Source: Leptolyngbya sp. Heron Island J (GTDB taxonomy: Bacteria > Cyanobacteriota > Cyanobacteriia > Phormidesmidales > Phormidesmidaceae). Taken from it: a DNA stretch of 64,000 nt. The translations under genes and the position numbers were made by a program. The first letter of the stretch is position 1. Each line of letters begins with the position of its first letter. The notes beneath the pieces are model-generated. The model did no database searches. It saw only the letters and a list, made by a program, of their open reading frames with translations, and was not told the origin of the DNA. The DNA is taken from assembly GCF_000482245.1 (NCBI RefSeq), contig NZ_AWNH01000079.1, forward strand, positions 1-64,000, read 5' to 3'. Below, in pieces: positions 1-64,000 of this stretch.

Positions 1-53
1 CACGCACGGTTCTTAGGGGAGGGGGAGTCAGCGATGGCTCCTCCTTACCCGAC
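1..53 (+). mobile_element. Group II intron, 3' end (domains V-VI)
   Basis: The window opens inside what looks like the 3' half of domain V of a bacterial group II intron: CACGCACGGTTCTTAGGGG matches the usual form (CACGTACGGTTCTGAGGGG) closely. It is followed by a domain VI-like stem (GGGGGAG pairing with CTCCTCC) and an end at CCCGAC, which fits the family rule of ending in A-pyrimidine. The catalytic domains I-IV and any reverse transcriptase would lie left of the window. The exact last base (53 or 54) is inferred. Confidence 0.72.
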
Positions 54-262
54 CGGACTGCCGTAATCAGTCTTGGGGTCAGCCAGCGGTACGGTGTTGT
101 CAGCACCTGCCGCTGGTGCCAAATATTGAGCTTTGTAGTCATGCCCCGCAGGGCGTGAGAACTAAAGTACCGCTAAGACATTTCTCACGTCAAGCTAGAA
201 ATATAGCTTTGCGCACATAGTTCACAACAGAGGTGATCCCTAAACGCCCTAGATAGCAACGG

Positions 263-394
263 CTATGTGCGGCGCAATCTGCTGAATGTATTCAGCAGAT
301 TGCCATGTTGCGGTTGATTACGAATCCAATAGACACCATACTCCATATCCACTAGCCGATAAACACCTGAGAGTTGACCAATAATGTCTATCAC
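263..394 (-). CDS. Small hypothetical ORF (43 aa), doubtful
   Basis: A GTG-initiated minus-strand frame of 43 codons has a fairly protein-like composition (contains VYRLVDMEYGVYWIRNQPQ). It has no clear Shine-Dalgarno sequence, and its last third is the palindrome at 274-303. It may be the 3' remnant of a longer gene rather than a gene in its own right. No family was recognised. Confidence 0.25.
   Translation of the reverse strand: MIDIIGQLSGVYRLVDMEYGVYWIRNQPQHGNLLNTFSRLRRT
274..303. repeat. 30-bp near-perfect palindrome
   Basis: The 14-base arm GCAATCTGCTGAAT is followed by GT and its exact reverse complement ATTCAGCAGATTGC. As RNA it would be a long stem with almost no loop. There is no T-tract on either side, so it is not a standard terminator. 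A DNA-level site for a dimeric protein or a mobile-element end are alternatives. Confidence 0.7.
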
Positions 395-483
395 TTACTC
401 TATGGCTATATAAAAACCATGAAACTCTTATGTAGCAATTATTGCTCAATCGTTTATTTGAGCTAGAAAAGATACTCTAAAGC

Positions 484-578
484 TTTCTGGATAACTCCGA
501 AACTGAAGATATTACCCAGAAACTTTCTGGTCGATATACTTGTAGGGTATTTATCCAGAAAGTTTCTGGATAAATACC
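484..578. promoter_or_regulatory. Array of CCAGAAA-N-TTTCTGG palindromes (candidate operator)
   Basis: Three related sites lie within 95 bp. They are a half site TTTCTGGATAA at 484-494, a 15-bp palindrome CCAGAAACTTTCTGG at 516-530, and a 33-bp perfect palindrome at 546-578 with 16-base arms around a central G and the same CCAGAAA-G-TTTCTGG core. They end 55 bp before the Rid-family start codon, where an operator would be expected. The binding protein is unknown; the AraC-type regulator at 1434-2273 is a neighbour, although AraC proteins usually bind direct rather than inverted repeats. Confidence 0.6.
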
Positions 579-633
579 TCCCAGGCAGAGTTATGGCTCC
601 CCCAACCTTCCCTTTAGTTCTGATAGGTAAAAC

Positions 634-1020
634 ATGAAAAAGCCGATTATTCCCAAAGAGTTTTCTCATTATTACAACGACTGGCACTTCACACCCGCTA
701 TCGAAATTGACAAGTTCGTGTTCTTTTCAGGTGCTACAGGAACACGTCCTGATCGTAGTATCTCAAGCGATCCAGAGGCACAGTTTCGAGAGGCTTTTGA
801 AACGGTTCTACTGTACTTGACAGAAGCAACACTTTCTTTTGATGATGTTGTAGAAATGACAACTTACCATGTTGCTCTACGTAAACATCTTGATACCTTT
901 ACGAAGGTCAAAGATGAATATGTGAAAGATCCTTATCCTGCTTGGTCAGCTATTGGTGTTTCTGAACTCATCACTGAAGGTGCATTAGTGGAGATCCGTG
1001 TCATTGCTTACCGCTCGTAG
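634..1020 (+). CDS. Rid (YjgF/YER057c/UK114) family protein
   Basis: The 128-residue length and fold-typical segments (FFSGATGTRPD near residue 32, DVVEMTTYHV near 72, the C-terminal VEIRVIAYRS) place it in the Rid superfamily. RidA-type members hydrolyse reactive enamine/imine intermediates left by PLP enzymes, acting as cytosolic trimers. The C-terminal glutamate and arginine (VEIR) lie where substrate-carboxylate contacts occur in active members, but this is a divergent sequence, more like the Rid subfamilies found beside regulators, so the substrate is unknown. An AGGT ribosome binding site precedes the ATG. It stands behind the palindrome array at 484-578, suggesting tight regulation. 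Base composition is AT-richer than the core genes further right. Confidence 0.85.
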   Translation: MKKPIIPKEFSHYYNDWHFTPAIEIDKFVFFSGATGTRPDRSISSDPEAQFREAFETVLLYLTEATLSFDDVVEMTTYHVALRKHLDTFTKVKDEYVKDPYPAWSAIGVSELITEGALVEIRVIAYRS

Positions 1021-1433
1021 TTCTCTGGTTGGCGAACTATGATAAACGCTACCCTATGGAGGGTAGTGTGTTGAAAGCCTGGTTGAAATCTCGCTTAGTT
1101 TTGATAATTATCGAGACGCAAGACATGCCTTTATTCCATAGTTATCTAAGAGCATGTTTGCAAAGGGTTTGGCAGCTAAAACTGCACCTATCCGAACAAA
1201 GTCCTCGACTTCTAGTCGCCAGGGCACTTTTCAAACAATCTCTAACAGCGGTGAATATAAAGAAAATAACAGAGCATAACAAATTGTTGCAGCGGCGGCT
1301 CAAAAGAACTCGATACAATATGTAGACTATCAAACACTGCTGCACTTAATCGACTATGCAGCCGAATCCTTGGTGAGTTTTACTATTGTTGTCTAGTATT
1401 TAAAGTCAGGGTAATCACACAAGTTTCTTTAAT
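1021..1433. other. Degraded coding-like segment, no intact gene
   Basis: A 98-codon plus-strand frame starting at a TTG (1029-1325) exists, but its composition is not convincing and it lacks a ribosome binding site. Pieces of other plus-strand frames look more protein-like, for example around 1097-1139 (SFDNYRDARHAFIP), 1154-1200 (MFAKGLAAKTAP) and 1281-1395 (QIVAAAAQKNSIQYVDY). They lie in different frames and are broken by stops. This is what a frameshifted gene relic looks like. I could not name the ancestor. Confidence 0.35.
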
Positions 1434-2273
1434 ATGAGTAATTCGACTTGCCAGAGTACAAAGCTGTGGCTAATGCCAGAGTTCGGCAACTTGGAACTAT
1501 TTCGGGCAGAAGCCATCTGTTACAGCTATGCTCGCCACTCTCATCCAAGCTATTCAATTGGCGTTATTGAGGCTGGAATAGGAGGCAACTATTACCGAGG
1601 GACTAACTATTTGGCTCCTTCCAAAAGTGTTATTTTTATGAATCCAGAGGAAGTCCATACGGGCTATTCTGCGGAGGAGTTACCACTTACTTATCGAATG
1701 GTATATCCCAGTATCGACTTCATTCAGCAAATAGCCAGTGATGTTCAAATAAGGGGCTTTCCCTACTTCAAGGACGCTGTTGTTCAGAATAAGGTATTGG
1801 CTAGAGATATCCTTTCTCTACATGTAGTGCTTGAACAATCAAACAGTCGGTTAGCACAACAGAGCCAGTTAATTGAAGTTTTATCAGACATTCTGCTCAA
1901 CTATGCTGATATTAAACTTCAATCTATTCGACTAGGTAAAGAACATCAATCTGTACGTTTAATTAAAGAGTATCTTCACGATAACTTAAGCTCTAACATC
2001 TCACTAGAAGAATTAGGAAAAATTACAAACTTAAATCGCTCATATTTAATTCGCGTATTCCGTAACGCCGTAGGAATGCCACCATATACTTATCTAAATC
2101 AAATTCGTGTGGAAAAAGCAAAGCGGCTTCTGAGGCAAGGCATATCTATTGCAGATGCCGCAATCATGGTTGGCATGTCAGATCAAAGTCACCTGACTCG
2201 TCACTTCAAGAGAATTCTAGGAATTACACCAGGTCGCTATCGCAACATGTCAAGATCGTTCAAGACGAATTAA
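1434..2273 (+). CDS. AraC family transcriptional regulator
   Basis: The 279-residue protein has an N-terminal cupin-like AraC ligand-binding domain (about residues 10-150, with HSHPSYSIGVIEAG typical of the first strands). Its C-terminal double helix-turn-helix (about 172-275) contains SLEELGKITNLNRSYLIRVF and the second-helix signature GMSDQSHLTRHFKRILGITPGRYR. Such proteins bind a small effector and activate nearby genes. Its targets are probably in this cluster: the Rid gene upstream and the DUF3291 gene 48 bp downstream. The ligand cannot be read from the sequence. Low GC matches the rest of 1-2840. Confidence 0.93.
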   Translation: MSNSTCQSTKLWLMPEFGNLELFRAEAICYSYARHSHPSYSIGVIEAGIGGNYYRGTNYLAPSKSVIFMNPEEVHTGYSAEELPLTYRMVYPSIDFIQQIASDVQIRGFPYFKDAVVQNKVLARDILSLHVVLEQSNSRLAQQSQLIEVLSDILLNYADIKLQSIRLGKEHQSVRLIKEYLHDNLSSNISLEELGKITNLNRSYLIRVFRNAVGMPPYTYLNQIRVEKAKRLLRQGISIADAAIMVGMSDQSHLTRHFKRILGITPGRYRNMSRSFKTN

Positions 2274-2321
2274 CTTGGGTTCGTAGATACTTTAGAGCAT
2301 GCTTTTTTGAGGCGAGAAACT

Positions 2322-2840
2322 ATGACCTTAGAAGAAATGAACTTACCGTATCGACAGGACTATTGTCTTGCCCAAATAAATATTGCTCTGATGAAAGCTC
2401 CTATAGACGATCCAATTATGGCTGAGTTTGCCGCTGCACTTAATGAGGTAAATTCAGTTGCAGATCATAGTCCGGGTTTTGTTTGGCGATTACAAACTGC
2501 ATCTGGAAATGCAACCAATATTCGAGTATATCCTGATCCGAGAATGCTGGTTAATCTGTCAATTTGGCAGAGTGTAGAGCAATTAAAGTCCTATGTTTAC
2601 AAGAGTTTGCATGGTGAGTTTTTTATCCGTCGTCGTAACTGGTTTGAGAAGTACCAAGGCGAGCATTTTGCTATGTGGTGGATCCCTACTGGTTATTTGC
2701 CCACTGTAGAGGAGGGTAAAGCAAAACTAGAACATCTTACGTTATGTGGGGATTCACCTGAATGTTTTACCTTTGCCAAGCCTTGGCCACCACCTTTAGT
2801 TGAGCGGCATAACAACTCCTCTGCGCCAGAACGAATCTGA
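2322..2840 (+). CDS. DUF3291 domain-containing protein
   Basis: The 172-residue protein carries the DUF3291 signature. This includes YCLAQINIALMKAPIDDPIM near the start, SPGFVWRLQT in the middle, then LVNLSIWQSVEQLKSYVYKS, MWWIPTGYLPTVEEGKAKLEHL, and a C-terminal FTFAKPWPPP. The family is related to dimeric ferredoxin-like (ABM/heme-oxygenase-like) folds; no activity is established. An in-frame TTG at 2307 would lengthen it, but the ATG at 2322 has an AGG ribosome binding site nine bases upstream and is preferred. It follows the AraC gene by 48 bp and is probably co-transcribed with it. Confidence 0.87.
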   Translation: MTLEEMNLPYRQDYCLAQINIALMKAPIDDPIMAEFAAALNEVNSVADHSPGFVWRLQTASGNATNIRVYPDPRMLVNLSIWQSVEQLKSYVYKSLHGEFFIRRRNWFEKYQGEHFAMWWIPTGYLPTVEEGKAKLEHLTLCGDSPECFTFAKPWPPPLVERHNNSSAPERI

Positions 2841-2896
2841 GTTACTGTTGAGTGCAAAAGTCATCTGTGTCCGGTGCGCGAGAACATTAACACAAC

Positions 2897-2920
2897 AAAA
2901 AAGCCCCGCGCAAGCGGGGC
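2897..2920 (-). terminator. Rho-independent terminator of the porin-like gene
   Basis: On the minus strand a GCCCCGC stem with a TTGC loop and GCGGGGC is followed by six T residues. It lies 53 bp beyond the stop codon of the minus-strand gene at 2973-3437. Confidence 0.85.
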
Positions 2921-2972
2921 CAACTAGGAGATTATTATGAAAACGAGCGTTTAGCGTTAAACGTGTTTAGTC

Positions 2973-3437
2973 TTAGAAGCTGTAGCCGACACCAGCCATG
3001 AAGTCTACATCATCGTCACCATCCTGGAAGGGAGACCAAACAACAGAACCATTAACCAGCCACTGATCATTAACACGATAGTCAGCACCACCAGTTACAG
3101 CCGCTTCAATCGAGCTGTCATCACCCAGCTCACCATTAATACCAGCGCCCACGAAGGGATTGAGACGACCCGCAGGATCAACAGCATTAAAATCATAGGT
3201 GATGGGCAGTACATAAACTACATCATCACCATCATCAAAATCAAAGTCAGTGGCAACAGCAGGACGAACAGAAAGATTCTCAGAAAGAGAAACTTTACCG
3301 TTAACAACAAAACCCTCGTCGCTACCACCAATACCAACATAGTTGTAGTCGGGAGCAGTTTGAGCAGAGGCGGTTAGGGGAGCTGCAGCAAGAACAGCAG
3401 CCGTTAGCCCCAGCGTGCAAAGAATACGATTGAACAT
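2973..3437 (-). CDS. Small outer-membrane beta-barrel-like protein
   Basis: The 154-residue protein starts with a clear Sec signal peptide (MFNRILCTLGLTAAVLAAAP, cleavage likely after ASA near residue 25). It continues with alternating strands and acidic turns (DFDFDDGDD, DGDDDVD) and ends in GVGYSF. The terminal aromatic residue is the usual outer-membrane insertion signal. The Asp-rich loops suggest cation binding or a highly charged surface. It is too short for a classical SLH-porin and is more like a small OmpW/OprF-type barrel. It has its own terminator. The exact family is not certain. Confidence 0.7.
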   Translation of the reverse strand: MFNRILCTLGLTAAVLAAAPLTASAQTAPDYNYVGIGGSDEGFVVNGKVSLSENLSVRPAVATDFDFDDGDDVVYVLPITYDFNAVDPAGRLNPFVGAGINGELGDDSSIEAAVTGGADYRVNDQWLVNGSVVWSPFQDGDDDVDFMAGVGYSF

Positions 3438-3713
3438 GATTGAATTCCTCGAAACGTTTTGTGGCAGACGGGGCTAGTGTTTCATGGGTGTTTGTGCCCC
3501 GAAATGACTGAACCTCGCTTGCATGGTTCTGTTGTATCTCCCGGTCTCCAGCAACGCGGAAAAGCAGAGGACACTTTTTGTGGGTGGACTATTAATTTAG
3601 ACCTAAAACCATTGAAAACTCCTTTGTTTTTACTGTGACAGTTACAGATATGACCGTGGTGGTTACGCAACGGCTTACCATAGGTAATGTCCGTTTTCGA
3701 GTGTGTGTTATTT

Positions 3714-4163
3714 ATGGTGTTTTGTATTAAGCGCAGCCTTGCGATCGCAACCCTCTGCCTCACCTGCTTGCTAGGCCTACTCGTCCCTTCGGCCTATGCA
3801 TTAGACCTCTCCCCAGCGCCTGAAGCCGCAACAGCCTACATTATTTCGCCCAGTGACAGTGAGACAGTCAGCTCTCCCTTTATCGTCCAGTTTGGCCTAT
3901 CGGGCATGGGCATTGCTCCTGCCGGCATAGACCGTCCCAACACCGGTCACCACCATTTACTGATCGATGTTGACGAGCTACCGTCTCTGACCGAACCCCT
4001 GCAGGGCTCTGAGCAAGTACTCCACTACGGCGCAGGCCAAACCGAAACCGAGCTCAGTCTGACCCCAGGAGCCCATACGCTGCAGCTCGTATTAGGCAAC
4101 TACAGCCATATTCCCCATGAAAATCCAGTGATCTCAGAGAAAATCACCGTCACTGTTGAATAA
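3714..4163 (+). CDS. Secreted DUF4399 protein
   Basis: A signal peptide (KRSLAIATLCLTCLLGLLVP, cleavage after AYA) is followed by about 125 residues with DUF4399 hallmarks. These are SPSDSETVSSPFIVQFGLSGMGI, then HHHLLIDVDELP, and a closing GAHTLQLVLGNYSHIPHENPVIS. The domain is Ig-like and often periplasmic; the histidine cluster (GHHHLLID) could bind metal, but function is unknown. ATG codons at 3687 and 3714 are both possible. The later one gives a signal peptide of normal length, while the earlier has an AGGT only two bases away. Divergent from the porin-like gene across a 276-bp spacer. Confidence 0.78.
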   Translation: MVFCIKRSLAIATLCLTCLLGLLVPSAYALDLSPAPEAATAYIISPSDSETVSSPFIVQFGLSGMGIAPAGIDRPNTGHHHLLIDVDELPSLTEPLQGSEQVLHYGAGQTETELSLTPGAHTLQLVLGNYSHIPHENPVISEKITVTVE

Positions 4164-4170
4164 CACGGCA

Positions 4171-4318
4171 ACCCACTCCGGAACCCCTCCCAGGAGGGGA
4201 AAAGTATCGTAAAGATATTTAAGTGTTGCATATTAAATCCCCGAAGCTAGTTCTCTACAAGGGGATCCAGTACCTCCCCTCCTGGGAGGGGTGCCTGAAA
4301 GGCGGGGTGGGTTAACCG
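4171..4318. repeat. Inverted pair of GGGAGGGG palindromic repeats
   Basis: CCCCTCCCAGGAGGGG at 4184-4199 and its reverse complement at 4276-4291 lie in flanks that also match in inverted orientation (AACCCACTCCGG on the left, GGCGGGGTGGGTT on the right). Together they form a roughly 148-bp unit bounded by inverted repeats. The same 16-mer recurs at 51949-51964 between purS and purQ, so it belongs to a dispersed family. Confidence 0.75.
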
Positions 4319-4350
4319 CTAACGCCATAATCAACCCACCCCAAAAAACC

Positions 4351-5643
4351 ATGATTCCGTTACCCACCGATCAGCTCCTCACCATCGATCGCCAGCATGT
4401 GTGGCACCCCTACGCTGCCATGCCTAACCCATTACCCATTTTCCCAGTCAAGTCAGCGCAAGGGGTTTATCTTGAGCTAGAAGATGGCCGCACCCTGGTG
4501 GATGGCATGTCCTCCTGGTGGACCTGTATTCATGGCTATAATCACCCCCGCCTTAACCAGGCGGCACGGGATCAAATTGATCGCATGTCCCACGTGATGT
4601 TTGGGGGCCTCACCCATCAGCCTGCGGTACAGCTAGCCCAGCGTTTAGTCGAACTGACTCCAGACCCCCTGCAGCAGGTCTTCTTTTGTGATTCTGGTTC
4701 GGTCTCAGTGGAAGTGGCCATGAAAATGGCGATTCAGTATTGGTATAACCTGGGGCAGCCTCAAAAACATCGATTTCTGACCGTGCGGGGCGGCTACCAT
4801 GGCGACACCTTTGATGCCATGTCAGTGTGTGACCCGGTCAATGGCATGCATCACTTGTTTAATCAGGTGCTGAGGCAGCAGTATTTTGCCGACGTGCCCC
4901 AAATCCCGTTCTGGGGGGTGTGGGACGATAGGGATATTGCTAGCTTTGAAAAACTTCTGGCTGACAACCATGACCAGATCGCAGCCGCCATTTTTGAGCC
5001 TGTGGTGCAAGGGGCAGGGGGCATGCGCTTTTATAGCCCTGACTATGTGCGCCGAGCTAAGGAACTGTGTGAACAGTATGGCGTACTGCTAATTCTAGAT
5101 GAGATTGCCACTGGCTTTGGCCGCACGGGTAAATTGTTTGCCTGTGAGCATGCCGACATCTCCCCCGACATTCTCTGTATCGGTAAGGCCATATCCGGTG
5201 GGTTTATGTCTTTGGCGGCTACATTAACCACACCCAAAATTAGCCAGGTGTTTGCCCAGGGTGAAGCTGGTGTCTTTATGCACGGTCCCACCTTTATGGC
5301 CAATCCCCTCGCCTGTGCTGTTGCCTTAGAAAGTATTGCCATTTTAGAAAGCTACGACTGGCAAACCCAAATCCAGACCATTGAAACACAGCTGAAAACA
5401 GGGCTAGCTACTTGCCGTGAGTCTCCCTTAGTCAAGGATGTACGCGTCCTAGGAGCCATCGGTGTGGTTGAACTCCATGAGCCTGTGGACATGGCAATCA
5501 TTCAGTCCCAGATTGTCGACCAGGGAGTCTGGCTGCGACCCTTTGGCAAACTGCTGTACACCATGCCGCCCTATATTATTCAGCCTGAAGAACTGCACCG
5601 TATTACCACTGCAATGGTAGCGCTGACGCGTGACGGCGGCTGA
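4351..5643 (+). CDS. bioA: Adenosylmethionine-8-amino-7-oxononanoate aminotransferase
   Basis: BioA transfers an amino group from S-adenosylmethionine to KAPA to make DAPA, the third-last step of biotin synthesis, using PLP in the cytosol. The 430-residue class III aminotransferase shows HVWHPYAAM near the N-terminus, DGMSSWWTCIHGYNHP, the GGYHGDT turn, LILDEIATGFGRTG (PLP aspartate) and CIGKAISGG with the Schiff-base lysine near residue 279. MHGPTFMANPLAC is the BioA form of the late motif. A longer frame opens at 4291 but its first codons lie inside the intergenic repeat, so the ATG at 4351 is chosen. No other bio gene is in the window. Confidence 0.95.
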   Translation: MIPLPTDQLLTIDRQHVWHPYAAMPNPLPIFPVKSAQGVYLELEDGRTLVDGMSSWWTCIHGYNHPRLNQAARDQIDRMSHVMFGGLTHQPAVQLAQRLVELTPDPLQQVFFCDSGSVSVEVAMKMAIQYWYNLGQPQKHRFLTVRGGYHGDTFDAMSVCDPVNGMHHLFNQVLRQQYFADVPQIPFWGVWDDRDIASFEKLLADNHDQIAAAIFEPVVQGAGGMRFYSPDYVRRAKELCEQYGVLLILDEIATGFGRTGKLFACEHADISPDILCIGKAISGGFMSLAATLTTPKISQVFAQGEAGVFMHGPTFMANPLACAVALESIAILESYDWQTQIQTIETQLKTGLATCRESPLVKDVRVLGAIGVVELHEPVDMAIIQSQIVDQGVWLRPFGKLLYTMPPYIIQPEELHRITTAMVALTRDGG

Positions 5644-5675
5644 GGGACTATGTCACCTCAGCACCGACTCAACAG

Positions 5676-7484
5676 CTATCTTTGAGCATCATCCACCGCC
5701 ACTCTCATAAACAAATAGGTGGAAAAGAAGCAGATTAGGGCGTTAGCCAACAGAAATAATCGCGCCAGCCGTCCAGAGCCGATTAGCCAGATGGTGGGTG
5801 AACCCGAGGCGGCTATCACCATAAATGCAGTCATGCCAACAGAAATTCCAAGCACCAGCCATTTGAGGTGACGCTGACTAATCAGCACCGACATCAGACC
5901 AATGGGAATCAGAATGCTGGCAAAAATGGGATTTAAGGTTGTTTGGTTCATAATGGCACCACCCATTTCTGGAATCGCACTGCCCAATAGTCGTAAGGGC
6001 CAGTGTGGCAGGGTTGTAATGCGGATGGCGGGTAGCAAAAAGAGGCCCACACTCCCTAAGATAATCCCGAGGAGAAACGTAAAACTCCAAGGATTAAATT
6101 CACTGTCACGGGGGGTCAATAGCCAGGTTAGTAAAGCAGCAGCTAGGAGCTTAAGACCGATGTCAATCCAACGAATCGTCAGTGGATTAAAGGTAATCGG
6201 GATGCCACCACCACCAATAGCGGCAGCAGCGTTTAAGTATCCCGCTCCATAGTAATTTTGGCTATCGTTTTTAACTGGCTGCGCGGATGATTTCAGGACA
6301 TTCCATACCTGATCCGGTGATAGCGTAGGACGACGGGATTTAATCAATGCTGCCACCCCAGCCACATGGGGAGAGGCCATACTGGTTCCCTGAAAATATT
6401 TGAACTGAAATTCACCCTGGGCACGCGGATTAATCGTTTCCTGCAAAATGCCATCCTGTTCCTTGTTGCGGGTAGCACCCCCTGGAGCCGCAATATCGAC
6501 ACCAGTTCCGTAGTTGGAATAGGAGGTTTTTTGCTGATCTGGCCCTACCGCTGATACAGCGATTACATTCGGATATAGGGCTGGATATGACGCACTGCTT
6601 CTTCCTTCGTTGCCAGCCGCCGCCACGATAACAACCCCCTGCTTATGGGCATAGTCAATGGCTTCACGCATGAGCTTCGAATCGCCACCGCCCCCTAAAC
6701 TCATATTGATCACATTGGCACCGTGATCGGCGGCAAACCGAATCGCTTCTGCGATGTCGGCAATGGTCCCTGAGCCCCCTCGACTGAGAACTTTGAGGGG
6801 CATCAGTTTTGCGCCATAGGCAATACCGGCTACGCCATAGCGGTTATTGGTGGACTGGGCAATGGTGCCAGCAACGTGGGTACCGTGACCATTGTCATCA
6901 AGAGCGCTCTCACGGTCGTTGACAAAGTCATAACCCGGAACAAATTTTGTTTTTGCTAAATCGGGACCTTGACTAATACCAGTATCAATCACAGCCACTG
7001 TGACACCCTGACCTGTTACTCCTCGCTGCCAAGCATTTGGAGCTTTGATTTGACGCAGGTTCCACTGCTTATCATAGTCTGGGTCGTTAACGGGTACCCC
7101 AGCCTGAGAATAAATATAATTGGGTTCAATATATTCAGTTTGAGAGAGCCATTTAGAGTTTTTAAGTTTATCTAGCAGTGCCTGATTGCCAGGAACGACG
7201 TATACATTATCGGCCTGGGAAAACTCACTATTGAGTATGGGTTTGAGACCCAATTGTTGACCGAGGGAGGTTAAGGTACTCGACAAATTCGAGAGAACCT
7301 CTGGTGTTTCGAGGAAATCTAAAACGATAGAATCAAATTCTCCAACAGCAACGTTTTGTATATTGCGATTAGAGGGTTGTTGTGCAAATGCATCAGTGGA
7401 CGAGACTGTGGTGGGAAAGAATGACCCCAGTGACAATGCTAAGACGATGCCTAAACAAACAAAGGTTAAATAAAACCGTTTCAT
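5676..7484 (-). CDS. Subtilisin-like (S8) protease with C-terminal membrane domain
   Basis: The 602-residue precursor has a signal peptide (first about 30 residues), then an inhibitor_I9-like propeptide ending near the typical YIEPNYIY (about residue 119). The peptidase S8 domain has catalytic Asp167 (VAVIDTGIS), His200 (DNGHGTHVAGT), Asn292 (AAAGNEG) and Ser368 (GTSMASPHVAG) all in place. After about residue 430 the chain has about five hydrophobic segments (for example LKLLAAALLTWLLT, SFTFLLGIILGSVGLFLL, LKWLVLGISVGMTAFMVIA). This suggests a protease domain held on the outer face of a membrane by a polytopic tail, which is unusual for S8 enzymes. It is convergent with bioA 32 bp away and stands alone. 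Confidence 0.93.
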   Translation of the reverse strand: MKRFYLTFVCLGIVLALSLGSFFPTTVSSTDAFAQQPSNRNIQNVAVGEFDSIVLDFLETPEVLSNLSSTLTSLGQQLGLKPILNSEFSQADNVYVVPGNQALLDKLKNSKWLSQTEYIEPNYIYSQAGVPVNDPDYDKQWNLRQIKAPNAWQRGVTGQGVTVAVIDTGISQGPDLAKTKFVPGYDFVNDRESALDDNGHGTHVAGTIAQSTNNRYGVAGIAYGAKLMPLKVLSRGGSGTIADIAEAIRFAADHGANVINMSLGGGGDSKLMREAIDYAHKQGVVIVAAAGNEGRSSASYPALYPNVIAVSAVGPDQQKTSYSNYGTGVDIAAPGGATRNKEQDGILQETINPRAQGEFQFKYFQGTSMASPHVAGVAALIKSRRPTLSPDQVWNVLKSSAQPVKNDSQNYYGAGYLNAAAAIGGGGIPITFNPLTIRWIDIGLKLLAAALLTWLLTPRDSEFNPWSFTFLLGIILGSVGLFLLPAIRITTLPHWPLRLLGSAIPEMGGAIMNQTTLNPIFASILIPIGLMSVLISQRHLKWLVLGISVGMTAFMVIAASGSPTIWLIGSGRLARLFLLANALICFFSTYLFMRVAVDDAQR

Positions 7485-7675
7485 AGGACGCTACTGATAT
7501 ATGACGCTAAGGAACCAGTATTTTTGGGTGGACGATGAAATTAAACTACTAAGTAGAGAACCGAAGATTCGCTGACCTCTAACTTAAAACGAGTATGTAC
7601 GAATTTGAGTTAGTAGGAATTTACATACTTTAAGGTAGGCGATATCGGCTAGATCAGCCAACATGGAGGTTGCCA

Positions 7676-8068
7676 ATGCAACAAATTGTGTTCATGATAG
7701 CGGTGATCCTGCTGCTGACTACGAGCTGTATTTCAGCTGATGAGCTATCTACATCGGTACCAGGTCCTGATAATTCCGGTTTGGAGGAAACTGTAGATAT
7801 GTCTGAAGCGTCTCTATCTTCAGAGTTACAACAAGCATTCTTGCAAGCAGTCGCCACGGAACAAAATATTTCCCCTGCGGATCTGAGCATCGTCAAGAGC
7901 GCAGAGGCAGACTGGCCGGATGCCTGTCTTGGGTTAAGTGGTCTAGATGAATTTTGTGCCCAAATGATTGTACCGGGATGGTCTATCAGTGTGACTGACG
8001 GCGAGAAAACTTGGCAGTATCGAACGGATCTAGATATGACCCAGATTCGATTGGCAACCTCTGAATAA
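7676..8068 (+). CDS. Small putative lipoprotein, conserved in cyanobacteria
   Basis: The 130-residue protein begins with a hydrophobic segment ending in a lipobox-like LTTSC. The C-terminal half has a Cys-containing pattern (WPDACLGLSGLDEFCAQMIVPGWSISV, then WQYRTDLD) that I have seen in short secreted cyanobacterial proteins of unknown role. The two cysteines may form a disulphide. A strong GGAGG lies six bases before the ATG at 7676, which decides this start over an in-frame TTG two codons earlier. Function unknown. Confidence 0.75.
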   Translation: MQQIVFMIAVILLLTTSCISADELSTSVPGPDNSGLEETVDMSEASLSSELQQAFLQAVATEQNISPADLSIVKSAEADWPDACLGLSGLDEFCAQMIVPGWSISVTDGEKTWQYRTDLDMTQIRLATSE

Positions 8069-8209
8069 TTTACTTTGGCGTTGCTGACCCGAACTATGGT
8101 TTTACCTGAAAGATGCTGATATATGGCACCTCTAACGGATCGGTTCATCCTCTAAATCAGCCACGGGTTAATTTTATGCTTTACAAAGAAGCTGTTCTAA
8201 GGGACTACT

Positions 8210-9064
8210 ATGGCGCGTTTTAATTCGGCTTTTGGCTACCTTGGGGTGCCGATTGTGCTCAGCGCTATTGTGGGTTGTGGTGCGGATATTCCTGAAAGCG
8301 CAGATGCGATCGCACCCTCATCTCCTCAGCCCACCTCTGAACTCGCCAACGCCCCAACTCCATCCCAGGAAACCGACCCAGAAAAGACCTTTGAGCCAAT
8401 TCCTGGCCGTTATTGCTACTTACTCAACAACGGCATCCTGGCCACCTATCTACGGTTTACCCTGGATGACAATAACCAGATTAAAGGCGATGCCCGGTCC
8501 TCGACACAAAATGAAGAAGCCAGTTTTCTCACTAGTGCTGCCCATGCTTTTTCAGGCACCCTAACCCAGTCTGAAACCGCCGTCGATATCACCACCTGGA
8601 TTGAAGAAGAGGTGCAGAATACCAATGAAACCTGGACACTGACGGACGACACATTACAGACAAAGGACAATATCTTTAATTTGACCGACTGTCAGTTAGT
8701 TGATCCAGCATTTCAGGACTACAGTGGCCTGGAAGCTCAAGACTTGATCAATAGCGCTGCCAATCTCAGAACCCGACGAGTTGAGTTTGAACCGGACACC
8801 AACCAGGCCGTTATCAGCAATAGCGTCCTGCGCGGCGATCGAGATGTTTATCTATTGAAAGCTAACGGTGGTCAACAAATGAGCGTCAGCGTTCAATCCC
8901 TAGAAGACAATGCCGTTTTGGATGTGATTTCGCCTAGCGGATATATTCTGGCCTTTAGCGCTCTCAATGAAACCCTCATTTTGCCACACACAGGCGACTA
9001 TCGGGTCGTGATCGGTGGCACCCGTGGCAATGCAACCTACGAACTGACAATCAGTATTCAGTAG
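8210..9064 (+). CDS. Lipoprotein with PPC-like C-terminal domain
   Basis: The 284-residue protein has an N-terminal signal ending in a good lipobox (AIVGC, Cys near residue 23). A Pro/Ser/Thr-rich linker follows to about residue 65, then a middle domain of unknown type (FEPIPGRYCYLLNNGILATYLRFTLDD onwards). The C-terminal part (about 190-284) resembles a bacterial pre-peptidase C-terminal (PPC) domain, with RDVYLLKANGGQQMSVSV, LDVISPSG and TGDYRVVIGG. PPC domains are non-catalytic modules of secreted proteins. It lies 141 bp after another lipoprotein gene in the same direction. Confidence 0.75.
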   Translation: MARFNSAFGYLGVPIVLSAIVGCGADIPESADAIAPSSPQPTSELANAPTPSQETDPEKTFEPIPGRYCYLLNNGILATYLRFTLDDNNQIKGDARSSTQNEEASFLTSAAHAFSGTLTQSETAVDITTWIEEEVQNTNETWTLTDDTLQTKDNIFNLTDCQLVDPAFQDYSGLEAQDLINSAANLRTRRVEFEPDTNQAVISNSVLRGDRDVYLLKANGGQQMSVSVQSLEDNAVLDVISPSGYILAFSALNETLILPHTGDYRVVIGGTRGNATYELTISIQ

Positions 9065-9116
9065 TTTTTGCCTGGATAAGCGGGTGTGGCTTGGGGACAG
9101 GCTGAATCACAGCATC

Positions 9117-10541
9117 CTAGCCAGGTAGATTACGGGGTGGGGTGGCATCACCCTGATAAAACTTCTGTTCTAAGTTGCCTAACCAGAGCCACAGCGCTAT
9201 ACAGATTAAGGGCATACCGCCTAAAATAGCGCCTGCTGGCCAGGTGATGGTGTTGGTAATTGCAATTACTAAGGGTATCAACGACCAAATGACTGCACTT
9301 GCGATCGCAGCACCCAGTCGAATCTTTTTAATTCGCGCCAATGCCGGACGACAGCTACCACAGTGCTTGGTATGAGAGTGATAGCGATCCATTAAAACAT
9401 CGATAGATTTCTCAGGCGGCAACGTCTGCCCAGCAAACGGATCGGCATCAAAATCACTGATCCACTTACGAAACGCCACCACATAGCGATCCGCCTGGGT
9501 TGGCAAATAACAGGTTTGCGCATAAGCGCGATGAGATGCTCTCTCCAACAGTCGCTCTTGCAGATGCAAAAAGATTTGATCATCCTCTAAGACACGATTG
9601 TTGTTCACGTGGCTATACCACCGTGGTGTTAGCTTAATAAACAAGCTCGGTAACTTAGAAGAGAATTTAAACGGGAAACGGGCAAATAAACGACATTCAC
9701 CTTTATGAGTCGGTGTTGCATAAACAACTGTCAAAGTTCGACCAAATTGCTTGGAGGTCAGGTCGTGGTACATCAAAGCAGGCGCAACAAAAGAGGTATG
9801 CTGCGATCCCAATGCGCCCCGCCGTGGACCCTCTGGCCAAAGCCCTTGAAACCCCTGTTTATCTAGAGACACAATGTCCATCTGCATCGGGGCCGCATTT
9901 TCTCGTTTGCCAACAGTTTTATGGTGAGTGTAAGGAATATGGCTGGCATCCAGAACATTTTCCAGCAGCGTCAGTGCATCATAGGGCAAATCCCGAAACG
10001 TGTTGAGCATCACCCAAGCATCTGGCTCCTCTTCCACTGGCTTAATGATCGGCACCTCTACCCGAGCCGCATTTTCTGGCTTACCCGGATAGACAAACAG
10101 TAATCCCTGTCGAACTTCTGTGGCCATGGAGGCGACACAAGCCCGATTTGACAAATGAGCCTCTCCGTCTGGGGACTGCTGCGGAATCTGCTCACAGGCT
10201 CCACTACCGGAAAAGGACCAGCCATGGTAAGGACACTCCAATTGTCCGGACTCATTAATCCGTCCCTCTGACAACGGCGCTAACCGATGGGGGCACTGAT
10301 CGGCAAAAACGCGCCAGGTCTGTGCCTGAGGTTCCCACCAAATCACTAAATCTTGATCCAGTAGGGTAAAGCGAGTTGGTTTAGCCTTATCTAAATCAGC
10401 CACGTAATGAACGGGATACCAGGCTTCAAACCAGTCAAACCGTTCTGGATCGGGTCCACCAGCTGCTAGCGGTGTGGTCTGGGATGGGGTGGTTGCAGAA
10501 TAGGTAGCCGTCATGGGGGACAGGTAAACGTTACTCGTCAT
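9117..10541 (-). CDS. PaO/Tic55-like Rieske [2Fe-2S] oxygenase
   Basis: The 474-residue protein has a Rieske domain (about residues 40-150) with the cluster ligands in CPHRLAPLSEGRI and CPYHGWSF. It is followed by a mononuclear iron site in ENVLDASHIPYTHH and a PaO-type C-terminal domain. Near residue 390 it has the CxxC motif (HTKHCGSCRP) typical of the plant PaO/Tic55/CAO-like group, where the motif can be a thioredoxin target. Two hydrophobic segments near the C-terminus suggest membrane attachment. Plant PaO opens the chlorophyll-derived ring of pheophorbide a; cyanobacterial homologues have various or unknown substrates, so only the family is asserted. An alternative ATG lies nine codons later. 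Confidence 0.9.
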   Translation of the reverse strand: MTSNVYLSPMTATYSATTPSQTTPLAAGGPDPERFDWFEAWYPVHYVADLDKAKPTRFTLLDQDLVIWWEPQAQTWRVFADQCPHRLAPLSEGRINESGQLECPYHGWSFSGSGACEQIPQQSPDGEAHLSNRACVASMATEVRQGLLFVYPGKPENAARVEVPIIKPVEEEPDAWVMLNTFRDLPYDALTLLENVLDASHIPYTHHKTVGKRENAAPMQMDIVSLDKQGFQGLWPEGPRRGALGSQHTSFVAPALMYHDLTSKQFGRTLTVVYATPTHKGECRLFARFPFKFSSKLPSLFIKLTPRWYSHVNNNRVLEDDQIFLHLQERLLERASHRAYAQTCYLPTQADRYVVAFRKWISDFDADPFAGQTLPPEKSIDVLMDRYHSHTKHCGSCRPALARIKKIRLGAAIASAVIWSLIPLVIAITNTITWPAGAILGGMPLICIALWLWLGNLEQKFYQGDATPPRNLPG

Positions 10542-10662
10542 CTCCCATTGTGTTACAAAACTTTAAGAATTGCATGGGGAATATCCTGCCTGACTGGCGC
10601 ATGGCCCGTGGTGGTGGACTGAGGGCGTCTGAACCATGGGGCGCTTCCTTGCCAGACATGTC

Positions 10663-12444
10663 CTAAAACGTCGATGACAAATAAGAAATTTGGCCAGCAC
10701 CGATAGCCATCAGGACACAGGCCATTTGCTCTACTTCCATTCTTGCGAGAGTGCGGGCAAAGTTGGTAGGCAATTTCTCTAGCAAACAGCCAGCTGCCAG
10801 TAGACAATAGCAGGGGGAGATTTGGCGATTGGTGACTATTTCTCTGACGGCATCCGTAGCCTGGTCGATTAGGATCAGTAATTTCTGACAGTAGGCATAC
10901 CAAAATGCAACCCGAAAGGCTGGTCGTTGTCTATATATATCAATTTGCTGAGGCTCAATCATCAGAGCATTGCCAACGTCTCCGGGCGTCATTCCCAATA
11001 ACAGCAAATGGATAATCTCACTTTGAAGCACGGGGATATTGGGAGGGCCTTGGTAGTCCATAACAGCGGAAAAACGCGCTAACCACCACCCCATCAGCCA
11101 GAGACAATATTTCAATCTTAGTTGGATATCATTGACTAGTTTTTTTAAGGTGGTCATCAACAGCCTGGCCAGGTCCAACATTTTGTTGAGAAAAATTCGC
11201 CAGTATGTTTGTCTAAATGCTGGCTGTCGCTGATAGAAGCTGACCTGGCCCGATTCAAGTCTCATTAAATGTGTGATGGCCCCAGGGGAGATGCCAGACA
11301 GCAACATCTCGATAATTTTGACTTGAATCGGCTCTAATTTTTTTAGGGGGCGTGTCTGATGGATATGGTCGTTAGACTGCTTCCTGGCAGGTTTGGCAAG
11401 GCTGTTCAAGGAGTTTTGGTACTTTGGTCCCTGCTGACTGTAGGCCATGGTGGTCAATATGCCCATGAGCGTTGCTTTATCGCGACGCTCCATGTTGATG
11501 CTGAGGCGTGCCACATCTAAGGGGTATCCATGCGATCGCAACCACTGCTTATACTGTGCATCCAATGCATGTACCTCAGCCATGTAGAGTTCTTTCGCCC
11601 GACGCTCAAGCATGGCAGCATCCGTATCTGGAGACATTTCCAGCCGAATAACAAATACACTGCCCTGTTTTTTCTCGATGGCTTGAATAGAGAGATTGGC
11701 AGCAGCATACTGCTGACACAGGTTTTGAAAGGATTGCCAAAACGCCTGCCAGTCAATGCGCCCCTTAAAGATCAGATCGACGATGCCTGTAGCTTGCTGA
11801 AATGCCCTGGCAAATTCACCAGACTTAAAGGTGCGTCCTTTGGGATTACGTTCTTTCTGAAAATCTTTTAGAAAGACATAGTCACAAATCACTCCTTCCA
11901 ATATCGTTGCCCGATTAGGACTCCAGCCCTGTATACAAGCTCCTGTAAACAAGGCTTTTGAAAATACGGCACCCAGCACCTGCGTATCTACCAACCAGGC
12001 GTTACTCAGATCAACGCCAGTTAAGTTGGCTCCACTGAGATTAGCTCTACACAGATTTGCCCCACTTAAATTTGCCCCACTCAGGTTGGCTCCACTTAAA
12101 TCCGACTCAGGCAAGCTAGCTTTACTTAGGTTGGCTCCTTGCAATTCCGTTCTTCCCAGCTTTATGCCTCGCAATCTAGCCTTACGTAACTTAGCTCCAT
12201 TTAAATTAGCGTCGGTTAGATCGGCTCCACTCAGGTCAGCTTTGTATAGATTAGCTCCACTCAGTTCAGCCCGCTCTAGCCTCACTCTACGTAGCCTGGC
12301 ACGACTTAGATTGGCCCCACTTAGCTGGGCTACTAGCAAGGTGGCTCCACTCAAATCGGGCCTAATTTTGGGGTTATTCAATCTCCACTGATTCCACCGC
12401 TGCACGCCCTGTTGTAGCTGCTCCAAATGCTGCAAATTAGCCAC
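10663..12444 (-). CDS. Pentapeptide-repeat protein with duplicated C-terminal module
   Basis: The 593-residue protein has a run of A(D/N)LSX pentapeptide repeats at about 30-160, giving a right-handed quadrilateral beta-helix. A middle region (about 165-330, from VICDYVFLKDFQKERNPKGR onward) occurs after pentapeptides in other cyanobacterial proteins. Beyond a linker, two related segments of about 95 residues follow each other (about 369-467 and 468-560). Shared positions include LLxG(I/M)(S/T)PG, Y(Q/R)(Q/R)(Q/R)PAFR, a Trp three residues on, and YCL-GWW/YCL-GCL. Each start looks like a helix-turn-helix of the kind in terminase-small-subunit proteins (PG...Y....PAFR); that likeness is my inference. 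The protein ends in a hydrophobic stretch. Role unknown, perhaps scaffold or nucleic-acid binding. Confidence 0.85.
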   Translation of the reverse strand: MANLQHLEQLQQGVQRWNQWRLNNPKIRPDLSGATLLVAQLSGANLSRARLRRVRLERAELSGANLYKADLSGADLTDANLNGAKLRKARLRGIKLGRTELQGANLSKASLPESDLSGANLSGANLSGANLCRANLSGANLTGVDLSNAWLVDTQVLGAVFSKALFTGACIQGWSPNRATILEGVICDYVFLKDFQKERNPKGRTFKSGEFARAFQQATGIVDLIFKGRIDWQAFWQSFQNLCQQYAAANLSIQAIEKKQGSVFVIRLEMSPDTDAAMLERRAKELYMAEVHALDAQYKQWLRSHGYPLDVARLSINMERRDKATLMGILTTMAYSQQGPKYQNSLNSLAKPARKQSNDHIHQTRPLKKLEPIQVKIIEMLLSGISPGAITHLMRLESGQVSFYQRQPAFRQTYWRIFLNKMLDLARLLMTTLKKLVNDIQLRLKYCLWLMGWWLARFSAVMDYQGPPNIPVLQSEIIHLLLLGMTPGDVGNALMIEPQQIDIYRQRPAFRVAFWYAYCQKLLILIDQATDAVREIVTNRQISPCYCLLAAGCLLEKLPTNFARTLARMEVEQMACVLMAIGAGQISYLSSTF

Positions 12445-12605
12445 GACGTCTCCTCAACTCAACCATTCAGTCGCCACCCATAAGCTGCTGGCCTACCATC
12501 ACTTAGGAGTTATTGCAAGTATAGCTATCACCAAGACAAGCTCCCCATACTCTCCGTTTAGCAGAAAACTTGCTCTGCACTTAGGTCAAGACACCATAAC
12601 AGCCA

Positions 12606-14720
12606 TCATTTATATTCTGGCTGCACTACAAAATTGGGTAAATTATTTGCTAACAGCTTTGTTGCCTGAGCCGCAGAAATAGGATGCGAAAACAAAAAGC
12701 CTTGACCTGATTGACACCCAATCTCTCTCAACCAAGCTAGTTGTTCAGTTGTTTCAATTCCCTCTGCGATCGTATCTAATCCTAGTAGATGACTTAAGGT
12801 CGTCAAAGACTCTGCAATAATGTGGTTGCGAGTATCCGTTGTTGCCAAACTCACAAACTCACGATCAATCTTGAGCGTATCAATGGGAAATTTATGTAAA
12901 TAGCTGAGAGAAGAATACCCTGTACCAAAATCATCAATGCTAATTTGAATGCCTCTGCTCTTGATCCGTTCGAGCAGATCACGTGTTTCCTCAACATGTT
13001 GCACCAACATACTCTCTGTAATTTCTAGTGCCAGACTACTTGGCTGGAAGCTATAGATATTGATTATTTCGTCTAGCTGTTCTAATAGAAATTCGTGCAG
13101 CTGACTTACTGAGAGATTAACGCTCACACTTAAAGGATTTGTTGGAAATTGAGTTTGCCACACTTCGAGTTGTTGAGATGCCAGATGCAGCATGGATTCA
13201 CCAATATGAACAATCACCCCTATTTCTTCGGCAAGTTGAATAAATTCCGAAGGCGATATCAAGCCGCGTTGGGGATGTTGCCATCGAATTAACGCTTCAA
13301 AACCCTGAATAACCCGTGTTTCAAGGTTGATGATGGGTTGATAATAAAGAATGAAATCTTCATTTTTTAGGGCTTGTCGCAGTTCGTTTTCCAGGTGCAT
13401 TTGTTGGACGACCTGATGGCGCATGGCAGTATCAAAGATCGCATATTGTCCTCGACCATTGTTCTTAGCCCGATACATAGCAAGATCGGCATCACGTAAG
13501 AGTTCTTCAGCATGTTGATAGCTAACAGCACTCAATACAATACCAATGCTGGCACTGGTAAAGACTTCTCGGCTAGCTAACTTAATTGGGATACATAGAC
13601 TTTTAAAAAGCCGCTCAGCTATACGTACAGCCTCTCTAATACCATAAATCTCTTCTAACAGAATGACAAATTCATCTCCCCCTAATCGCACAACCAAATC
13701 CATCTCGCGAACAATCTGAGTGAGTTTTTTAGCGATAACTAAAAGAAGTTCATCTCCAAAGAAATGGCCAAGGCTGTCGTTAATGACTTTAAAGTTATCA
13801 AGATCTAAAAAAAGTACAGCAAACTGATAGTCGGGAGAACGCTTAGCTCGTTTGAGTGCTAGCTGTAGTCGTTCCATAAGCAGGCTGCGGTTTGGCAACC
13901 CGGTAAGTTTGTCGTGTAGAGCATCATGCTTTAGTTGGTTTTGTGCTCTGACGCGCTCACTAACGTTACGCGATGTTGTCTGCCAATGGATAAGTGCTCC
14001 ATTTTTATTGAAAATAGGTTTTTTGAGAGTTTCTAGCCAAATATACTCTCCAGCTTTGGTCCGCATACGATAAGTAACTGGGATAGACGCACTAGACAAT
14101 ACTGACGTAGAAAAATCTAGAATATTTTGTTCTCTGTCGTTGGGATGAATGAACTCATTAGGGTTAAGTCTCTTAAGTTCCTCAGATCTATACCCCAGTA
14201 AGGCATGACTAGAGGGGGTTACGTAGAGATACCGCCCAATAGGATCATGTAAACATACCAGATCGCTCATATTCTCAGTTACTAGCCGTAAGCAAGCTTC
14301 ACTAGCTTCTAGGGCGACGGCAGTTTGTTTTTGCTCTACCCGACTGCAAGCTTCTCGTAATTCACGCCGCACGGCCTCAGGTAATCGGATTAAGTTATCT
14401 TTCATAAGATAATCGTTGGCACCTGCTTTCAGCATCTCTACCGCCAGCTGCTCACCGATTTTACCAGAAACAATAATGAAGGGAATATCTAGCTGGCTTT
14501 GTTTGACAACTTCGAGAGCCGCAGGTGCATTAAAACCAGGAATATGATAGTCTGCAATAATCACGTCCCAACTGCGGGTTGCAAGCATAGTGCGTAGTTC
14601 ATCCGCTGTCTCCACTTGTTCCCATACAGGCTTAAAATTGCCACGACGTAACTCTAAAACTATAAGTAGAGCATCATCTTCTGAATCTTCGATAATCAGG
14701 ACATTAAGGAGAGTATCCAT
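12606..14720 (-). CDS. REC-PAS-GGDEF-EAL response regulator
   Basis: The 704-residue protein has a receiver domain (about 1-125, phospho-acceptor Asp in IIADYHIPG), a PAS/PAC domain (about 145-270), a GGDEF domain (about 280-440) and an EAL domain (about 455-700). The diguanylate cyclase site GGDEF is intact, with an RxxD inhibitory site (REMD) five residues before it. The phosphodiesterase motifs FEALIRW, DDFGTGYSSL and AEGIE are intact too. It should make and/or degrade cyclic di-GMP under control of phosphorylation and the PAS sensor. It starts eight bases after the single-domain receiver gene, so both are likely on one transcript with the kinases. Confidence 0.95.
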   Translation of the reverse strand: MDTLLNVLIIEDSEDDALLIVLELRRGNFKPVWEQVETADELRTMLATRSWDVIIADYHIPGFNAPAALEVVKQSQLDIPFIIVSGKIGEQLAVEMLKAGANDYLMKDNLIRLPEAVRRELREACSRVEQKQTAVALEASEACLRLVTENMSDLVCLHDPIGRYLYVTPSSHALLGYRSEELKRLNPNEFIHPNDREQNILDFSTSVLSSASIPVTYRMRTKAGEYIWLETLKKPIFNKNGALIHWQTTSRNVSERVRAQNQLKHDALHDKLTGLPNRSLLMERLQLALKRAKRSPDYQFAVLFLDLDNFKVINDSLGHFFGDELLLVIAKKLTQIVREMDLVVRLGGDEFVILLEEIYGIREAVRIAERLFKSLCIPIKLASREVFTSASIGIVLSAVSYQHAEELLRDADLAMYRAKNNGRGQYAIFDTAMRHQVVQQMHLENELRQALKNEDFILYYQPIINLETRVIQGFEALIRWQHPQRGLISPSEFIQLAEEIGVIVHIGESMLHLASQQLEVWQTQFPTNPLSVSVNLSVSQLHEFLLEQLDEIINIYSFQPSSLALEITESMLVQHVEETRDLLERIKSRGIQISIDDFGTGYSSLSYLHKFPIDTLKIDREFVSLATTDTRNHIIAESLTTLSHLLGLDTIAEGIETTEQLAWLREIGCQSGQGFLFSHPISAAQATKLLANNLPNFVVQPEYK

Positions 14721-14728
14721 GGTTATAA

Positions 14729-15148
14729 CTATTTTTCAGCTACAGGCTCATTAATTAGGGCCCAAAAGAGACCCAGTTGAGTCACAACTGCAGTAAACTG
14801 CTTAAAATCGACTGGTTTCTGGACATAACCATTGGCACCGCCACTGTAGCTTTCCACGATGTCACCCTCTTCGCTGGATGATGTCAAGATGACAACTGGT
14901 AAAAATCGGGTTCGTTCATTAGCTCGAATCTGCTGTAATACGTCTATTCCGTCAATTTTAGGTAGTTTTAAGTCTAACAACACAACACAGGGGAGTGGGG
15001 TAGCCGAAAGTATCATTTTCAGGGCTTCTTCCCCATCTCGGGCCACCTGAACTTCGTTAGTGATATTACTACGCTGTAAAGCACGGATGGTTAGTTTCTC
15101 GTCATCGGGATTATCTTCGACTAAAAAGATAGGACGAAGGGAAACCAT
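14729..15148 (-). CDS. Rcp1-like single-domain response regulator
   Basis: The 139-residue CheY-like receiver has no output domain. The acidic pocket and Asp (VVLLDLKLPKIDG), the switch Thr/Ser (VILTSSSEEGD) and the Lys (YVQKPVDF) are present. Sequence style (IFLVEDNPDDEKLTIRALQ) matches the Rcp1 group that partners with phytochrome-type kinases. It starts two bases after the stop of the kinase upstream and precedes the GGDEF-EAL gene by eight, which is strong evidence for one operon. It may shuttle phosphate between the kinases and the c-di-GMP enzyme. Confidence 0.95.
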   Translation of the reverse strand: MVSLRPIFLVEDNPDDEKLTIRALQRSNITNEVQVARDGEEALKMILSATPLPCVVLLDLKLPKIDGIDVLQQIRANERTRFLPVVILTSSSEEGDIVESYSGGANGYVQKPVDFKQFTAVVTQLGLFWALINEPVAEK

Positions 15149-15150
15149 AG

Positions 15151-16896
15151 TTATGCACTTAATTCAGAAGGTCTACGTGGAATTGTAAAGTAAAAAGTAG
15201 CCCCTTGCTCTACGGCTCCTTCGGCCCAAATTTTACCGCCATGACGATGAATTATCCGTTGAACCGTTGCTAAGCCAATACCAGTACCGGGAAATTCATG
15301 ATGCGCGTGTAAACGCTGGAAAACCCCAAATAACATTTTGCTGTAAGCAGAATTAAAACCGGCTCCATCATCTCGAATAAAATATATCGTTTGCTCGTTA
15401 GGGGAAATGATGCCAAATTCGATGTGCGCAATAGGATGATGACTGGTAAATTTCCAGGCATTCTGTAAAAGATTGGCCAGCACAATCTTGATGAGGTCAG
15501 GGTCAGCATAGATCATCACTGCGGGAGCAATACTACAGTCGACGCTGCGCTCTGGCTCTGACATGCATAGCTCAGCCATTACCTCTTGAGCAATGGCACT
15601 GAGGTTGACTGTGGTGCAACACATCTCAGCTCGCGAGACACGCGAGAGATTAAGCAAGTTATCAATTAAGTCCCTCATCTGGTTGACATTGATGCAAATC
15701 CGCTCAAAGTAGTTTCTGCCTACTTGATCAAGAGCATTGCCGTAGTCTTCGAGTAGGACTTGGCTGTAGCCATGAATCGCCCGCAAAGGAGCCCGTAAGT
15801 CATGGGAAACCGAGTAGGAAAAAGCTTCTAACTCTTGGTTAGAGATCTCCAATTTAGCCATATAGCGTTTAACCTGGTCCTCGGCATGTTTGAGATCGCT
15901 AATGTCGACATGGCAGCCAATCATTCGCAGTGGATTACCTGCTTGATCCCATGCGATTACCTGGCCTGAGCAGATTATCCAGACTGTTGAGCCATCCTTG
16001 TGACGATAGCGTACTTCGTTATAGTAGGGGACTTTACCATGGCTATGAACATGCTGTTCAAAGCACTCTAAGACTTTGGGTAAATCTTCTGAAAAGATGA
16101 GCTTTTGCCAGGTGTCGGGAGAATTGGGCAGCTCATGATCTTCATAGCCAAACATGCGTTTAAAGCCTGGGCTGAGATATTCCTGATGATTAGGAATATC
16201 CCAGTTCCAATACCCGGCTAAAATATTCTCTAGAATCTGCTCTAGGAAGGTGAGTTCACATTGAACTTGGTTGACCTTTGAGCGTTCGACTGCGATGCGC
16301 TGATGCTCTGTTATATCCTGGACTGTGCCCTGGGATAAGAGAGGCGCGCCGTCTTCGTTTCGAAATTGTTTTTCTGTTTTGCGTAGCGCTGCCTCAATCT
16401 GATACCGTTCCTGAATCTCTTGTTGCAGCTGTGCGTTGACTGCAGAGAGTTTAGCGGTGCGGTCTCTCACCTGACTCTCTAGGGTTTCATTTAGGGCTTT
16501 TAATTTTTGGTTCAACTGTCGGTTGCGATCGCTGGTGATGCCCTGACGTAGCACTACCAAGAGCATCACTAAAATACCTAAACTCACTTGACCAGGCCCT
16601 CCGGTCAAGGTCGGTGGTCCAAATGGGACAGTCGCGGCATAAATGACATAACTTGCCCAGATAACTGAGCTGGATAATCCCGCCCGAATGCCACCGATGC
16701 TGGCCGAGAGCACCGCCGCCAGCAGCAGCAACATAAACGGGATGGGCAAAATGCTACCTGCTTGACGGGAAGCTTCAATCAAAACAGCCATGACAGCTGT
16801 CATAGCGGCTCCTATCCAGAAAGGAGGCTGGGTCTGAAAGGTTTTTGCAAGCGGTAGATCCTTAAGCAGCCAAGCTTGAAGATGATTGCATGCCAT
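15151..16896 (-). CDS. Membrane PAS histidine kinase
   Basis: The 581-residue protein has an N-terminal block of three to four transmembrane segments (about 28-115, MASE/DUF4118-like) and a coiled coil (about 122-185). A PAS/PAC domain (about 215-330) precedes HisKA with SHDLRAPLRAI near residue 365 and HATPase_c (DDGAGFN, GTGIGLA, GGKIWAEG). Just after the coiled coil, ALRKTEKQFR runs straight into NEDGAPLLSQGTVQDITE. These look like the beginning and the PAC end of a PAS domain with the sensor core missing, so an ancestral PAS seems to have collapsed. The kinase half is closely similar to that of the next kinase gene, indicating duplication. Confidence 0.93.
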   Translation of the reverse strand: MACNHLQAWLLKDLPLAKTFQTQPPFWIGAAMTAVMAVLIEASRQAGSILPIPFMLLLLAAVLSASIGGIRAGLSSSVIWASYVIYAATVPFGPPTLTGGPGQVSLGILVMLLVVLRQGITSDRNRQLNQKLKALNETLESQVRDRTAKLSAVNAQLQQEIQERYQIEAALRKTEKQFRNEDGAPLLSQGTVQDITEHQRIAVERSKVNQVQCELTFLEQILENILAGYWNWDIPNHQEYLSPGFKRMFGYEDHELPNSPDTWQKLIFSEDLPKVLECFEQHVHSHGKVPYYNEVRYRHKDGSTVWIICSGQVIAWDQAGNPLRMIGCHVDISDLKHAEDQVKRYMAKLEISNQELEAFSYSVSHDLRAPLRAIHGYSQVLLEDYGNALDQVGRNYFERICINVNQMRDLIDNLLNLSRVSRAEMCCTTVNLSAIAQEVMAELCMSEPERSVDCSIAPAVMIYADPDLIKIVLANLLQNAWKFTSHHPIAHIEFGIISPNEQTIYFIRDDGAGFNSAYSKMLFGVFQRLHAHHEFPGTGIGLATVQRIIHRHGGKIWAEGAVEQGATFYFTIPRRPSELSA

Positions 16897-16946
16897 CCAG
16901 GCCCCCTCTGCGACCCACTAAACTTCTCCTCAAATCAAATCATGGC

Positions 16947-18968
16947 CTAGGTCGCCACAGAGTGCAGATACTTGGGAATCGTAAAATAAAATGTGGCTCC
17001 CTGCTCTACAGCTCCCTCAGCCCAAACCTTTCCCCCATGTCGATGAATAGCCCGCTCAACCGTGGCCAACCCAATTCCGGTACCCGGAAATTCATGAATT
17101 GTATGTAATCTTTGGAAAACTCTAAAAAGCATCTGGATATAGGCTAAATCAAACCCGGCTCCATCATCCTGGATGAAGTAGATCGGGTCTTCATCCTGCT
17201 GCAGCACACCAAATTCAATGCGGGCAGTTGGATGGTAACTGGTAAATTTCCAGGCATTTTGTAGCAAATTGTTTAGTACAATTCGCATCAGGTTGGCATC
17301 GGCGTATACAAGTGCATCAGGGGCAATTATCCATTCGACAGAACGATGGGGGGCAGATGTCTGTAATTCGCTTGCCAGCTCTTGCACCAGGTCACTCAGA
17401 TTTATCGTCACGTAGTGCATTGCAGCTCGTGCTACCCGCGATAGAGTCAGCAAATTATCAATTAGCAGGCCCATACGGCTTGCATTTTTACGAATGCGAT
17501 TACAGTAGTCTTTTCCGGTTTCATCCAGAGTATCCCCATAGTCTTCTAGTAGAGCCTGGCTAAATCCATTGATCGCTCGCAAAGGTGCTCGTAAATCGTG
17601 GGACACGGAATAGGTAAAGGCTTCCAACTCCTGGTTGGCGACTTCTAGCTGGCTAGTATATTGCTGAAGTTGTCCTCCAGTGTGTTGGCGCTTGGTAATA
17701 TCTGCAATGATGCCTAATAGCCCCACGATTTGACCAGTTGCATCTCGAATGGGGACTTTATTAGCCTGTCGCCATTTCTGTTGACCATCGGCTTGGGTTT
17801 GTTGCCCTTGGATATTTAGTAGGGATTGCCCGGTGGTGAGTACTTTGCGATCGCATCGCAGATACCACTCCCGTTCGTCATCGGTCCAGGGAAGCTGCTG
17901 ATCAGTCATGCCAACTACCTGTTCAGAGCTTGCCAAACCTGCCATTGTCGCCCAGCGCTCATTACAGCCTTGGTAAACACTCTCTTGATCTTTCCAAAAA
18001 ATATACAGTGGAATTGTATTTAGAATTAGCTCTAAAAATAGTTTAGAATTCTGCAGTTCTTCCGTCGCTTTTTTGTATTGTGTAACATCATTCAAAATCC
18101 ATCGTAAGGCCACAGGCTGTCCGTTTTCCAGTTGGCAGTTAATGTTGCCTTCTACCAGAATCTCCCGACCGTCTTTGGCGATAAATTTAGTTTCTACAGC
18201 TATTACATCTCCTGGTGTTGTCAATAGCTGTTGTATGACTGATTGAAAGCAAGCAATTTCATCAGGATGAATAATCCTAGAAACTGACATCTGATCGACA
18301 TCGGCATCGTTATATCCTAAAGTTGTTTTCCACGCTTGATTCACAAACAAAATCTTCCCCTCAGGAGACACACTCTGAATCAGATCGGTAGCGTTATCTA
18401 AAAAGGCATGCAGCTGGATCTCTTGTTTAACTAAGGCAGCTGTCCGTTCCCGGAGGTTTAGTCCCAAAAATTGATTAAGCTGCTGCAGTTGTTGCTCAGC
18501 TTGTTTTCGCTCAGAAATTTCTTGCTGAAGTTGCTGAAGTTGCTGATTGATTTGCTCTAAGTGAGCTGGACTAGGGAGATCAAGGACTTGAGGGATGACT
18601 GGGATAAGTTGAAGCGCTGTGGAAACGACAATCCCTGCTGTTATCACCTTGACCGTGCCTGATAGCCAGTAATCTGGATGCCACAGTGTCCAGACATCTA
18701 TGAAATGATTAGTACCGCCAACAACAATAAACGCTACAAATAATAGAAAGATGGAAGTAAAGGGGATATCTTTGCGCTTCTGAAGAAAATAGATCAAAGA
18801 GCAAGCAATGGCGTAATAGGCAATGCCCATCAGAGTATCCGCAATAAGGGGCAGGCTCATCAGATTGGTTGGCCATAGAGCACATTCCCCCTGGGGAACA
18901 TACATTAGTTGATGAAACATCATACAGCCCCTTACAGGCAGATAAGAACAGATGCTAAAAGCGTTCAA
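16947..18968 (-). CDS. Histidine kinase with ETR1-like membrane domain
   Basis: The 673-residue protein has an N-terminal three-helix domain resembling the ethylene-binding domain of plant ETR1 and its cyanobacterial relatives (LIADTLMGIAYYAIACSLIYF, then FIVVGGTNHFIDVWTLWHPDYWLSG). Two PAS/PAC domains follow (about 205-300 and 315-425), then HisKA (SHDLRAPLRAI) and HATPase_c. In ETR1 the second helix carries Cys65 and His69 as copper ligands; here the histidine is kept but the Cys position is Gly (codon GGC at 18717-18719). Ethylene or copper binding as in ETR1 is therefore doubtful. First gene of the signalling operon, 50 bp before the second kinase. An alternative Met lies at residue 16. 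Confidence 0.92.
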   Translation of the reverse strand: MNAFSICSYLPVRGCMMFHQLMYVPQGECALWPTNLMSLPLIADTLMGIAYYAIACSLIYFLQKRKDIPFTSIFLLFVAFIVVGGTNHFIDVWTLWHPDYWLSGTVKVITAGIVVSTALQLIPVIPQVLDLPSPAHLEQINQQLQQLQQEISERKQAEQQLQQLNQFLGLNLRERTAALVKQEIQLHAFLDNATDLIQSVSPEGKILFVNQAWKTTLGYNDADVDQMSVSRIIHPDEIACFQSVIQQLLTTPGDVIAVETKFIAKDGREILVEGNINCQLENGQPVALRWILNDVTQYKKATEELQNSKLFLELILNTIPLYIFWKDQESVYQGCNERWATMAGLASSEQVVGMTDQQLPWTDDEREWYLRCDRKVLTTGQSLLNIQGQQTQADGQQKWRQANKVPIRDATGQIVGLLGIIADITKRQHTGGQLQQYTSQLEVANQELEAFTYSVSHDLRAPLRAINGFSQALLEDYGDTLDETGKDYCNRIRKNASRMGLLIDNLLTLSRVARAAMHYVTINLSDLVQELASELQTSAPHRSVEWIIAPDALVYADANLMRIVLNNLLQNAWKFTSYHPTARIEFGVLQQDEDPIYFIQDDGAGFDLAYIQMLFRVFQRLHTIHEFPGTGIGLATVERAIHRHGGKVWAEGAVEQGATFYFTIPKYLHSVAT

Positions 18969-19076
18969 ATAGCTCTGTCTATAGGCAACTACGGCTTAAG
19001 GTAACCAGTCATGCGGCTCACGCTAGTGGTTTGTCTTAGCCAATTGCTTTCAAATAAACCACTCTCCATAGCATTT

Positions 19077-19118
19077 AAGGGCCTAAAACCCCTTGTAAAA
19101 AGGGGATTTTAGGCCCTT
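19077..19118. repeat. Long hairpin (GGGCCTAAAA-CCCC type)
   Basis: Arms AAGGGCCTAAAACCCCTT (19077-19094) and its complement with one bulged base (19101-19118) enclose a six-base loop. It lies between the kinase operon start and the next minus-strand gene. It may act as a terminator, but each side has only short T/A runs; it may also be a dispersed repeat. Confidence 0.65.
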
Positions 19119-19287
19119 GGATATCTGAATTAAGTCAATATTTTTTAAGAAGTTTTGTTTCAGAGGGCTATCGTTTAATTTTTATTGCTAGCTGGGGAAG
19201 CTCCTATCTGGTTGAGCAGCGATTGGTCACTTCTTTACATGCAACAGATATGATTAGCCCTAACAGCAGTCATACTCTGCCATGAAT

Positions 19288-19671
19288 CTACTTCAGTACA
19301 GTATCTAGTATTTCTCTGGCAGGCTGAGCTTTTTCGAGCGCAGTTTGATAGTCACTGTAAATTCGTACCAGTTTAGAAAGCCCGCTTACCCCGGTCTTTA
19401 GCTGTTCTAATTCATCTCCTGATAAGAGTTCTCCATCCAGCATGCGCACAATCAACGGTTTAATATCGCCTACTTCCTGACGTGATTTTTGTAGCTTGTC
19501 CACTGTCGTCATCAGCGTTTTGAGAGCGCTGAAGATAGTATCTAAGTTTTCTGTATCCACTGGGGGATCAGCTTTTGTAGGAGCTGATTTAGCTGGGGCT
19601 GCGTCTTTGGTTGGCGTAGCTTTTACGGTTTCAGCAGCAGCTGCAGTTTTGCTCGCATCGCGTGGTGCCAT
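19288..19671 (-). CDS. Hypothetical protein with Ala/Lys/Pro-rich N-terminus
   Basis: The 127-residue protein has a basic, low-complexity N-terminal tail (about residues 1-38, Ala-Lys-Pro-Thr) followed by a predicted helical domain (IFSALKTLMTTVDKLQKSRQE, then ELEQLKTGVSGLSKLVRIYSDY). No family was recognised. The tail looks unstructured and could bind nucleic acid or a membrane surface, but nothing in the sequence proves it. A short hairpin (AGCACCTA/TAGGTGCT, 19691-19709) lies just upstream of the start. Confidence 0.7.
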   Translation of the reverse strand: MAPRDASKTAAAAETVKATPTKDAAPAKSAPTKADPPVDTENLDTIFSALKTLMTTVDKLQKSRQEVGDIKPLIVRMLDGELLSGDELEQLKTGVSGLSKLVRIYSDYQTALEKAQPAREILDTVLK

Positions 19672-19946
19672 TGGTCTCTAAGGTAAGAACAGCACCTAGT
19701 TTAGGTGCTTTCCGCCGATATGGATACAGATGTTGCAAGATACGATCACTAAAATTTAATGCCGTTGCTGATTTGGAGAATGCACCAATTACTCAGGAAG
19801 GCCATTCATCTGAATCTTGTAGATGAAAGCATCCCGAGGGTCAGCCAGCCAGCTAAGGCTCCTGCGCTTGAATAATTCCCCCGTTACCCCATCACTCATC
19901 CACCCATCTATAGTCTCAACCTGGGACTTGATTTTTGTGCAATCCC

Positions 19947-20813
19947 CTAAGCGCACAGACGAGTTTTGTCCGCTGATAAGTTGGCATTGAGTTCCATGAT
20001 GATTTGCTGACCCGCTGATGTGTGTTTGAGGTAAGCGATCGCATCTTCTACATACCCATGCACACAGTTCCAATAAAACCCCGTCAGCCCTAGGCGGACA
20101 TCCTTGATATGCCGATAGCCAAAATTAGCATTAGCACCACTTTGCTCAAATTCATAAAACAGTGCCGGCAGCTTTTGTAAATAATTGCGATCGCTAAACT
20201 GTCCAATCAAATCCGCCGAACGACCCAGATCAGCCAGCCCCCTGATATCTGCAATTACATAGTCTGCCGAAGCCGGAAATCGAGTCCGGTCAATAATCCG
20301 CTGCACAGTAGTGCTGTCAATTAAAGCAGCATGCTGAAATTGTTCTTGCACAAACAGCTTACTGCGATCTACATGATACGGCCCTAACGCAGCATCCGTT
20401 TCCCCAAACGTCAGCACAATAAAATCTTCATCAATCCCCGTCCTATAGCGTCCCGCTTCACAATCATCGTGACGACAGACCCCTTTGCAATACCCAATAT
20501 CATGACAGAGCAGAGCGGTGACCAAATGCAGCCAATCCTCTGATGTGACGCTGTCATCTCCTTCACAGACTCGCTTCGCCTGCAAGATTTCTTGCCCCAC
20601 CGACGTCACTAAAATTGTGTGCTCCAAATCATGATAAAGAGCATCACTGCGAGCAATCGCCACTAACGTTAGATTCGCAGCAGAGCACAAAAATTCGGTG
20701 TGCTGGGGCTGACCATACCCAAAAACAGCTTGATAAGTAGCTTGAAGATAGTCAATAAACGTCCCAATTAACGTTTGCGTAGGGCTATACATCAGCTTAG
20801 ATTCTCTAACCAA
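19947..20813 (-). CDS. HD-domain metal-dependent phosphohydrolase
   Basis: The 288-residue protein has the HD-superfamily ligands in order: His61/His65 in YHDLEHTILVT, and His104-Asp105 in ALLCHDIGYCKG. A later DRTRFP (about 195) and DIRGLADLG carry the last Asp. HD enzymes cleave phosphate esters such as nucleotides or c-di-NMPs; substrate unknown here. Cysteines around the HD motif (CHDIGYCKGVCRHDDC) are unusual and might bind a second metal or be redox-sensitive. The start could also be Met8. It is followed by about 680 bp lacking an intact gene on the upstream side. Confidence 0.88.
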   Translation of the reverse strand: MVRESKLMYSPTQTLIGTFIDYLQATYQAVFGYGQPQHTEFLCSAANLTLVAIARSDALYHDLEHTILVTSVGQEILQAKRVCEGDDSVTSEDWLHLVTALLCHDIGYCKGVCRHDDCEAGRYRTGIDEDFIVLTFGETDAALGPYHVDRSKLFVQEQFQHAALIDSTTVQRIIDRTRFPASADYVIADIRGLADLGRSADLIGQFSDRNYLQKLPALFYEFEQSGANANFGYRHIKDVRLGLTGFYWNCVHGYVEDAIAYLKHTSAGQQIIMELNANLSADKTRLCA

Positions 20814-21074
20814 CAGTCACAATGAAAACCACCCTGAACACACAAACCACTGCAAAGATACCGGGTCAGGTCATCTGAAACGACTACAAGCTAGAGGTTT
20901 TCAGAAGGCACTGCTCTCAGATCAAATAATGGCGCACATGATTATAATCACTTAAAACTCCATTCCCTAGCCTGGGTGCAGGACCATAGAATGAACAATC
21001 AGCATGCCCCCAATGCGCAATAGGCATAAGCCAATTTGCAGACAGGAACCTAACACTGATTATTCAAAAATGCT

Positions 21075-21206
21075 TTAAGACGAGCATGAACTAACCATGA
21101 GAAACTCGTCATCCAGCACAGAGCCGCTTAACGCCTTTCTAATGGCCAGCAGCTCACCACTACGCCACACAGTGTACCGTATTAAGGACAGCTACATCTG
21201 AAACAT
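21075..21206 (-). pseudogene. Micro-gene interrupted by an amber codon
   Basis: An ATG at 21204-21206 has an ideal ribosome binding site (GGAGGAG, six bases upstream). The frame reads Met-Phe-Gln-Met, then TAG (21192-21194), and continues open for 38 more codons with RSGELLAIRKALSGSVLDDE before a TAA. The segment resembles SAKLLAIRDGIEKGDRGQVLDD in the next frame upstream on the same strand. Most simply, this is a small gene killed by a point mutation, since CAG to TAG is a single change. I do not recognise the family. Confidence 0.4.
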
Positions 21207-21254
21207 AAGCTTCTCCTCCAAATTTATTGAGTATGAGCTGCAGTCGCTCAGTGA

Positions 21255-21443
21255 TCAGGGCCAACTAGGAAGCCTGGCAGAGTAAAAAACATAGGCATTG
21301 CCCAGGTCTCCTCCTAGATTCAAATCATCGAGTACCTGTCCTCGGTCGCCCTTTTCAATCCCATCGCGAATAGCCAGGAGCTTCGCACTCATCCAGCTGT
21401 GCAAGCCCTTACTCAACGATGACGGCAGCAACAATGAGCTCAA
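21255..21443 (-). pseudogene. Short ORF paralogous to the adjacent micro-gene, start unclear
   Basis: A 62-codon frame opens with TTG, lacks a ribosome binding site, and contains SWMSAKLLAIRDGIEKGDRG followed by QVLDDLNLGG. Its LLAIR...LDD core matches the amber-broken frame at 21075-21206, suggesting a tandem duplication. An ATG in another frame at about 21456 (MIKRLELIVAAVIVE, then stop) may be its original start, separated by a frameshift. Treated as a degraded copy; a real short protein cannot be excluded. Confidence 0.35.
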
Positions 21444-21497
21444 GCCGTTTAATCATATCTATAGAAAAAGCTGAATGGTAATTTTTAATCCATTTGC

Positions 21498-23177
21498 CTA
21501 CACTTCCGCAGGGGGGGCATAGCTACGAATTAGCTCCATAGAGCGTTCCAGGGCAACTATGCGCTCAGAAACCTGATGCGTTGGCGGTAGCTTTCGCAAA
21601 ACGTCTAACCGTTGCAGCCGTTGTTCAACCTGCCTCTGGGCACCTACCAAAAACACCTCTCGTCGTTTATCGAGGGCATCTTTAATCATGGTTTCAATTG
21701 CCAAGAGAGCAGTGACTCCTAATCTAGAAACAGTTGTTAGATCCAGGATCAGGATTTCATAATTTTCTACAATTGCCAGCCGTCGAGAAATGGATTTGGC
21801 TGCCCCAAAACTCATAGGACCGCTCAGGTGAAACATTAAAACTCGACCTTTTGCCGCTTTTAGTAAAGCGCGTTCTTCCGGGGCCAGCCAGTTTTCGTTA
21901 TCGCCGTGGGTTACCGCCCGCATATCCTGTACTTGAATATCGGTAATCGCCTGGATGGTCAGCAGGTTGGCTAAAAATACACCAACCGCTACAGCGGTAA
22001 TCAGATCTACAAATACTGTCAGCCCCATGACTAGATACATCAACCCTGCCCCTTTGGTAGAAAGCAAATGGGCTCGCTTCAAAAAGCCCCAGTCGATGAT
22101 GTCAATTCCGACCTTAATTAAAATTCCAGCCAGTACGGCATGGGGGATGGGTTCGGTCAAGCCTCCGGCTTTAAGTACAATTAGCGCCAGCACAGCCGCA
22201 TGAATAATGCCGGAAAGATTGGTTTTACCTCCAGTCTGCACATTGATCACGGTACGCATAGTCGCGCCTGCTCCTGGCAAACCGCCAAACAGACCGGCAA
22301 CGCAATTACCAATGCCTTGACCAATGAGCTCACGGTCAGAATTGTGCTGAGTCCGAGTAATGCTGTCTGCCACCAGAGACGTTAGCAGGGAGTCTAAAGC
22401 CCCTAAGACTGCCAGCATGATGCTATACCCCAGCATGTCTTTGATGTTGTCCCAGGAGAAATAGGGCAGGTGCAAACTGGGTAATCCTGAAGGGATATCA
22501 CCAATGCGAGGAATACCGCTATTGGGAAAGTATCTAACCGAAATGTAGGTACATAGAACTAAGGCAATCAAGGGAGCTGGCAAGATGCGATTGAGCTTGG
22601 GCGGAGCGGCAAACACAATGGCTAGGGTTAACAACCCCAGGCCAGCAGCAATAGGATTGATATGACTAAAGACGGTTGGATAGAGAAGAATCGAATCAAT
22701 CACCCCGCCTTGCCCCGTATGACCTAACAGGGGACCGATTTGAATCAAGATAATAATCACACCCACACCTGACATAAAGCCGGAGATCACGGTGTAAGGC
22801 ATCAGGGTAATGTATTTACCCAATCGCAATATGCCCATCAGAATTTGAAACAGACCACCCAGCATGACCACTGTAAAGGCCATGGCTAAACCAGTTTCTG
22901 GGTGTTTGGCGATCAGGGCGGCAAAGGTGGAGGCCATGACAACTGTCATTGGACCGGTCGGACCGGAAACTTGCGACGGGGTGCCACCAAACAGGGCTGC
23001 AAAAAAGCCAACGAAGATAGCTCCATATAGACCGGCAATGGGTCCGGCCCCAGAGGCCACACCAAATGCCAAAGCTAAGGGTAAGGCAACAATAGCTGCG
23101 GTTACACCACCAAAGCAGTCTCCCCGCAGATTCTTGAAGTTGAGACTGGGTAGTAGGACAGATGGAGAGAATGTCAT
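21498..23177 (-). CDS. bicA: SulP-family bicarbonate transporter, BicA type
   Basis: The 559-residue protein has 12-14 hydrophobic segments of the SulP fold. They include the signature region ALPLALAFGVASGAGPIAGLYGAIF and GGTPSQVSGPTGPMTVV near the N-terminus, and LDSLLTSLVADSITRTQHNSDRELIGQG with GGLPGAGATMRT later. A C-terminal STAS domain follows (about 440-550, VLMFHLSGPMSFGAAKSISR onwards). Length and order match cyanobacterial BicA, a low-affinity, high-flux Na+-dependent bicarbonate importer of the plasma membrane. The neighbour upstream is the remnant of a second putative bicarbonate transporter (Sbt_1), which supports a role in inorganic carbon uptake. SulP proteins for sulfate are the alternative. 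Confidence 0.85.
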   Translation of the reverse strand: MTFSPSVLLPSLNFKNLRGDCFGGVTAAIVALPLALAFGVASGAGPIAGLYGAIFVGFFAALFGGTPSQVSGPTGPMTVVMASTFAALIAKHPETGLAMAFTVVMLGGLFQILMGILRLGKYITLMPYTVISGFMSGVGVIIILIQIGPLLGHTGQGGVIDSILLYPTVFSHINPIAAGLGLLTLAIVFAAPPKLNRILPAPLIALVLCTYISVRYFPNSGIPRIGDIPSGLPSLHLPYFSWDNIKDMLGYSIMLAVLGALDSLLTSLVADSITRTQHNSDRELIGQGIGNCVAGLFGGLPGAGATMRTVINVQTGGKTNLSGIIHAAVLALIVLKAGGLTEPIPHAVLAGILIKVGIDIIDWGFLKRAHLLSTKGAGLMYLVMGLTVFVDLITAVAVGVFLANLLTIQAITDIQVQDMRAVTHGDNENWLAPEERALLKAAKGRVLMFHLSGPMSFGAAKSISRRLAIVENYEILILDLTTVSRLGVTALLAIETMIKDALDKRREVFLVGAQRQVEQRLQRLDVLRKLPPTHQVSERIVALERSMELIRSYAPPAEV

Positions 23178-23248
23178 GATCTAACCCCAAAGGTTTTGAA
23201 TTAACTGAAAGTAAACAGAAGTGATGATGATGATGTTGCACGGAAAGG

Positions 23249-23866
23249 TTAAAGCCAACGCCATCGAACTGTGAGCAAATCTTTAAATCGGCGAGCCGCC
23301 ACCAGTCCCATGTCTAATAAGACAAAGGTCAACCCATTCAGACAAGATTCCCGCAATACTTCAGACCAATCAAACGTGTCTTGCGAACTTCTAGCATCAC
23401 GGTGGTTCGCAAAAACTCTCACCAACAACAGGCCCACAATAATAGCAGGTGACTCCATTAATGCTAGAGCAGCCACCCTATGACTATCAAAGTCAACATT
23501 TACCCGAGAGAGAAACGAGCTAGCCGTTACAAACGTTACCGCACTGATAGACCCATAGGTCACTGCAATCGCTGCGGCGTTGTAGAGATCGAGCTTTAGC
23601 CGCAAAATAAAGAAAGAATAAACAGGCACAACAGCCGCCACTACAACAGCGGCAATTAACGCCAGCGCCATATCCCCACTTAAACCACTGGCATGGAATT
23701 CATGGCTACCCTTAAAACCAATGGCCAACAATAAATACAGAGAGAACAGTTTGGGGATCGGCTGGGGAACTTCCAAATCCGACTTGAGCAGTACGGCTGT
23801 TAAGCCAAGAAAGAAAAATAAGACAGGTGGGTTTAAAACATTCGAAAGAATTAAGCTAGAGTCCAT
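23249..23866 (-). pseudogene. Sbt_1 (SbtA-like) transporter, half-length remnant
   Basis: The 205-residue frame begins like the Sbt_1/DUF897 family of sodium-dependent bicarbonate permeases (NPPVLFFFLGLTAVLLKSDLE, FILRLKLDLYNAAAIAVTYG, ALALMESPAIIVGLLLVR). Full members have about 320-370 residues. Here WSEVLRESCLNG runs directly into LTFVLLDMGLVAARRFKDL. As I recall the family, these two pieces are normally separated by about 30-40 residues, and another 100 or more residues follow. The frame ends at TVRWRWL-stop, so an internal deletion and loss of the C-terminal half are likely. bicA starts 71 bp downstream. A short functional variant is possible but unlikely. Confidence 0.75.
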
Positions 23867-23898
23867 AGCTCACTTAGATAAAGTGGTGTGACCGATAG

Positions 23899-23920
23899 CA
23901 TTCGTGTGTCATTCGTGTGT
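23899..23920. repeat. 11-bp tandem repeat upstream of the Sbt_1/bicA unit
   Basis: CATTCGTGTGT is repeated head to tail 33 bp upstream of the Sbt_1-like start codon. It could be a direct-repeat site for a carbon-responsive regulator or a chance duplication. Confidence 0.5.
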
Positions 23921-24110
23921 CGAGTAAATTCAAACCTATCATCGAATGAGAAGCATCGTATTGAACAATCCTCTGAGACGATGATTTATAAACATTTATT
24001 TAGTTATGCTGAGCAAGCTTCACTCAAACCTGACTTGAGTGGATTAAAGTGTATCTCGTAATTTGTTGTGGGCTAAATAAATTGTTGCGGTTCTAATATT
24101 TACCTAATAT

Positions 24111-24869
24111 TTATTCATCTTGCCCGTGCCACAGCTCTGTAGTCTGACGCAGACTCAGAAAATCTCCATTGCCTAAAATCAGGTGGTCTAAAAGCGGTAT
24201 TCCCAGGATCTTGGCCCCTGCCAGTAGCTGGCGTGTCAGGTCTAAATCCGCATCACTGGGCTCAAGCATACCAGAGGGGTGATTGTGGGCCACAATAGCA
24301 CGAGTTGCTCCTTGCTTAATCACTTCACGAAAAATCTCTCTCGGATGGGCCAGCGTCTCAGTAGCAGTACCCAGAGAAATAATTTTTGTGCCTAGTAAAC
24401 GATGTTTAACATCCAGCAGGGCGATCGCAAATCTCTCCTGGGCTTGCCACATTAAATCTTGGCTTAGGGCTGCAGCTGCGACGGCGGGATCATCCACCAG
24501 CGTACGATCAGCAGGGCGGTTTTGTAATACGCGTTTACCCAGCTCCAGGGCAGCCAGAATAGTAGTGGCCTTAGCCGCGCCAATGCCCGGTATGGTCATT
24601 AGCTCTTGCGGTGTTACATCTCGTAATGCGTCCAAGGCCGACGCCCCTTCTTGAGCCAATGCATTGAGGATGTATTGACCTAAATTCACAGCCGATAGTT
24701 TATGCCCACGGCTGACGCCAGTGCCCAGCAAAATAGCTAGCAGTTCAGCAGATGTTAAATTTTTAGCCCCGTAGGTCATCAGACGTTCGCGCGGCCGCTG
24801 CTCTGTCGGCATATCCTTAACCCGCAGGTTATAGCGCGCTCTGCGATCGCAGGTGAGTGTCATAGGCAT
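24111..24869 (-). CDS. radC: RadC/JAB-domain protein
   Basis: The 252-residue protein matches the RadC (UPF0758) family. An N-terminal helix-hairpin-helix region carries [18 protein letters not shown] and [24 protein letters not shown]. The C-terminal JAB1/MPN metalloprotease-like domain has the JAMM signature [16 protein letters not shown] (two His, Ser, Asp). Despite the name, involvement in DNA repair is unproven; the domain suggests a metal-dependent hydrolase. The ATG used lies two codons before MTLTCDRR; a later Met at residue 20 is a possible start. Confidence 0.93.
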
Positions 24870-25077
24870 GGGCTCAATGGCATAATAATCAACGCGCTGT
24901 TGTCTTCACCCCATATCCAAGGCACAATCTGTAGCCGTCTTCCCGGTAAACCGCGAGTATTGGATGTGGGCAAGATTCCGGCCACATGATTTAGTGAGCC
25001 CATCAACCCGCCTTAGAGCAACCTTGATCAACACGAAATCATCAGCCAGCCTTACAGCATTCCTCTACTCAAACGCG

Positions 25078-25503
25078 ATGCTAGACCTCACTCCTTCACC
25101 GGCCAATCTTAAAAAGATCCGTCAGCAGCTGGCTCAGTTTAGTTGTTTAGTCACCCCGCCTCAGCTCTCTAAAAAGCAAAAGCAGGATCTAGTTGATGCA
25201 TTGATGTGGTTTAGCGAATTAGCCGATTACGAAACCCTCGGCATTTGCACAGATACCCTGGCTGCAGGTAAGGCAGCGACTGAAGCCTATGTGGGACATC
25301 TATGTCGCCCCATTAACTTGGAACTTCCTGAACGCCAGGGAGCTGTTTACCTCAAGTTCAATACCCTCAAGGGGGCCTGGTATCTAGATGACTATGTGGG
25401 ACCGAATCGTGGCGTCCTCGTCTCTTTTCATACCAGCGAACCCGAGTATGACCTCGTTAATGGCACATATGGGCCGTTTCCATTGGATTTATTTGATGAG
25501 TAA
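25078..25503 (+). CDS. DUF1824 family protein
   Basis: The 141-residue cyanobacterial protein has the family pattern LADYETLGICTDTLAAGKAA in the middle and VYLKFNTLKGAWYLDDY followed by GPNRGVLVSFHTSE, ending NGTYGPFPLDLF. Function unknown; soluble, no signal peptide. The frame is open for 38 more codons upstream, but the ATG at 25078 matches where the family begins and is chosen. It is convergent with the response-regulator gene 27 bp away. Confidence 0.85.
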   Translation: MLDLTPSPANLKKIRQQLAQFSCLVTPPQLSKKQKQDLVDALMWFSELADYETLGICTDTLAAGKAATEAYVGHLCRPINLELPERQGAVYLKFNTLKGAWYLDDYVGPNRGVLVSFHTSEPEYDLVNGTYGPFPLDLFDE

Positions 25504-25530
25504 GGATACGTGGGGATCAGCTCACCCCCA

Positions 25531-26229
25531 CTAAGTCGTCACCAACCCATGCTCAAGGGCAAATCTGACTAGTTCTGTCCGGCTGTTGGTCCCCGTCTTC
25601 CCAAATAAACGACTCACGTACTTTTCTACGTTGCGTACAGTAGTGCCCAGTCGGCTAGCAATTTCCTTATTCATCAGGCCTTCGGCTACCAAGTTTAAGA
25701 CATCCTGCTCGCGAGGTGTCAGATCAATACGAATCGGTGACGTTTTTTGTGGGATCGTTCCTCGCTGGGTGAGTAGCGCCTTGATTTCCTCGATTTGGCG
25801 CGCCATGGCGGCAATATCAGGGACGGTGCCAGCCTCTGGTGTGCGGGCTGCCTGACGTTCAATCAGGTTACTGACCATAGCTACCAGCTCTTCTGGATCA
25901 AACGGTTTGGATAGGTAGGCATCACACCCTGCGTTATAGCCCTGAATGCGATCGCTAGTCATCCCACGAGCTGTCAAAAAAATGACCGGCAGTGATTTGT
26001 AGCGGGGGTCTTCGCGCACCTGTTTTAGAAACGTATAACCATCCACTTCAGGCATCATAATGTCTGAGATCAGCACATCTGGCGTTTCCTGCTGTAATAG
26101 CTCCAAGCCTTCCGTAGCATTGCTAGCTGTACGCACCTGAAAATCGCTGTCTTCCAAATAGGCTTGAACCGCCTCGCGCAAGCCGGGTTCATCATCTACC
26201 AACAGGACTCGTTTAGCTGTCTCTGCCAT
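25531..26229 (-). CDS. NarL/FixJ-type response regulator
   Basis: The 232-residue protein has a receiver domain (about 7-125: VLLVDDEPGLRE, phospho-acceptor in VLISDIMMPEVDG, switch VIFLTARG, Lys in YLSKPFD). A short linker is followed by a LuxR-type helix-turn-helix (LTPREQDVLNLVAEGLMNKEIASRLGTTVRNVEKYVSRLF). It should bind DNA when phosphorylated. No cognate kinase gene is adjacent. It is transcribed away from the peroxiredoxin gene across a 514-bp spacer. Confidence 0.94.
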   Translation of the reverse strand: MAETAKRVLLVDDEPGLREAVQAYLEDSDFQVRTASNATEGLELLQQETPDVLISDIMMPEVDGYTFLKQVREDPRYKSLPVIFLTARGMTSDRIQGYNAGCDAYLSKPFDPEELVAMVSNLIERQAARTPEAGTVPDIAAMARQIEEIKALLTQRGTIPQKTSPIRIDLTPREQDVLNLVAEGLMNKEIASRLGTTVRNVEKYVSRLFGKTGTNSRTELVRFALEHGLVTT

Positions 26230-26743
26230 GGCCTTTCCTTTGACGCTACAGTTCCTAAGCTTAATGGGTATTGGAGGATATTAGAACGAATCCAGCTTAT
26301 CTATTTTCAGCACCCAATGCTCACCCTACAGGTGAAACAGTTCAGACAAAACCAAAGCGATCGAAATCGCAGCAATCACCCTGACTCCGCTATGACGGTT
26401 GCTGTTTCTACAGCAACGCTATCGTTCCAGCTATAGATCAGGTTTGGCATCAATTCCTGACATTTACGCGTTGATAGCTAACGGTCAGCACCAGGCAGCA
26501 GACACCCCGGCCAATCAATTATTTGGGCTTAATCACTGAGCCCAACGGGGTTAAAAAATATACATATTTACTCCTAGACAACTGCTGCAGTTGATACCAT
26601 TTGAGTCCTTTCACGTTAGGATGATTAAGAATCATCTAAACTCCGACCGGAATACCGGGGTTTATGAGATGCTTATCTGAAGCTGCCCTGCATTGGGCAG
26701 TATTACAGGCAGTTGATGTAAGGAAACATTAGGAAATTCGGTT
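26230..26743. other. Intergenic region, divergent promoters and a foldable segment
   Basis: The 514-bp spacer between the response regulator and the peroxiredoxin gene holds no convincing gene. Bases 26504-26551 can fold with an outer stem ACCCCG/CGGGGT and an inner stem GGGCT/AGCCC, followed by TTAAAAAAT. A Fur/PerR-like palindrome lies at 26620-26636. Confidence 0.5.
26620..26636. promoter_or_regulatory. Fur/PerR-like operator before the peroxiredoxin gene
   Basis: GATGATTAAGAATCATC is a perfect 7-3-7 inverted repeat, flanked by TTAG and TAA, 107 bp upstream of the peroxiredoxin start codon. It resembles Fur-superfamily boxes (Fur consensus GATAATGATAATCATTATC). A PerR-type peroxide sensor controlling a peroxiredoxin would be consistent with known biology. 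Binding is inference. Confidence 0.6.
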
Positions 26744-27385
26744 ATGGCTCTTCAATTAGGCGATCAGGTCCCAGACTTTACCCAGAAATCTTCCGCTGGG
26801 GATATTAATTTTTACGAATGGGCTGGCGATAGCTGGGTTGTGCTCTTCTCCCACCCCGCTGACTACACCCCTGTTTGCACCACTGAGCTAGGCACCGTAG
26901 CCAAGTATCGGGCTGAGTTCGACAAGCGCAATGTTAAAACTATTGCCCTGAGCGTTGATGGTGTTGAATCTCACAACGGCTGGATTGGTGATATCAACGA
27001 AACCCAAGGTACCAGCGTTGATTACCCCATTCTGGCCGACGAGGACAAGAAAGTCTCTGAGTTGTATGGGATGATTCATCCCAATTCCAGCACTGGCAAC
27101 ACCTTGACTGTGCGGTCTGTATTTGTGATTGACCCCAACAAAAAGCTACGTCTCTCCATCACTTACCCTGCCAGCACTGGTCGTAACTTTGATGAGATTT
27201 TACGTGTCATCGATTCTCTACAATTGACTGATTACCATAAGGTAGCCACTCCTGCTAACTGGCAAGACGGTGGTGATTGTGTTGTGGTCCCTTCCATTTC
27301 TACTGAAGATGCCAAACAACAGTTCCCCAAAGGTGTTACCGAGGTTAAGCCCTACCTCCGGATGACTCCTCAGCCTAACAAATAG
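26744..27385 (+). CDS. 1-Cys peroxiredoxin (Prx6 type)
   Basis: The 213-residue protein has the peroxidatic cysteine in DYTPVCTTELG (about Cys47) and the longer C-terminal domain of the Prx6 group (GGDCVVVPSIS, then the ending VKPYLRMTPQP). No resolving Cys is seen in the usual 2-Cys position. It reduces hydrogen peroxide and alkyl hydroperoxides in the cytosol. A Fur/PerR-like palindrome upstream suggests iron or peroxide control, and a terminator follows at 27449-27476. Confidence 0.95.
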   Translation: MALQLGDQVPDFTQKSSAGDINFYEWAGDSWVVLFSHPADYTPVCTTELGTVAKYRAEFDKRNVKTIALSVDGVESHNGWIGDINETQGTSVDYPILADEDKKVSELYGMIHPNSSTGNTLTVRSVFVIDPNKKLRLSITYPASTGRNFDEILRVIDSLQLTDYHKVATPANWQDGGDCVVVPSISTEDAKQQFPKGVTEVKPYLRMTPQPNK

Positions 27386-27448
27386 GCAAATAGGCAATAA
27401 TAAGTGAGAAACAACATTCTCTAGATATCCACTCCGCTGGAACCGTCA

Positions 27449-27476
27449 AGGGTGCTCTTTTGGGGGCACCTTTTTT
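27449..27476 (+). terminator. Rho-independent terminator of the peroxiredoxin gene
   Basis: The stem GGTGC/GCACC, extended by weaker pairs, is followed by six T residues. The last bases overlap the stop codon of the convergent kinase gene. Confidence 0.75.
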
Positions 27477-28797
27477 ATTGAGGTCTGCTCCCATCGGCAA
27501 CCAGGCATTGGCGGACGGGAAGCACGATGGTGAAGGTTGTTCCGATTTCATCACTTGACTCACAGGTCAAGCGCCCCCCATGACGCTCGTTGATAATTCG
27601 GTAACTAATAGACAGCCCCATACCTGTTCCTTTCCCAACGGGCTTTGTGGTAAAGAATGGGTCAAACAATCGCGACTGAATATGGACTGGAATACCGGGA
27701 CCATGATTATGAATGGTCATAATCGCTTGCTGCTTTTCTAAGCGAGTAGAAATAGTAATGCATGGCAGTATTGCCAAAGTATTGTTCTCAATAGATTCAT
27801 CGATCGCATCAATAGCATTGACCAATAGGTTCATAAATACTTGATTGAGCTGCCCCGCATAGCATTCCACCAAGGGTAACTTGTTATATTGTTTATGAAC
27901 AACAATGGCAGGGCGGTGATTATTAGCCTTCAATCGATGTTCCAAAATCATCAGTGTGCTGTTAATCCCCTCATGGAGATTAACAAGTTGCATCTCTGCT
28001 TCATCCATCCGCGAGAATATGCTCAACGATGCCACAATTGACCGAATCCGCTCAGCCCCTAATTGCATAGATGCCAATACTTTAGGTAAATCTGTCGAGA
28101 GAAAGTCAAAGTCTCTCTCATCTAACAATGTCTGCAAGTTGTCCATGGGGTGGGTATAGACCGCTTGATAGGCACTGATTAATGCAATCAGATCTTGAGT
28201 ATAGGACTGAGCATGGCGAATATTACCATAGATAAAATTGACCGGATTGTTAATTTCATGGGCAACACCCGCCATCAACTGCCCCAGGTGAGACATTTTT
28301 GCATTCTGAACAAGCTGTAGCTGAGCCTGCTGAAGCTCTTGTAGAACATCTTCCAAAGCGTCAGTATTTGTAGGCTGCTGGTAGCAATTGGTCACATCCT
28401 GACACTCAGTCAAAATCAACGGGTGATCGTGGGTTAAAGAAATCAAAGATTTACGAACCAGAATTGTGCTGGCATAACGTGAGTAGCGGGTTGTAAATTC
28501 AGTATCGTTTTGATGGCGCATAACCTTGGCATCTGCCTGGGCAAAGTCTACAACCTGGGCCAGGGGTAATAGATCTCGGTCAGTTTTGGGCTGCTCGGTT
28601 GTAGTCTCTCCAATCGGGCCATGTCCCCAGAGCCGATGGCTGGCGTCATTGGCATAGAGCCACTGTCCTTGTAGGGTTTTCAGATGAATAGCTGTCTTGA
28701 GGTGGTTGAACAGTGTAGTCCACAGCTGCTGTCTATCTACTAAGGTTTCAAAGATTGCTCCACTTCGAACCATCAAAATTTCCTGCCCAGTATCCAC
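27475..28797 (-). CDS. Soluble PAS-like histidine kinase
   Basis: The 440-residue protein has an N-terminal PAS-like region (about 30-150, KTLQGQWLYANDASHRLWG) and a coiled-coil linker (ELQQAQLQLVQNAKMSHLGQ). The HisKA box is GVAHEINNPVNFIYGN with the phospho-His near residue 180. HATPase_c follows with NLLVNAIDAID (N box), GPGIP, FDPFFTTKPVGKGTGMGLSIS and GTTFTIVLP. There are no transmembrane segments. This HEINNPVNFI type of box is common among cyanobacterial hybrid and orphan kinases. No receiver gene is next to it. Its stop codon lies within the terminator of the convergent peroxiredoxin gene. Confidence 0.93.
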   Translation of the reverse strand: MDTGQEILMVRSGAIFETLVDRQQLWTTLFNHLKTAIHLKTLQGQWLYANDASHRLWGHGPIGETTTEQPKTDRDLLPLAQVVDFAQADAKVMRHQNDTEFTTRYSRYASTILVRKSLISLTHDHPLILTECQDVTNCYQQPTNTDALEDVLQELQQAQLQLVQNAKMSHLGQLMAGVAHEINNPVNFIYGNIRHAQSYTQDLIALISAYQAVYTHPMDNLQTLLDERDFDFLSTDLPKVLASMQLGAERIRSIVASLSIFSRMDEAEMQLVNLHEGINSTLMILEHRLKANNHRPAIVVHKQYNKLPLVECYAGQLNQVFMNLLVNAIDAIDESIENNTLAILPCITISTRLEKQQAIMTIHNHGPGIPVHIQSRLFDPFFTTKPVGKGTGMGLSISYRIINERHGGRLTCESSDEIGTTFTIVLPVRQCLVADGSRPQ

Positions 28798-28879
28798 GGG
28801 TTTAGATTGCCCGAATTCGGGCGAATGTCTTTACGATGGAAAACGGTCAGTTAATTATTTGTTCTGGAGAGATACTGCG

Positions 28880-29836
28880 TTGATATCGCGCCGCGTTTTT
28901 TTACAAGCTGGAGCCGGACTGATACCCTGGCGTCGATTGCAGCCACTAACTATGCAGCTCGATTGGCGGCTCAATGCGCAGTTTGCGGGTCTGTGTGTGG
29001 CAGAGGCTTACGGCAAGTATCGACGTCAAGGACTGGCTGTTACCCTCAAGCCAGCTCCACCTGATTTAGATGTGATTCAAACGGTTGTATCCCAACCCCA
29101 TACCCTGGGCTGTGCAGAAGAGTCGTTGATTTTGGCAGCGCAGGCACAGGGGGTGGCAGTGGTTGCGATCGCAACCATGCTGCAAGCCTCACCCTTATCC
29201 CTAATGAGCCTGCCCGAGCAAAACCTGAGCCATCTCCAACAGCTCCCAGGCAAACGTATCGGTGTCCATAGCGACGGTCGTCAAGCCTTAGCCCTGGTTT
29301 TATCCAAAAACCATATCCCCGCAGACCAAATAGACATTGTCACCATCCCCTATCGCGACAAGCATCAGCGTCTAATTAACGGCGAATTTGACGCTGTCCA
29401 ATGTTACGCCCTAGATGAACCACTGGATTTTGCCCGTCGTCTAGGCCAACCCCCTACCGTACTAACCTTCCATCAATACGGTTTCGACGCCTACAGTCAG
29501 GTAATTTTTGCCCCTACGCAATTAGTCACTGAGCAACCTCACTATCTAAAGCGGTTTTTAGCTGCCACCTTTGCAGGCTGGCGCTGGGCCATCAACCATC
29601 CCTCCCAAACCGCCCAGCTTTTGGTTCAGCAATATGTTGAGCCAGACTATCAGGATGTTAACTACCAAACCCAATCCCTTAAGATTATTGCCAACTACGT
29701 ACAAAACAACGGTCAGACCATCGGCACCCTCGATCCAAGGCGCTGGCAGCACTCTGCTCAGCAGCTGGTGGAAGCAGGCTTAATTGAAACCCTGCCATTG
29801 TTAGATACCTCCATCGACCTCAGCCTTTGGTCATAG
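28880..29836 (+). CDS. NMT1/THI5-like ABC substrate-binding protein
   Basis: The roughly 318-residue protein matches the NMT1/SsuA-like group of periplasmic binding proteins. Its features are MQLDWRLNAQFAGLCVAEAYGKYRRQGLAVTL at the start, LGCAEESLILAAQAQGVAVVAIA, the GKRIGVHSDGR turn, and FDAVQCYALDEP. Relatives bind thiamine precursors, nitrate/taurine-like sulfonates or riboflavin precursors; the ligand is not clear. The TTG at 28880 has a GGAGA nine bases upstream and gives an N-terminus with paired arginines (SRRVFLQAG) reminiscent of a Tat-type signal. The frame is open further upstream (to 28697) but that part overlaps the divergent kinase. No permease or ATPase gene is nearby. Confidence 0.85.
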   Translation: MISRRVFLQAGAGLIPWRRLQPLTMQLDWRLNAQFAGLCVAEAYGKYRRQGLAVTLKPAPPDLDVIQTVVSQPHTLGCAEESLILAAQAQGVAVVAIATMLQASPLSLMSLPEQNLSHLQQLPGKRIGVHSDGRQALALVLSKNHIPADQIDIVTIPYRDKHQRLINGEFDAVQCYALDEPLDFARRLGQPPTVLTFHQYGFDAYSQVIFAPTQLVTEQPHYLKRFLAATFAGWRWAINHPSQTAQLLVQQYVEPDYQDVNYQTQSLKIIANYVQNNGQTIGTLDPRRWQHSAQQLVEAGLIETLPLLDTSIDLSLWS

Positions 29837-30035
29837 GTGTTTGCGTTTCGCTGTTACCGATTTAGAGGATAAACCGGTCTGAAGAAAGTACAATCAGCCC
29901 TTACTTTACCGATGGCATCATGGTTCGATTCAGCAACGTCTACATTTCTTTTATGCTTTTCTAGCGTTTCCCATGTCCCATTCCCCATTAGGATAAAAAG
30001 ACTGATTACCCAACGTTTACTGGACACAGGCTCCT

Positions 30036-31031
30036 ATGGATATCAAGCAAGGTTTTGTTGGCACCGTTGGCAACACCCCGCTGATTCGACTCAATAGCTT
30101 TTCCGATGAAACTGGCTGTGAAATCCTAGGTAAAGCTGAATTCCTTAATCCAGGTGGCTCAGTCAAGGACCGAGCCGCTCTCTTTATTATTGAAGACGCT
30201 GAAAAAAAGGGGCTGCTCAAGCCCGGTGGTACCGTTGTTGAAGGCACTGCTGGTAATACTGGTATCGGCCTGACCCACATTTGCAATGCTAAAGGCTATA
30301 AATGCGTCATCGTCATTCCCGAAACACAATCTAAAGAGAAAATTGACCTGCTACGCACCTTAGGAGCGGATGTGCGTACGGTCCCAGCTGTTCCCTATCG
30401 AGACCCCAACAACTACGTTAAGGTATCAGGCCGACTCGCTGAAGAGACGGACAATGCTATCTGGGCAAATCAGTTTGAAAATTTGGCCAACCGCCAGGCC
30501 CACTATGAGACCACCGGTCCAGAAATTTGGCAGCAGACCGATGGCACTATCAATGCCTGGGTAGCAGCAACCGGGACCGGTGGCACCTATGCCGGTACAG
30601 CCATGTTTCTGAAAGAAAAAAATCCTGCCATTAAGTGTGTCGTTGCCGACCCCATGGGCAGTGGCCTATATAGCTATGTCAAAACCGGTGAAATTAAATC
30701 TGAAGGTAACTCCATCACCGAGGGGATAGGCAATGGACGCGTCACAGGTAACATGGCTGGAGCCCCGGCCGATGATGCTATTCGCATTGATGACCCAGAA
30801 GCGCTCAGGGTGGTTTACCAACTTCTCTATAAAGACGGTCTCTTTATGGGTGGGTCTGTCGGCATTAATGTAGGCGCAGCCTTTGCCCTGGCTAAGCAAA
30901 TGGGACCTGGCCATACCATTGTCACCGTGCTCTGTGACAGTGGCTCTCGATATCAGTCAAAAATCTTTAATCGAGAATGGTTAGAGGCCAAAGACCTGTG
31001 GTCCAATCAGTTACTGCCGCCCAAAGAGTAG
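30036..31031 (+). CDS. cysK: Cysteine synthase A (O-acetylserine sulfhydrylase)
   Basis: This PLP enzyme makes cysteine from O-acetylserine and sulfide. The 331-residue protein shows the PLP lysine in NPGGSVKDRAA (about residue 44), the substrate loop EGTAGNTGIGL and the phosphate-binding ATGTGGTYAG. Its C-terminal extension (NREWLEAKDLW) is typical of the larger CysK variant in cyanobacteria. It stands alone; no serine acetyltransferase gene is in the window. Confidence 0.95.
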   Translation: MDIKQGFVGTVGNTPLIRLNSFSDETGCEILGKAEFLNPGGSVKDRAALFIIEDAEKKGLLKPGGTVVEGTAGNTGIGLTHICNAKGYKCVIVIPETQSKEKIDLLRTLGADVRTVPAVPYRDPNNYVKVSGRLAEETDNAIWANQFENLANRQAHYETTGPEIWQQTDGTINAWVAATGTGGTYAGTAMFLKEKNPAIKCVVADPMGSGLYSYVKTGEIKSEGNSITEGIGNGRVTGNMAGAPADDAIRIDDPEALRVVYQLLYKDGLFMGGSVGINVGAAFALAKQMGPGHTIVTVLCDSGSRYQSKIFNREWLEAKDLWSNQLLPPKE

Positions 31032-31097
31032 CTTCAAGTAGTCACATCTGGCTACATCACATCTGGCTATATCAGAGACAAACCTGATTAATTGAGA

Positions 31098-31808
31098 TTA
31101 ATTGAGGTACAGACCAGTTCCCCCATCTGCTGGGTCTAAGTAGGGCTTTAGATATATACCACTAGGACTACGACGAGTTGAGTGCCCCCCTAGCGCTCCA
31201 CGTACAGCTCCTAAAATCTCATCATTGAGCCCTCCGGTGCCCAACAAATCAGTTTCTGGTAATCTCATCCCGCCAACAAACGTATTCACAGCGCTCGTAT
31301 TCGTCCCTGCATCAGCCAGGGTAATATTCGAGAAAACGGCGTCGCGAGTAGCGATCGGATCTTGGCCAGGCGGTACAGTAAAGACAATCCGACAGGTTTC
31401 TAGATCCTCGTCAGTGGTAGCACAGACTGTGTTATAGCCATTCTCAACATCAGTACGTAGCTCCACCAAGCCATCGGGGCGATATTCTTCCAGGCGAGCA
31501 CTGATGGTTTCACAGCGTCGCTCAGGTGTCCAACCACCGCCCATTTCACTGGGTACAGCCCACGGATATGCCTGCCCTGGTTCACTCTTAGGGCGATACA
31601 TCACTGTATACTCGCCATTTTGAATCTCGCAGGTAAATCTGGAACTGGCAGGTTCAGGCACCTCTTCTCCATCGCTTGCCAAGGCTACACTGGGCCCTAA
31701 AATTGGCCCTACTATAACGCTGAGGATAAGCACTTTCGCAACCGGCAGGAGGTTGGTTGGGGAGAGAACTTTCTGGCATGGGTTCTGAGGCATGATCGTC
31801 CAGCTCAT
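31098..31808 (-). CDS. COP23-domain secreted protein
   Basis: The 236-residue protein has a signal peptide (about residues 20-44, VLILSVIVGPILGPSVALA). A COP23-type domain follows, with FTCEIQNGEYTVMYRP, then GGGWTPERRCETISARLEEYR, LVELRTDVENGYNTVCATT and CRIVFTVPPGQDP. COP23 was named from a clock-controlled membrane-associated protein of an oscillating unicellular cyanobacterium; the biochemical role is unknown. Conserved Cys pairs may form disulphides in the periplasm. Confidence 0.85.
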   Translation of the reverse strand: MSWTIMPQNPCQKVLSPTNLLPVAKVLILSVIVGPILGPSVALASDGEEVPEPASSRFTCEIQNGEYTVMYRPKSEPGQAYPWAVPSEMGGGWTPERRCETISARLEEYRPDGLVELRTDVENGYNTVCATTDEDLETCRIVFTVPPGQDPIATRDAVFSNITLADAGTNTSAVNTFVGGMRLPETDLLGTGGLNDEILGAVRGALGGHSTRRSPSGIYLKPYLDPADGGTGLYLN

Positions 31809-32036
31809 GGCGAACTCCTTTATATACCTAAATTAGCGGATGGCTCCTCACTGAGACTAACGTAGCGTGAATAGCTGAGCGATGAGTTGAGGCCAGTGCG
31901 TAAATTGGCTACGCAGTTTGTAGTAAGTAGGTTGGGGTGTATTATGCGCTTTAAATTTTGGGTTTTGCATAATGCGCTGCAGCCCTTGGACTTGACTCAA
32001 TCAACCCCAGAGCGCCAATTCAAAACTCAACACTTT

Positions 32037-32507
32037 TTAGCCGTGGCAATGTTTAAACTTTTTCCCACTGCCGCACCAACAGGCCTGATTACGTTTCGGT
32101 AGTATGGGCGGCAGCAGCTCACCATCGACGTAAAACCAGCGGCCTTTCTCTTTTATAAATTTAGAACGCTCGTGGAGTTGCCCCCACTCTGGCTGACTGT
32201 GAACGGCTACAAATTCTACATAGCCGGCTGTGTCAGTTTTTTTACCTTGCCTGGTGCTGACCACCGTTAGCGATTCCCATACGGTGGTCTTGAGACTTTT
32301 GATGAGGTTAATGCGATCATCAAATTTCCGTTTTGATGGATAGCGGGTGTTAATTAGATACTCTATATTGCCTTTGTAGTAGGCTACGTATCGCGATCGC
32401 ATCAAAGCTTCTGCAGTCGGCGCTATAGCAGCTTGTACCAGATATGGCTCACAGCAGTTGGCGTAGGGGCGTTTGCTACCACAAGGACACAAATTGCTAG
32501 AAGACAT
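32037..32507 (-). CDS. YchJ-like protein with two SEC-C zinc motifs
   Basis: The 156-residue protein begins with LCPCGSKRPYANCCEPYL, a SEC-C zinc-binding motif, and ends with ACWCGSGKKFKHCHG, a second one. Between them is an NTF2-like YchJ domain (ALMRSRYVAYYKGNIEYLINTR, WGQLHERSKFIKEKGRWFYVDGE). The same terminal motif in SecA binds SecB and ribosomes, so a translation or protein-handling role is possible, but YchJ has no established function. Confidence 0.93.
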   Translation of the reverse strand: MSSSNLCPCGSKRPYANCCEPYLVQAAIAPTAEALMRSRYVAYYKGNIEYLINTRYPSKRKFDDRINLIKSLKTTVWESLTVVSTRQGKKTDTAGYVEFVAVHSQPEWGQLHERSKFIKEKGRWFYVDGELLPPILPKRNQACWCGSGKKFKHCHG

Positions 32508-32650
32508 AGGCTATACAAACTCATTTAGCCGTCAGCCTACCAGACTCAACCCGAATCAAACGACCTGTGCCTGGCCAACGGCTCAGGCACAGGTCACATT
32601 AGCCGACATAAACACAGCTCAACACACGGATAATGCTACAAGAGTTCAGC

Positions 32651-32989
32651 CTAATCCTCTTCCAAACTATCAATACTCAAAGGCACCAGCTCATGTTCTG
32701 TCGTAAACGCCATCCACATCTCTTCTTGAGGCTCAATAGTGACGCCCGTTAAAGCACAGCGCTCACGACGTTGTGCTTCAGCGGCCATAATTGACCGGAT
32801 TTGCTGACGCTGTATTTGAAAACCAGGATCATCCGAATGCTGGCGAACATAATCCCACAGCACCTCCCGCACCAGTGACTGATAGCCGCGACTACCTGCC
32901 AGGGTCTTGAGCTTATCAATCAACTCCCGTTCAAAACGGATGCTAGTAACCTGCATATCGGTAGTGGGCAGTTTGGTGTTCAGGCTCAT
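32651..32989 (-). CDS. Ribbon-helix-helix-like protein
   Basis: The 112-residue protein has an N-terminal segment (VTSIRFERELIDKLKTLAG, then YQSLVREVLWDYVRQ) with the strand-helix-helix pattern of Arc/MetJ DNA-binding proteins. The C-terminal half (ERCALTGVTIEPQEEMWMAF, HELVPLSIDSLEED) is conserved-looking but of unknown role. The frame is open to an ATG at 33016. The ATG at 32989 is preferred because a palindrome at 33022-33036 probably lies in the promoter. No toxin partner is seen downstream, and the YchJ gene follows after 143 bp. Confidence 0.7.
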   Translation of the reverse strand: MSLNTKLPTTDMQVTSIRFERELIDKLKTLAGSRGYQSLVREVLWDYVRQHSDDPGFQIQRQQIRSIMAAEAQRRERCALTGVTIEPQEEMWMAFTTEHELVPLSIDSLEED

Positions 32990-33021
32990 TAATAGTTTTG
33001 CAAAGTATATGTACATTGAGC

Positions 33022-33036
33022 GCTACATTTTGTAGC
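33022..33036. promoter_or_regulatory. Palindrome before the ribbon-helix-helix gene
   Basis: GCTACATTTTGTAGC is a perfect 6-3-6 inverted repeat 33 bp upstream of the chosen start. Ribbon-helix-helix proteins commonly repress their own promoters through such sites; binding here is inference. Confidence 0.5.
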
Positions 33037-33456
33037 ACAACAAATGGAAACCATACCTAGAGTTTACATTCTTTTTTTAGGATTGGTTGGCATTCAACGC
33101 AATGGTATCTCAATATAGCTTTGACTACATTAGCCCTCAGATATATAACCCTGACTGGAGGTATGACAGGTTAAGAATTGGTTCTTTCGAGAGCGAAAAA
33201 TACCTTCTGGAATTTTCTAAAAATAGAAAGATTCTCGTTGCGTCCTTGTTGCGTCCTTATTGTATCCGAACGATGCTCTGAGAGGTTCTATAAAAAGCAT
33301 TCAATATGATAATGGCTCTGCACAATCCTCTAGAGCTATAAACAGTAGAGTATTTTTCAAAAACTTTGCTCCTATTCATCTTAAACACGAAAATGAAGAT
33401 ATTTTCATAAAATAAGTCCTGCCTTAATAGGCGATATCACTTATGGAGTAAACTCT

Positions 33457-33606
33457 ATGCATAACAGCAAAATTATTTCATCAAGAAATAACAAGCAAAA
33501 AGATTTTATGAGACTTTATGAGACAGCATTTATTAAAAAGATTGTTCTCTGCTCCCATCAAAGCCAATCAAATCAAAGCCTATCATTCCTTAAAACCAGT
33601 CCATAG
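33457..33606 (+). CDS. Candidate 49-aa basic micro-protein
   Basis: An ATG with GGAG eight bases upstream opens a 49-codon frame rich in Lys, Ser and Asn (MHNSKIISSRNNKQKDF...). Only the ribosome binding site supports it; no family recognised. Confidence 0.22.
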   Translation: MHNSKIISSRNNKQKDFMRLYETAFIKKIVLCSHQSQSNQSLSFLKTSP

Positions 33607-33857
33607 TACGAAATGGGCATTGTCATACTTGTAGATATCAGAAGTCTCATGGTAGTAGACACCTGTGCGCATGCATACTTGCGTAGATATCAGCAAGTTC
33701 AGCCCTTCCAATACCAATAGCCCCCATGCCCATGGCCCGTATCAATAATGTGCGGAAATACTTACTGTCACCTCGAGGCCAACTAGTTAACCTATAAGTA
33801 CGGGATGATCATGCTAAATTTACCGCTGAGGTGTCTCCACAACTACTACTTATTTAG

Positions 33858-33887
33858 TTGACATAATTTAGGTTATGAAACTAAATA
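33858..33887 (+). promoter_or_regulatory. Candidate sigma-70-type promoter
   Basis: TTGACA (33858-33863), an 18-base spacer and TAAATA (33882-33887) point toward the gene at 34042, leaving a leader of about 150 bases. The -35 box is perfect and the -10 box is fair. Confidence 0.45.
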
Positions 33888-34041
33888 TCTGGCACGGGGG
33901 GCTTTTCAGCGGGATTTAATCGTCATCAACCCATACCCGTAACGAAATAAGAGCAGTGAATAGCTGCAGCTTGATCACATCAGCCTGAGCTGACGTGTCA
34001 TTGATTCTCAAAATTTGTTCACTAGCTTGACAGGGAGCGCC

Positions 34042-34437
34042 ATGACTACAAATCGGCAAGTACCTTATCTCGTTGGGGATAGCAAGAAGCAATCCTACTA
34101 TGGGCGTCTACATCAGCGTTTAGATGAGGCTATGCAGGAGGGTAACGAGGTACAGGTCCGCCTTCCTTGGGGCGGGTTAAGTGGTGTTCCCGTTTATCTG
34201 GACGATACCTGCGTTGAAATCGTTTACGTACATGTATACGAGCCTGATGAAGACGACGAACCTGACGATGAAGTATCCCGTCGTACCGTTTGGCTGGTGC
34301 GCCTGAAAGAGATTAGCGCCGTATCATTTGTCAGCGAAAGTTGGTCTAAAGAGCGTCTAGAAAAACTATTCATTCCAGATAAAAAGGAGGACATCTCCTC
34401 AGCACCAGATGCTGGCTCCGAGGAAACGACAGACTAA
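34042..34437 (+). CDS. Conserved cyanobacterial protein of unknown function
   Basis: The 131-residue acidic protein has a compact core (YYGRLHQRLDEAMQEGNEVQV, LPWGGLSGVPVYLDDTCVEIVYV, RRTVWLVRLKEISAVSF) whose strand-rich pattern recalls an Sm-like or ribosome-associated barrel. That structural guess is mine. It ends WSKERLEKLF followed by an acidic tail. GGGAG lies a few bases before the ATG at 34042, which settles the start. It is probably transcribed from the promoter near 33858 and is convergent with the next small gene across a long hairpin. Confidence 0.75.
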   Translation: MTTNRQVPYLVGDSKKQSYYGRLHQRLDEAMQEGNEVQVRLPWGGLSGVPVYLDDTCVEIVYVHVYEPDEDDEPDDEVSRRTVWLVRLKEISAVSFVSESWSKERLEKLFIPDKKEDISSAPDAGSEETTD

Positions 34438-34460
34438 GGCGTTTCCTCACAACACCCAAT

Positions 34461-34520
34461 ACAGAAAATAACAGTCAGCGGATATCAGTTTTCTGATCAT
34501 CGTTGGCTGTTACTTTCTGT
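34461..34520. terminator. Long hairpin between convergent genes (likely two-way terminator)
   Basis: Arms at 34461-34480 (ACAGAAAATAACAGTCAGCG) and 34501-34520 pair at about 17 of 20 positions, and the loop holds an inner stem ATCAG-TTTT-CTGAT. It fills the gap between the stops at 34437 and 34522. Confidence 0.6.
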
Positions 34521-34521
34521 A

Positions 34522-34764
34522 TCAGAATGTAAATTTCTCCATTACCCAGGTTTTAGCTCGTCTAATCGCTTCACTGCGGCTATAAGCCTTAGGTACAGCG
34601 ACAGCACTACCTGTAGCGTAATCAATCCAAGCCGTATAAATTTTTGCGTCTAGATGAGTGCTGCTGGCGATTTGAATCGTTACACCACGATAGGGAAACG
34701 AAAAAACAGTATTGATATAGTCGGGGTCAGCAATATGCATGAGTTTGGCAAAGCGCCCATTCAT
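34522..34764 (-). CDS. Small conserved hypothetical protein
   Basis: The 80-residue soluble protein has features such as FPYRGVTIQIASSTHLDAKIYTAWIDYATG and a C-terminal helix SEAIRRAKTWVMEKFTF. No family was recognised. It is transcribed divergently from the acetyltransferase gene 35 bp away, so the two promoters must overlap. Confidence 0.6.
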   Translation of the reverse strand: MNGRFAKLMHIADPDYINTVFSFPYRGVTIQIASSTHLDAKIYTAWIDYATGSAVAVPKAYSRSEAIRRAKTWVMEKFTF

Positions 34765-34799
34765 TATTCGTCATTGTATAAATCTATTCAGTTCTGACC

Positions 34800-35252
34800 A
34801 TGGCCATTGCAGTTGTCCGTAGTGAACTTTCAGCTTACGATTTTGCAATTCGCTCTATTCGTGAAACCGTGTTCGTCACCGAGCAAGGGGTACCCGTAGA
34901 GCTGGAAATGGATGAACGTGATGCCGTTTGTAAACATGTCCTGGCCCTAGTTGACGATTATCCTGCAGGTACGGCCCGCTTAGACGTCCTTAAAGATGGC
35001 AAAATAGGCCGCCTGGCTGTCCTGACCAGTTTTCGACGCCGAGGTTTGGGACGATTACTGATGCAAGAAATTGAAGCCATTGGCCATGAACATCAGCTAC
35101 CTTACCTATGGTGTCACGCCCAGAAAACGGCAGTTCCCTTCTATCAATCTATTGGGTATTCGATTGCAGGGTCTGACTTTATAGAAGCAGGTATCTTACA
35201 TTGCAAAATGAAAAAGCACCTTGGTGAGGATTGGGTGCAAGGCTCTCAATAA
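34800..35252 (+). CDS. GNAT family N-acetyltransferase
   Basis: The 150-residue protein has the GNAT acetyl-CoA site (IGRLAVLTSFRRRGLGRLLMQE, the R-x-x-G-x-G turn) and a closing FYQSIGY segment. The beginning (IRETVFVTEQGVPVELEMDERD) is like ElaA-type small acetyltransferases that act on amines or protein N-termini. Substrate unknown. Confidence 0.92.
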   Translation: MAIAVVRSELSAYDFAIRSIRETVFVTEQGVPVELEMDERDAVCKHVLALVDDYPAGTARLDVLKDGKIGRLAVLTSFRRRGLGRLLMQEIEAIGHEHQLPYLWCHAQKTAVPFYQSIGYSIAGSDFIEAGILHCKMKKHLGEDWVQGSQ

Positions 35253-35298
35253 ACGCCTTACACTCGCATTCAACATTCAAACCGAAAGACTTTACACC

Positions 35299-36282
35299 TT
35301 AAGCGTATAGATCGGTCACATATTCGCCATAACCGTTATAAATCAATGTATCCTGCTTTTCCCAATCCCAGGCTTCACCGGATCCAATCAGGCGCTCACG
35401 CCTTTGTGACCAACGAGGATGCGGCACATCAGGCTCGACATTGGCTTCAAACTTATATTCGTTTGGAGAAATGGTGTTCCAATAAGTAGCAGGTTGCTCT
35501 GCCATAAATTCAATTTTGACAATGGATTTGGCCCCTTTAAAGCCATATTTCCAGGGCACCACCATACGAATTGGGGCTCCATGCTGTTTAGGCATGGTCC
35601 GGCCATAAATACCCACAGCAAAGAAAGCTAGTTCATTCGCCATCTCATCAATCCGCAGCCCCTCATGATAAGGCCAGGGCAGATTTGAAAATGAGACAGC
35701 TGGCCCCTCAGTAATGTTTTCATCGTAAAACGATTCAAAACGCACAAACTTAGCAGCCGCAGTTGGTTCCACATCCTCTAAGACTTTGTGCATCGGAAAC
35801 CCCAGCCAGGGAACAACCATAGCCCAGGCTTCTACACAGCGAAATCGATATACTCGTTCTTCTAGGGGAAATTTACGATAGAGATCGTCTAAGTCGTAGG
35901 TTTTAGGGTTTTTAACTAACCCCGATACCTCCAGCTTCCACGGATCTATCGGTAGCTTCTGGGCATTGGCCCAAATATTTTTGGTGAGGCCAAACTCGTA
36001 GAAGTTGTTATAGCGACTGGCAAATAGCTGATTAGTCACCGGCCGCCCCGCATCGGCAAATGCTGGATTGGCTCTAAAATTATCAAGCGGCTCACCAAAA
36101 GTACTGGTCAGCTCCTCTGTCCCTTCAGCCGTCAGGGGGCGACCAGTACAACTCGTTGCCGCTATCCCTAAACCAACGCCAGCCAAATTTTTGAGAAACC
36201 GACGACGGTTGAGATAGACAGCTTTTGGCGTAGCCAATTTTTCGGGTAGTTGCCAGTTGGGACGGATGTGAATAAAGCTCAT
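35299..36282 (-). CDS. msrP: Protein-methionine-sulfoxide reductase catalytic subunit
   Basis: MsrP is a periplasmic molybdopterin enzyme that repairs oxidised methionine in envelope proteins. The 327-residue protein has a Tat signal (NRRRFLKNLAG near residue 25) and the molybdenum-ligand Cys in YRFRCVEAWAMVVPW. Other conserved segments are VRFESFYDE, NELAFFAVGIYGRTMPKQHGAPIRMVVPWKYGFKG and the C-terminal RRERLIGSGEAWDWEKQDTL. The heme-bearing membrane partner MsrQ is not in the window. It is divergent from chlI. Confidence 0.94.
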   Translation of the reverse strand: MSFIHIRPNWQLPEKLATPKAVYLNRRRFLKNLAGVGLGIAATSCTGRPLTAEGTEELTSTFGEPLDNFRANPAFADAGRPVTNQLFASRYNNFYEFGLTKNIWANAQKLPIDPWKLEVSGLVKNPKTYDLDDLYRKFPLEERVYRFRCVEAWAMVVPWLGFPMHKVLEDVEPTAAAKFVRFESFYDENITEGPAVSFSNLPWPYHEGLRIDEMANELAFFAVGIYGRTMPKQHGAPIRMVVPWKYGFKGAKSIVKIEFMAEQPATYWNTISPNEYKFEANVEPDVPHPRWSQRRERLIGSGEAWDWEKQDTLIYNGYGEYVTDLYA

Positions 36283-36439
36283 AACTTAGAACTAGCAGGG
36301 ACGTAATCGGCGAAGTTGTTGATAGATTAACGTATCCTTCTGAGCAAGACCTGAGCAGAACCTGAATCACAGCAGTAGGCGAACCGCACTGTGGCACAAT
36401 TAAACCAGTCGTTAATATGTATTGCGTTTAAAAAGCCCT

Positions 36440-37519
36440 GTGAGTACTGCTACCCCCACCCAGCGTGCCGTTTTTCCCTTTACTGCGGTAATCGGCCAAG
36501 AAGATATGAAGCTTGCCTTGATCTTGAATGTCATTGATCCCAAGATTGGCGGGGTAATGATTATGGGCGATCGCGGTACTGGCAAATCCACTACAATTCG
36601 TGCCCTGGCAGACCTATTACCAGAAATCAGCGTAGTCGAGAACGATCCATTTAATCGCTCACCTGAAGATCCCGAGGTTAAGCGTGAGTTAGCAGGGCAA
36701 TCAATTCCTGTAGGCACGATGAAAGTGCCCATGGTAGACCTGCCTTTGGGAGCAACTGAGGATCGTGTCTGTGGCACCATCGATATTGAAAAAGCTTTAT
36801 CCGAGGGCGTTAAGGCATTTGAGCCTGGCCTATTGGCTAGAGCCAACCGAGGACTGCTGTATGTAGACGAGGTTAACCTACTGGATGACCACCTGGTAGA
36901 CGTACTCTTGGACTCAGCCGCTTCGGGACGCAACACTGTGGAGCGTGAGGGCATCTCCATTCGTCACCCAGCTCAGTTTGTCTTGATTGGCTCTGGCAAC
37001 CCAGAAGAAGGTGAACTGCGGCCACAGCTGCTGGATCGATTTGGGATGCATGCAGAAATTCGCACAGTTAAAGACCCCGCCCAACGCGTACAGATTGTGG
37101 AACAGCGTTCTGAGTTTGACCAAGATCCGGATGCATTTTTGGTCAAGTACCAAGCTGAGCAAACTGCTCTTCAAGAGAAAATTGTGAGTGCGCAGCAGCG
37201 TCTTAAAGAGGTCACAATCGATCACGAATATCGAGTTCAGATTTCTCAAGTCTGCTCCGAACTAGATGTGGATGGTCTGCGCGGTGATATTGTTTCCAAT
37301 CGAGCAGCAAAAGCACTAGCAGCCTATGAGGGACGTACGGAAGTCACTATCGACGATATTCAAACCGTGATCGCGCTCTGCCTACGTCACCGTTTGCGTA
37401 AAGATCCTCTGGAGTCCATTGACTCTGGCTATAAGGTCGAGAAAACCTTTGGTAATGTCTTTGGTGTAACCATTCCTGATCCGTCTGCCAACGGTCGCAC
37501 GCCTGTAGGTGCTCGATAA
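36440..37519 (+). CDS. chlI: Magnesium chelatase ATPase subunit I
   Basis: ChlI is the AAA+ motor of magnesium chelatase, which inserts Mg2+ into protoporphyrin IX, the first step committed to chlorophyll. It has Walker [10 protein letters not shown] (about residue 45), the ChlI insert with [11 protein letters not shown], Walker [21 protein letters not shown], sensor 1 [23 protein letters not shown], and the arginine-rich C-terminal helical domain. A GTG at 36440 gives an N-terminus like known ChlI proteins; an in-frame TTG at 36422 is possible but has no better ribosome binding site. The stop codon is immediately followed by the ruvC ATG. Confidence 0.96.
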
Positions 37520-38014
37520 ATGAGAAAGCGAATCCTGGGGTTAGACCCTGGTTTGGCGATTCTAGGATTCGGTATTCTTGAATATGATCCAGCGACCACC
37601 CGAGATCTTAAACCCGATCTGGCAGTGGTCGATTTTGGCATTATTGAAACGCCAGCAGGGACCGAGGTCGGTTCACGGTTGTGCACAATCTACGAAGACC
37701 TCAACAGTTTGATTGAGACTTATCAGCCCGATTCTGTTTCCATTGAAAAATTGTTTTTTTATCGGATGGGCAACACAATTTTGGTAGCCCAGGCTAGAGG
37801 TGTTGTTATGCTGGTATTAGCCCAGCACCATCTACCTTTCGTAGAATTTACCCCTGCCCAGATCAAACAGGCACTCACGGGTTATGGCAATGCAGATAAG
37901 CAGGATGTCCAAGAGGCGGTAAAACGAGAACTGAAGCTAGAGAAAATTCCTCGCCCGGATGATGCAGCGGATGCGCTCGCGGTGGCAATGACGGGTTGGT
38001 TTAACCTGGATTAA
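37520..38014 (+). CDS. ruvC: Crossover junction endodeoxyribonuclease RuvC
   Basis: RuvC resolves Holliday junctions as a dimer with RuvAB. The 164-residue protein has the four acidic active-site positions: Asp in [14 protein letters not shown], Glu in [15 protein letters not shown], and the pair in [13 protein letters not shown]. The basic loop [18 protein letters not shown] is also present. Its ATG abuts the chlI stop codon with no gap, so it depends on chlI transcription. Confidence 0.96.
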
Positions 38015-38083
38015 AACAACAATATTAGAAATTGAAAGGGGGCAGCCACAAGGGCATGCCCCTACAAGGATCGATGTAATGGC

Positions 38084-39292
38084 TTAGGATGAAGAGCGCA
38101 TTTTCTCGGACCAAATACGGGTGGGAAGACCCCAAACATAGATGAAGCCTTCGGCGGCTTTATGATCAAACTGGTCATCTGCGCCGTAGGTGGCTAGTTC
38201 CTCTGTGTAGAGAGCGTTAGTGGATTTACGCCCCACGATGGTGGCATTGCCTTTGAAGAGTTTTAGACGAACGGTGCCAGAAACTTGCTCTTGGGTTTTG
38301 TCGATAAAAGCATCAAGAGCCGCTTTGAGGGGGCTAAACCAGAGACCATTGTAGACAAGCTCGCTGTAGGTTTGTTCAATGCCACGCTTGTACTGGGTGA
38401 CATCGGCCAGAAGGGTGAGACTTTCAAGATCGCGGTGGGCAGCAATGAGGGTAATCAGAGCCGGGGTTTCGTAGATTTCGCGAGACTTAATGCCGACCAG
38501 CCGGTTTTCGAGCATATCCAGGCGACCAATGCCGTGATTGCCTGCAATGTTGTTGAGCTGGCTAATCAGGTCTACCGGGCTCAGGTTGTTGCCATTAATG
38601 CCAACAGGAATTCCTTGTTCAAAGTTAATTTCAACGTACTCGGGTTCGTCGGGTGTATCGGCAATGGCCTTAGTCAAGGCATATACTTCTTCCGGGGGTT
38701 CGACCCAGGGATCTTCGAGGATGCCGGCTTCGATGCTACGCCCCAGTAAGTTGCGGTCGATACTGTAGGGAGAAGACTTTTTAACCGGAAATGTGAGGCC
38801 AAATTTTTCGCCATAGGCAATGGCTTCTTCGCGGCTCATGCCCCATTCGCGGGCAGGGGCCAGTACTTTGAGGTTGGGGTTGAGGGCTGCGATCGCAACA
38901 TCAAACCGCACCTGGTCATTCCCCTTACCCGTACAGCCATGGGCGACTGCATCTGCACCATACTTGGTTGCAGCCGCTACCAACTCTTTAGCAATCAGTG
39001 GTCGGGCTAAGGAAGTCGATAGAGGATAGCGATCCTCATAGAGGGCATTGGCCTTGATGGCTGGAAATGCATAGTCAGTCACAAACGTTTCTGTCACATC
39101 GGCCACTAGCGACTCCTTAACCCCAGCCCTTAGAGCCTTTTGTTGGATCGGGCCGAGTTCCTCACCTTGACCAAGATCCGCCGCCAGCGTAATCACCTCT
39201 TTGACGCCAAATTCGTTTTTTAAGTAAGGAATGCACACGGTAGTGTCCACACCGCCAGAATAGGCAAGTACAACCCGTTCAGCCCGACCCAT
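38084..39292 (-). CDS. argG: Argininosuccinate synthase
   Basis: ArgG joins citrulline and aspartate with ATP in arginine synthesis. The 402-residue protein shows the PP-loop [11 protein letters not shown] at the N-terminus, [30 protein letters not shown], and [15 protein letters not shown] with the later [17 protein letters not shown] and YETPA. All expected segments are intact and the length is normal. Convergent with ruvC; the 69-bp gap carries part of a GGGCATGCCC-type repeat. Confidence 0.97.
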
Positions 39293-39416
39293 AGTTGATT
39301 TCCGATTAAATTACAAACCTCTATATTACGACAAGGGATCGAAGCGGGAACACAACCGTTCCAAAGATCGTCGAGCTGCCCGCTATCATAGAGGTCGCTA
39401 TCTTAACTGCCGATCC

Positions 39417-40343
39417 ATGTTTTTTAGCGTTGTTATTCCTACATACAACCGCCAGCCTATTTTAGAAAAATGCCTGCGGGCTATGGAGCAGCAGGTACTA
39501 CGGGCTAATAGCCAGGTGGAAGGCTATGAAATTGTGGTGGTGGATGATGGCTCTACCGATGGCACCGTAGAGTGGCTGCATTCAGAGAAATTTCCCCATG
39601 TCAAACTGTACGAACAAAACCATCGGGGAGCCGCAGTCGCCCGTAACCTTGGCGTGGAGAAAGCCGTTGGGGATACAATTATTTTTATTGATAGCGATCT
39701 GGTAGTGCTTGATGGCTTTTTGCAGCACCATGGGGATGCCCTCACTAAGCACTATGCCAGTCAAGGGAATGACCGGGTGTTTACCTATGGTCGAGTGGTC
39801 AATACCTGCAATTTTGATGCCCCCACATCAGAACCGTTTAAGGTGACTGATTATTCTCAAGCCTTTTTTGCGACGGGGAATGTTGCGATCGCAAAACATT
39901 GGCTCACTGAAGCCGGACTCTTTGACATCCAGTTCACCCAATACGGCTGGGAAGACCTGGAACTCGGCGTGCGGCTCAAAAATTTAGGATTAAAGCTCGT
40001 CAAATGCCCAGAGGCCGTCGGCTATCACTGGCATCCCCCCTTTAGCCTCGACGATTTACCCCGACTGATCGATGTCGAAATCCAGCGGGCTCGCATGGGA
40101 GTCGTCTTCTACCAAAAACACCCCACCCTGGATGTGCGCATGATGATCCAAATGACCTGGCTCCATCGACTTTTATGGGGACTGCTCTCCCTGGGTGGTT
40201 TACTCAATGAGCGCACCCTTAAACCCCTACTACAGTGGCTAATTGATCAAGGACGTCCCCAACTCTCCCTGGAAGTCGCCCGTATTTTCTTGAACTGGTA
40301 TAACGTCAACGCCGTTTACGCCGCTTATCGAGAGCAGTCGTAG
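39417..40343 (+). CDS. Family 2 glycosyltransferase
   Basis: The 308-residue GT-A fold protein begins FFSVVIPTYNRQPILEKCLRA, has VVVDDGSTDGT (nucleotide binding), the DXD-type IDSD, and ATGNVAI followed by FTQYGWEDLELGVRL (catalytic ED). A C-terminal amphipathic helical part may touch the membrane. It transfers a sugar from a nucleotide donor to an unknown acceptor, probably for an exopolysaccharide or glycolipid. Not in an obvious polysaccharide cluster. Confidence 0.92.
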   Translation: MFFSVVIPTYNRQPILEKCLRAMEQQVLRANSQVEGYEIVVVDDGSTDGTVEWLHSEKFPHVKLYEQNHRGAAVARNLGVEKAVGDTIIFIDSDLVVLDGFLQHHGDALTKHYASQGNDRVFTYGRVVNTCNFDAPTSEPFKVTDYSQAFFATGNVAIAKHWLTEAGLFDIQFTQYGWEDLELGVRLKNLGLKLVKCPEAVGYHWHPPFSLDDLPRLIDVEIQRARMGVVFYQKHPTLDVRMMIQMTWLHRLLWGLLSLGGLLNERTLKPLLQWLIDQGRPQLSLEVARIFLNWYNVNAVYAAYREQS

Positions 40344-40677
40344 GCTGTAGATATCGCCCCAACGGGTGACGTTAGTACCGGTTCAACTCGTCTATCCTAT
40401 AAATAGAACGGTACACTTCAGCACTGTCGATGGGTTTAACCAAAATAGACTAAACAAGTACCATAAGTGTCATAGAACCCTCACCAACCCATGGCCGTAG
40501 CTGATATACAAGTTCTACATTTTGACTTTTGAAAGTCCAGTTCTTTGAATTTATTTCATATACTTTTGCAAATTCTGTACCGATCGATACACCAGTTCAC
40601 CGCTGTAATGGCTAGCTTGATATGAAAATAAAATATTAAAAACTTATTATCGCCCATCTCCAATTGATCACACTATT
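40344..40677. other. Intergenic region, nothing convincing
   Basis: The 334 bp are AT-rich toward the right. No ORF, tRNA or stable hairpin stood out; it probably carries the promoter of the next gene. Confidence 0.5.
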
Positions 40678-41265
40678 ATGCATTCTGATAACGTTCAACT
40701 CTTTCGTATGCTGATTGAAGCCGGTGCTCAACCGGGGGAAGATTTCTCCTATGACCTTAGTCAAGGAACCTGTCATATTAACGAGCGTGGCTTTATCCTG
40801 TTGCAAAATGCCTTTCCCGATATCGACTGGCATGACATTTCCAGTGTGATCGAACGCGACCTGGACGGTCCCGTGCAAACCCTTAATCAGCAGCTGGGAG
40901 TTGATTTTGTAACCGCACTCTTACAACGTTTACAACAGCGTCTAGAACAGCTACCCACCAATGAAGCTGCTTGGTATGCGCATCAAGTTTTGGGTGGAGT
41001 AGAGCAGCGCACTGGCATTGCTCTATATCAACTGATCCAACAGAATCTCACAGCAAACACCTGTCAGCTATTAGACCAACTGCTCAAGCTGACCCCGATT
41101 ACCCCCTGTCATGTCTGGATAGAAGATCTAGTCCTAGCTGCAGGCGGCTCAGCAGAAGACATTGGCTATGAGGGAGGCGATGTTTTACTTAGTGAAGCTG
41201 GCGTTGAACTCCTCTCCCAGGTCTGGACAGGAGAGTTAGAAATTCAGGATGATCTGGCTGCCTAA
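40678..41265 (+). CDS. Hypothetical helical protein
   Basis: The 195-residue acidic, largely helical protein starts MHSDNVQLFRMLIEAGAQPGEDF and has a Leu/Gln-rich middle (FVTALLQRLQQRLEQLPT). It lacks a signal peptide, membrane segment or known motif. No family recognised. It has good coding composition and is bounded on the right by a 40-bp palindrome. Confidence 0.65.
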   Translation: MHSDNVQLFRMLIEAGAQPGEDFSYDLSQGTCHINERGFILLQNAFPDIDWHDISSVIERDLDGPVQTLNQQLGVDFVTALLQRLQQRLEQLPTNEAAWYAHQVLGGVEQRTGIALYQLIQQNLTANTCQLLDQLLKLTPITPCHVWIEDLVLAAGGSAEDIGYEGGDVLLSEAGVELLSQVWTGELEIQDDLAA

Positions 41266-41290
41266 TGCCCATTTTGTAAGGGCGTTCCCC

Positions 41291-41330
41291 AATTTTGTAG
41301 GGGCGTTCCATGGAACGCCCCTACAAAATT
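41291..41330. repeat. Perfect 40-bp palindrome (GTAGGGGCG repeat)
   Basis: The 20-base arm AATTTTGTAGGGGCGTTCCA meets its exact reverse complement with no spacer. A degenerate single copy of the arm precedes it (41270-41290). It fills the gap between two convergent genes, so it may end transcription both ways (T and A runs flank it). It belongs to a dispersed cyanobacterial repeat type; a part-copy lies near 38050. Confidence 0.85.
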
Positions 41331-41334
41331 AAAC

Positions 41335-42081
41335 CTATGCCCATTGCGGATAATCCGCATCCACCACAACCACCGCTCCAGTCACATCTACAGACACATC
41401 GCTGGCCAAATACAGAGTCGCCCTGGCAATAGCACGAGCTGCATCCTTATCCCGTCTGGGCATGCGAAAGACCTTGTGGGCCAGTGCCACTTGATAGCTG
41501 GCTAAAGTGGCACCACTCACAGCCACATGGGGCCAAATCAGATTGACGCGCACACCGGCTCTGAGCGTTCCCTCAGCAATGTCACGAGTCATAGCAATCA
41601 TCCAACCGCGACTCGTGCCTTCAACTACATGCATCCCTTTACGAGGGTAGGGCACGATATTGATAATTGAGCCCATGGTCGAACGGCTCAAAAACGGTAG
41701 CGCATAATGGCTGAACAGAAAGGCTCCCTGTAAGCTGATGCTAACGATATGCTCCCAGGACTCTGTTGTCAGGTCTAACACTGCTGCATCATTGCCCAAA
41801 AGACTAAAGCTGGCGTTGTTACACAAAATATCTATCCGACCAAAGGTAGCGATCGCATCTTTCACCACCGCTTCAACATCATTGGGAGCCGCCACATCCA
41901 CCAAACAGAACCTTGCTTTAGCCCCTTTGCGCTCCAGTTGCTGCACCAGTTGATTACCCTGGGCCTGGTCCAAACCACATAGCACCAGGCTGGCCCCGTG
42001 ACGCGCCAACAGGCTAGCCATACGACGCCCGACCCGACAGTCTCCTGCGGTAATCAGAGCAACACGATTCTGAAGCAGCAT
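41335..42081 (-). CDS. SDR-fold protein lacking the catalytic triad
   Basis: The 248-residue protein has the short-chain dehydrogenase fold, and the NNA turn (DILCNNASFS) and LTRDIA-like helix can be aligned. The nucleotide motif TGxxxGxG is degenerate (ITAGDCRVGR). At the catalytic YxxxK position it has EGTSR, so Tyr becomes Glu and Lys becomes Arg, and the catalytic Ser site is in NIVPYP. It probably has no dehydrogenase activity; a regulatory or binding role is inferred. Length is normal and coding composition good, so it does not look like a decaying gene. Confidence 0.88.
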   Translation of the reverse strand: MLLQNRVALITAGDCRVGRRMASLLARHGASLVLCGLDQAQGNQLVQQLERKGAKARFCLVDVAAPNDVEAVVKDAIATFGRIDILCNNASFSLLGNDAAVLDLTTESWEHIVSISLQGAFLFSHYALPFLSRSTMGSIINIVPYPRKGMHVVEGTSRGWMIAMTRDIAEGTLRAGVRVNLIWPHVAVSGATLASYQVALAHKVFRMPRRDKDAARAIARATLYLASDVSVDVTGAVVVVDADYPQWA

Positions 42082-42279
42082 CCTTGTTTCCAGATCTTTG
42101 CTGGATCAAAAAGCATTCTGTGCTTTGAAATCTTAAGCTATTTTAGAGCCAGCATTAGTAAGAAAAGAGAATTTAAAGTGTAACAAAGAGAATTTTTAAC
42201 CGCAAAATACCCCGTGAATACGCGAAACTGGCAAACTGTTCAACATGGATTGCAACGATTGCAACAATCATTGTTAAAC

Positions 42280-42801
42280 CTAAAAAGTGCAGCCCTCAGG
42301 CAAAGGCTCAACAGTCTCTAGACCAGGTAGAGAATCTTCGGCAGGGCTAAATCCGGTCTCAACACTTCCTTGCAATACCTGGCCGCCATAGCGACTCTGA
42401 ATGCCACCCATATGCCCTCGAATAACCACCTGCTGCTCGGGTGCAACAGCCACAGGTCCACCGCTACGGGTAAACGGTTGCTCATCTACATGACTGTGGA
42501 CCAAGATGCGACGGTATAGCAATTCACCCGTTTGCACATCAACCACTTCCCACCAGTCAGCATATTGCTCACAACCTGTATCTGCACTGCTAATAGTCAC
42601 AGCAAACGTGTAACTATTAGCTTCACCAGTTACCGCCACCGAGACAATATCGGCTACTGGCAGCTCATTGGCAGCTATGGGAGCTGACGCATTTGGTTCA
42701 GATGCCGCCTCAGGTGCGGCAGCAGGCATGGGCTCAGTCTCCTGAGACGGCGTACAGGCTACCACCAGTATCAGTAAAAGCAGATAGCAAACTCTATGCA
42801 T
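42280..42801 (-). CDS. Putative lipoprotein
   Basis: The 173-residue protein has a lipoprotein signal (LLLLILVVAC, Cys near residue 16). A Pro/Ala/Glu-rich linker follows, then a domain starting VADIVSVAVTGEANSYTFAVTISSADTGCEQYADWWEVVD with two Cys that could pair (GCEQ and the terminal EGCTF). It is similar in style to small cyanobacterial lipoproteins of unknown role. It follows map by 16 bp and is probably co-transcribed with it. Confidence 0.75.
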   Translation of the reverse strand: MHRVCYLLLLILVVACTPSQETEPMPAAAPEAASEPNASAPIAANELPVADIVSVAVTGEANSYTFAVTISSADTGCEQYADWWEVVDVQTGELLYRRILVHSHVDEQPFTRSGGPVAVAPEQQVVIRGHMGGIQSRYGGQVLQGSVETGFSPAEDSLPGLETVEPLPEGCTF

Positions 42802-42817
42802 GGGATGACGCGGTTGC

Positions 42818-43660
42818 TTACACCGTCGCAGCTACAGGTAACTGAGTTAAAATGTCGACTCCCTCTTTGGTCACCACAACCGTATGTTCAAACTGAGCTG
42901 TCAGCAGCCGATCTTTGGTCACAGCGGTCCAACCATCGGGTAGTAGCTCCACTTCGTGAGTTCCGACGTTAATCATCGGTTCAATGGTAAATACCATACC
43001 AGCGGACAGCTTTTTACCCTTACCTGGCGTGCCGTAGTGGGGAATTTGGGGCTCAGTGTGAAAAATCCGATGGACACCATGACCGACGAAATCACGGACC
43101 ACCGAAAACCCTTCTGCTTCAGCATAGGTTTGAATAGCCGCGCCAATATCACCGATCCGGGCACCGGGTTTAACAGCCTTAATCCCACGGTACATACTTT
43201 CTTGGGTGACTTCCACTAGTCGGCGCGCTTGGGGGGATACGTCTCCAACGAAAAATGTCCGAGAGGTGTCTCCGTGATAGCCATTCAAGATGGGGGTTAC
43301 ATCAATATTAATAATGTCGCCATCTTGCAAAATTTGCTTGGCATTGGGAATACCATGGCAAACGACCTCGTTAACACTGGTACAGATGGATTTGGGAAAC
43401 GGATCAACCCCTTCGCCGCCGGGATATCCCAAGGGAGCACTCTTGGCATCGTGGGCCTGGGTCCAACGCTCGGCCTCATCGTTTAGTTCTAGGGTGCTAA
43501 CACCGGGTTTAACCATTGGCTCCAGATGATCCAATAGACGCGCAGCCAGCTGACAGGCGTTACGCATCTGTTCAATTTCCCGCTTTGATAGCCGAATGAT
43601 TCCTTTAAATGCAGCGTCCACAATGATTCCATTTAATGTACGTCTTACAGGGGGCAGCAC
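42818..43660 (-). CDS. map: Methionine aminopeptidase, type I
   Basis: This enzyme removes the initiator Met from new proteins. The 280-residue pita-bread fold has the metal ligands in order: Asp in DGDIINIDVTP, Asp in GYHGDTSRTFFVG, His in GHGVHRIFHTEP, Glu in TIEPMIN, and Glu in FEHTVVV. The conserved VCHGIPN substrate histidine is present. About 30 residues precede the usual start of the catalytic domain, so the true start could be slightly later. Cyanobacteria often have several map genes. Confidence 0.95.
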   Translation of the reverse strand: MLPPVRRTLNGIIVDAAFKGIIRLSKREIEQMRNACQLAARLLDHLEPMVKPGVSTLELNDEAERWTQAHDAKSAPLGYPGGEGVDPFPKSICTSVNEVVCHGIPNAKQILQDGDIINIDVTPILNGYHGDTSRTFFVGDVSPQARRLVEVTQESMYRGIKAVKPGARIGDIGAAIQTYAEAEGFSVVRDFVGHGVHRIFHTEPQIPHYGTPGKGKKLSAGMVFTIEPMINVGTHEVELLPDGWTAVTKDRLLTAQFEHTVVVTKEGVDILTQLPVAATV

Positions 43661-43879
43661 CCCACTTACCTCACTCTAGCGCTATTGCCATCCTCTAGCC
43701 GCTAGATAATGGAAAATTGATTGCAGATTGATGAACGTTGGTTGGGGTTGGGCTGAGGGGGCTGGTGATGGGATATAAAGCGTGAGGAATTGGGGATAAA
43801 TTGTGTAACGGTGTTTGTAGACTTAACCGTCAACGATTAATTACTAAATGATCAACTAATCATCCATGATGTAAAACCT

Positions 43880-44182
43880 ATGCAATTTTGGGCGGTCTGT
43901 ATTGTTTGTTTTTATGTGGCGCTGGCACTGTTCAACTGGGTGACTGGGTTGCACTGGCTGGCAGAAGCTTCGCTACCACTGTCGATTTTGGCCGGGGTAG
44001 GTCTTGCGATCGCAAGCAGCACATCTACCACCTCCCTCCCCCCAACTGAATCCACCACTGACGTCCCTACGCCCCCCGAGCCAGAACCAGCTCCCCAAAA
44101 AGCAGCCACCCAAAAACCACCAGCGCCCCAGCAGCATTCCCCGTCCATTTCGTTCACCATTAACAAAAACCGTCGGCCCTAA
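43880..44182 (+). CDS. Small membrane protein with Pro-rich tail
   Basis: The 100-residue protein has two hydrophobic segments (WAVCIVCFYVALALFNWV and LPLSILAGVGLAIASS) and a Pro/Thr/Glu-rich tail ending in NKNRRP. No family recognised. Codon use and the short distance to the convergent SDR gene (they abut at 44182/44183) support a real gene but not strongly. Confidence 0.5.
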   Translation: MQFWAVCIVCFYVALALFNWVTGLHWLAEASLPLSILAGVGLAIASSTSTTSLPPTESTTDVPTPPEPEPAPQKAATQKPPAPQQHSPSISFTINKNRRP

Positions 44183-44971
44183 TCAATTTTCCGGTGGCGC
44201 TTGCAGTTGGCCCACAGCATTAGTTACCAACTGACGAGGCATCAAGCGATTAGTAAACACCAGCAGCTGATTAAAAAATCCATGTACCGCCACCACTTGA
44301 TTGCGCTCTAAAGCAGCATAGCCAAACTGAGCCACTTCAGACGCTGCTGGCAGCTTAAACTTCTTAAAAAAGTCTACATCGCCTAGCTCCGCCCGTGCCT
44401 GGAAGCCTGTCCCTCGCGTTGGTCCGGGACACAGCACTGTTGCCGTCACCCCTGTTCCTTTAATTTCATGGGCCAGCGCTTCCGTAAATGACATGACATA
44501 GGACTTACTGGCATAGTAAGTCGCCATAAAAGGCCCCGGCTGAAAAGCGGCTGTAGAGGCCACATTCAGAATCTTGCCATAGCCGCGTTCCAGCATCGGT
44601 GGCAAACACAGGCGTATCAGGTGAGTCAGGCTGCCCATATTCAGCTGCATGAGAGCAATTTGCTTGGCCCAATCACAGTCAGCAAAAGGACCATAATCAC
44701 CAAAACCCGCGTTATTCACCAAAACATCTACGGTAAGTTGCTGCTGCTGTATACGTTCAAAAAGCAGCTGTGGGGCATCGATTTGACTTAGATCGCAGCC
44801 GATAACATGAACCTGTAGGCCATGGGTTTTGGTCAATTCATCTTGAATACGCTGAAGCTTGTCGATACTGCGAGCCACCAAAATTAAATCATGGTTATTC
44901 GCAGCAAAAACCTTTGCTAATTCGTAACCAATGCCACCAGACGCGCCTGTAATCAGTGCTGTTTTTACCAT
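44183..44971 (-). CDS. Short-chain dehydrogenase/reductase
   Basis: The 262-residue classical SDR has an intact cofactor motif (TGASGGIG), the NNAGFGDYG turn, the catalytic Ser in NVASTAAF, and YYASKSY (YxxxK). It resembles the DltE/YqjQ-like group with a C-terminal hydrophobic tail. It should be an NAD(P)H-dependent oxidoreductase of unknown substrate. This contrasts with the triad-less SDR at 41335. Confidence 0.93.
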   Translation of the reverse strand: MVKTALITGASGGIGYELAKVFAANNHDLILVARSIDKLQRIQDELTKTHGLQVHVIGCDLSQIDAPQLLFERIQQQQLTVDVLVNNAGFGDYGPFADCDWAKQIALMQLNMGSLTHLIRLCLPPMLERGYGKILNVASTAAFQPGPFMATYYASKSYVMSFTEALAHEIKGTGVTATVLCPGPTRGTGFQARAELGDVDFFKKFKLPAASEVAQFGYAALERNQVVAVHGFFNQLLVFTNRLMPRQLVTNAVGQLQAPPEN

Positions 44972-45226
44972 GGGGTTTCAGGTCTACCTTTGCTTCACCA
45001 TAGCTTCAGTACGGTCAACCGATCCAACCATTAGGGTTCTCCTGACAGATTGGGCAAAGATAACAACAACACTTTCGGCAAGCCCTAATATCAGGTGAGG
45101 TTCTCTTCCCTGGGTATTGTTATTTCTATAGGGCATCATGATGACTGTAAGACACAAGGAAGAGGCCACAGACAACGCTCTTCCCAACTCTACAAACAAC
45201 ACAATCAAGAGCTGAGGAAACAAAAC

Positions 45227-45664
45227 ATGATCGTACGCTACTGGCAGCCTTTCCACGAAATCGAAACCATTAGACAACAACTCGATAACATTTTTGAAGA
45301 TCTAACACCCACAGCAACAGATTGGATACCTGAGATTGATCTGGTTGATGCCGGTAATGACTATGTTCTAGAAATAGTTCTACCCGGTCTCAAGGCTGAC
45401 GACATCAATATTGAAGCCAGCCGTAAAAGCATCACCATCTCTGGCGAACATACTGCCCCTGAGGTGACTGACGACAAGCAGGTGTTACGTCGTGAGCGAC
45501 GCTATGGCAGCTTCCGTCGTGTAGTGAATCTGCCTGTAGCCATCGAACATGAACAGGTCAGCGCCGACTATACCAATGGCATCCTGACAGTGCATGTCCC
45601 TAAAGCGGCTGAGGTCCGTAACCAGGTAGTGAAGGTAAATGTTGCTGACACAACGGCTGGTTAA
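45227..45664 (+). CDS. Small heat-shock protein (Hsp20)
   Basis: The 145-residue protein has an alpha-crystallin domain (about 37-138) with WIPEIDLVDAGNDYVLEIVLPGLKADDINI, the SITISGEH strand, and the family motif NGILTVHVPKA. It holds unfolding proteins as large oligomers and protects thylakoid and cytosolic proteins in stress. A GAGG lies nine bases before the ATG at 45227; the frame opens further upstream but that part is unlike Hsp20. A strong terminator follows at 45767-45794. Confidence 0.94.
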   Translation: MIVRYWQPFHEIETIRQQLDNIFEDLTPTATDWIPEIDLVDAGNDYVLEIVLPGLKADDINIEASRKSITISGEHTAPEVTDDKQVLRRERRYGSFRRVVNLPVAIEHEQVSADYTNGILTVHVPKAAEVRNQVVKVNVADTTAG

Positions 45665-45766
45665 TGTTCACTGGCTGTAACGGCGTGTTTAGTTGGGAAT
45701 ACCTAAGCACGTCTAACAGCCATCCGTTCCCGATGACTCTCCTCTAATTCTCCTAGTTTGGCTATA

Positions 45767-45794
45767 GCGGCAGGAATACCTGCCGCTTTTTTTT
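45767..45794 (+). terminator. Strong rho-independent terminator
   Basis: GCGGCAGG, AATA loop, CCTGCCGC and eight T residues. It ends the hsp20 transcript. The following 100 bases contain more GC-rich inverted repeats (CCCCTGCTGGCAGGG, GGGGAGCCCC) before the transporter gene. Confidence 0.92.
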
Positions 45795-45960
45795 GTTTAG
45801 GGATTTTGGTCGATGGGTTCCCCTGCTGGCAGGGTACCCACAAGGGGAGCCCCTATGGGGGTTATCTACAATGCATTGAGATCCTGTTCGTGGGGGGCTG
45901 TTGGCGTTTAAGCTGGGAATACACTTTCAGTTCACAAACCGTTTTAGAAAATCGAAGGCT

Positions 45961-47412
45961 ATGAGCAGTCCAGATCTGACCAGTAGCTATACAGCTGCAG
46001 ACCGTGTCATACCCAAAATTGGCCTATTCACCATGCTACGCCTGGGCATTTTTAATATGGGCCTGGGGATCATGTCGCTGCTGACACTTGGGGTGCTCAA
46101 CCGCGTCATGATTGATGAACTGAAGGTGCCAGCACTGATTGCTGCTGGCGCGATCGCAGTCCATCAGTTTATGGCCCCAGCCCGCGTGTGGATTGGCCAG
46201 ATGTCAGACTCCAAACCGCTATTTGGCTATCACCGCAGCGGCTATATCTGGCTCGGCATTGTTTCTATGGCAGTCATGGCTTTCACAGCCGTCCAAATCG
46301 TTTGGCAAATTGGCAGCCGCGTCGAAGCCGATGGATGGACAAATGCTGTTTATCCCTGGGTTGGCTTGCTAGCCTTTGTATTTGCCCTCTACGGTTTAGC
46401 CTTAGCATCCACATCCACACCGTTTACAGCACTCTTGGTAGATGTCTCCGATGATGACACCCAGTCAAAGCTCGTGGGTATTGGCTGGGGCATGCTGATG
46501 GTCGGCATTGTCTCCGGTGTAATTATTACCACGATTGTCCTCGGCTCTTTGGGCGATACCCCCACCCTCGATCAGCTACGGAGCTCAGTTAACCGATTGT
46601 TTATCATTGCACCGTCTATCGTCTGTGGCATTGCCATTCTGAGCACCTTTGGCATTGAGAAAAAATATTCACGGTTGCAACAGCGAAATAGCCAGCGAGA
46701 CGATCAGATTACATTTGGCACTGCACTCAAAGTCTTGACAGCTAGTCGTCAGACAGGATTATTCTTTGTATTCTTGCTGGTACTTAGCCTCAGTCTGTTT
46801 ATGCAGGATGCAATCTTAGAACCCTACGGTGGTCAGATTTTTGGTATGCCCATTACTGAAACCACCAAACTCAATGCTTACTTTGGCATGGGTACATTGT
46901 TTGGCATTGTTGCCACCGGCTTTTTCTTAGCCCCCAGGCTAGGTAAAAAGCGCACCATTAAATTTGGCTGTCTCTGGGCAGCTTTCTGTTTAATTCTGCT
47001 GATTGTTTTTGGCACAACGGGTGACCCTCAGCAGCTGATGATTGGTGTCGGGTTGTTTGGCCTCGCCTCGGGGGTATTGACCACCGGCTCTATTTTGCTG
47101 ATGTTGGATTTGACCGTGGCCGAGGTAGCAGGCACCTTTATCGGTGCCTGGGGCTTGGCCCAGGCCATTGCTCGTGGTACAGCCACTGTGCTAGGCGGTA
47201 GTTTGCTGTCTTTGGGTAAAAGCATTTTGGAATACTTTGCCATTGGACCTGTTCCCGATGATCAACTGCTACCCGCCTATGGTCTTGTTTTTGGTACCCA
47301 GGCAGTTGGTATGTTGATTGCAGTGGCGATTGTCAGTCGGGTGAATATTCGTGAGTTTCAGACGACTGCGAAAAGTGCGATCGCAACCGCCCTAGAAAGT
47401 GATATGGACTAA
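45961..47412 (+). CDS. BCD-family (PucC-like) MFS transporter
   Basis: The 483-residue protein has 12 hydrophobic segments and the BCD/PucC signature: LRLGIFNMGLGIMSLLTLGVLNRVMIDEL near the start, HQFMAPARVWIGQMSDSKP, then HRSGYIWLG and DAILEPYGGQIFGM. PucC and relatives assist assembly of light-harvesting complexes and possibly (bacterio)chlorophyll delivery. Cyanobacterial members are often associated with Pcb/IsiA-type antennae or high-light proteins. The chosen ATG follows the hydrophilic stretch; 20 extra codons upstream are not family-like. The phosphatase-family gene follows after 4 bp. Confidence 0.9.
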   Translation: MSSPDLTSSYTAADRVIPKIGLFTMLRLGIFNMGLGIMSLLTLGVLNRVMIDELKVPALIAAGAIAVHQFMAPARVWIGQMSDSKPLFGYHRSGYIWLGIVSMAVMAFTAVQIVWQIGSRVEADGWTNAVYPWVGLLAFVFALYGLALASTSTPFTALLVDVSDDDTQSKLVGIGWGMLMVGIVSGVIITTIVLGSLGDTPTLDQLRSSVNRLFIIAPSIVCGIAILSTFGIEKKYSRLQQRNSQRDDQITFGTALKVLTASRQTGLFFVFLLVLSLSLFMQDAILEPYGGQIFGMPITETTKLNAYFGMGTLFGIVATGFFLAPRLGKKRTIKFGCLWAAFCLILLIVFGTTGDPQQLMIGVGLFGLASGVLTTGSILLMLDLTVAEVAGTFIGAWGLAQAIARGTATVLGGSLLSLGKSILEYFAIGPVPDDQLLPAYGLVFGTQAVGMLIAVAIVSRVNIREFQTTAKSAIATALESDMD

Positions 47413-47416
47413 CCCC

Positions 47417-48226
47417 ATGACCCCAGACTGGCAACACATCCTCACCGTGGCAGAAACAGCAACGACCGTCGTTGGAGCCCAGCTGCTTAAAGACTTTGGC
47501 AACGCCACTGCCGAAGAAAAAGCCGATGGCAGTCTGGTCACCCAGTCAGACAAGTGGGCCGATGGCGAACTCCGGCGACGGTTACAAAAAGAACTACCAG
47601 ACCATGGTGTGTTGAGCGAAGAAGACACCCATGTTTTTCCAGAGCAAGACTTTTGCTGGATTATTGACCCCATCGACGGCACCACTAACTTCACTCGGGG
47701 CGTTCCGCTGTGGGGCATTTCATTAGGGCTGCTGTACAAAGGCACACCAGTCTTTGGCCACGTATACATTCCTCCCCTAGACCAACGGTTCCATGGGTTT
47801 TTCATGGGAAACTCTGGCCTAGACGGCCCCAGCGGGGCCTTTCTCGACAGTCAGCCGATATACACCTCCTCAGATGCCGCCGCCGGTAGCCAGTTTTTTA
47901 GCCTTTGCGCTCGCAGTCTTAAGGTGCTGCAAAAGCCTTTCCCATGCAAAATTCGCATGTTGGGTGTCGCCACCTACAATCTGCTGACAGTTGGTGCGGG
48001 CATAAGTCTTGGAGCCGTAGAAGCCACCCCCAAGATTTGGGATATCGCCGCAGTTTGGGCCATTACCCAGGCAGCAGGTGCCGTATGGACACCGTTAGAG
48101 GAAGCAGATATTTTTCCACTAACCGTCGGTGAAGATTACGGCAGTCGACCATTTCCAACACTTTTAAGCGCACACCAGGATTTGAATGAATTATTTCGTC
48201 CCCTGGTCGAGGTTATTCGCAACTAA
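47417..48226 (+). CDS. Inositol monophosphatase family protein
   Basis: The 269-residue Mg2+-dependent phosphatase has the paired metal motifs SEEDTH and WIIDPIDGTTNFTRG and the later KIWDIAAVWAI. Relatives cleave inositol-1-phosphate, 3'-phosphoadenosine phosphate, fructose-1,6-bisphosphate or histidinol phosphate. The substrate cannot be fixed from the sequence. It starts 4 bp after the transporter stop and is likely in the same operon. Confidence 0.93.
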   Translation: MTPDWQHILTVAETATTVVGAQLLKDFGNATAEEKADGSLVTQSDKWADGELRRRLQKELPDHGVLSEEDTHVFPEQDFCWIIDPIDGTTNFTRGVPLWGISLGLLYKGTPVFGHVYIPPLDQRFHGFFMGNSGLDGPSGAFLDSQPIYTSSDAAAGSQFFSLCARSLKVLQKPFPCKIRMLGVATYNLLTVGAGISLGAVEATPKIWDIAAVWAITQAAGAVWTPLEEADIFPLTVGEDYGSRPFPTLLSAHQDLNELFRPLVEVIRN

Positions 48227-48275
48227 ATGTGTCACAACAGAATTTCTTTAGTCGGAGAGTTGCCCTAGGTTTCCG

Positions 48276-48370
48276 AGCCCTCATCCCCCAACCCCTTGCT
48301 CCCTGGAGGAGAAGGGGGGCCTAGCCTCAAAGTCCTTCTCCCTGGGGGAGAAGGATTTAGAATGAGGGCT
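48276..48370. repeat. 95-bp palindromic repeat (CCTCATCCCCCAACCCCTT type)
   Basis: The element is bounded by AGCCCTCAT and its complement ATGAGGGCT. Inside it contains CTCCCTGGAGGAGAAGG and CTTCTCCCTGGGGGAGAAGG. This is a known style of dispersed intergenic palindrome in cyanobacterial genomes. No gene lies between 48227 and 48523. Confidence 0.75.
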
Positions 48371-48523
48371 AATCCAAGGCCAAAGCCACCTTTCAAGGCA
48401 TCATCTTTTAGATGTGTATATACAGTAGCCTTGGTAAGGGGAGGACACTGGCAACAATCTTTCTGAGTTATGGTTTCAGTTATTTTTAACAGCCTTATAA
48501 CTCAGGTTTGGCAGTTACTGCCC

Positions 48524-48769
48524 CTAATCGACTCTGACCTTTTTGGTCAAAATGGCCATGACTTCATTGGGCCTACCAGTGGGCAACGGTTTACTCCAGT
48601 CGTTGGGCTCGGCGTAGTTGAGCTTATGGAGCAGTTTAATCGTGTCGCGCACGGCGGTAAGACTACCAAGGACAATATGGCGCACAGGTTCGTAAGCGTG
48701 CTCGGATAGGGGCTCAGGCCTACGCAGAAAATTGGACGCAGATGCGTCCTGGGTTGGTTCTTGAAACAT
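48524..48769 (-). CDS. Small conserved cyanobacterial protein
   Basis: The 81-residue protein contains VRHIVLGSLTAVRDTIKLLHKLNYAEPNDWSKPLPTGRPNEVMAILTKKV, a pattern I recognise from short conserved cyanobacterial proteins without a function. The ATG at 48769 has GGAG nine bases upstream. A longer minus-strand frame (to 48943) is open but its extra N-terminal part is not family-like. Confidence 0.75.
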   Translation of the reverse strand: MFQEPTQDASASNFLRRPEPLSEHAYEPVRHIVLGSLTAVRDTIKLLHKLNYAEPNDWSKPLPTGRPNEVMAILTKKVRVD

Positions 48770-49079
48770 AGTTCTGGTCTCCAGATAACGATGGCCCCTT
48801 GATTGGCCCAAATAGACCGCAAGGGGCTGGTTGACCAGAACCCAACAGCCAGCCACTCCGCCATGATATTTCGCAAATCGGGATGGCTGGTGCATAATAC
48901 CCCCAGCGACCTGGATTGCTGCGTAATCCGGGAAGTTAGCCATCAGCGTAGTGTTGGTAGCACTCGCTGGTGGTGCCAGTTATTGAGTTCTGAGTTAAGG
49001 CCACGACGGAAATCATTGCCTTGCAAATTAGGGTAGGACGCCTGTATCGTTCGAGTCAAGCTTTTGATCATCTCCTGCT
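48770..49079. other. Intergenic region, nothing convincing
   Basis: This 310-bp gap has open frames in both directions but none with a ribosome binding site or recognisable similarity. It probably carries the divergent promoters of the genes on both sides. Confidence 0.45.
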
Positions 49080-49703
49080 ATGGAACTTAATCCTGACTCC
49101 CTAGACCCATCTTTACGCTACAAACTGCTGATTGGCACCGTAGTCCCGCGACCCATTGCATTTGTCTCTAGCATTTCCCCTACGGGCAAGACAAATTTGG
49201 CTCCTTTTTCTTACTTTAATGCTGTTGGTCATAAGCCTCTGGCCCTGGCCTTTAGTATTGCCCCCAAATCAGACGGCTCTGAAAAAGACACCCTACGCAA
49301 TGTGCGCCCCGTCAGTGAAGGTGGCGTCGGAGAGTACGTGATTAATTTGGCCGTTGAGCCCTATATTCAACAGGTCGCCGAAGCATCGGAACCACTGCCC
49401 TACGGTGACTCTGAGTTTGACCACATTGACCTAACAACAGTCCCAAGCAAAGTCGTCAAAGCGCCCAGGGTGGCAGAATCTCCTGTCGCGTTTGAATGTC
49501 GCACCATACAAATTGTCCCTGTTGGCACGTTTAACCTGGTTATCGGTGAAGTGATCCATTGGTTTGTCCGCGATGATCTGGTAGACGAAAACTATCGCGT
49601 TGATACTCACAAGCTCGCTCCCATAGGTCGCATGGCAGGCAATGATTATTGCCATACAGATCGACAATTCACGATTCCGAATGGTCTGCCAAAATCAACG
49701 TAA
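49080..49703 (+). CDS. Flavin reductase-like, FMN-binding protein
   Basis: The 207-residue protein belongs to the flavin-reductase-like (split-barrel) family: YKLLIGTVVPRPIAFVSSI, then TNLAPFSYFNAVGHKPLALAFS (FMN phosphate contacts), KDTLRNV and EYVINLAVEPY, ending with the family GRMAGNDYCHTD. It binds FMN and probably reduces a flavin or a small substrate with NAD(P)H. Context gives no substrate. Confidence 0.93.
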   Translation: MELNPDSLDPSLRYKLLIGTVVPRPIAFVSSISPTGKTNLAPFSYFNAVGHKPLALAFSIAPKSDGSEKDTLRNVRPVSEGGVGEYVINLAVEPYIQQVAEASEPLPYGDSEFDHIDLTTVPSKVVKAPRVAESPVAFECRTIQIVPVGTFNLVIGEVIHWFVRDDLVDENYRVDTHKLAPIGRMAGNDYCHTDRQFTIPNGLPKST

Positions 49704-49918
49704 CCGTAAGGTGAGCAAAATCAGTCTCGATTAATAGCCGCGGTTGCTGTAGCTGCCCACCCTACAAATCTACACATCTGTCTTGTTAGCGTTTTTGTCA
49801 ACACATTGACTAGAGCCTAAATCTAAACATTGAGACCATTCTTACTGTTCAGTTAAATAAAGATAATCTCCAAAAAGATAGTGGGCAGACATCCCTATCC
49901 ACATGACTATTCTCGCCG

Positions 49919-50371
49919 ATGCACATCACACAGAAACTTCTAGCGATTACTCTTATAGTCCTTCTCGCTATAGCCTGTGAACCTCCACAAGGCAACAGCA
50001 ACATTTCTGAGCCCGCACAGTCAGAAACTGTTGATAGTAGTGAGAAATTATTACAAGAAGCCTTCAAAGAACAAAAAAATGACCTTCAAGTGGGAGGCCA
50101 AGGAAAAGTCATCAAGCTTCTCTCCGATGATCTGGATGGCAGTAAACATCAGCGATTCATCATCAAGCTTAGCTCTGGACAAACTCTGTTAGTAGCTCAC
50201 AATATCGACTTAGCTCCGAGGATCAAAGCACTTCAGGTTGGTGATATGGTCACATTCTATGGTGAATACGAGTGGAACCCCGAAGGGGGTGTTATCCACT
50301 GGACTCACCATGATCCGGCTGGAGAACATATTGGAGGATGGATTAAACACGATGGCAAAATATATCAATAG
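49919..50371 (+). CDS. DUF3465 lipoprotein
   Basis: The 150-residue protein has a lipoprotein signal (VLLAIACE, Cys20). A DUF3465 domain follows with VGGQGKVIKLLSDDLDGSKHQRFII, LLVAHNIDLAPRIK, VGDMVTFYGEYEWNPEGGVIHWTHHD and GWIKHDGKIY. The OB-like, His-rich segment (HWTHHDP) suggests metal or nucleic-acid binding in the periplasm; function unproven. Codon use resembles that of the neighbouring HEPN/MNT pair. Confidence 0.9.
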   Translation: MHITQKLLAITLIVLLAIACEPPQGNSNISEPAQSETVDSSEKLLQEAFKEQKNDLQVGGQGKVIKLLSDDLDGSKHQRFIIKLSSGQTLLVAHNIDLAPRIKALQVGDMVTFYGEYEWNPEGGVIHWTHHDPAGEHIGGWIKHDGKIYQ

Positions 50372-50482
50372 GTGGGCTGAAAGATGTCCCCAATAGGGAC
50401 GATTAGAAGTTTTTCTGGCAAGATTGGTATATATGCACGATACGAGTAGAGAAAACCGTCCTATCAGCTAAATTCCAATGCC

Positions 50483-50821
50483 ATGGAAGTAAAGAAAACT
50501 ATAGACCCCAGCACTAGAGCAATCCTTTCTAGCCTAAAAACCAAGTTGACGACGCTTTATCAAGATCGACTCTTACACCTTACCCTCTTTGGCTCTCAAG
50601 CTCGTGGTGAAGCCGAAAAAGATTCAGATATTGATGTGCTTGTCGTTTTAAGACCGCCTGTAAATGCTGGAGCAGAAATCAAAAAGACCAGCCAAATAGT
50701 AGCTGATCTTTCACTTCAGCACGATGCCGTCATCAGCTGCCTTTTCATGGATGAAGACCATTACAGTAACCGTAATACTCCTCTTCTGCGTAACGTTCGC
50801 AGAGAAGGAATTCTATTATGA
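50483..50821 (+). CDS. MNT-type nucleotidyltransferase (antitoxin side of HEPN/MNT)
   Basis: The 112-residue minimal nucleotidyltransferase has the motif GSQARGEAEKDSDIDVLVV, which fits GSX10DXD of MntA proteins, and a further acidic position in the LQHDAVISC strand. In studied HEPN/MNT pairs the MNT protein silences its partner RNase by adding AMP units. It overlaps the HEPN gene by four bases (ATGA). Confidence 0.92.
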   Translation: MEVKKTIDPSTRAILSSLKTKLTTLYQDRLLHLTLFGSQARGEAEKDSDIDVLVVLRPPVNAGAEIKKTSQIVADLSLQHDAVISCLFMDEDHYSNRNTPLLRNVRREGILL

Positions 50822-51198
50822 CCGATGAACAGCGTGAACTTGTCTTAAAAGCACAACAAAGCTTAGAAGCAGCCAAGCTTCTGCTGAGCAAGGACTTTAC
50901 AGACTATGCGATATCGCGTGCCTACTACAGCATGTTCTACGTTGCTCAAGCATTTCTAGCGGGTGAAGGTTTAGCTTTTTCCAAACATTCAGCCGTCATC
51001 TCTGCCTTTGGGCGCGAATTTGCCAAACCCCAACGCGTACCAGTCGAATTTCATCGCTACCTTATCGAAGCACAGTCCTTACGAACAACTGGCGATTACG
51101 GTCAACTAAATGCACTGACAGCTGAACAAGCCACCGAACAGATTACTCATGCTGAAAACTTTCTAATATTGGCTAGTCAAAACTTCGGAGAAATCTGA
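50818..51198 (+). CDS. HEPN-domain protein (probable RNase toxin)
   Basis: The 126-residue helical protein has the HEPN core AISRAYYSMFYVAQAFLAGE and the C-terminal LRTTGDYGQLNALTAEQA. An R-x5-H spacing (RVPVEFH) falls within the RX4-6H range described for catalytic HEPN RNases, although which Arg/His pair is catalytic needs alignment. It starts inside the last codons of the MNT gene, so expression is coupled. Pairs of this kind act in stress response or phage defence. Confidence 0.9.
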   Translation: MTDEQRELVLKAQQSLEAAKLLLSKDFTDYAISRAYYSMFYVAQAFLAGEGLAFSKHSAVISAFGREFAKPQRVPVEFHRYLIEAQSLRTTGDYGQLNALTAEQATEQITHAENFLILASQNFGEI

Positions 51199-51220
51199 TA
51201 CTAACAGAGACCTTTAAACG

Positions 51221-51919
51221 TCAAGCAACACTTAACGCTGTTGCTAAAATTGACTCAAATAATAACAATCCATCCGTGCCGCCTAGTCTGGTATCAGCTG
51301 CTCGCTCTGGGTGGGGCATCATGCCAAGGACATTTCCTTTCTTGTTGCAAATACTGGCAATGTTGTTGAGGGAACCGTTGGGATTGCTGCTGTCGTCCAC
51401 CGCTCCCCCGGGGCTGCTGTAGCGAAAAACAACCTGATTGTTGTCTTCAAGCGACTTAAGCGTATCCACATCGGCATAATAACAACCTTCACCATGGGCA
51501 ATGGGAATCGTCACTACCTGCCCTTTCGTATAGTTTTGGGTCCAGGTGAGGTCAGTACGTTCTACTTTGAGGGGAGTGCGATCGCAAATAAACCGCATAT
51601 CTCGATTGCGCATCAGTGCCCCCGGCAATAGCCCTACCTCAGTCAAAATCTGAAAGCCGTTGCAAATACCCAGAACCAAGCCACCCTGATTGGCAAATTC
51701 GACCGCTGAGCGCATCGCCGGGGAAAACTGAGCCACCGCACCACAGCGCAGGTAGTCGCCATAGCTAAAGCCACCGGGGACCACCACCACATCCACGTCG
51801 CCTAGATCGTTGTCTTCGTGCCAGATGCAATGGGTGGGCCGCTCAAGGATATCGCGAGTGACGTAGACTACGTCGCGATCGCAATTAGAACCGGGAAATG
51901 TGATGACACCAAATTTCAT
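51221..51919 (-). CDS. purQ: Phosphoribosylformylglycinamidine synthase, glutaminase subunit PurQ
   Basis: PurQ supplies ammonia to PurL in step four of purine synthesis. The 232-residue class I amidotransferase has the nucleophile Cys in LGICNGFQILTE and the His-Glu in MMPHPERA. Its N-terminus MKFGVITFPGSNCDRD is standard. It follows purS by 57 bp, with a palindromic repeat inside the gap. PurL is not in the window. Confidence 0.96.
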   Translation of the reverse strand: MKFGVITFPGSNCDRDVVYVTRDILERPTHCIWHEDNDLGDVDVVVVPGGFSYGDYLRCGAVAQFSPAMRSAVEFANQGGLVLGICNGFQILTEVGLLPGALMRNRDMRFICDRTPLKVERTDLTWTQNYTKGQVVTIPIAHGEGCYYADVDTLKSLEDNNQVVFRYSSPGGAVDDSSNPNGSLNNIASICNKKGNVLGMMPHPERAADTRLGGTDGLLLFESILATALSVA

Positions 51920-51948
51920 AAAACCTCTGTCATAATCAAAAACCTAAT

Positions 51949-51964
51949 CCCCTCCCAGGAGGGG
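51949..51964. repeat. GGGAGGGG palindrome between purS and purQ
   Basis: CCCCTCCCAGGAGGGG is identical to the copy at 4184-4199. It lies in the 57-bp gap of the purS-purQ operon, where it would form a stem in the mRNA just 29 bases before purQ. Confidence 0.8.
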
Positions 51965-51976
51965 CAACGGGGAGGG

Positions 51977-52243
51977 TTATGCCGCCGCCATTGCCTGCAA
52001 CTCAATCCGATAATTCTCAATTACCGGATTTGCCAATAACTGATCGCACATCCGGTCAAGCTGCTGACGTGCCGCCTCTTCACTATCCGCCGTCAGCGAC
52101 ACCTCTACATATTTACCAATGCGAACCTGCGTCACATTGTCATATCCCATATGCTCTAGCCCAGAGCGCACCGCTGTACCTGCTGGGTCGAGCACTGAAG
52201 GCCGAAGAGTCACATACACTTGAGCTTGATAAGTCTGCGCCAC
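51977..52243 (-). CDS. purS: Phosphoribosylformylglycinamidine synthase subunit PurS
   Basis: The 88-residue protein has the PurS pattern: YQAQVYVTLRPSVLDPAGTAVRSGLEHMGYDNVTQVRIGKYVE, then a short C-terminal half ending with the family-type CDQLLANPVIENYRIEL. It bridges PurL and PurQ. First gene of the unit. Confidence 0.96.
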   Translation of the reverse strand: MAQTYQAQVYVTLRPSVLDPAGTAVRSGLEHMGYDNVTQVRIGKYVEVSLTADSEEAARQQLDRMCDQLLANPVIENYRIELQAMAAA

Positions 52244-52456
52244 AATGTAAATCCAGAATGTTAGGGGGTGAGTCGTTTATCCAAACCACAGTTAGCCGTT
52301 TACGCTACGGAGAACCTAAAGTGTTGGATGTTAACAGGCTTCATATTATCGCACCCCTGGAATCTCAAATACATAGGGACAGACTACATTAGCCCCTAAT
52401 CTATCTCAACTTGGAGCCTAAGATCTAAGCTAATAGAATCCATTCCTTCCAAACCC

Positions 52457-52846
52457 ATGGCTATTCGTCGTACCCGCAACCAGGAGCACATCCTAGAAGC
52501 ATTGCAAAATCAAGAGCAGGCGATTTCTGCTCAGGATTTGCACGGTGTGATGCGACAAGACGGTAGTCGCATCGGATTAGCTACCGTGTATCGAGCCCTA
52601 GAAGCCCTAAAACTGGATGGCACGGTCCAGGTGCGTACGCTTTCTAACGGTGAAGCGGTATATAGCATGACCCACGAAGACCGCCACCACCTGACCTGTC
52701 TTCGCTGTGGTGAGTCGCTACCGATCGATGAATGCCCAGTCCACGAACTGGAAAAGCACCTTAATGACTCCCATCATTTCCGCATTTTTTATCACACTCT
52801 CGAATTTTTTGGCCTCTGCGATAAATGCCAGATGGTGTCAGGCTAA
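52457..52846 (+). CDS. Fur-family regulator (Zur-like)
   Basis: The 129-residue protein has a winged helix (about 5-75, LATVYRALEALKLDG) and a metal-binding half with HEDRHHLTCLRCGE, CPVHELEKHL and FFGLCDKC. Two CxxC motifs make a structural zinc site. The short N-terminus and H-HHLTCLRC pattern are closest to Zur/FurB, but Fur or PerR specificity cannot be settled. A PerR role would fit the box before the peroxiredoxin gene far to the left; that link is speculation. Confidence 0.9.
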   Translation: MAIRRTRNQEHILEALQNQEQAISAQDLHGVMRQDGSRIGLATVYRALEALKLDGTVQVRTLSNGEAVYSMTHEDRHHLTCLRCGESLPIDECPVHELEKHLNDSHHFRIFYHTLEFFGLCDKCQMVSG

Positions 52847-52853
52847 AAGCACT

Positions 52854-52985
52854 CTAACGAATTTCATCTATTGGCATGAACTTACGCTCATGCAAAACCT
52901 GATCAATACGATTGGCAACTTGAATAGGAGTGATGACTTGGCCTATCTGCTTTCCAGATAGTTTTGGTATCACTAGCTTGCCCAT
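52854..52985 (-). pseudogene. Truncated clan AA aspartic-protease-like micro-ORF
   Basis: A 43-codon minus-strand frame has a strong GGGAGG seven bases before its ATG and reads MGKLVIPKLSGKQIG... then PIQVANRIDQVLHERKFMPI, ending DEIR-stop. The layout (MGK-V-, N-ID, ER.F-EIR) recalls the first 45 or so residues of small bacterial retropepsin-like proteins, where the catalytic DTGA would come next. Here the frame stops and runs into the 3' end of the Fur-family gene. It looks like the 5' stump of a deleted gene; a real micro-protein is the alternative. Confidence 0.45.
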
Positions 52986-53015
52986 GGTCTGGCCTCCCAA
53001 ACGTGTCTACTGGAA

Positions 53016-53045
53016 CCGTTCCCTTCGACTCCGCTCAGGGAACGG
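53016..53045. repeat. Palindromic repeat (TTCCCTTCGACTCCGCTCAGGGAA type)
   Basis: CCGTTCCCT and AGGGAACGG enclose a 12-base loop TCGACTCCGCTC. It lies 8 bp beyond the stop of the SPFH gene. It is a commonly dispersed bacterial intergenic hairpin and may help terminate transcription. Confidence 0.75.
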
Positions 53046-53052
53046 CGATAAT

Positions 53053-54009
53053 TTAATGCTGCCCTAAATCACCGACAATAGACTTCATCCCTTCTAAGGT
53101 GGCAGGAATCGCGCGGGGGTCCATAAACATGACTTTGCTGCTGTCGCTAGCACCGATTTTGCTGCCGACATCTAGATAGCCCTGGGCTAACAAAAACTGT
53201 AGGGCTTCGCGGGCGGCGGGATCGGTTTTTAGTTTTTGGGCAAGGACTTGTACGGCTTCGGCTGTGGCCTGGGCCCGCAGGACTCGTTCTTGGCGGTCGG
53301 CCTGGGCTTTGAGCACAATGGTTTTTTGCTCAGCTTCAGCGGCCAGAATAGATGCTTTTTTGCGCGCTTCGGCGGCTAAAACTTCAGCCTCAGCTTGACC
53401 TTGGGCTGCATTTACAGCAGATTCTCGCTCTCCTTCTGAGGTCAGTACAGCTGCCCGCTTACGCCGTTCGGCAGCCATTTGGAGTTCCATAGAATCCTGG
53501 ACGGCCTTGGAAGGGACGATATCTCGCAGCTCCACACGGGTCACTTTGACCCCCCAAGGGTCAGTGGCTATATCTAGCTCTCGTAATAAGGTTTCATTGA
53601 TTTCGGCCCGAGCGGTAAAGGTTTCGTCTAGCTCCAGTTGTCCCATTTCTGAACGAATCTGGGTGAGCACCAGGTTCACCATGGCAGCTTGAAGATTCTC
53701 AACCTTGTAATACGCTTTCTCTAAATCAACGATGCGCCAGTAAACAACGGCATCTACGGTAATGGAAACGTTGTCGCGGGTGATGCACTGCTGGGGTGGG
53801 ACATCGAGCACCTTTTCACGAATGGTTTGTTTGTAAACCATCTTGTCGATAAAGGGCACGGTGAAATTCAAACCAGGCTGCAGTTTTTTGCCGTTATATC
53901 GGCCCAGACTTTCTACTAGAGCTTCATCCCCTTGATTGACAATACGGACTGACCCAGCAGCAAGAGAACCGCCAAAGGCCAACATAATCAACAGTGCAAA
54001 TGGGTTCAT
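53053..54009 (-). CDS. SPFH/band-7 (stomatin-like) membrane protein
   Basis: The 318-residue protein has one N-terminal transmembrane segment, an SPFH domain (about 22-190: [50 protein letters not shown]), and a long Ala/Glu/Lys-rich coiled coil (about 195-265). Such proteins form large rings that organise membrane microdomains. The NfeD partner is directly upstream in the same operon. Confidence 0.95.
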
Positions 54010-54042
54010 GATGTATGTCTTTCTAAAAAATATTTTGGGATT

Positions 54043-54076
54043 GTTGTAGGGTCGTTGCCTGCAACGACCCTACAAC
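54043..54076. repeat. 34-bp palindrome (GTAGGGTCG type) at the nfeD stop
   Basis: The 16-base arm GTTGTAGGGTCGTTGC, a CT spacer and the exact reverse complement. It lies between the NfeD and SPFH genes and overlaps the end of the NfeD reading frame, giving its last two Leu codons and the TAG stop (54070-54072). Confidence 0.85.
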
Positions 54077-54495
54077 AGGGCGCTCTCGGGCATAACGATG
54101 AGAGTATTCCCCTGACGACCCACGACAATGACGGTTTGATTGTTTGCGATCGCAAGTTCGCGATCGCTACAGCAAGCAGGCCATGAATTGCCCTCATATA
54201 TGACTCGCCCGCTACTCCCTGGTGGAATCGACGTAATGGTTCTCGCTTCTGTCGAATCCATCAGTGCCGGCGGCTGTCGTCGGGGAGCAAATCGCCGCAG
54301 TGCCCAGAACAGCAGCAATGAAAGCACCATCCACAGGGCTACTTGCCAACTAAATGCCATCGGTAGCAACATTCCCAGCAGTCCAACTGCGATCGCGCTT
54401 ACCCCTAGCGCCGATTCCAAAAATGCCGTTGGCACCATTAACTCCATCACACAAAGGGCAACACCAAGCAGAATCCAAAAAATCGCCAAGTTCAT
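54070..54495 (-). CDS. NfeD-family membrane protein
   Basis: The 141-residue protein has three hydrophobic segments (FWILLGVALCVMELMV, LGVSAIAVGLLGMLLPMAF, WQVALWMVLSLLLFWAL) and a C-terminal OB domain (IPPGSSGRVIYEGNSWPACCSD, VIVVGRQGNTLIV). NfeD partners with SPFH proteins in membrane quality control. Its last codons and stop come from a palindromic repeat, so the natural C-terminus may have been changed. Confidence 0.92.
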   Translation of the reverse strand: MNLAIFWILLGVALCVMELMVPTAFLESALGVSAIAVGLLGMLLPMAFSWQVALWMVLSLLLFWALRRFAPRRQPPALMDSTEARTITSIPPGSSGRVIYEGNSWPACCSDRELAIANNQTVIVVGRQGNTLIVMPESALL

Positions 54496-54723
54496 GGGTA
54501 CTCAACATTCCAGCTATCTCAAGGGTAATCTAGCCAAATTCAGATTGGCAGAGATGTTAAAGAACTCCTCATTTGATCGCTTTGCGACTACCATTAACCT
54601 ATTCTTTTTTTCCTTTGCAGTTTTAGCAGCTTTAAACTACGTCCAAGCCCAGCCCTGCAGTTCCCTGTAGCTCCAAAGATCAACACTCCAGCTTGGACAT
54701 GAAAATTTTCTATCCTGGCACCC

Positions 54724-56535
54724 ATGACTCAAGTGGACATCTACCCCTTTAAGAAATACGTTTTAGCCCTGGGGTCTGGGCGTGATGTTCCGCCTGGCCA
54801 AAGCGTGAATGAACGTTATTGGGTACTGAGTCCAGGCGTATGGCAAGATACCCAAGCACCAGAACCACCAGAAAATCCAGACACGGTTTCAGCCGCTGCG
54901 CGGCCCTACCTGCAAGCCTATCCTCACCAGCTACACATTCCAACGGTTTATGGTGAATGCAAACTCGTCGATGGCCCTGTACTGCTGTTGGACAATGCGC
55001 CAATCGATCGCCATGGCAGACTTTTCCCCACCCTGGGAGCCGCCTGGGCTGGAGCCACACCGTTTCGGCAAGTTTACTGGTGCTGGCAGCTGTTTAGCCT
55101 GTGGCCCCATCTGTTTGACCTGAATATGGCCGCTAGCCTCACCGCCCCCGAAGCCATTCATGTTGATGGCTGGCGGGTACGGCTAAGCAATCTGATTCCA
55201 GGTCAACCGCCATTACAAGAACTAGCCAATTTAATTGCGAATCTGCTGCCAAAGTCAGTCCCTACGGTCGCTAATAGCCTGCAACCTATCCTGGATGAGT
55301 GTCAGGATGAGCAACTTAATTTTGATCGGCTTCTAGAAAAGCTGAACCGGGTACTGCTCAGTCAGGCCATGGAAATTTCGTTAATGACCGAGGTGGCGGG
55401 CAGTACCAGCAGCGGGCAGCTACCTCAAAATGAAGATGCTTGCTATCCCAGCGCTGTGGAACTAGAGCGGTCTAGTACTGCCGATTTGCCCAGCCTGCCT
55501 CGGATTGCCATTGTCTGCGATGGAGTGGGGGGCCATGCGGGCGGTGAAATTGCTAGCCAGACCGTGGTGCGATCGCTGCAGCTCCAGCTGCGAGGGTTGC
55601 TGGCAGAAATCGCTGAACAGGAAGAACCTCTGGCTCCCCATGTGGTCATGGATCAGATTGAAGCGGCCATTCGAGTCGCCAATAACCTGGTCGCCAGCCA
55701 AAACGACAGCCAGGGTCGCACCGAGCGACAGCGCATGGGCACAACCCTGGTAGTAGCGGTGATGATTCCCCAACGGATTCCCACACCAGATGGCTACGAG
55801 GAAGTTAATGAACTTTATATTGCCCATGTGGGAGATAGTCGCGCCTATTGGATCACCGCAGAAGCATGCCATTTGCTAACGGTAGATGACGATGTGGCAG
55901 GGCGTGAAATCACCATGGGGAATAGCTACCCTGCAGCAGCCCATGTCCGCAGTGATGCGGGTGCTCTCATCCAGGCCCTGGGCACCCGTGAAGCCAACAG
56001 CCTAACCCCTCATATTCAACGCTTTATCCTCGATGAAACCGGCGTTTTGCTGCTATGTTCCGATGGCCTGAGCGATCATCAACGGGTAGAAACGTCCTGG
56101 GCCAACTACATTGGGTTAATCATCAAAAATATTGTGTCGCTGCCCGCTGCCGTTGAATCATGGGTCGAGTTAGCCAATCAAAAGAACGGTCATGACAATA
56201 TTGCAGTGGTGCTGATGAGCTGTAGGCTCACAGGGCAAACAGTCGTCGTTGAGGAGAAAACCCTTCCCCCCTTACCAACTCAGCCAGATATGAGCCAGCC
56301 GACAGAACTCACGGCAGCCTCTAAAGCGCTGCTGTATGGTGAAAGCGAGGAACCAGCCGAAATTGATGGGCCCACTGAGGCCAAGCCCAAACGCTCTCTC
56401 CAGGCCCTGGTACTGGCTATTTTGCTGCTAATTGCGTTTAGCGTAGCTGGTGTAGCAGGCATGCTGCTGTGGCAGAACTTACAGCGTACAGCTCCCCCCG
56501 AGCCGCAGGATACCATCACCACCCCTGATTCCTAG
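54724..56535 (+). CDS. PP2C-type Ser/Thr protein phosphatase with membrane anchor
   Basis: The 603-residue protein has an N-terminal region (about 1-215) of a type found before PP2C in cyanobacteria. The PP2C domain (about 225-505) has QNEDACY, IAIVCDGVGGHAGGE, AHVGDSRAYWI, LLLCSDGLSD and GHDNIAVVL, so the metal-binding acids are present. A C-terminal transmembrane segment (ALVLAILLLIAFSVAGVAGMLLW, about 560-582) follows. It should dephosphorylate Ser/Thr proteins at the membrane. No kinase gene is nearby. Confidence 0.94.
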   Translation: MTQVDIYPFKKYVLALGSGRDVPPGQSVNERYWVLSPGVWQDTQAPEPPENPDTVSAAARPYLQAYPHQLHIPTVYGECKLVDGPVLLLDNAPIDRHGRLFPTLGAAWAGATPFRQVYWCWQLFSLWPHLFDLNMAASLTAPEAIHVDGWRVRLSNLIPGQPPLQELANLIANLLPKSVPTVANSLQPILDECQDEQLNFDRLLEKLNRVLLSQAMEISLMTEVAGSTSSGQLPQNEDACYPSAVELERSSTADLPSLPRIAIVCDGVGGHAGGEIASQTVVRSLQLQLRGLLAEIAEQEEPLAPHVVMDQIEAAIRVANNLVASQNDSQGRTERQRMGTTLVVAVMIPQRIPTPDGYEEVNELYIAHVGDSRAYWITAEACHLLTVDDDVAGREITMGNSYPAAAHVRSDAGALIQALGTREANSLTPHIQRFILDETGVLLLCSDGLSDHQRVETSWANYIGLIIKNIVSLPAAVESWVELANQKNGHDNIAVVLMSCRLTGQTVVVEEKTLPPLPTQPDMSQPTELTAASKALLYGESEEPAEIDGPTEAKPKRSLQALVLAILLLIAFSVAGVAGMLLWQNLQRTAPPEPQDTITTPDS

Positions 56536-56699
56536 GTATCACTGCCTCTCAATACCGTCCGCACAAGACACCTGTAGCAACGACGCCGTTGTTTAAGGTC
56601 ATACTTAGGACGCTATCTTGTGAGAAAATATACTAAACGCATGTTGATTCCTGTTGTTCGCAATGCGATCGCACGAATTTTCAATTTTTGGATTACTGA

Positions 56700-56942
56700 A
56701 TGTCTATGAAAGCTGGCGATCGCGTACGGGTTTCCGCCCCTGTTGTTCTATTTCATCATCCCAAGCATCGGAATCAACCCCACAATGCTGAAGGCATGGA
56801 AGGAACCGTCAAAGAAGTCTTAACGGACTGGCAGGGACGCCCCATCAGCCCCAACTTTCCAGTCGTTGTTGAGTTTGCTATTGAAGGTGCCAAACGTCCC
56901 TTCAAAGCCCACATGGCCAATAACGAGCTAGAAGTTATTTAA
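56700..56942 (+). CDS. ftrV: Ferredoxin-thioredoxin reductase variable subunit
   Basis: FtrV pairs with the catalytic subunit to pass electrons from ferredoxin to thioredoxin in light regulation. The 80-residue SH3-like barrel has MKAGDRVRVSAPVVLFHHPKHRNQPHNAEG, GTVKEVLTDWQGRPISPNFPVVVEF and FKAHMANNELEVI, all family-typical. The first Met is at 56700, the second (MKAG) two codons later. Its stop codon overlaps that of the convergent small gene by four bases. Confidence 0.96.
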   Translation: MSMKAGDRVRVSAPVVLFHHPKHRNQPHNAEGMEGTVKEVLTDWQGRPISPNFPVVVEFAIEGAKRPFKAHMANNELEVI

Positions 56943-57157
56943 GCCTTACTGCGACAGAACCAGCTAAAAAAGGGAATGTCATTTTTCATAGCCGCCAGTT
57001 CTGCACGGTTCTGTGCAGCGACAGCATAGTACCACTGACAGTAAGCTTCAAAGTCGTCGCGATATTGAAGCTCCTGGCGAAACTCATAGGCAATTTGCTG
57101 AAGTTCTATCGCGTCACCGAAATCGTTCTGGAAAGGTTCAAGGGAACGTTGGAGCAT
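56939..57157 (-). CDS. Small hypothetical protein, convergent with ftrV
   Basis: The 72-residue soluble helical protein is rich in aromatic residues and Glu/Gln (IAYEFRQELQYRDDFEAYCQWYYAVAAQNRAEL, ending FFSWFCRSKA). Such proteins are found beside ftrV in other cyanobacteria as I recall them. The stop codons of the two genes overlap by four bases. Function unknown. Confidence 0.65.
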   Translation of the reverse strand: MLQRSLEPFQNDFGDAIELQQIAYEFRQELQYRDDFEAYCQWYYAVAAQNRAELAAMKNDIPFFSWFCRSKA

Positions 57158-57262
57158 CTTGGTGATATCAAAAAAAGAGTTTGAGGATTTAGTGAGAAAT
57201 TGATGGCACTTGTAGCGCTAATGGCTATGGCAGCTCGAACTCACAGGCAGCAACTACCCTCA

Positions 57263-58057
57263 CTATAGCCAACCTCTTAAGCGATAAATCCCCAAACCAA
57301 TGTATTCCTTAAGGGCGCTTGTAAAGAAATGTAGGGCTTCCGTATCGGGTAAGGCATTCAGAAATGTCGCGCTGGAGATGCCTTGCATTTGCTCTAATAG
57401 CTCCTGGGCGACCCAATAATCTGTAGGTGCTGCGGTGACATTAAAGCCCTGTTTCTCAAAAATGGCGACAGATCTAGGCATGTGGATAGCTGATGTCACC
57501 AGCAAAATGGTGTCGATCTGTCTTTGCTTAAGAATTTTTGCTGTTTCTACCGCATTCTGATAGGTATTGAGAGATTCATTTTCTAGCAGTATGTTGCGCT
57601 CAGGCACTCCCATCAGTTGAGCAATGTCGGCCATATCTTTAGCTTCTGAGCCAGCGCTGCTGTCTTGCCACGAGATGCGGCCACCGCTAAAGATAATCAA
57701 GGGAGCGACTCCATCTTGGTACAGCTTCACGCTATACAATACGCGATCCCCAGATTCCAAAACTTCAACCCAAGGGCGGGGCGGCGATTGGGGACGTGTA
57801 CTACCGCCTAGAACGACGATGGCTTCGGCAGCCGGGACGGGATCGGGAGGTAAATATTGCCACTCCAACGTTTTAACCAGTGTGGCCGCAATCAGAGGAT
57901 TACTGCTGCAAAAAAGAATGAGTAGAGCAGCTGCGATCGCAAACAAAGAACGACGCGGAAACTTCCACAACCAAATTAAAGCCAGCAACAACAGTAAACA
58001 GCTCAGCCCTAATGGATAAATCAGTAACGGTAGGAACTTTGATAAAAACAGAAACAT
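57263..58057 (-). CDS. YdcF/SanA-like DUF218 membrane protein
   Basis: The 264-residue protein has two N-terminal transmembrane segments (LLIYPLGLSCLLLLLALIWLW, SLFAIAAALLILFCSS). A DUF218 domain follows with EAIVVLGGSTRP, IIFSGGR, the VPERNILLENESLNTYQNAVETAKIL motif and ILLVTSAIHMPRSVAIFEKQGF. Relatives (SanA, ElyC) act in envelope and peptidoglycan homeostasis. It stands alone. Confidence 0.92.
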   Translation of the reverse strand: MFLFLSKFLPLLIYPLGLSCLLLLLALIWLWKFPRRSLFAIAAALLILFCSSNPLIAATLVKTLEWQYLPPDPVPAAEAIVVLGGSTRPQSPPRPWVEVLESGDRVLYSVKLYQDGVAPLIIFSGGRISWQDSSAGSEAKDMADIAQLMGVPERNILLENESLNTYQNAVETAKILKQRQIDTILLVTSAIHMPRSVAIFEKQGFNVTAAPTDYWVAQELLEQMQGISSATFLNALPDTEALHFFTSALKEYIGLGIYRLRGWL

Positions 58058-58167
58058 ACTAGAATTCCATCAAGGTTTAGTTAGCGAGTCGATGGAGCCC
58101 CTAAAGAGCCAGGCACAGTTAAAAACCTCTACCTGCTATCTCAGACCAATCTTGGATTAGCCCAGTA

Positions 58168-58464
58168 TTATCGCTGTCGCCTTCGCAAATGACGACGCTC
58201 ACCGCGCCAACGCAATTTAGGCATCTGCAACATAGATAACGACTTATCATCTTTCCTGACAGCAGGCTCTCCTCCCGGAGCGTGCCACCATGCAGACACC
58301 AGACCACCCGCAAAACCACCTACCGCCCCAAACAAAATACTGACTGTCACCGAATACCCCAACAGGGCAAAAATCAGCAAGAACACCAGCCAAATTCGTA
58401 GCGCAGCTGGCACAATCAGGTCGGTCATATCATTGATAACAGGCTTAAATTTAGGCGTTTTCAT
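58168..58464 (-). CDS. Small membrane protein with basic C-terminus
   Basis: The 98-residue protein has two hydrophobic segments (LIVPAALRIWLVFLLIFALLG and VTVSILFGAVGGFAGGLVSAWW) and an Arg-rich tail (RWRGERRHLRRRQR). It lacks a recognised family; the tail would face the cytosol and may bind lipid head groups or nucleic acid. Confidence 0.6.
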   Translation of the reverse strand: MKTPKFKPVINDMTDLIVPAALRIWLVFLLIFALLGYSVTVSILFGAVGGFAGGLVSAWWHAPGGEPAVRKDDKSLSMLQMPKLRWRGERRHLRRRQR

Positions 58465-58531
58465 ATCTGTTACAGACTATGACTGAATGGTTAACGCCTA
58501 TACTATACCGACCACCCTCAAAGCTTGTACT

Positions 58532-58561
58532 AAAAGGCCCGGTTTTTTGCAAAACCAGGCC
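58532..58561 (-). terminator. Terminator of rplY
   Basis: GGCC(T)GGTTTT and AAAACC(G)GGCC stems around a TGCA-rich loop, followed by T residues on the minus strand, 31 bp after the rplY stop. Confidence 0.75.
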
Positions 58562-58592
58562 CTCTATAACTAAGCTTGTTCAAAACTAAACG

Positions 58593-58883
58593 TTACTGGG
58601 CCAAAAAGCTAATGTGATAAACCTCATCTTTCCAGGGATGATTTTGCACTTCCTGCAAAACCACTTTGCCATTCCAAGGCATGTCGGCCACGTTCAAGCT
58701 AAGCTCAACTTTTTCGCCCTTCGCTTTACGCAGGAGAGCTTCAACCTCGCGAGTATTCGCCTTAAGTGAGACCGAATTAGTCCCATCATGTCCATACAGT
58801 ACGGCAGGCATTACACCTTCACGGCGCAATACTTTAGGCTTTTCAGTATCCGCACGTTTGCTACAGTCAAGAGTCAGTTCCAT
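58593..58883 (-). CDS. rplY: 50S ribosomal protein L25
   Basis: The 96-residue short form of bL25 begins MELTLDCSKRADTEKPKVLRREG with GVMPAVLYGHDGTNSVSLKANTREVEALLRKA and ends with the family HPWKDEVYHISFLA. It binds 5S rRNA. It follows purA by 158 bp in the same direction, a common cyanobacterial arrangement. Confidence 0.95.
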   Translation of the reverse strand: MELTLDCSKRADTEKPKVLRREGVMPAVLYGHDGTNSVSLKANTREVEALLRKAKGEKVELSLNVADMPWNGKVVLQEVQNHPWKDEVYHISFLAQ

Positions 58884-59041
58884 TGCTATTATTCAATCGA
58901 TAAAACTAAGTTTTCCGGGTTCGTTAAGCTGTCTGAGCGGCCAATCATTGTAAATCAAATTCGCGACTGCCCTAAAACTTTTAAATCGCAGCAGCCACTT
59001 AGGAATGCCACATTTACGCAGCCATGACCTGAGGCTGCCGA

Positions 59042-60379
59042 TTACGCCACCTTGAATGCACCACCATTTTCATAAAGCAGTGCACGTTTGGGGCCATGGA
59101 TTGGATCTTCCACAATAATTGTCTGATCCCGACTAGCTCCCAACGACACAATGGCAATGGGAACTTCCATCAGTTTGGCTAGAAACTCCAGATAATCAAG
59201 GGCCTGTTCAGGCAGGTCCTCCAGTTTACGACAGTTTGCCGTTGATTGCTTCCAACCGGGCATGACCTCATACACTGGTTTGCAACGAGCAAACAAACTG
59301 GCACTACCAGGTAAATCATGACAGCGTTCACCATCTAGCTCGTAAGCAACACAAACCTTGATTTCATCTAGTTCATCCAAGACATCGAGTTTAGTAATGG
59401 CCAAACAGTCTAAGCCATTAATCCGCACAGCGTAGCGACCAATAACAGCATCAAACCAGCCACAGCGGCGCTGTCGTCCCGTAGTCGTACCAAACTCAGC
59501 TCCACGCATGCACAGAGCATTGCCCAGGTCGTCAAATAGCTCAGTGGGAAAGGGCCCTTCACCCACACGAGTGGTATAAGCTTTAGCGACCCCAATCACA
59601 CGATCAACAGCAGTGGGGCCAATGCCAGAACCTATACAGGCTCCACCAGCTACCGGATTCGAGGATGTCACATAGGGGTAGGTGCCATGATCAAGGTCAA
59701 GCAGCGTCCCCTGGGCTCCCTCAAACAACACATTCTTACGTTTTTGCAATGCGTTGTAGATATGCAGAGAACTGTCGACCACATGGGGGCGCAACCGCTC
59801 AGCATAGAGTTCATACTCCCGAAACACCTCTTCCGCGTCTAAAGGCGGCAAGTTATACAGCTTCTCTAAGACGATGTTTTTGTAGCTAATCGTCCACTCT
59901 AACTGCTCTCGAAACGCCGACAAATCCATCAGGTCGCAAATGCGAATACCTGTGCGCTCAGATTTATCTGCATAGGTAGGACCGATACCACGCTTAGTGG
60001 TGCCAATCTTTTTATTTCCTCGACGCTCCTCAGAAGCCTGATCGATCAGGCGATGGTAAGGCATGGTCACATGGGCTGTTTCGGAAATGAAAAGATTCTT
60101 ACTGGAAACCCCTAAGCCATCTAGTTTGTCGAGTTCAGCTATCAACTCTTTGGGGTCGATAACCGTACCACTACCGATCAAACATTCTGTCTCACGGTAC
60201 AAGATGCCCGACGGGATCAAGTGCAGCTTAAAGGTCTGATCTTTGACAACAACGGTGTGGCCAGCGTTGACACCACCTTGATAACGGACAACTACATCTG
60301 CTGACTTACTCAGCAAATCAGTGATTTTACCTTTACCTTCATCGCCCCACTGGGCACCAATTACAATAACGTTTGCCAA
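59042..60379 (-). CDS. purA: Adenylosuccinate synthetase
   Basis: PurA makes adenylosuccinate from IMP, aspartate and GTP, the first step to AMP. The 445-residue protein has the P-loop [18 protein letters not shown], the conserved [29 protein letters not shown], the switch segment [10 protein letters not shown] and [14 protein letters not shown]. The divergent region upstream has a long AT-rich hairpin at 60521-60600. Confidence 0.97.
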
Positions 60380-60749
60380 GGGAATTTCGAGCGTTAGAGT
60401 TCAAACAAATCACAATTATGATTAGGCAAGGTAGCTAGTGTCAATAAATGCAACATAAACCTTGCCGCTGAATCAAAGTAAATTTGTCAACCTTAGCCAG
60501 CCTCCAGCGAAACTCAAAGATTAACTAAAGTTTAAGCTCCTTAGGGTTTTGAACATTTTTTTAGGCAAAAAATTAAATCCTAAGGTAAAACTTAGTTTAA
60601 TAGGCATTTCACACTTTTTTAATTTTTGTTTCAGCAAATTAATCGTTCGTACCTACATACTTCCGATAGAGTTGAGTACTAATGCGATTATTTTGAACCC
60701 TCATTAAGCAACTCCTTTTCCACTAATCCACCCACACCTTAGAGGCATC
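60380..60749. other. Divergent spacer with a long AT-rich hairpin (60521-60600)
   Basis: The 370-bp spacer between purA and the deaminase-like gene has no ORF. Left arm 60521-60545 (TTAACTAAAGTTTAAG, then CTCCTTAGG) pairs imperfectly with 60579-60600, and the loop again holds TTTTTT/AAAAAA. It may regulate one or both purine genes or be a folded leader. Confidence 0.5.
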
Positions 60750-61778
60750 ATGAGTCTTTATGCAGAACTCCACCGCCATCTGGGAGGCTCTGTCGTACCC
60801 AGAATTCTATGGCGCTACTTTCAGAGAAACCGTCCTGATCTAGCGGCTCGATTCACCGACTATGGTAATTTTGAGCAATTCTATGTTCAGCCCAAAGACT
60901 CTTTAGAAGAGTACTTGGAGCTACACACTCTGGTTGAGAGTGTGCAAACCCGAGAAGCGTTGCCCTACTTTATCTATCGCTTAATTCGGGGAGCCTATAT
61001 TTTTGAAAATCTGGCCTATTTGGAATTGCGATATACACCGTTCTATCGAACGCCCCACAGCTTGAGTGAGGGGGAGCGGATGGATATGATGGCCGAAATT
61101 GTTGAAATCGTAGGGCGTGCCAGTGAGCAGACCGAATATCCGGTCGTGACTCGGCAAATCCTATGTATGCACTCCCGCCTTCCCTATGAAATCAATCGAG
61201 CCACGGTTGATTTAGCCGCACAGTATCCAGACTATGTCTGTGCTGTCGACATTGCGGGTGGGGATGCAGCCTATAGCGAAAAGCTAGATGAGATTATCCA
61301 GCTGTATCGCTATGCTCAATCGTTGGGAGTTAAGACCACTGGCCATTTATATGAAACGCCCAATGGTTGTTATCCAGAGCTGTTGCCTTATTTGATGCGC
61401 ATCGGCCACGGCATCCAGATTCCATTACACTATCCGGAGCTATTAAAGGATGTGGCAGCCCGTGGGCAGTGTTTGGAAGTGTGTCCGACGACGTATTTGC
61501 AAACGGGTACCCTGGACGAAATTAGTCAGCTGAAGGAGGTCTTTAGCCGCTGCTTTGATGCTGGCGTTGATATTGCTATTTGCACAGACAATGCTGGTTT
61601 ACACAATGTGCGACTGCCTTTTGAGTATGAGAATCTGCTGACTCAGGATGTGATCGGCTTTGATGGCCTCCAAGCTTGTCAAGAAGCTGCGTTTCGTCAT
61701 GCCTTTGCCTGGCCCCATCAGCAACAGCCAACGTCCATGCTGTCGGACATACTGCGCAGACCTGAAATTGTCAGGTAG
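60750..61778 (+). CDS. Adenosine deaminase-like amidohydrolase
   Basis: The 342-residue TIM-barrel protein has the ADA-family zinc ligands: HxH in AELHRHLGGSV, His in TTGHLYE with the catalytic Glu three residues on (HxxE), RIGHGI, and Asp in CTDNAGLHN. The family usually has TDDP here, so the second Asp, which contacts the purine in adenosine deaminase, is replaced by Asn. The substrate may therefore be a modified nucleoside or nucleotide. It is divergent from purA, which fits purine salvage. Confidence 0.88.
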   Translation: MSLYAELHRHLGGSVVPRILWRYFQRNRPDLAARFTDYGNFEQFYVQPKDSLEEYLELHTLVESVQTREALPYFIYRLIRGAYIFENLAYLELRYTPFYRTPHSLSEGERMDMMAEIVEIVGRASEQTEYPVVTRQILCMHSRLPYEINRATVDLAAQYPDYVCAVDIAGGDAAYSEKLDEIIQLYRYAQSLGVKTTGHLYETPNGCYPELLPYLMRIGHGIQIPLHYPELLKDVAARGQCLEVCPTTYLQTGTLDEISQLKEVFSRCFDAGVDIAICTDNAGLHNVRLPFEYENLLTQDVIGFDGLQACQEAAFRHAFAWPHQQQPTSMLSDILRRPEIVR

Positions 61779-61802
61779 TGTTCGTACGGAACGGGAGGTT
61801 TT

Positions 61803-61925
61803 GTCATTGAATTTTGAGTTTTAAGACTAGAGTTTCGAGGAGATGCCATTGGTCCTGTTACAACAGACTCAAGGCAGTTAGCTTAAAACTCGAAATTCGA
61901 CACTCAAAACTACCTAACGATCCTA
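61803..61925. repeat. Inverted repeat with GAGTTTTAAG arms
   Basis: GAGTTTTAAG (61816-61825) is matched by CTTAAAACTC (61882-61891), with more partial pairing outside (TTTTGAGT, ACTCAAAA). It is like the AT-rich intergenic palindromes common in cyanobacterial genomes. It lies between the deaminase-like gene and aspS. Confidence 0.5.
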
Positions 61926-61979
61926 GATAATGGGTAGGCTTTGTTGAAACCTACGAAAAATCACCCTCTTCCTATATCC

Positions 61980-63779
<1,800 letters not shown>

Positions 63780-63861
63780 TCTCCTTCCAAAAAATCTACA
63801 TCTGCCCCACCAAAAACCTGCGGTACGATCAGGGGGAATTACCCCTAAATAATCGCTATAT

Positions 63862-64000
63862 ATGTTCATAGTGGTGTCTTTGATTCTGATAGGCCTATTA
63901 CCACCGGCCCTATCAGTGTGGGCAACCTATCGGGCCGAGCGACGTGTTGTTGATCGCTTTGATCTGGCCATAGAATCCGCCCAGTATCCCACTATCAGCC
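63862..64000 (+). CDS. Start of an unidentified gene, cut by the window edge
   Basis: An ATG at 63862 opens a frame of at least 46 codons running off the window: a hydrophobic N-terminus (VVSLILIGLLPPALSVW) followed by TYRAERRVVDRFDLAIESAQYP. It looks like a membrane-anchored or secreted protein. Not enough is present to name a family. Confidence 0.5.
   Translation, partial: MFIVVSLILIGLLPPALSVWATYRAERRVVDRFDLAIESAQYPTIS

Follow-up and report, generated by a model that had tools for sequence, protein, structure and literature searches.

The gene analysed here lies in a 64,000-nucleotide stretch of DNA from Leptolyngbya sp. Heron Island J (the window). It is an intact open reading frame for 593 amino acids on the reverse strand (10663–12444), with a GTG start codon at 12444, a stop codon ending at 10663 and the sequence GAGGAG at 12455–12450, five nucleotides 5´ of the start. 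The encoded protein is modular and probably cytoplasmic. An N-terminal cap (amino acids 1–27) with helices at amino acids 4–23 and a pentapeptide beta-helix (approximately amino acids 28–190), recognised with Pfam and in the predicted structure, are encoded at 11875–12444. Positions 11440–11835 code for a middle domain (approximately amino acids 204–304) with the predicted order beta-alpha-beta-beta-alpha and for a helical stalk up to amino acid 335, both delimited by predicted secondary structure and conservation. Matches and alignment to paralogues place the end of the similarity with them at the motif QQGPKY, that is at the codon for amino acid 343 (11416–11418). A basic linker, which is fast-changing as judged from dN (amino acids 344–369, 11338–11415), leads to module 1 (amino acids 370–466, 11047–11337) and module 2 (amino acids 470–566, 10747–11037), each with a predicted helix-turn-helix (HTH) and long helices, as delimited by BLASTP, predicted fold and profiles. 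The protein ends with a C-terminal helical tail (amino acids 567–593, 10666–10746), taken from a predicted model of low confidence. All these parts are encoded on the reverse strand. The first-pass annotation of this DNA had described the beta-helix and the two modules correctly and had overlooked that the region around amino acids 204–304 is a separate domain.

Orthologues with both modules are encoded in Leptolyngbya sp. PCC 7375 (G162) and Adonisia turfae CCMR0081 (G347); each is 623 amino acids long, and the identity over the whole protein is 66%. In the window, the gene sits between a gene for a PAS-GGDEF-EAL regulator and a Rieske/pheophorbide a oxygenase (PaO) gene, and a response regulator and a histidine kinase are encoded nearby. 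A lipoprotein-like gene is located directly downstream of the orthologue in PCC 7375. Its homologue in the window (8210–9064, 57% over 264) is kept with the oxygenase gene intervening, and thus the position is partly conserved and the genes do not form a conserved operon. The oxygenase gene (9117–10541) is present between the two genes here and not in PCC 7375 or A. turfae. The neighbourhood contains no conserved operon or partner gene pointing to a regulated target, and no phage or defence gene was found among the neighbours scanned. In PCC 7375, visual inspection showed a transposase-like open reading frame (L044:8216-9280) close to the orthologue.

Pfam Pentapeptide (PF00805), the family of A(D/N)LXX repeats, matches the protein with an E-value of 2.2e-37 and 126.7 bits, compared with a curated cut-off of 20.2, and a right-handed beta-helix is predicted for this part with pLDDT values mostly above 90. 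The nearest solved structures are pentapeptide proteins, namely HetL (Z 26.4) and, together with HetL, Nostoc proteins (Z 26–27); the structures of MfpA and Qnr rank below this group (Z 19–21). A search of the 8.06 Mb window genome with the 593-amino-acid protein gave 101 match stretches, mostly to pentapeptide repeats. Two paralogues in this genome (L002 and L003) share amino acids 1–343 only, with 45–48% identity, and their similarity ends after QQGPKY. Two further scaffold paralogues, L004 (G000:C30) and L005 (G000:C53), contain stops inside the match and are perhaps decaying copies.

Many cyanobacteria have this combination of pentapeptide part and middle domain, a scaffold on which the tail is exchangeable. 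When genome_contigs was searched with the middle domain plus tail, 80 loci were kept; all have cyanobacterial titles, and the middle domain is conserved across them. These loci contain 86 open reading frames with the middle domain, and 73 of them have a tail of at least 30 residues, on which the tail count is based. Helical tails of type I prevail (36), followed by type II (13) and type III (6); nine tails were left unassigned. Five proteins (L081, L088, L104, L105 and L111) carry a CHAT (caspase-like) protease domain as tail, and two, from other cyanobacteria, have a winged HTH in front of a type II tail (L056:4436-5086 and L079:2908-3561; HTH_24 with 1.5e-3 and 5e-4, respectively). L051 and L052 had been attracted to the winged-HTH seed through its type II end, which they share, and were assigned to type II. 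The remaining two tails are the phage-type HTH pairs of the two orthologues, and the module profile found no further tail of this kind in the survey, bearing out the earlier impression of an unusual architecture.

The alignment of the middle domains (83 rows) was made without L087, L091, L108 and the second open reading frame of L121 and with the window protein added; owing to unknown residues, the structure alignment omits L059. A tree was built from 85 middle domains, in which the window protein groups with its two orthologues in a single clade (100/100); this clade is nested in a larger supported one (99/98), made up of 19 rows that have other tails. After the orthologues, the nearest proteins by tree path are type I proteins from the same genus group; the tree labels were assigned through text patterns and deviate a little from the tail count, for example for L104. 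The simplest history suggested by these sequences is that the tail was replaced in this genus and that the HTH domain was duplicated before the three orthologues split.

A central domain between a repeat region and a variable module is reminiscent of the TRADD-N proteins. In the work of Kaur et al. (2020, PMC7159879; 2021, PMC8195603), bacterial TRADD-N is a constant domain that occurs with pentapeptide repeats, caspases, STAND NTPases and sometimes an HTH, and architectures resembling pentapeptide plus constant domain are described as conflict systems; the 2020 paper reports the bacterial proteins to be predominantly cyanobacterial. They likewise have a central alpha/beta domain between repeats and variable module, whereas the HTH of the window protein is a phage-type tandem. 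Of 83 rows, just 3 have the serine that is conserved in TRADD-N at the turn between beta2 and beta3 (S262 in the window protein); 51 have a glycine there and 18 a gap. The elements of the predicted middle domain follow one another in a way compatible with TRADD-N; compared with the RRM-like core of TRADD-N, no fourth strand was called. PF13820 (NCOA6_TRADD-N) gave nothing over the cut-off in eight genomes or at the window gene, which is weak evidence since the model is animal-based. Based on the serine and the missing PF13820 match, we did not adopt a TRADD-N identity; by analogy, the middle domain may work like a junction domain of the TRADD-N type.

The C-terminal modules are related to each other, as had been proposed from their sequence. 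They align without gaps over 86 residues with 30% identity and a BLASTP E-value of 1e-16, module 2 being offset from module 1 by 100 residues. The local alignment score was 133, compared with a mean of 25.6 and a maximum of 67 in 2000 shuffles, none of which reached the real score. Together with the E-value, this confirms homology far beyond chance, and the pair is kept in both orthologues. Across the three proteins, the two modules have the columns Q, II, LL, G, Q, Y, FR, W, K, L, Q and L in common. The marks PG, PAFR and YCL, originally taken as the signature of the repeat, hold in part and are otherwise private to the window protein: the orthologues have PS or TL instead of PG and STFR in module 1. 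The profiles of modules 1 and 2 match each other with an hhalign probability of 98.4% and a score of 81, whereas scores against standalone relatives do not exceed 53; the modules are thus closer to each other than to these relatives, which fits an internal duplication. Since identity is 27% between the modules and 57–60% between orthologous modules, the duplication predates the split of the three orthologues.

Pfam contained no HTH match for the window modules, giving just DUF4388 (0.04–0.16) and PAX (0.15), PHROGs contained no match, and PF13022 (HTH_Tnp_1_2) matched neither the window protein nor its modules at the curated cut-off. The orthologue tail gave clearer results: in Pfam it matches HTH_23 (3e-4), HTH_29 (0.0017) and Sf6_terminase (0.0087), all below the curated cut-offs, and in PHROGs phrog_3855, an HTH DNA binding protein (7.9e-5), and phrog_2538, a terminase small subunit (0.19). 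A profile of six modules, run through 388 genomes, found the three proteins and five weaker matches. Two of these, L027 (E 2.8e-4) and L029 (E 0.0097), are HTH proteins of small size that stand alone, and L029 matches PF13022 above the cut-off and phrog_2538, terminase small subunit, with 1.3e-10. The coiled-coil-rich L026 (E 1.2e-4 with the module profile) was taken as unrelated, and L028 and L030 contain stops.

In the reverse direction, the module profile matched two of 543 open reading frames in 30 loci that had been picked by PF13022 alone; both are PF13022 open reading frames, and one encodes the L029 protein. Many of the 30 PF13022 open reading frames are TetR-like, and a motif filter removed 15 of them, which raised the hhalign probability for the module profile from 91.0% to 95.8% (E 8e-9, 99 columns, score 53). 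Among the 15 retained, L133 and L151 are still TetR-like, and L146, L150 and L152 look like other HTH kinds. None of 100 column shuffles scored as high (maximum 23). Module 2 carries most of the signal, with 95.4% alone compared with 59.8% for module 1 alone. With the module profile, searches of the sequences of solved structures reached an E-value of 0.12 at best, in 14 weak rows that include many transposases and LuxR-type HTHs; a standalone relative matched two artificial proteins only, and amino acids 185–593 matched nothing.

PF13022 has two matches in the window genome, both on other contigs than the window gene. One of these loci (G000:C68:24264-24455 and downstream) encodes L138, a PF13022-type HTH protein of 168 amino acids that adjoins a terminase-large-subunit-like gene; the gene directly after L138 has a terminase RNaseH-like domain. 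Because of this arrangement, the PF13022-type HTH looks like a packaging protein in this genome, which suggests that the standalone form acts in packaging in phages of this host. The locus is phage-like, and a DNA-polymerase-like open reading frame, recognised by eye, precedes L138.

Structure prediction gave a compatible picture. The AlphaFold2 model of the C-terminal part was built on three sequences and has a moderate overall pLDDT of 57.7, with 71–77 for the HTH of module 1 and mostly 62–79 for that of module 2. In both modules, three short helices are predicted first, then a long one and finally another, giving the same order of five helices. In the Foldseek search, rows 1–9 were the nine chains of 2ao9 (the phage protein phBC6A51), with probabilities of 0.69–0.96 and E-values of 0.23–0.95, which are not significant alone. 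VIA alignments, a second look at the Foldseek list, ranked 2ao9_F first (Z 8.7, rmsd 4.0 over 85 residues). DNA-binding domains of the LuxR/NarL type match either module with a Z of 5–7 (7.0 and below), and the terminase small subunits of phages E217 and G20C reach 5.2 and 5.0. In the viral library, weak E-values were obtained for proteins whose annotation is terminase small subunit or phBC6A51-type homeodomain. A Z of 8.7 is moderate for a helical protein, and the sequence and fold evidence should thus be read together. On this combined evidence both modules are predicted to be HTH domains of the phBC6A51 or small-terminase kind. The terminase-small-subunit likeness noticed at first thus gained support from the HTH_23 and Sf6_terminase matches of the orthologue, the hhalign comparison and the 2ao9 rows. 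A reading of the modules as transmembrane or coiled-coil helices was rejected: in the C-terminal part of the window protein, the mean hydropathy over 19 residues is 1.27 at most, and a value of 2.0 is reached just in the last 20 residues of one orthologue.

PMC11331095 reports that small terminases assemble into rings of 8–12 protomers and that, for many of them, DNA binding is presumed to reside in an HTH-like segment at the N-terminus. phBC6A51 (PDB 2AO9), the PF13022 proteins and the small terminases (TerS) share with the window modules the HTH, the long helix and the further helix, and the profile match extends over the whole module. In contrast to them, the window protein has two copies per chain attached to a large scaffold, lacks adjoining packaging genes and is missed by PF13022. 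Compared with the cyanobacterial proteins that have the same pentapeptide and middle-domain scaffold, it carries the HTH pair, found in three genomes, instead of the usual helical tail. In the available part of the pentapeptide review PMC8145042, a DNA-binding domain is mentioned a single time, with the statement that RfrA lacks one.

The distribution of the pair is narrow. Strong matches to it were found in 3 of 388 genomes of the class and in 3 of 8 of the genus. Fourteen genomes pass an E-value of 0.01, and 11 of these have weak matches (E 0.001–0.01) that were dropped; among the weak matches, L016 is a membrane transporter-like protein with repeats, and L018 has internal stops. A search of 38 relatives of G162 found the pair in G162 and G347 only. 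Plasmids and phages contained no match, and the module alignment found none in viral contigs. The orthologous open reading frame is open in all three genomes, with a dN of 0.16–0.17 in the beta-helix and middle domain, 0.26–0.31 in the modules and 0.75–0.86 in the linker (amino acids 346–369). The dN/dS ratio in the modules is approximately 0.09–0.18, a rough value since dS is near saturation between the window gene and the orthologues. By these substitution rates, purifying selection seems to act on every part but the linker. The combination of a pentapeptide scaffold with paired phage-type HTH domains is rare, conserved and a new combination of known parts; among the titles and abstract openings listed in searches of open-access literature, none concerns a pentapeptide protein with a phBC6A51-type pair.

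From the computed gene, domains, duplication, fold prediction, conservation and tail replacement, we infer DNA binding, a role of the pair as output domain and sensing by the scaffold. Directly behind QQGPKY, a tandem-duplicated domain of HTH plus long helix, predicted to be of the phBC6A51 or small-terminase type, has taken the place of the usual tail in a small clade around Leptothoe/Adonisia. The linked pair could act as a built-in dimer that occupies two adjacent half-sites on the DNA. Sensing or assembly would fall to the beta-helix and middle domain, the end that controls when or where binding happens. The linker and module 1 have a net charge of +6 each and module 2 of 0; the basic beta-helix, linker and module 1 might add DNA affinity. 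It is somewhat probable that the scaffold and linked pair make up a DNA-binding regulator, with host genes as its most likely targets.

The modules might also retain the HTH fold and serve as a helical assembly or adaptor tail that does not bind DNA specifically, which is probably the role of the other helical tails on this scaffold. Most tails on this scaffold are indeed helical-looking and have no DNA-binding match (the type I and type II tails in the survey), module 2 is net neutral, and the window modules have drifted so far that the Pfam HTH models miss them. However, the HTH positions Q, G, Y, FR and W are kept in both modules of all three proteins, and phage small terminases with this fold do bind DNA (PMC11331095). 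An adaptor tail is the less likely reading. A mere chance fusion with a prophage remnant, functionless today, would agree with the confinement to three genomes; it is very improbable given a reading frame that is open in all of them and a dN/dS well below 1 in both modules, even with dS near saturation for the deeper pairs.

Two other readings assign the protein to conflict or mimicry. A terminase-like pair could recognise packaging sites of phages or poison the packaging ring, making the protein an anti-phage device on a conflict-type scaffold. The apparent packaging role of this HTH kind in the phage-like locus of the same genome, the CHAT protease domains among the other partners of the scaffold and the similar architectures described as conflict systems in PMC7159879 and PMC8195603 would all be in line with this; but the gene has no defence or phage gene as neighbour, and the locus is kept with partial synteny and is not on a visible island, so that we regard such a device as unlikely. 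As to the beta-helix, pentapeptide proteins can mimic DNA: MfpA and Qnr are acidic DNA mimics and are among the nearest solved structures. The first-pass annotation had considered mimicry, and the helix would then compete for the HTH domains of its own protein or for gyrase. The HetL-type structures are closer, however, the window protein has extra domains, and its beta-helix (amino acids 30–170) is net basic: +6 over 141 residues puts it third from the basic end in a ranking, by composition only, of the 81 proteins, the window protein among them, whose repeat region could be used. Mimicry by this part can hardly be maintained. The preferred reading is still that of a regulator that binds DNA through the HTH pair.

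Pentapeptide proteins are abundant in cyanobacteria and mostly have no known biochemical role. A likely DNA-binding pair provides a handle on them, as its DNA targets would reveal what the scaffold controls; the architecture is interesting mainly because the role of a widespread scaffold becomes testable through these targets. There is also a small chance that a module recognising phage packaging sites was captured, duplicated and is now the output end of a conflict-type scaffold directed against phage DNA or terminase rings. If so, the protein would bind the packaging sites of invaders or join and spoil their terminase rings, and the scaffold would convert this into a response. The protein is also an example of a phage packaging fold taken up by a multidomain protein of the host, on a scaffold that swaps helical tails, CHAT protease domains, a winged HTH and a phage-type HTH pair.
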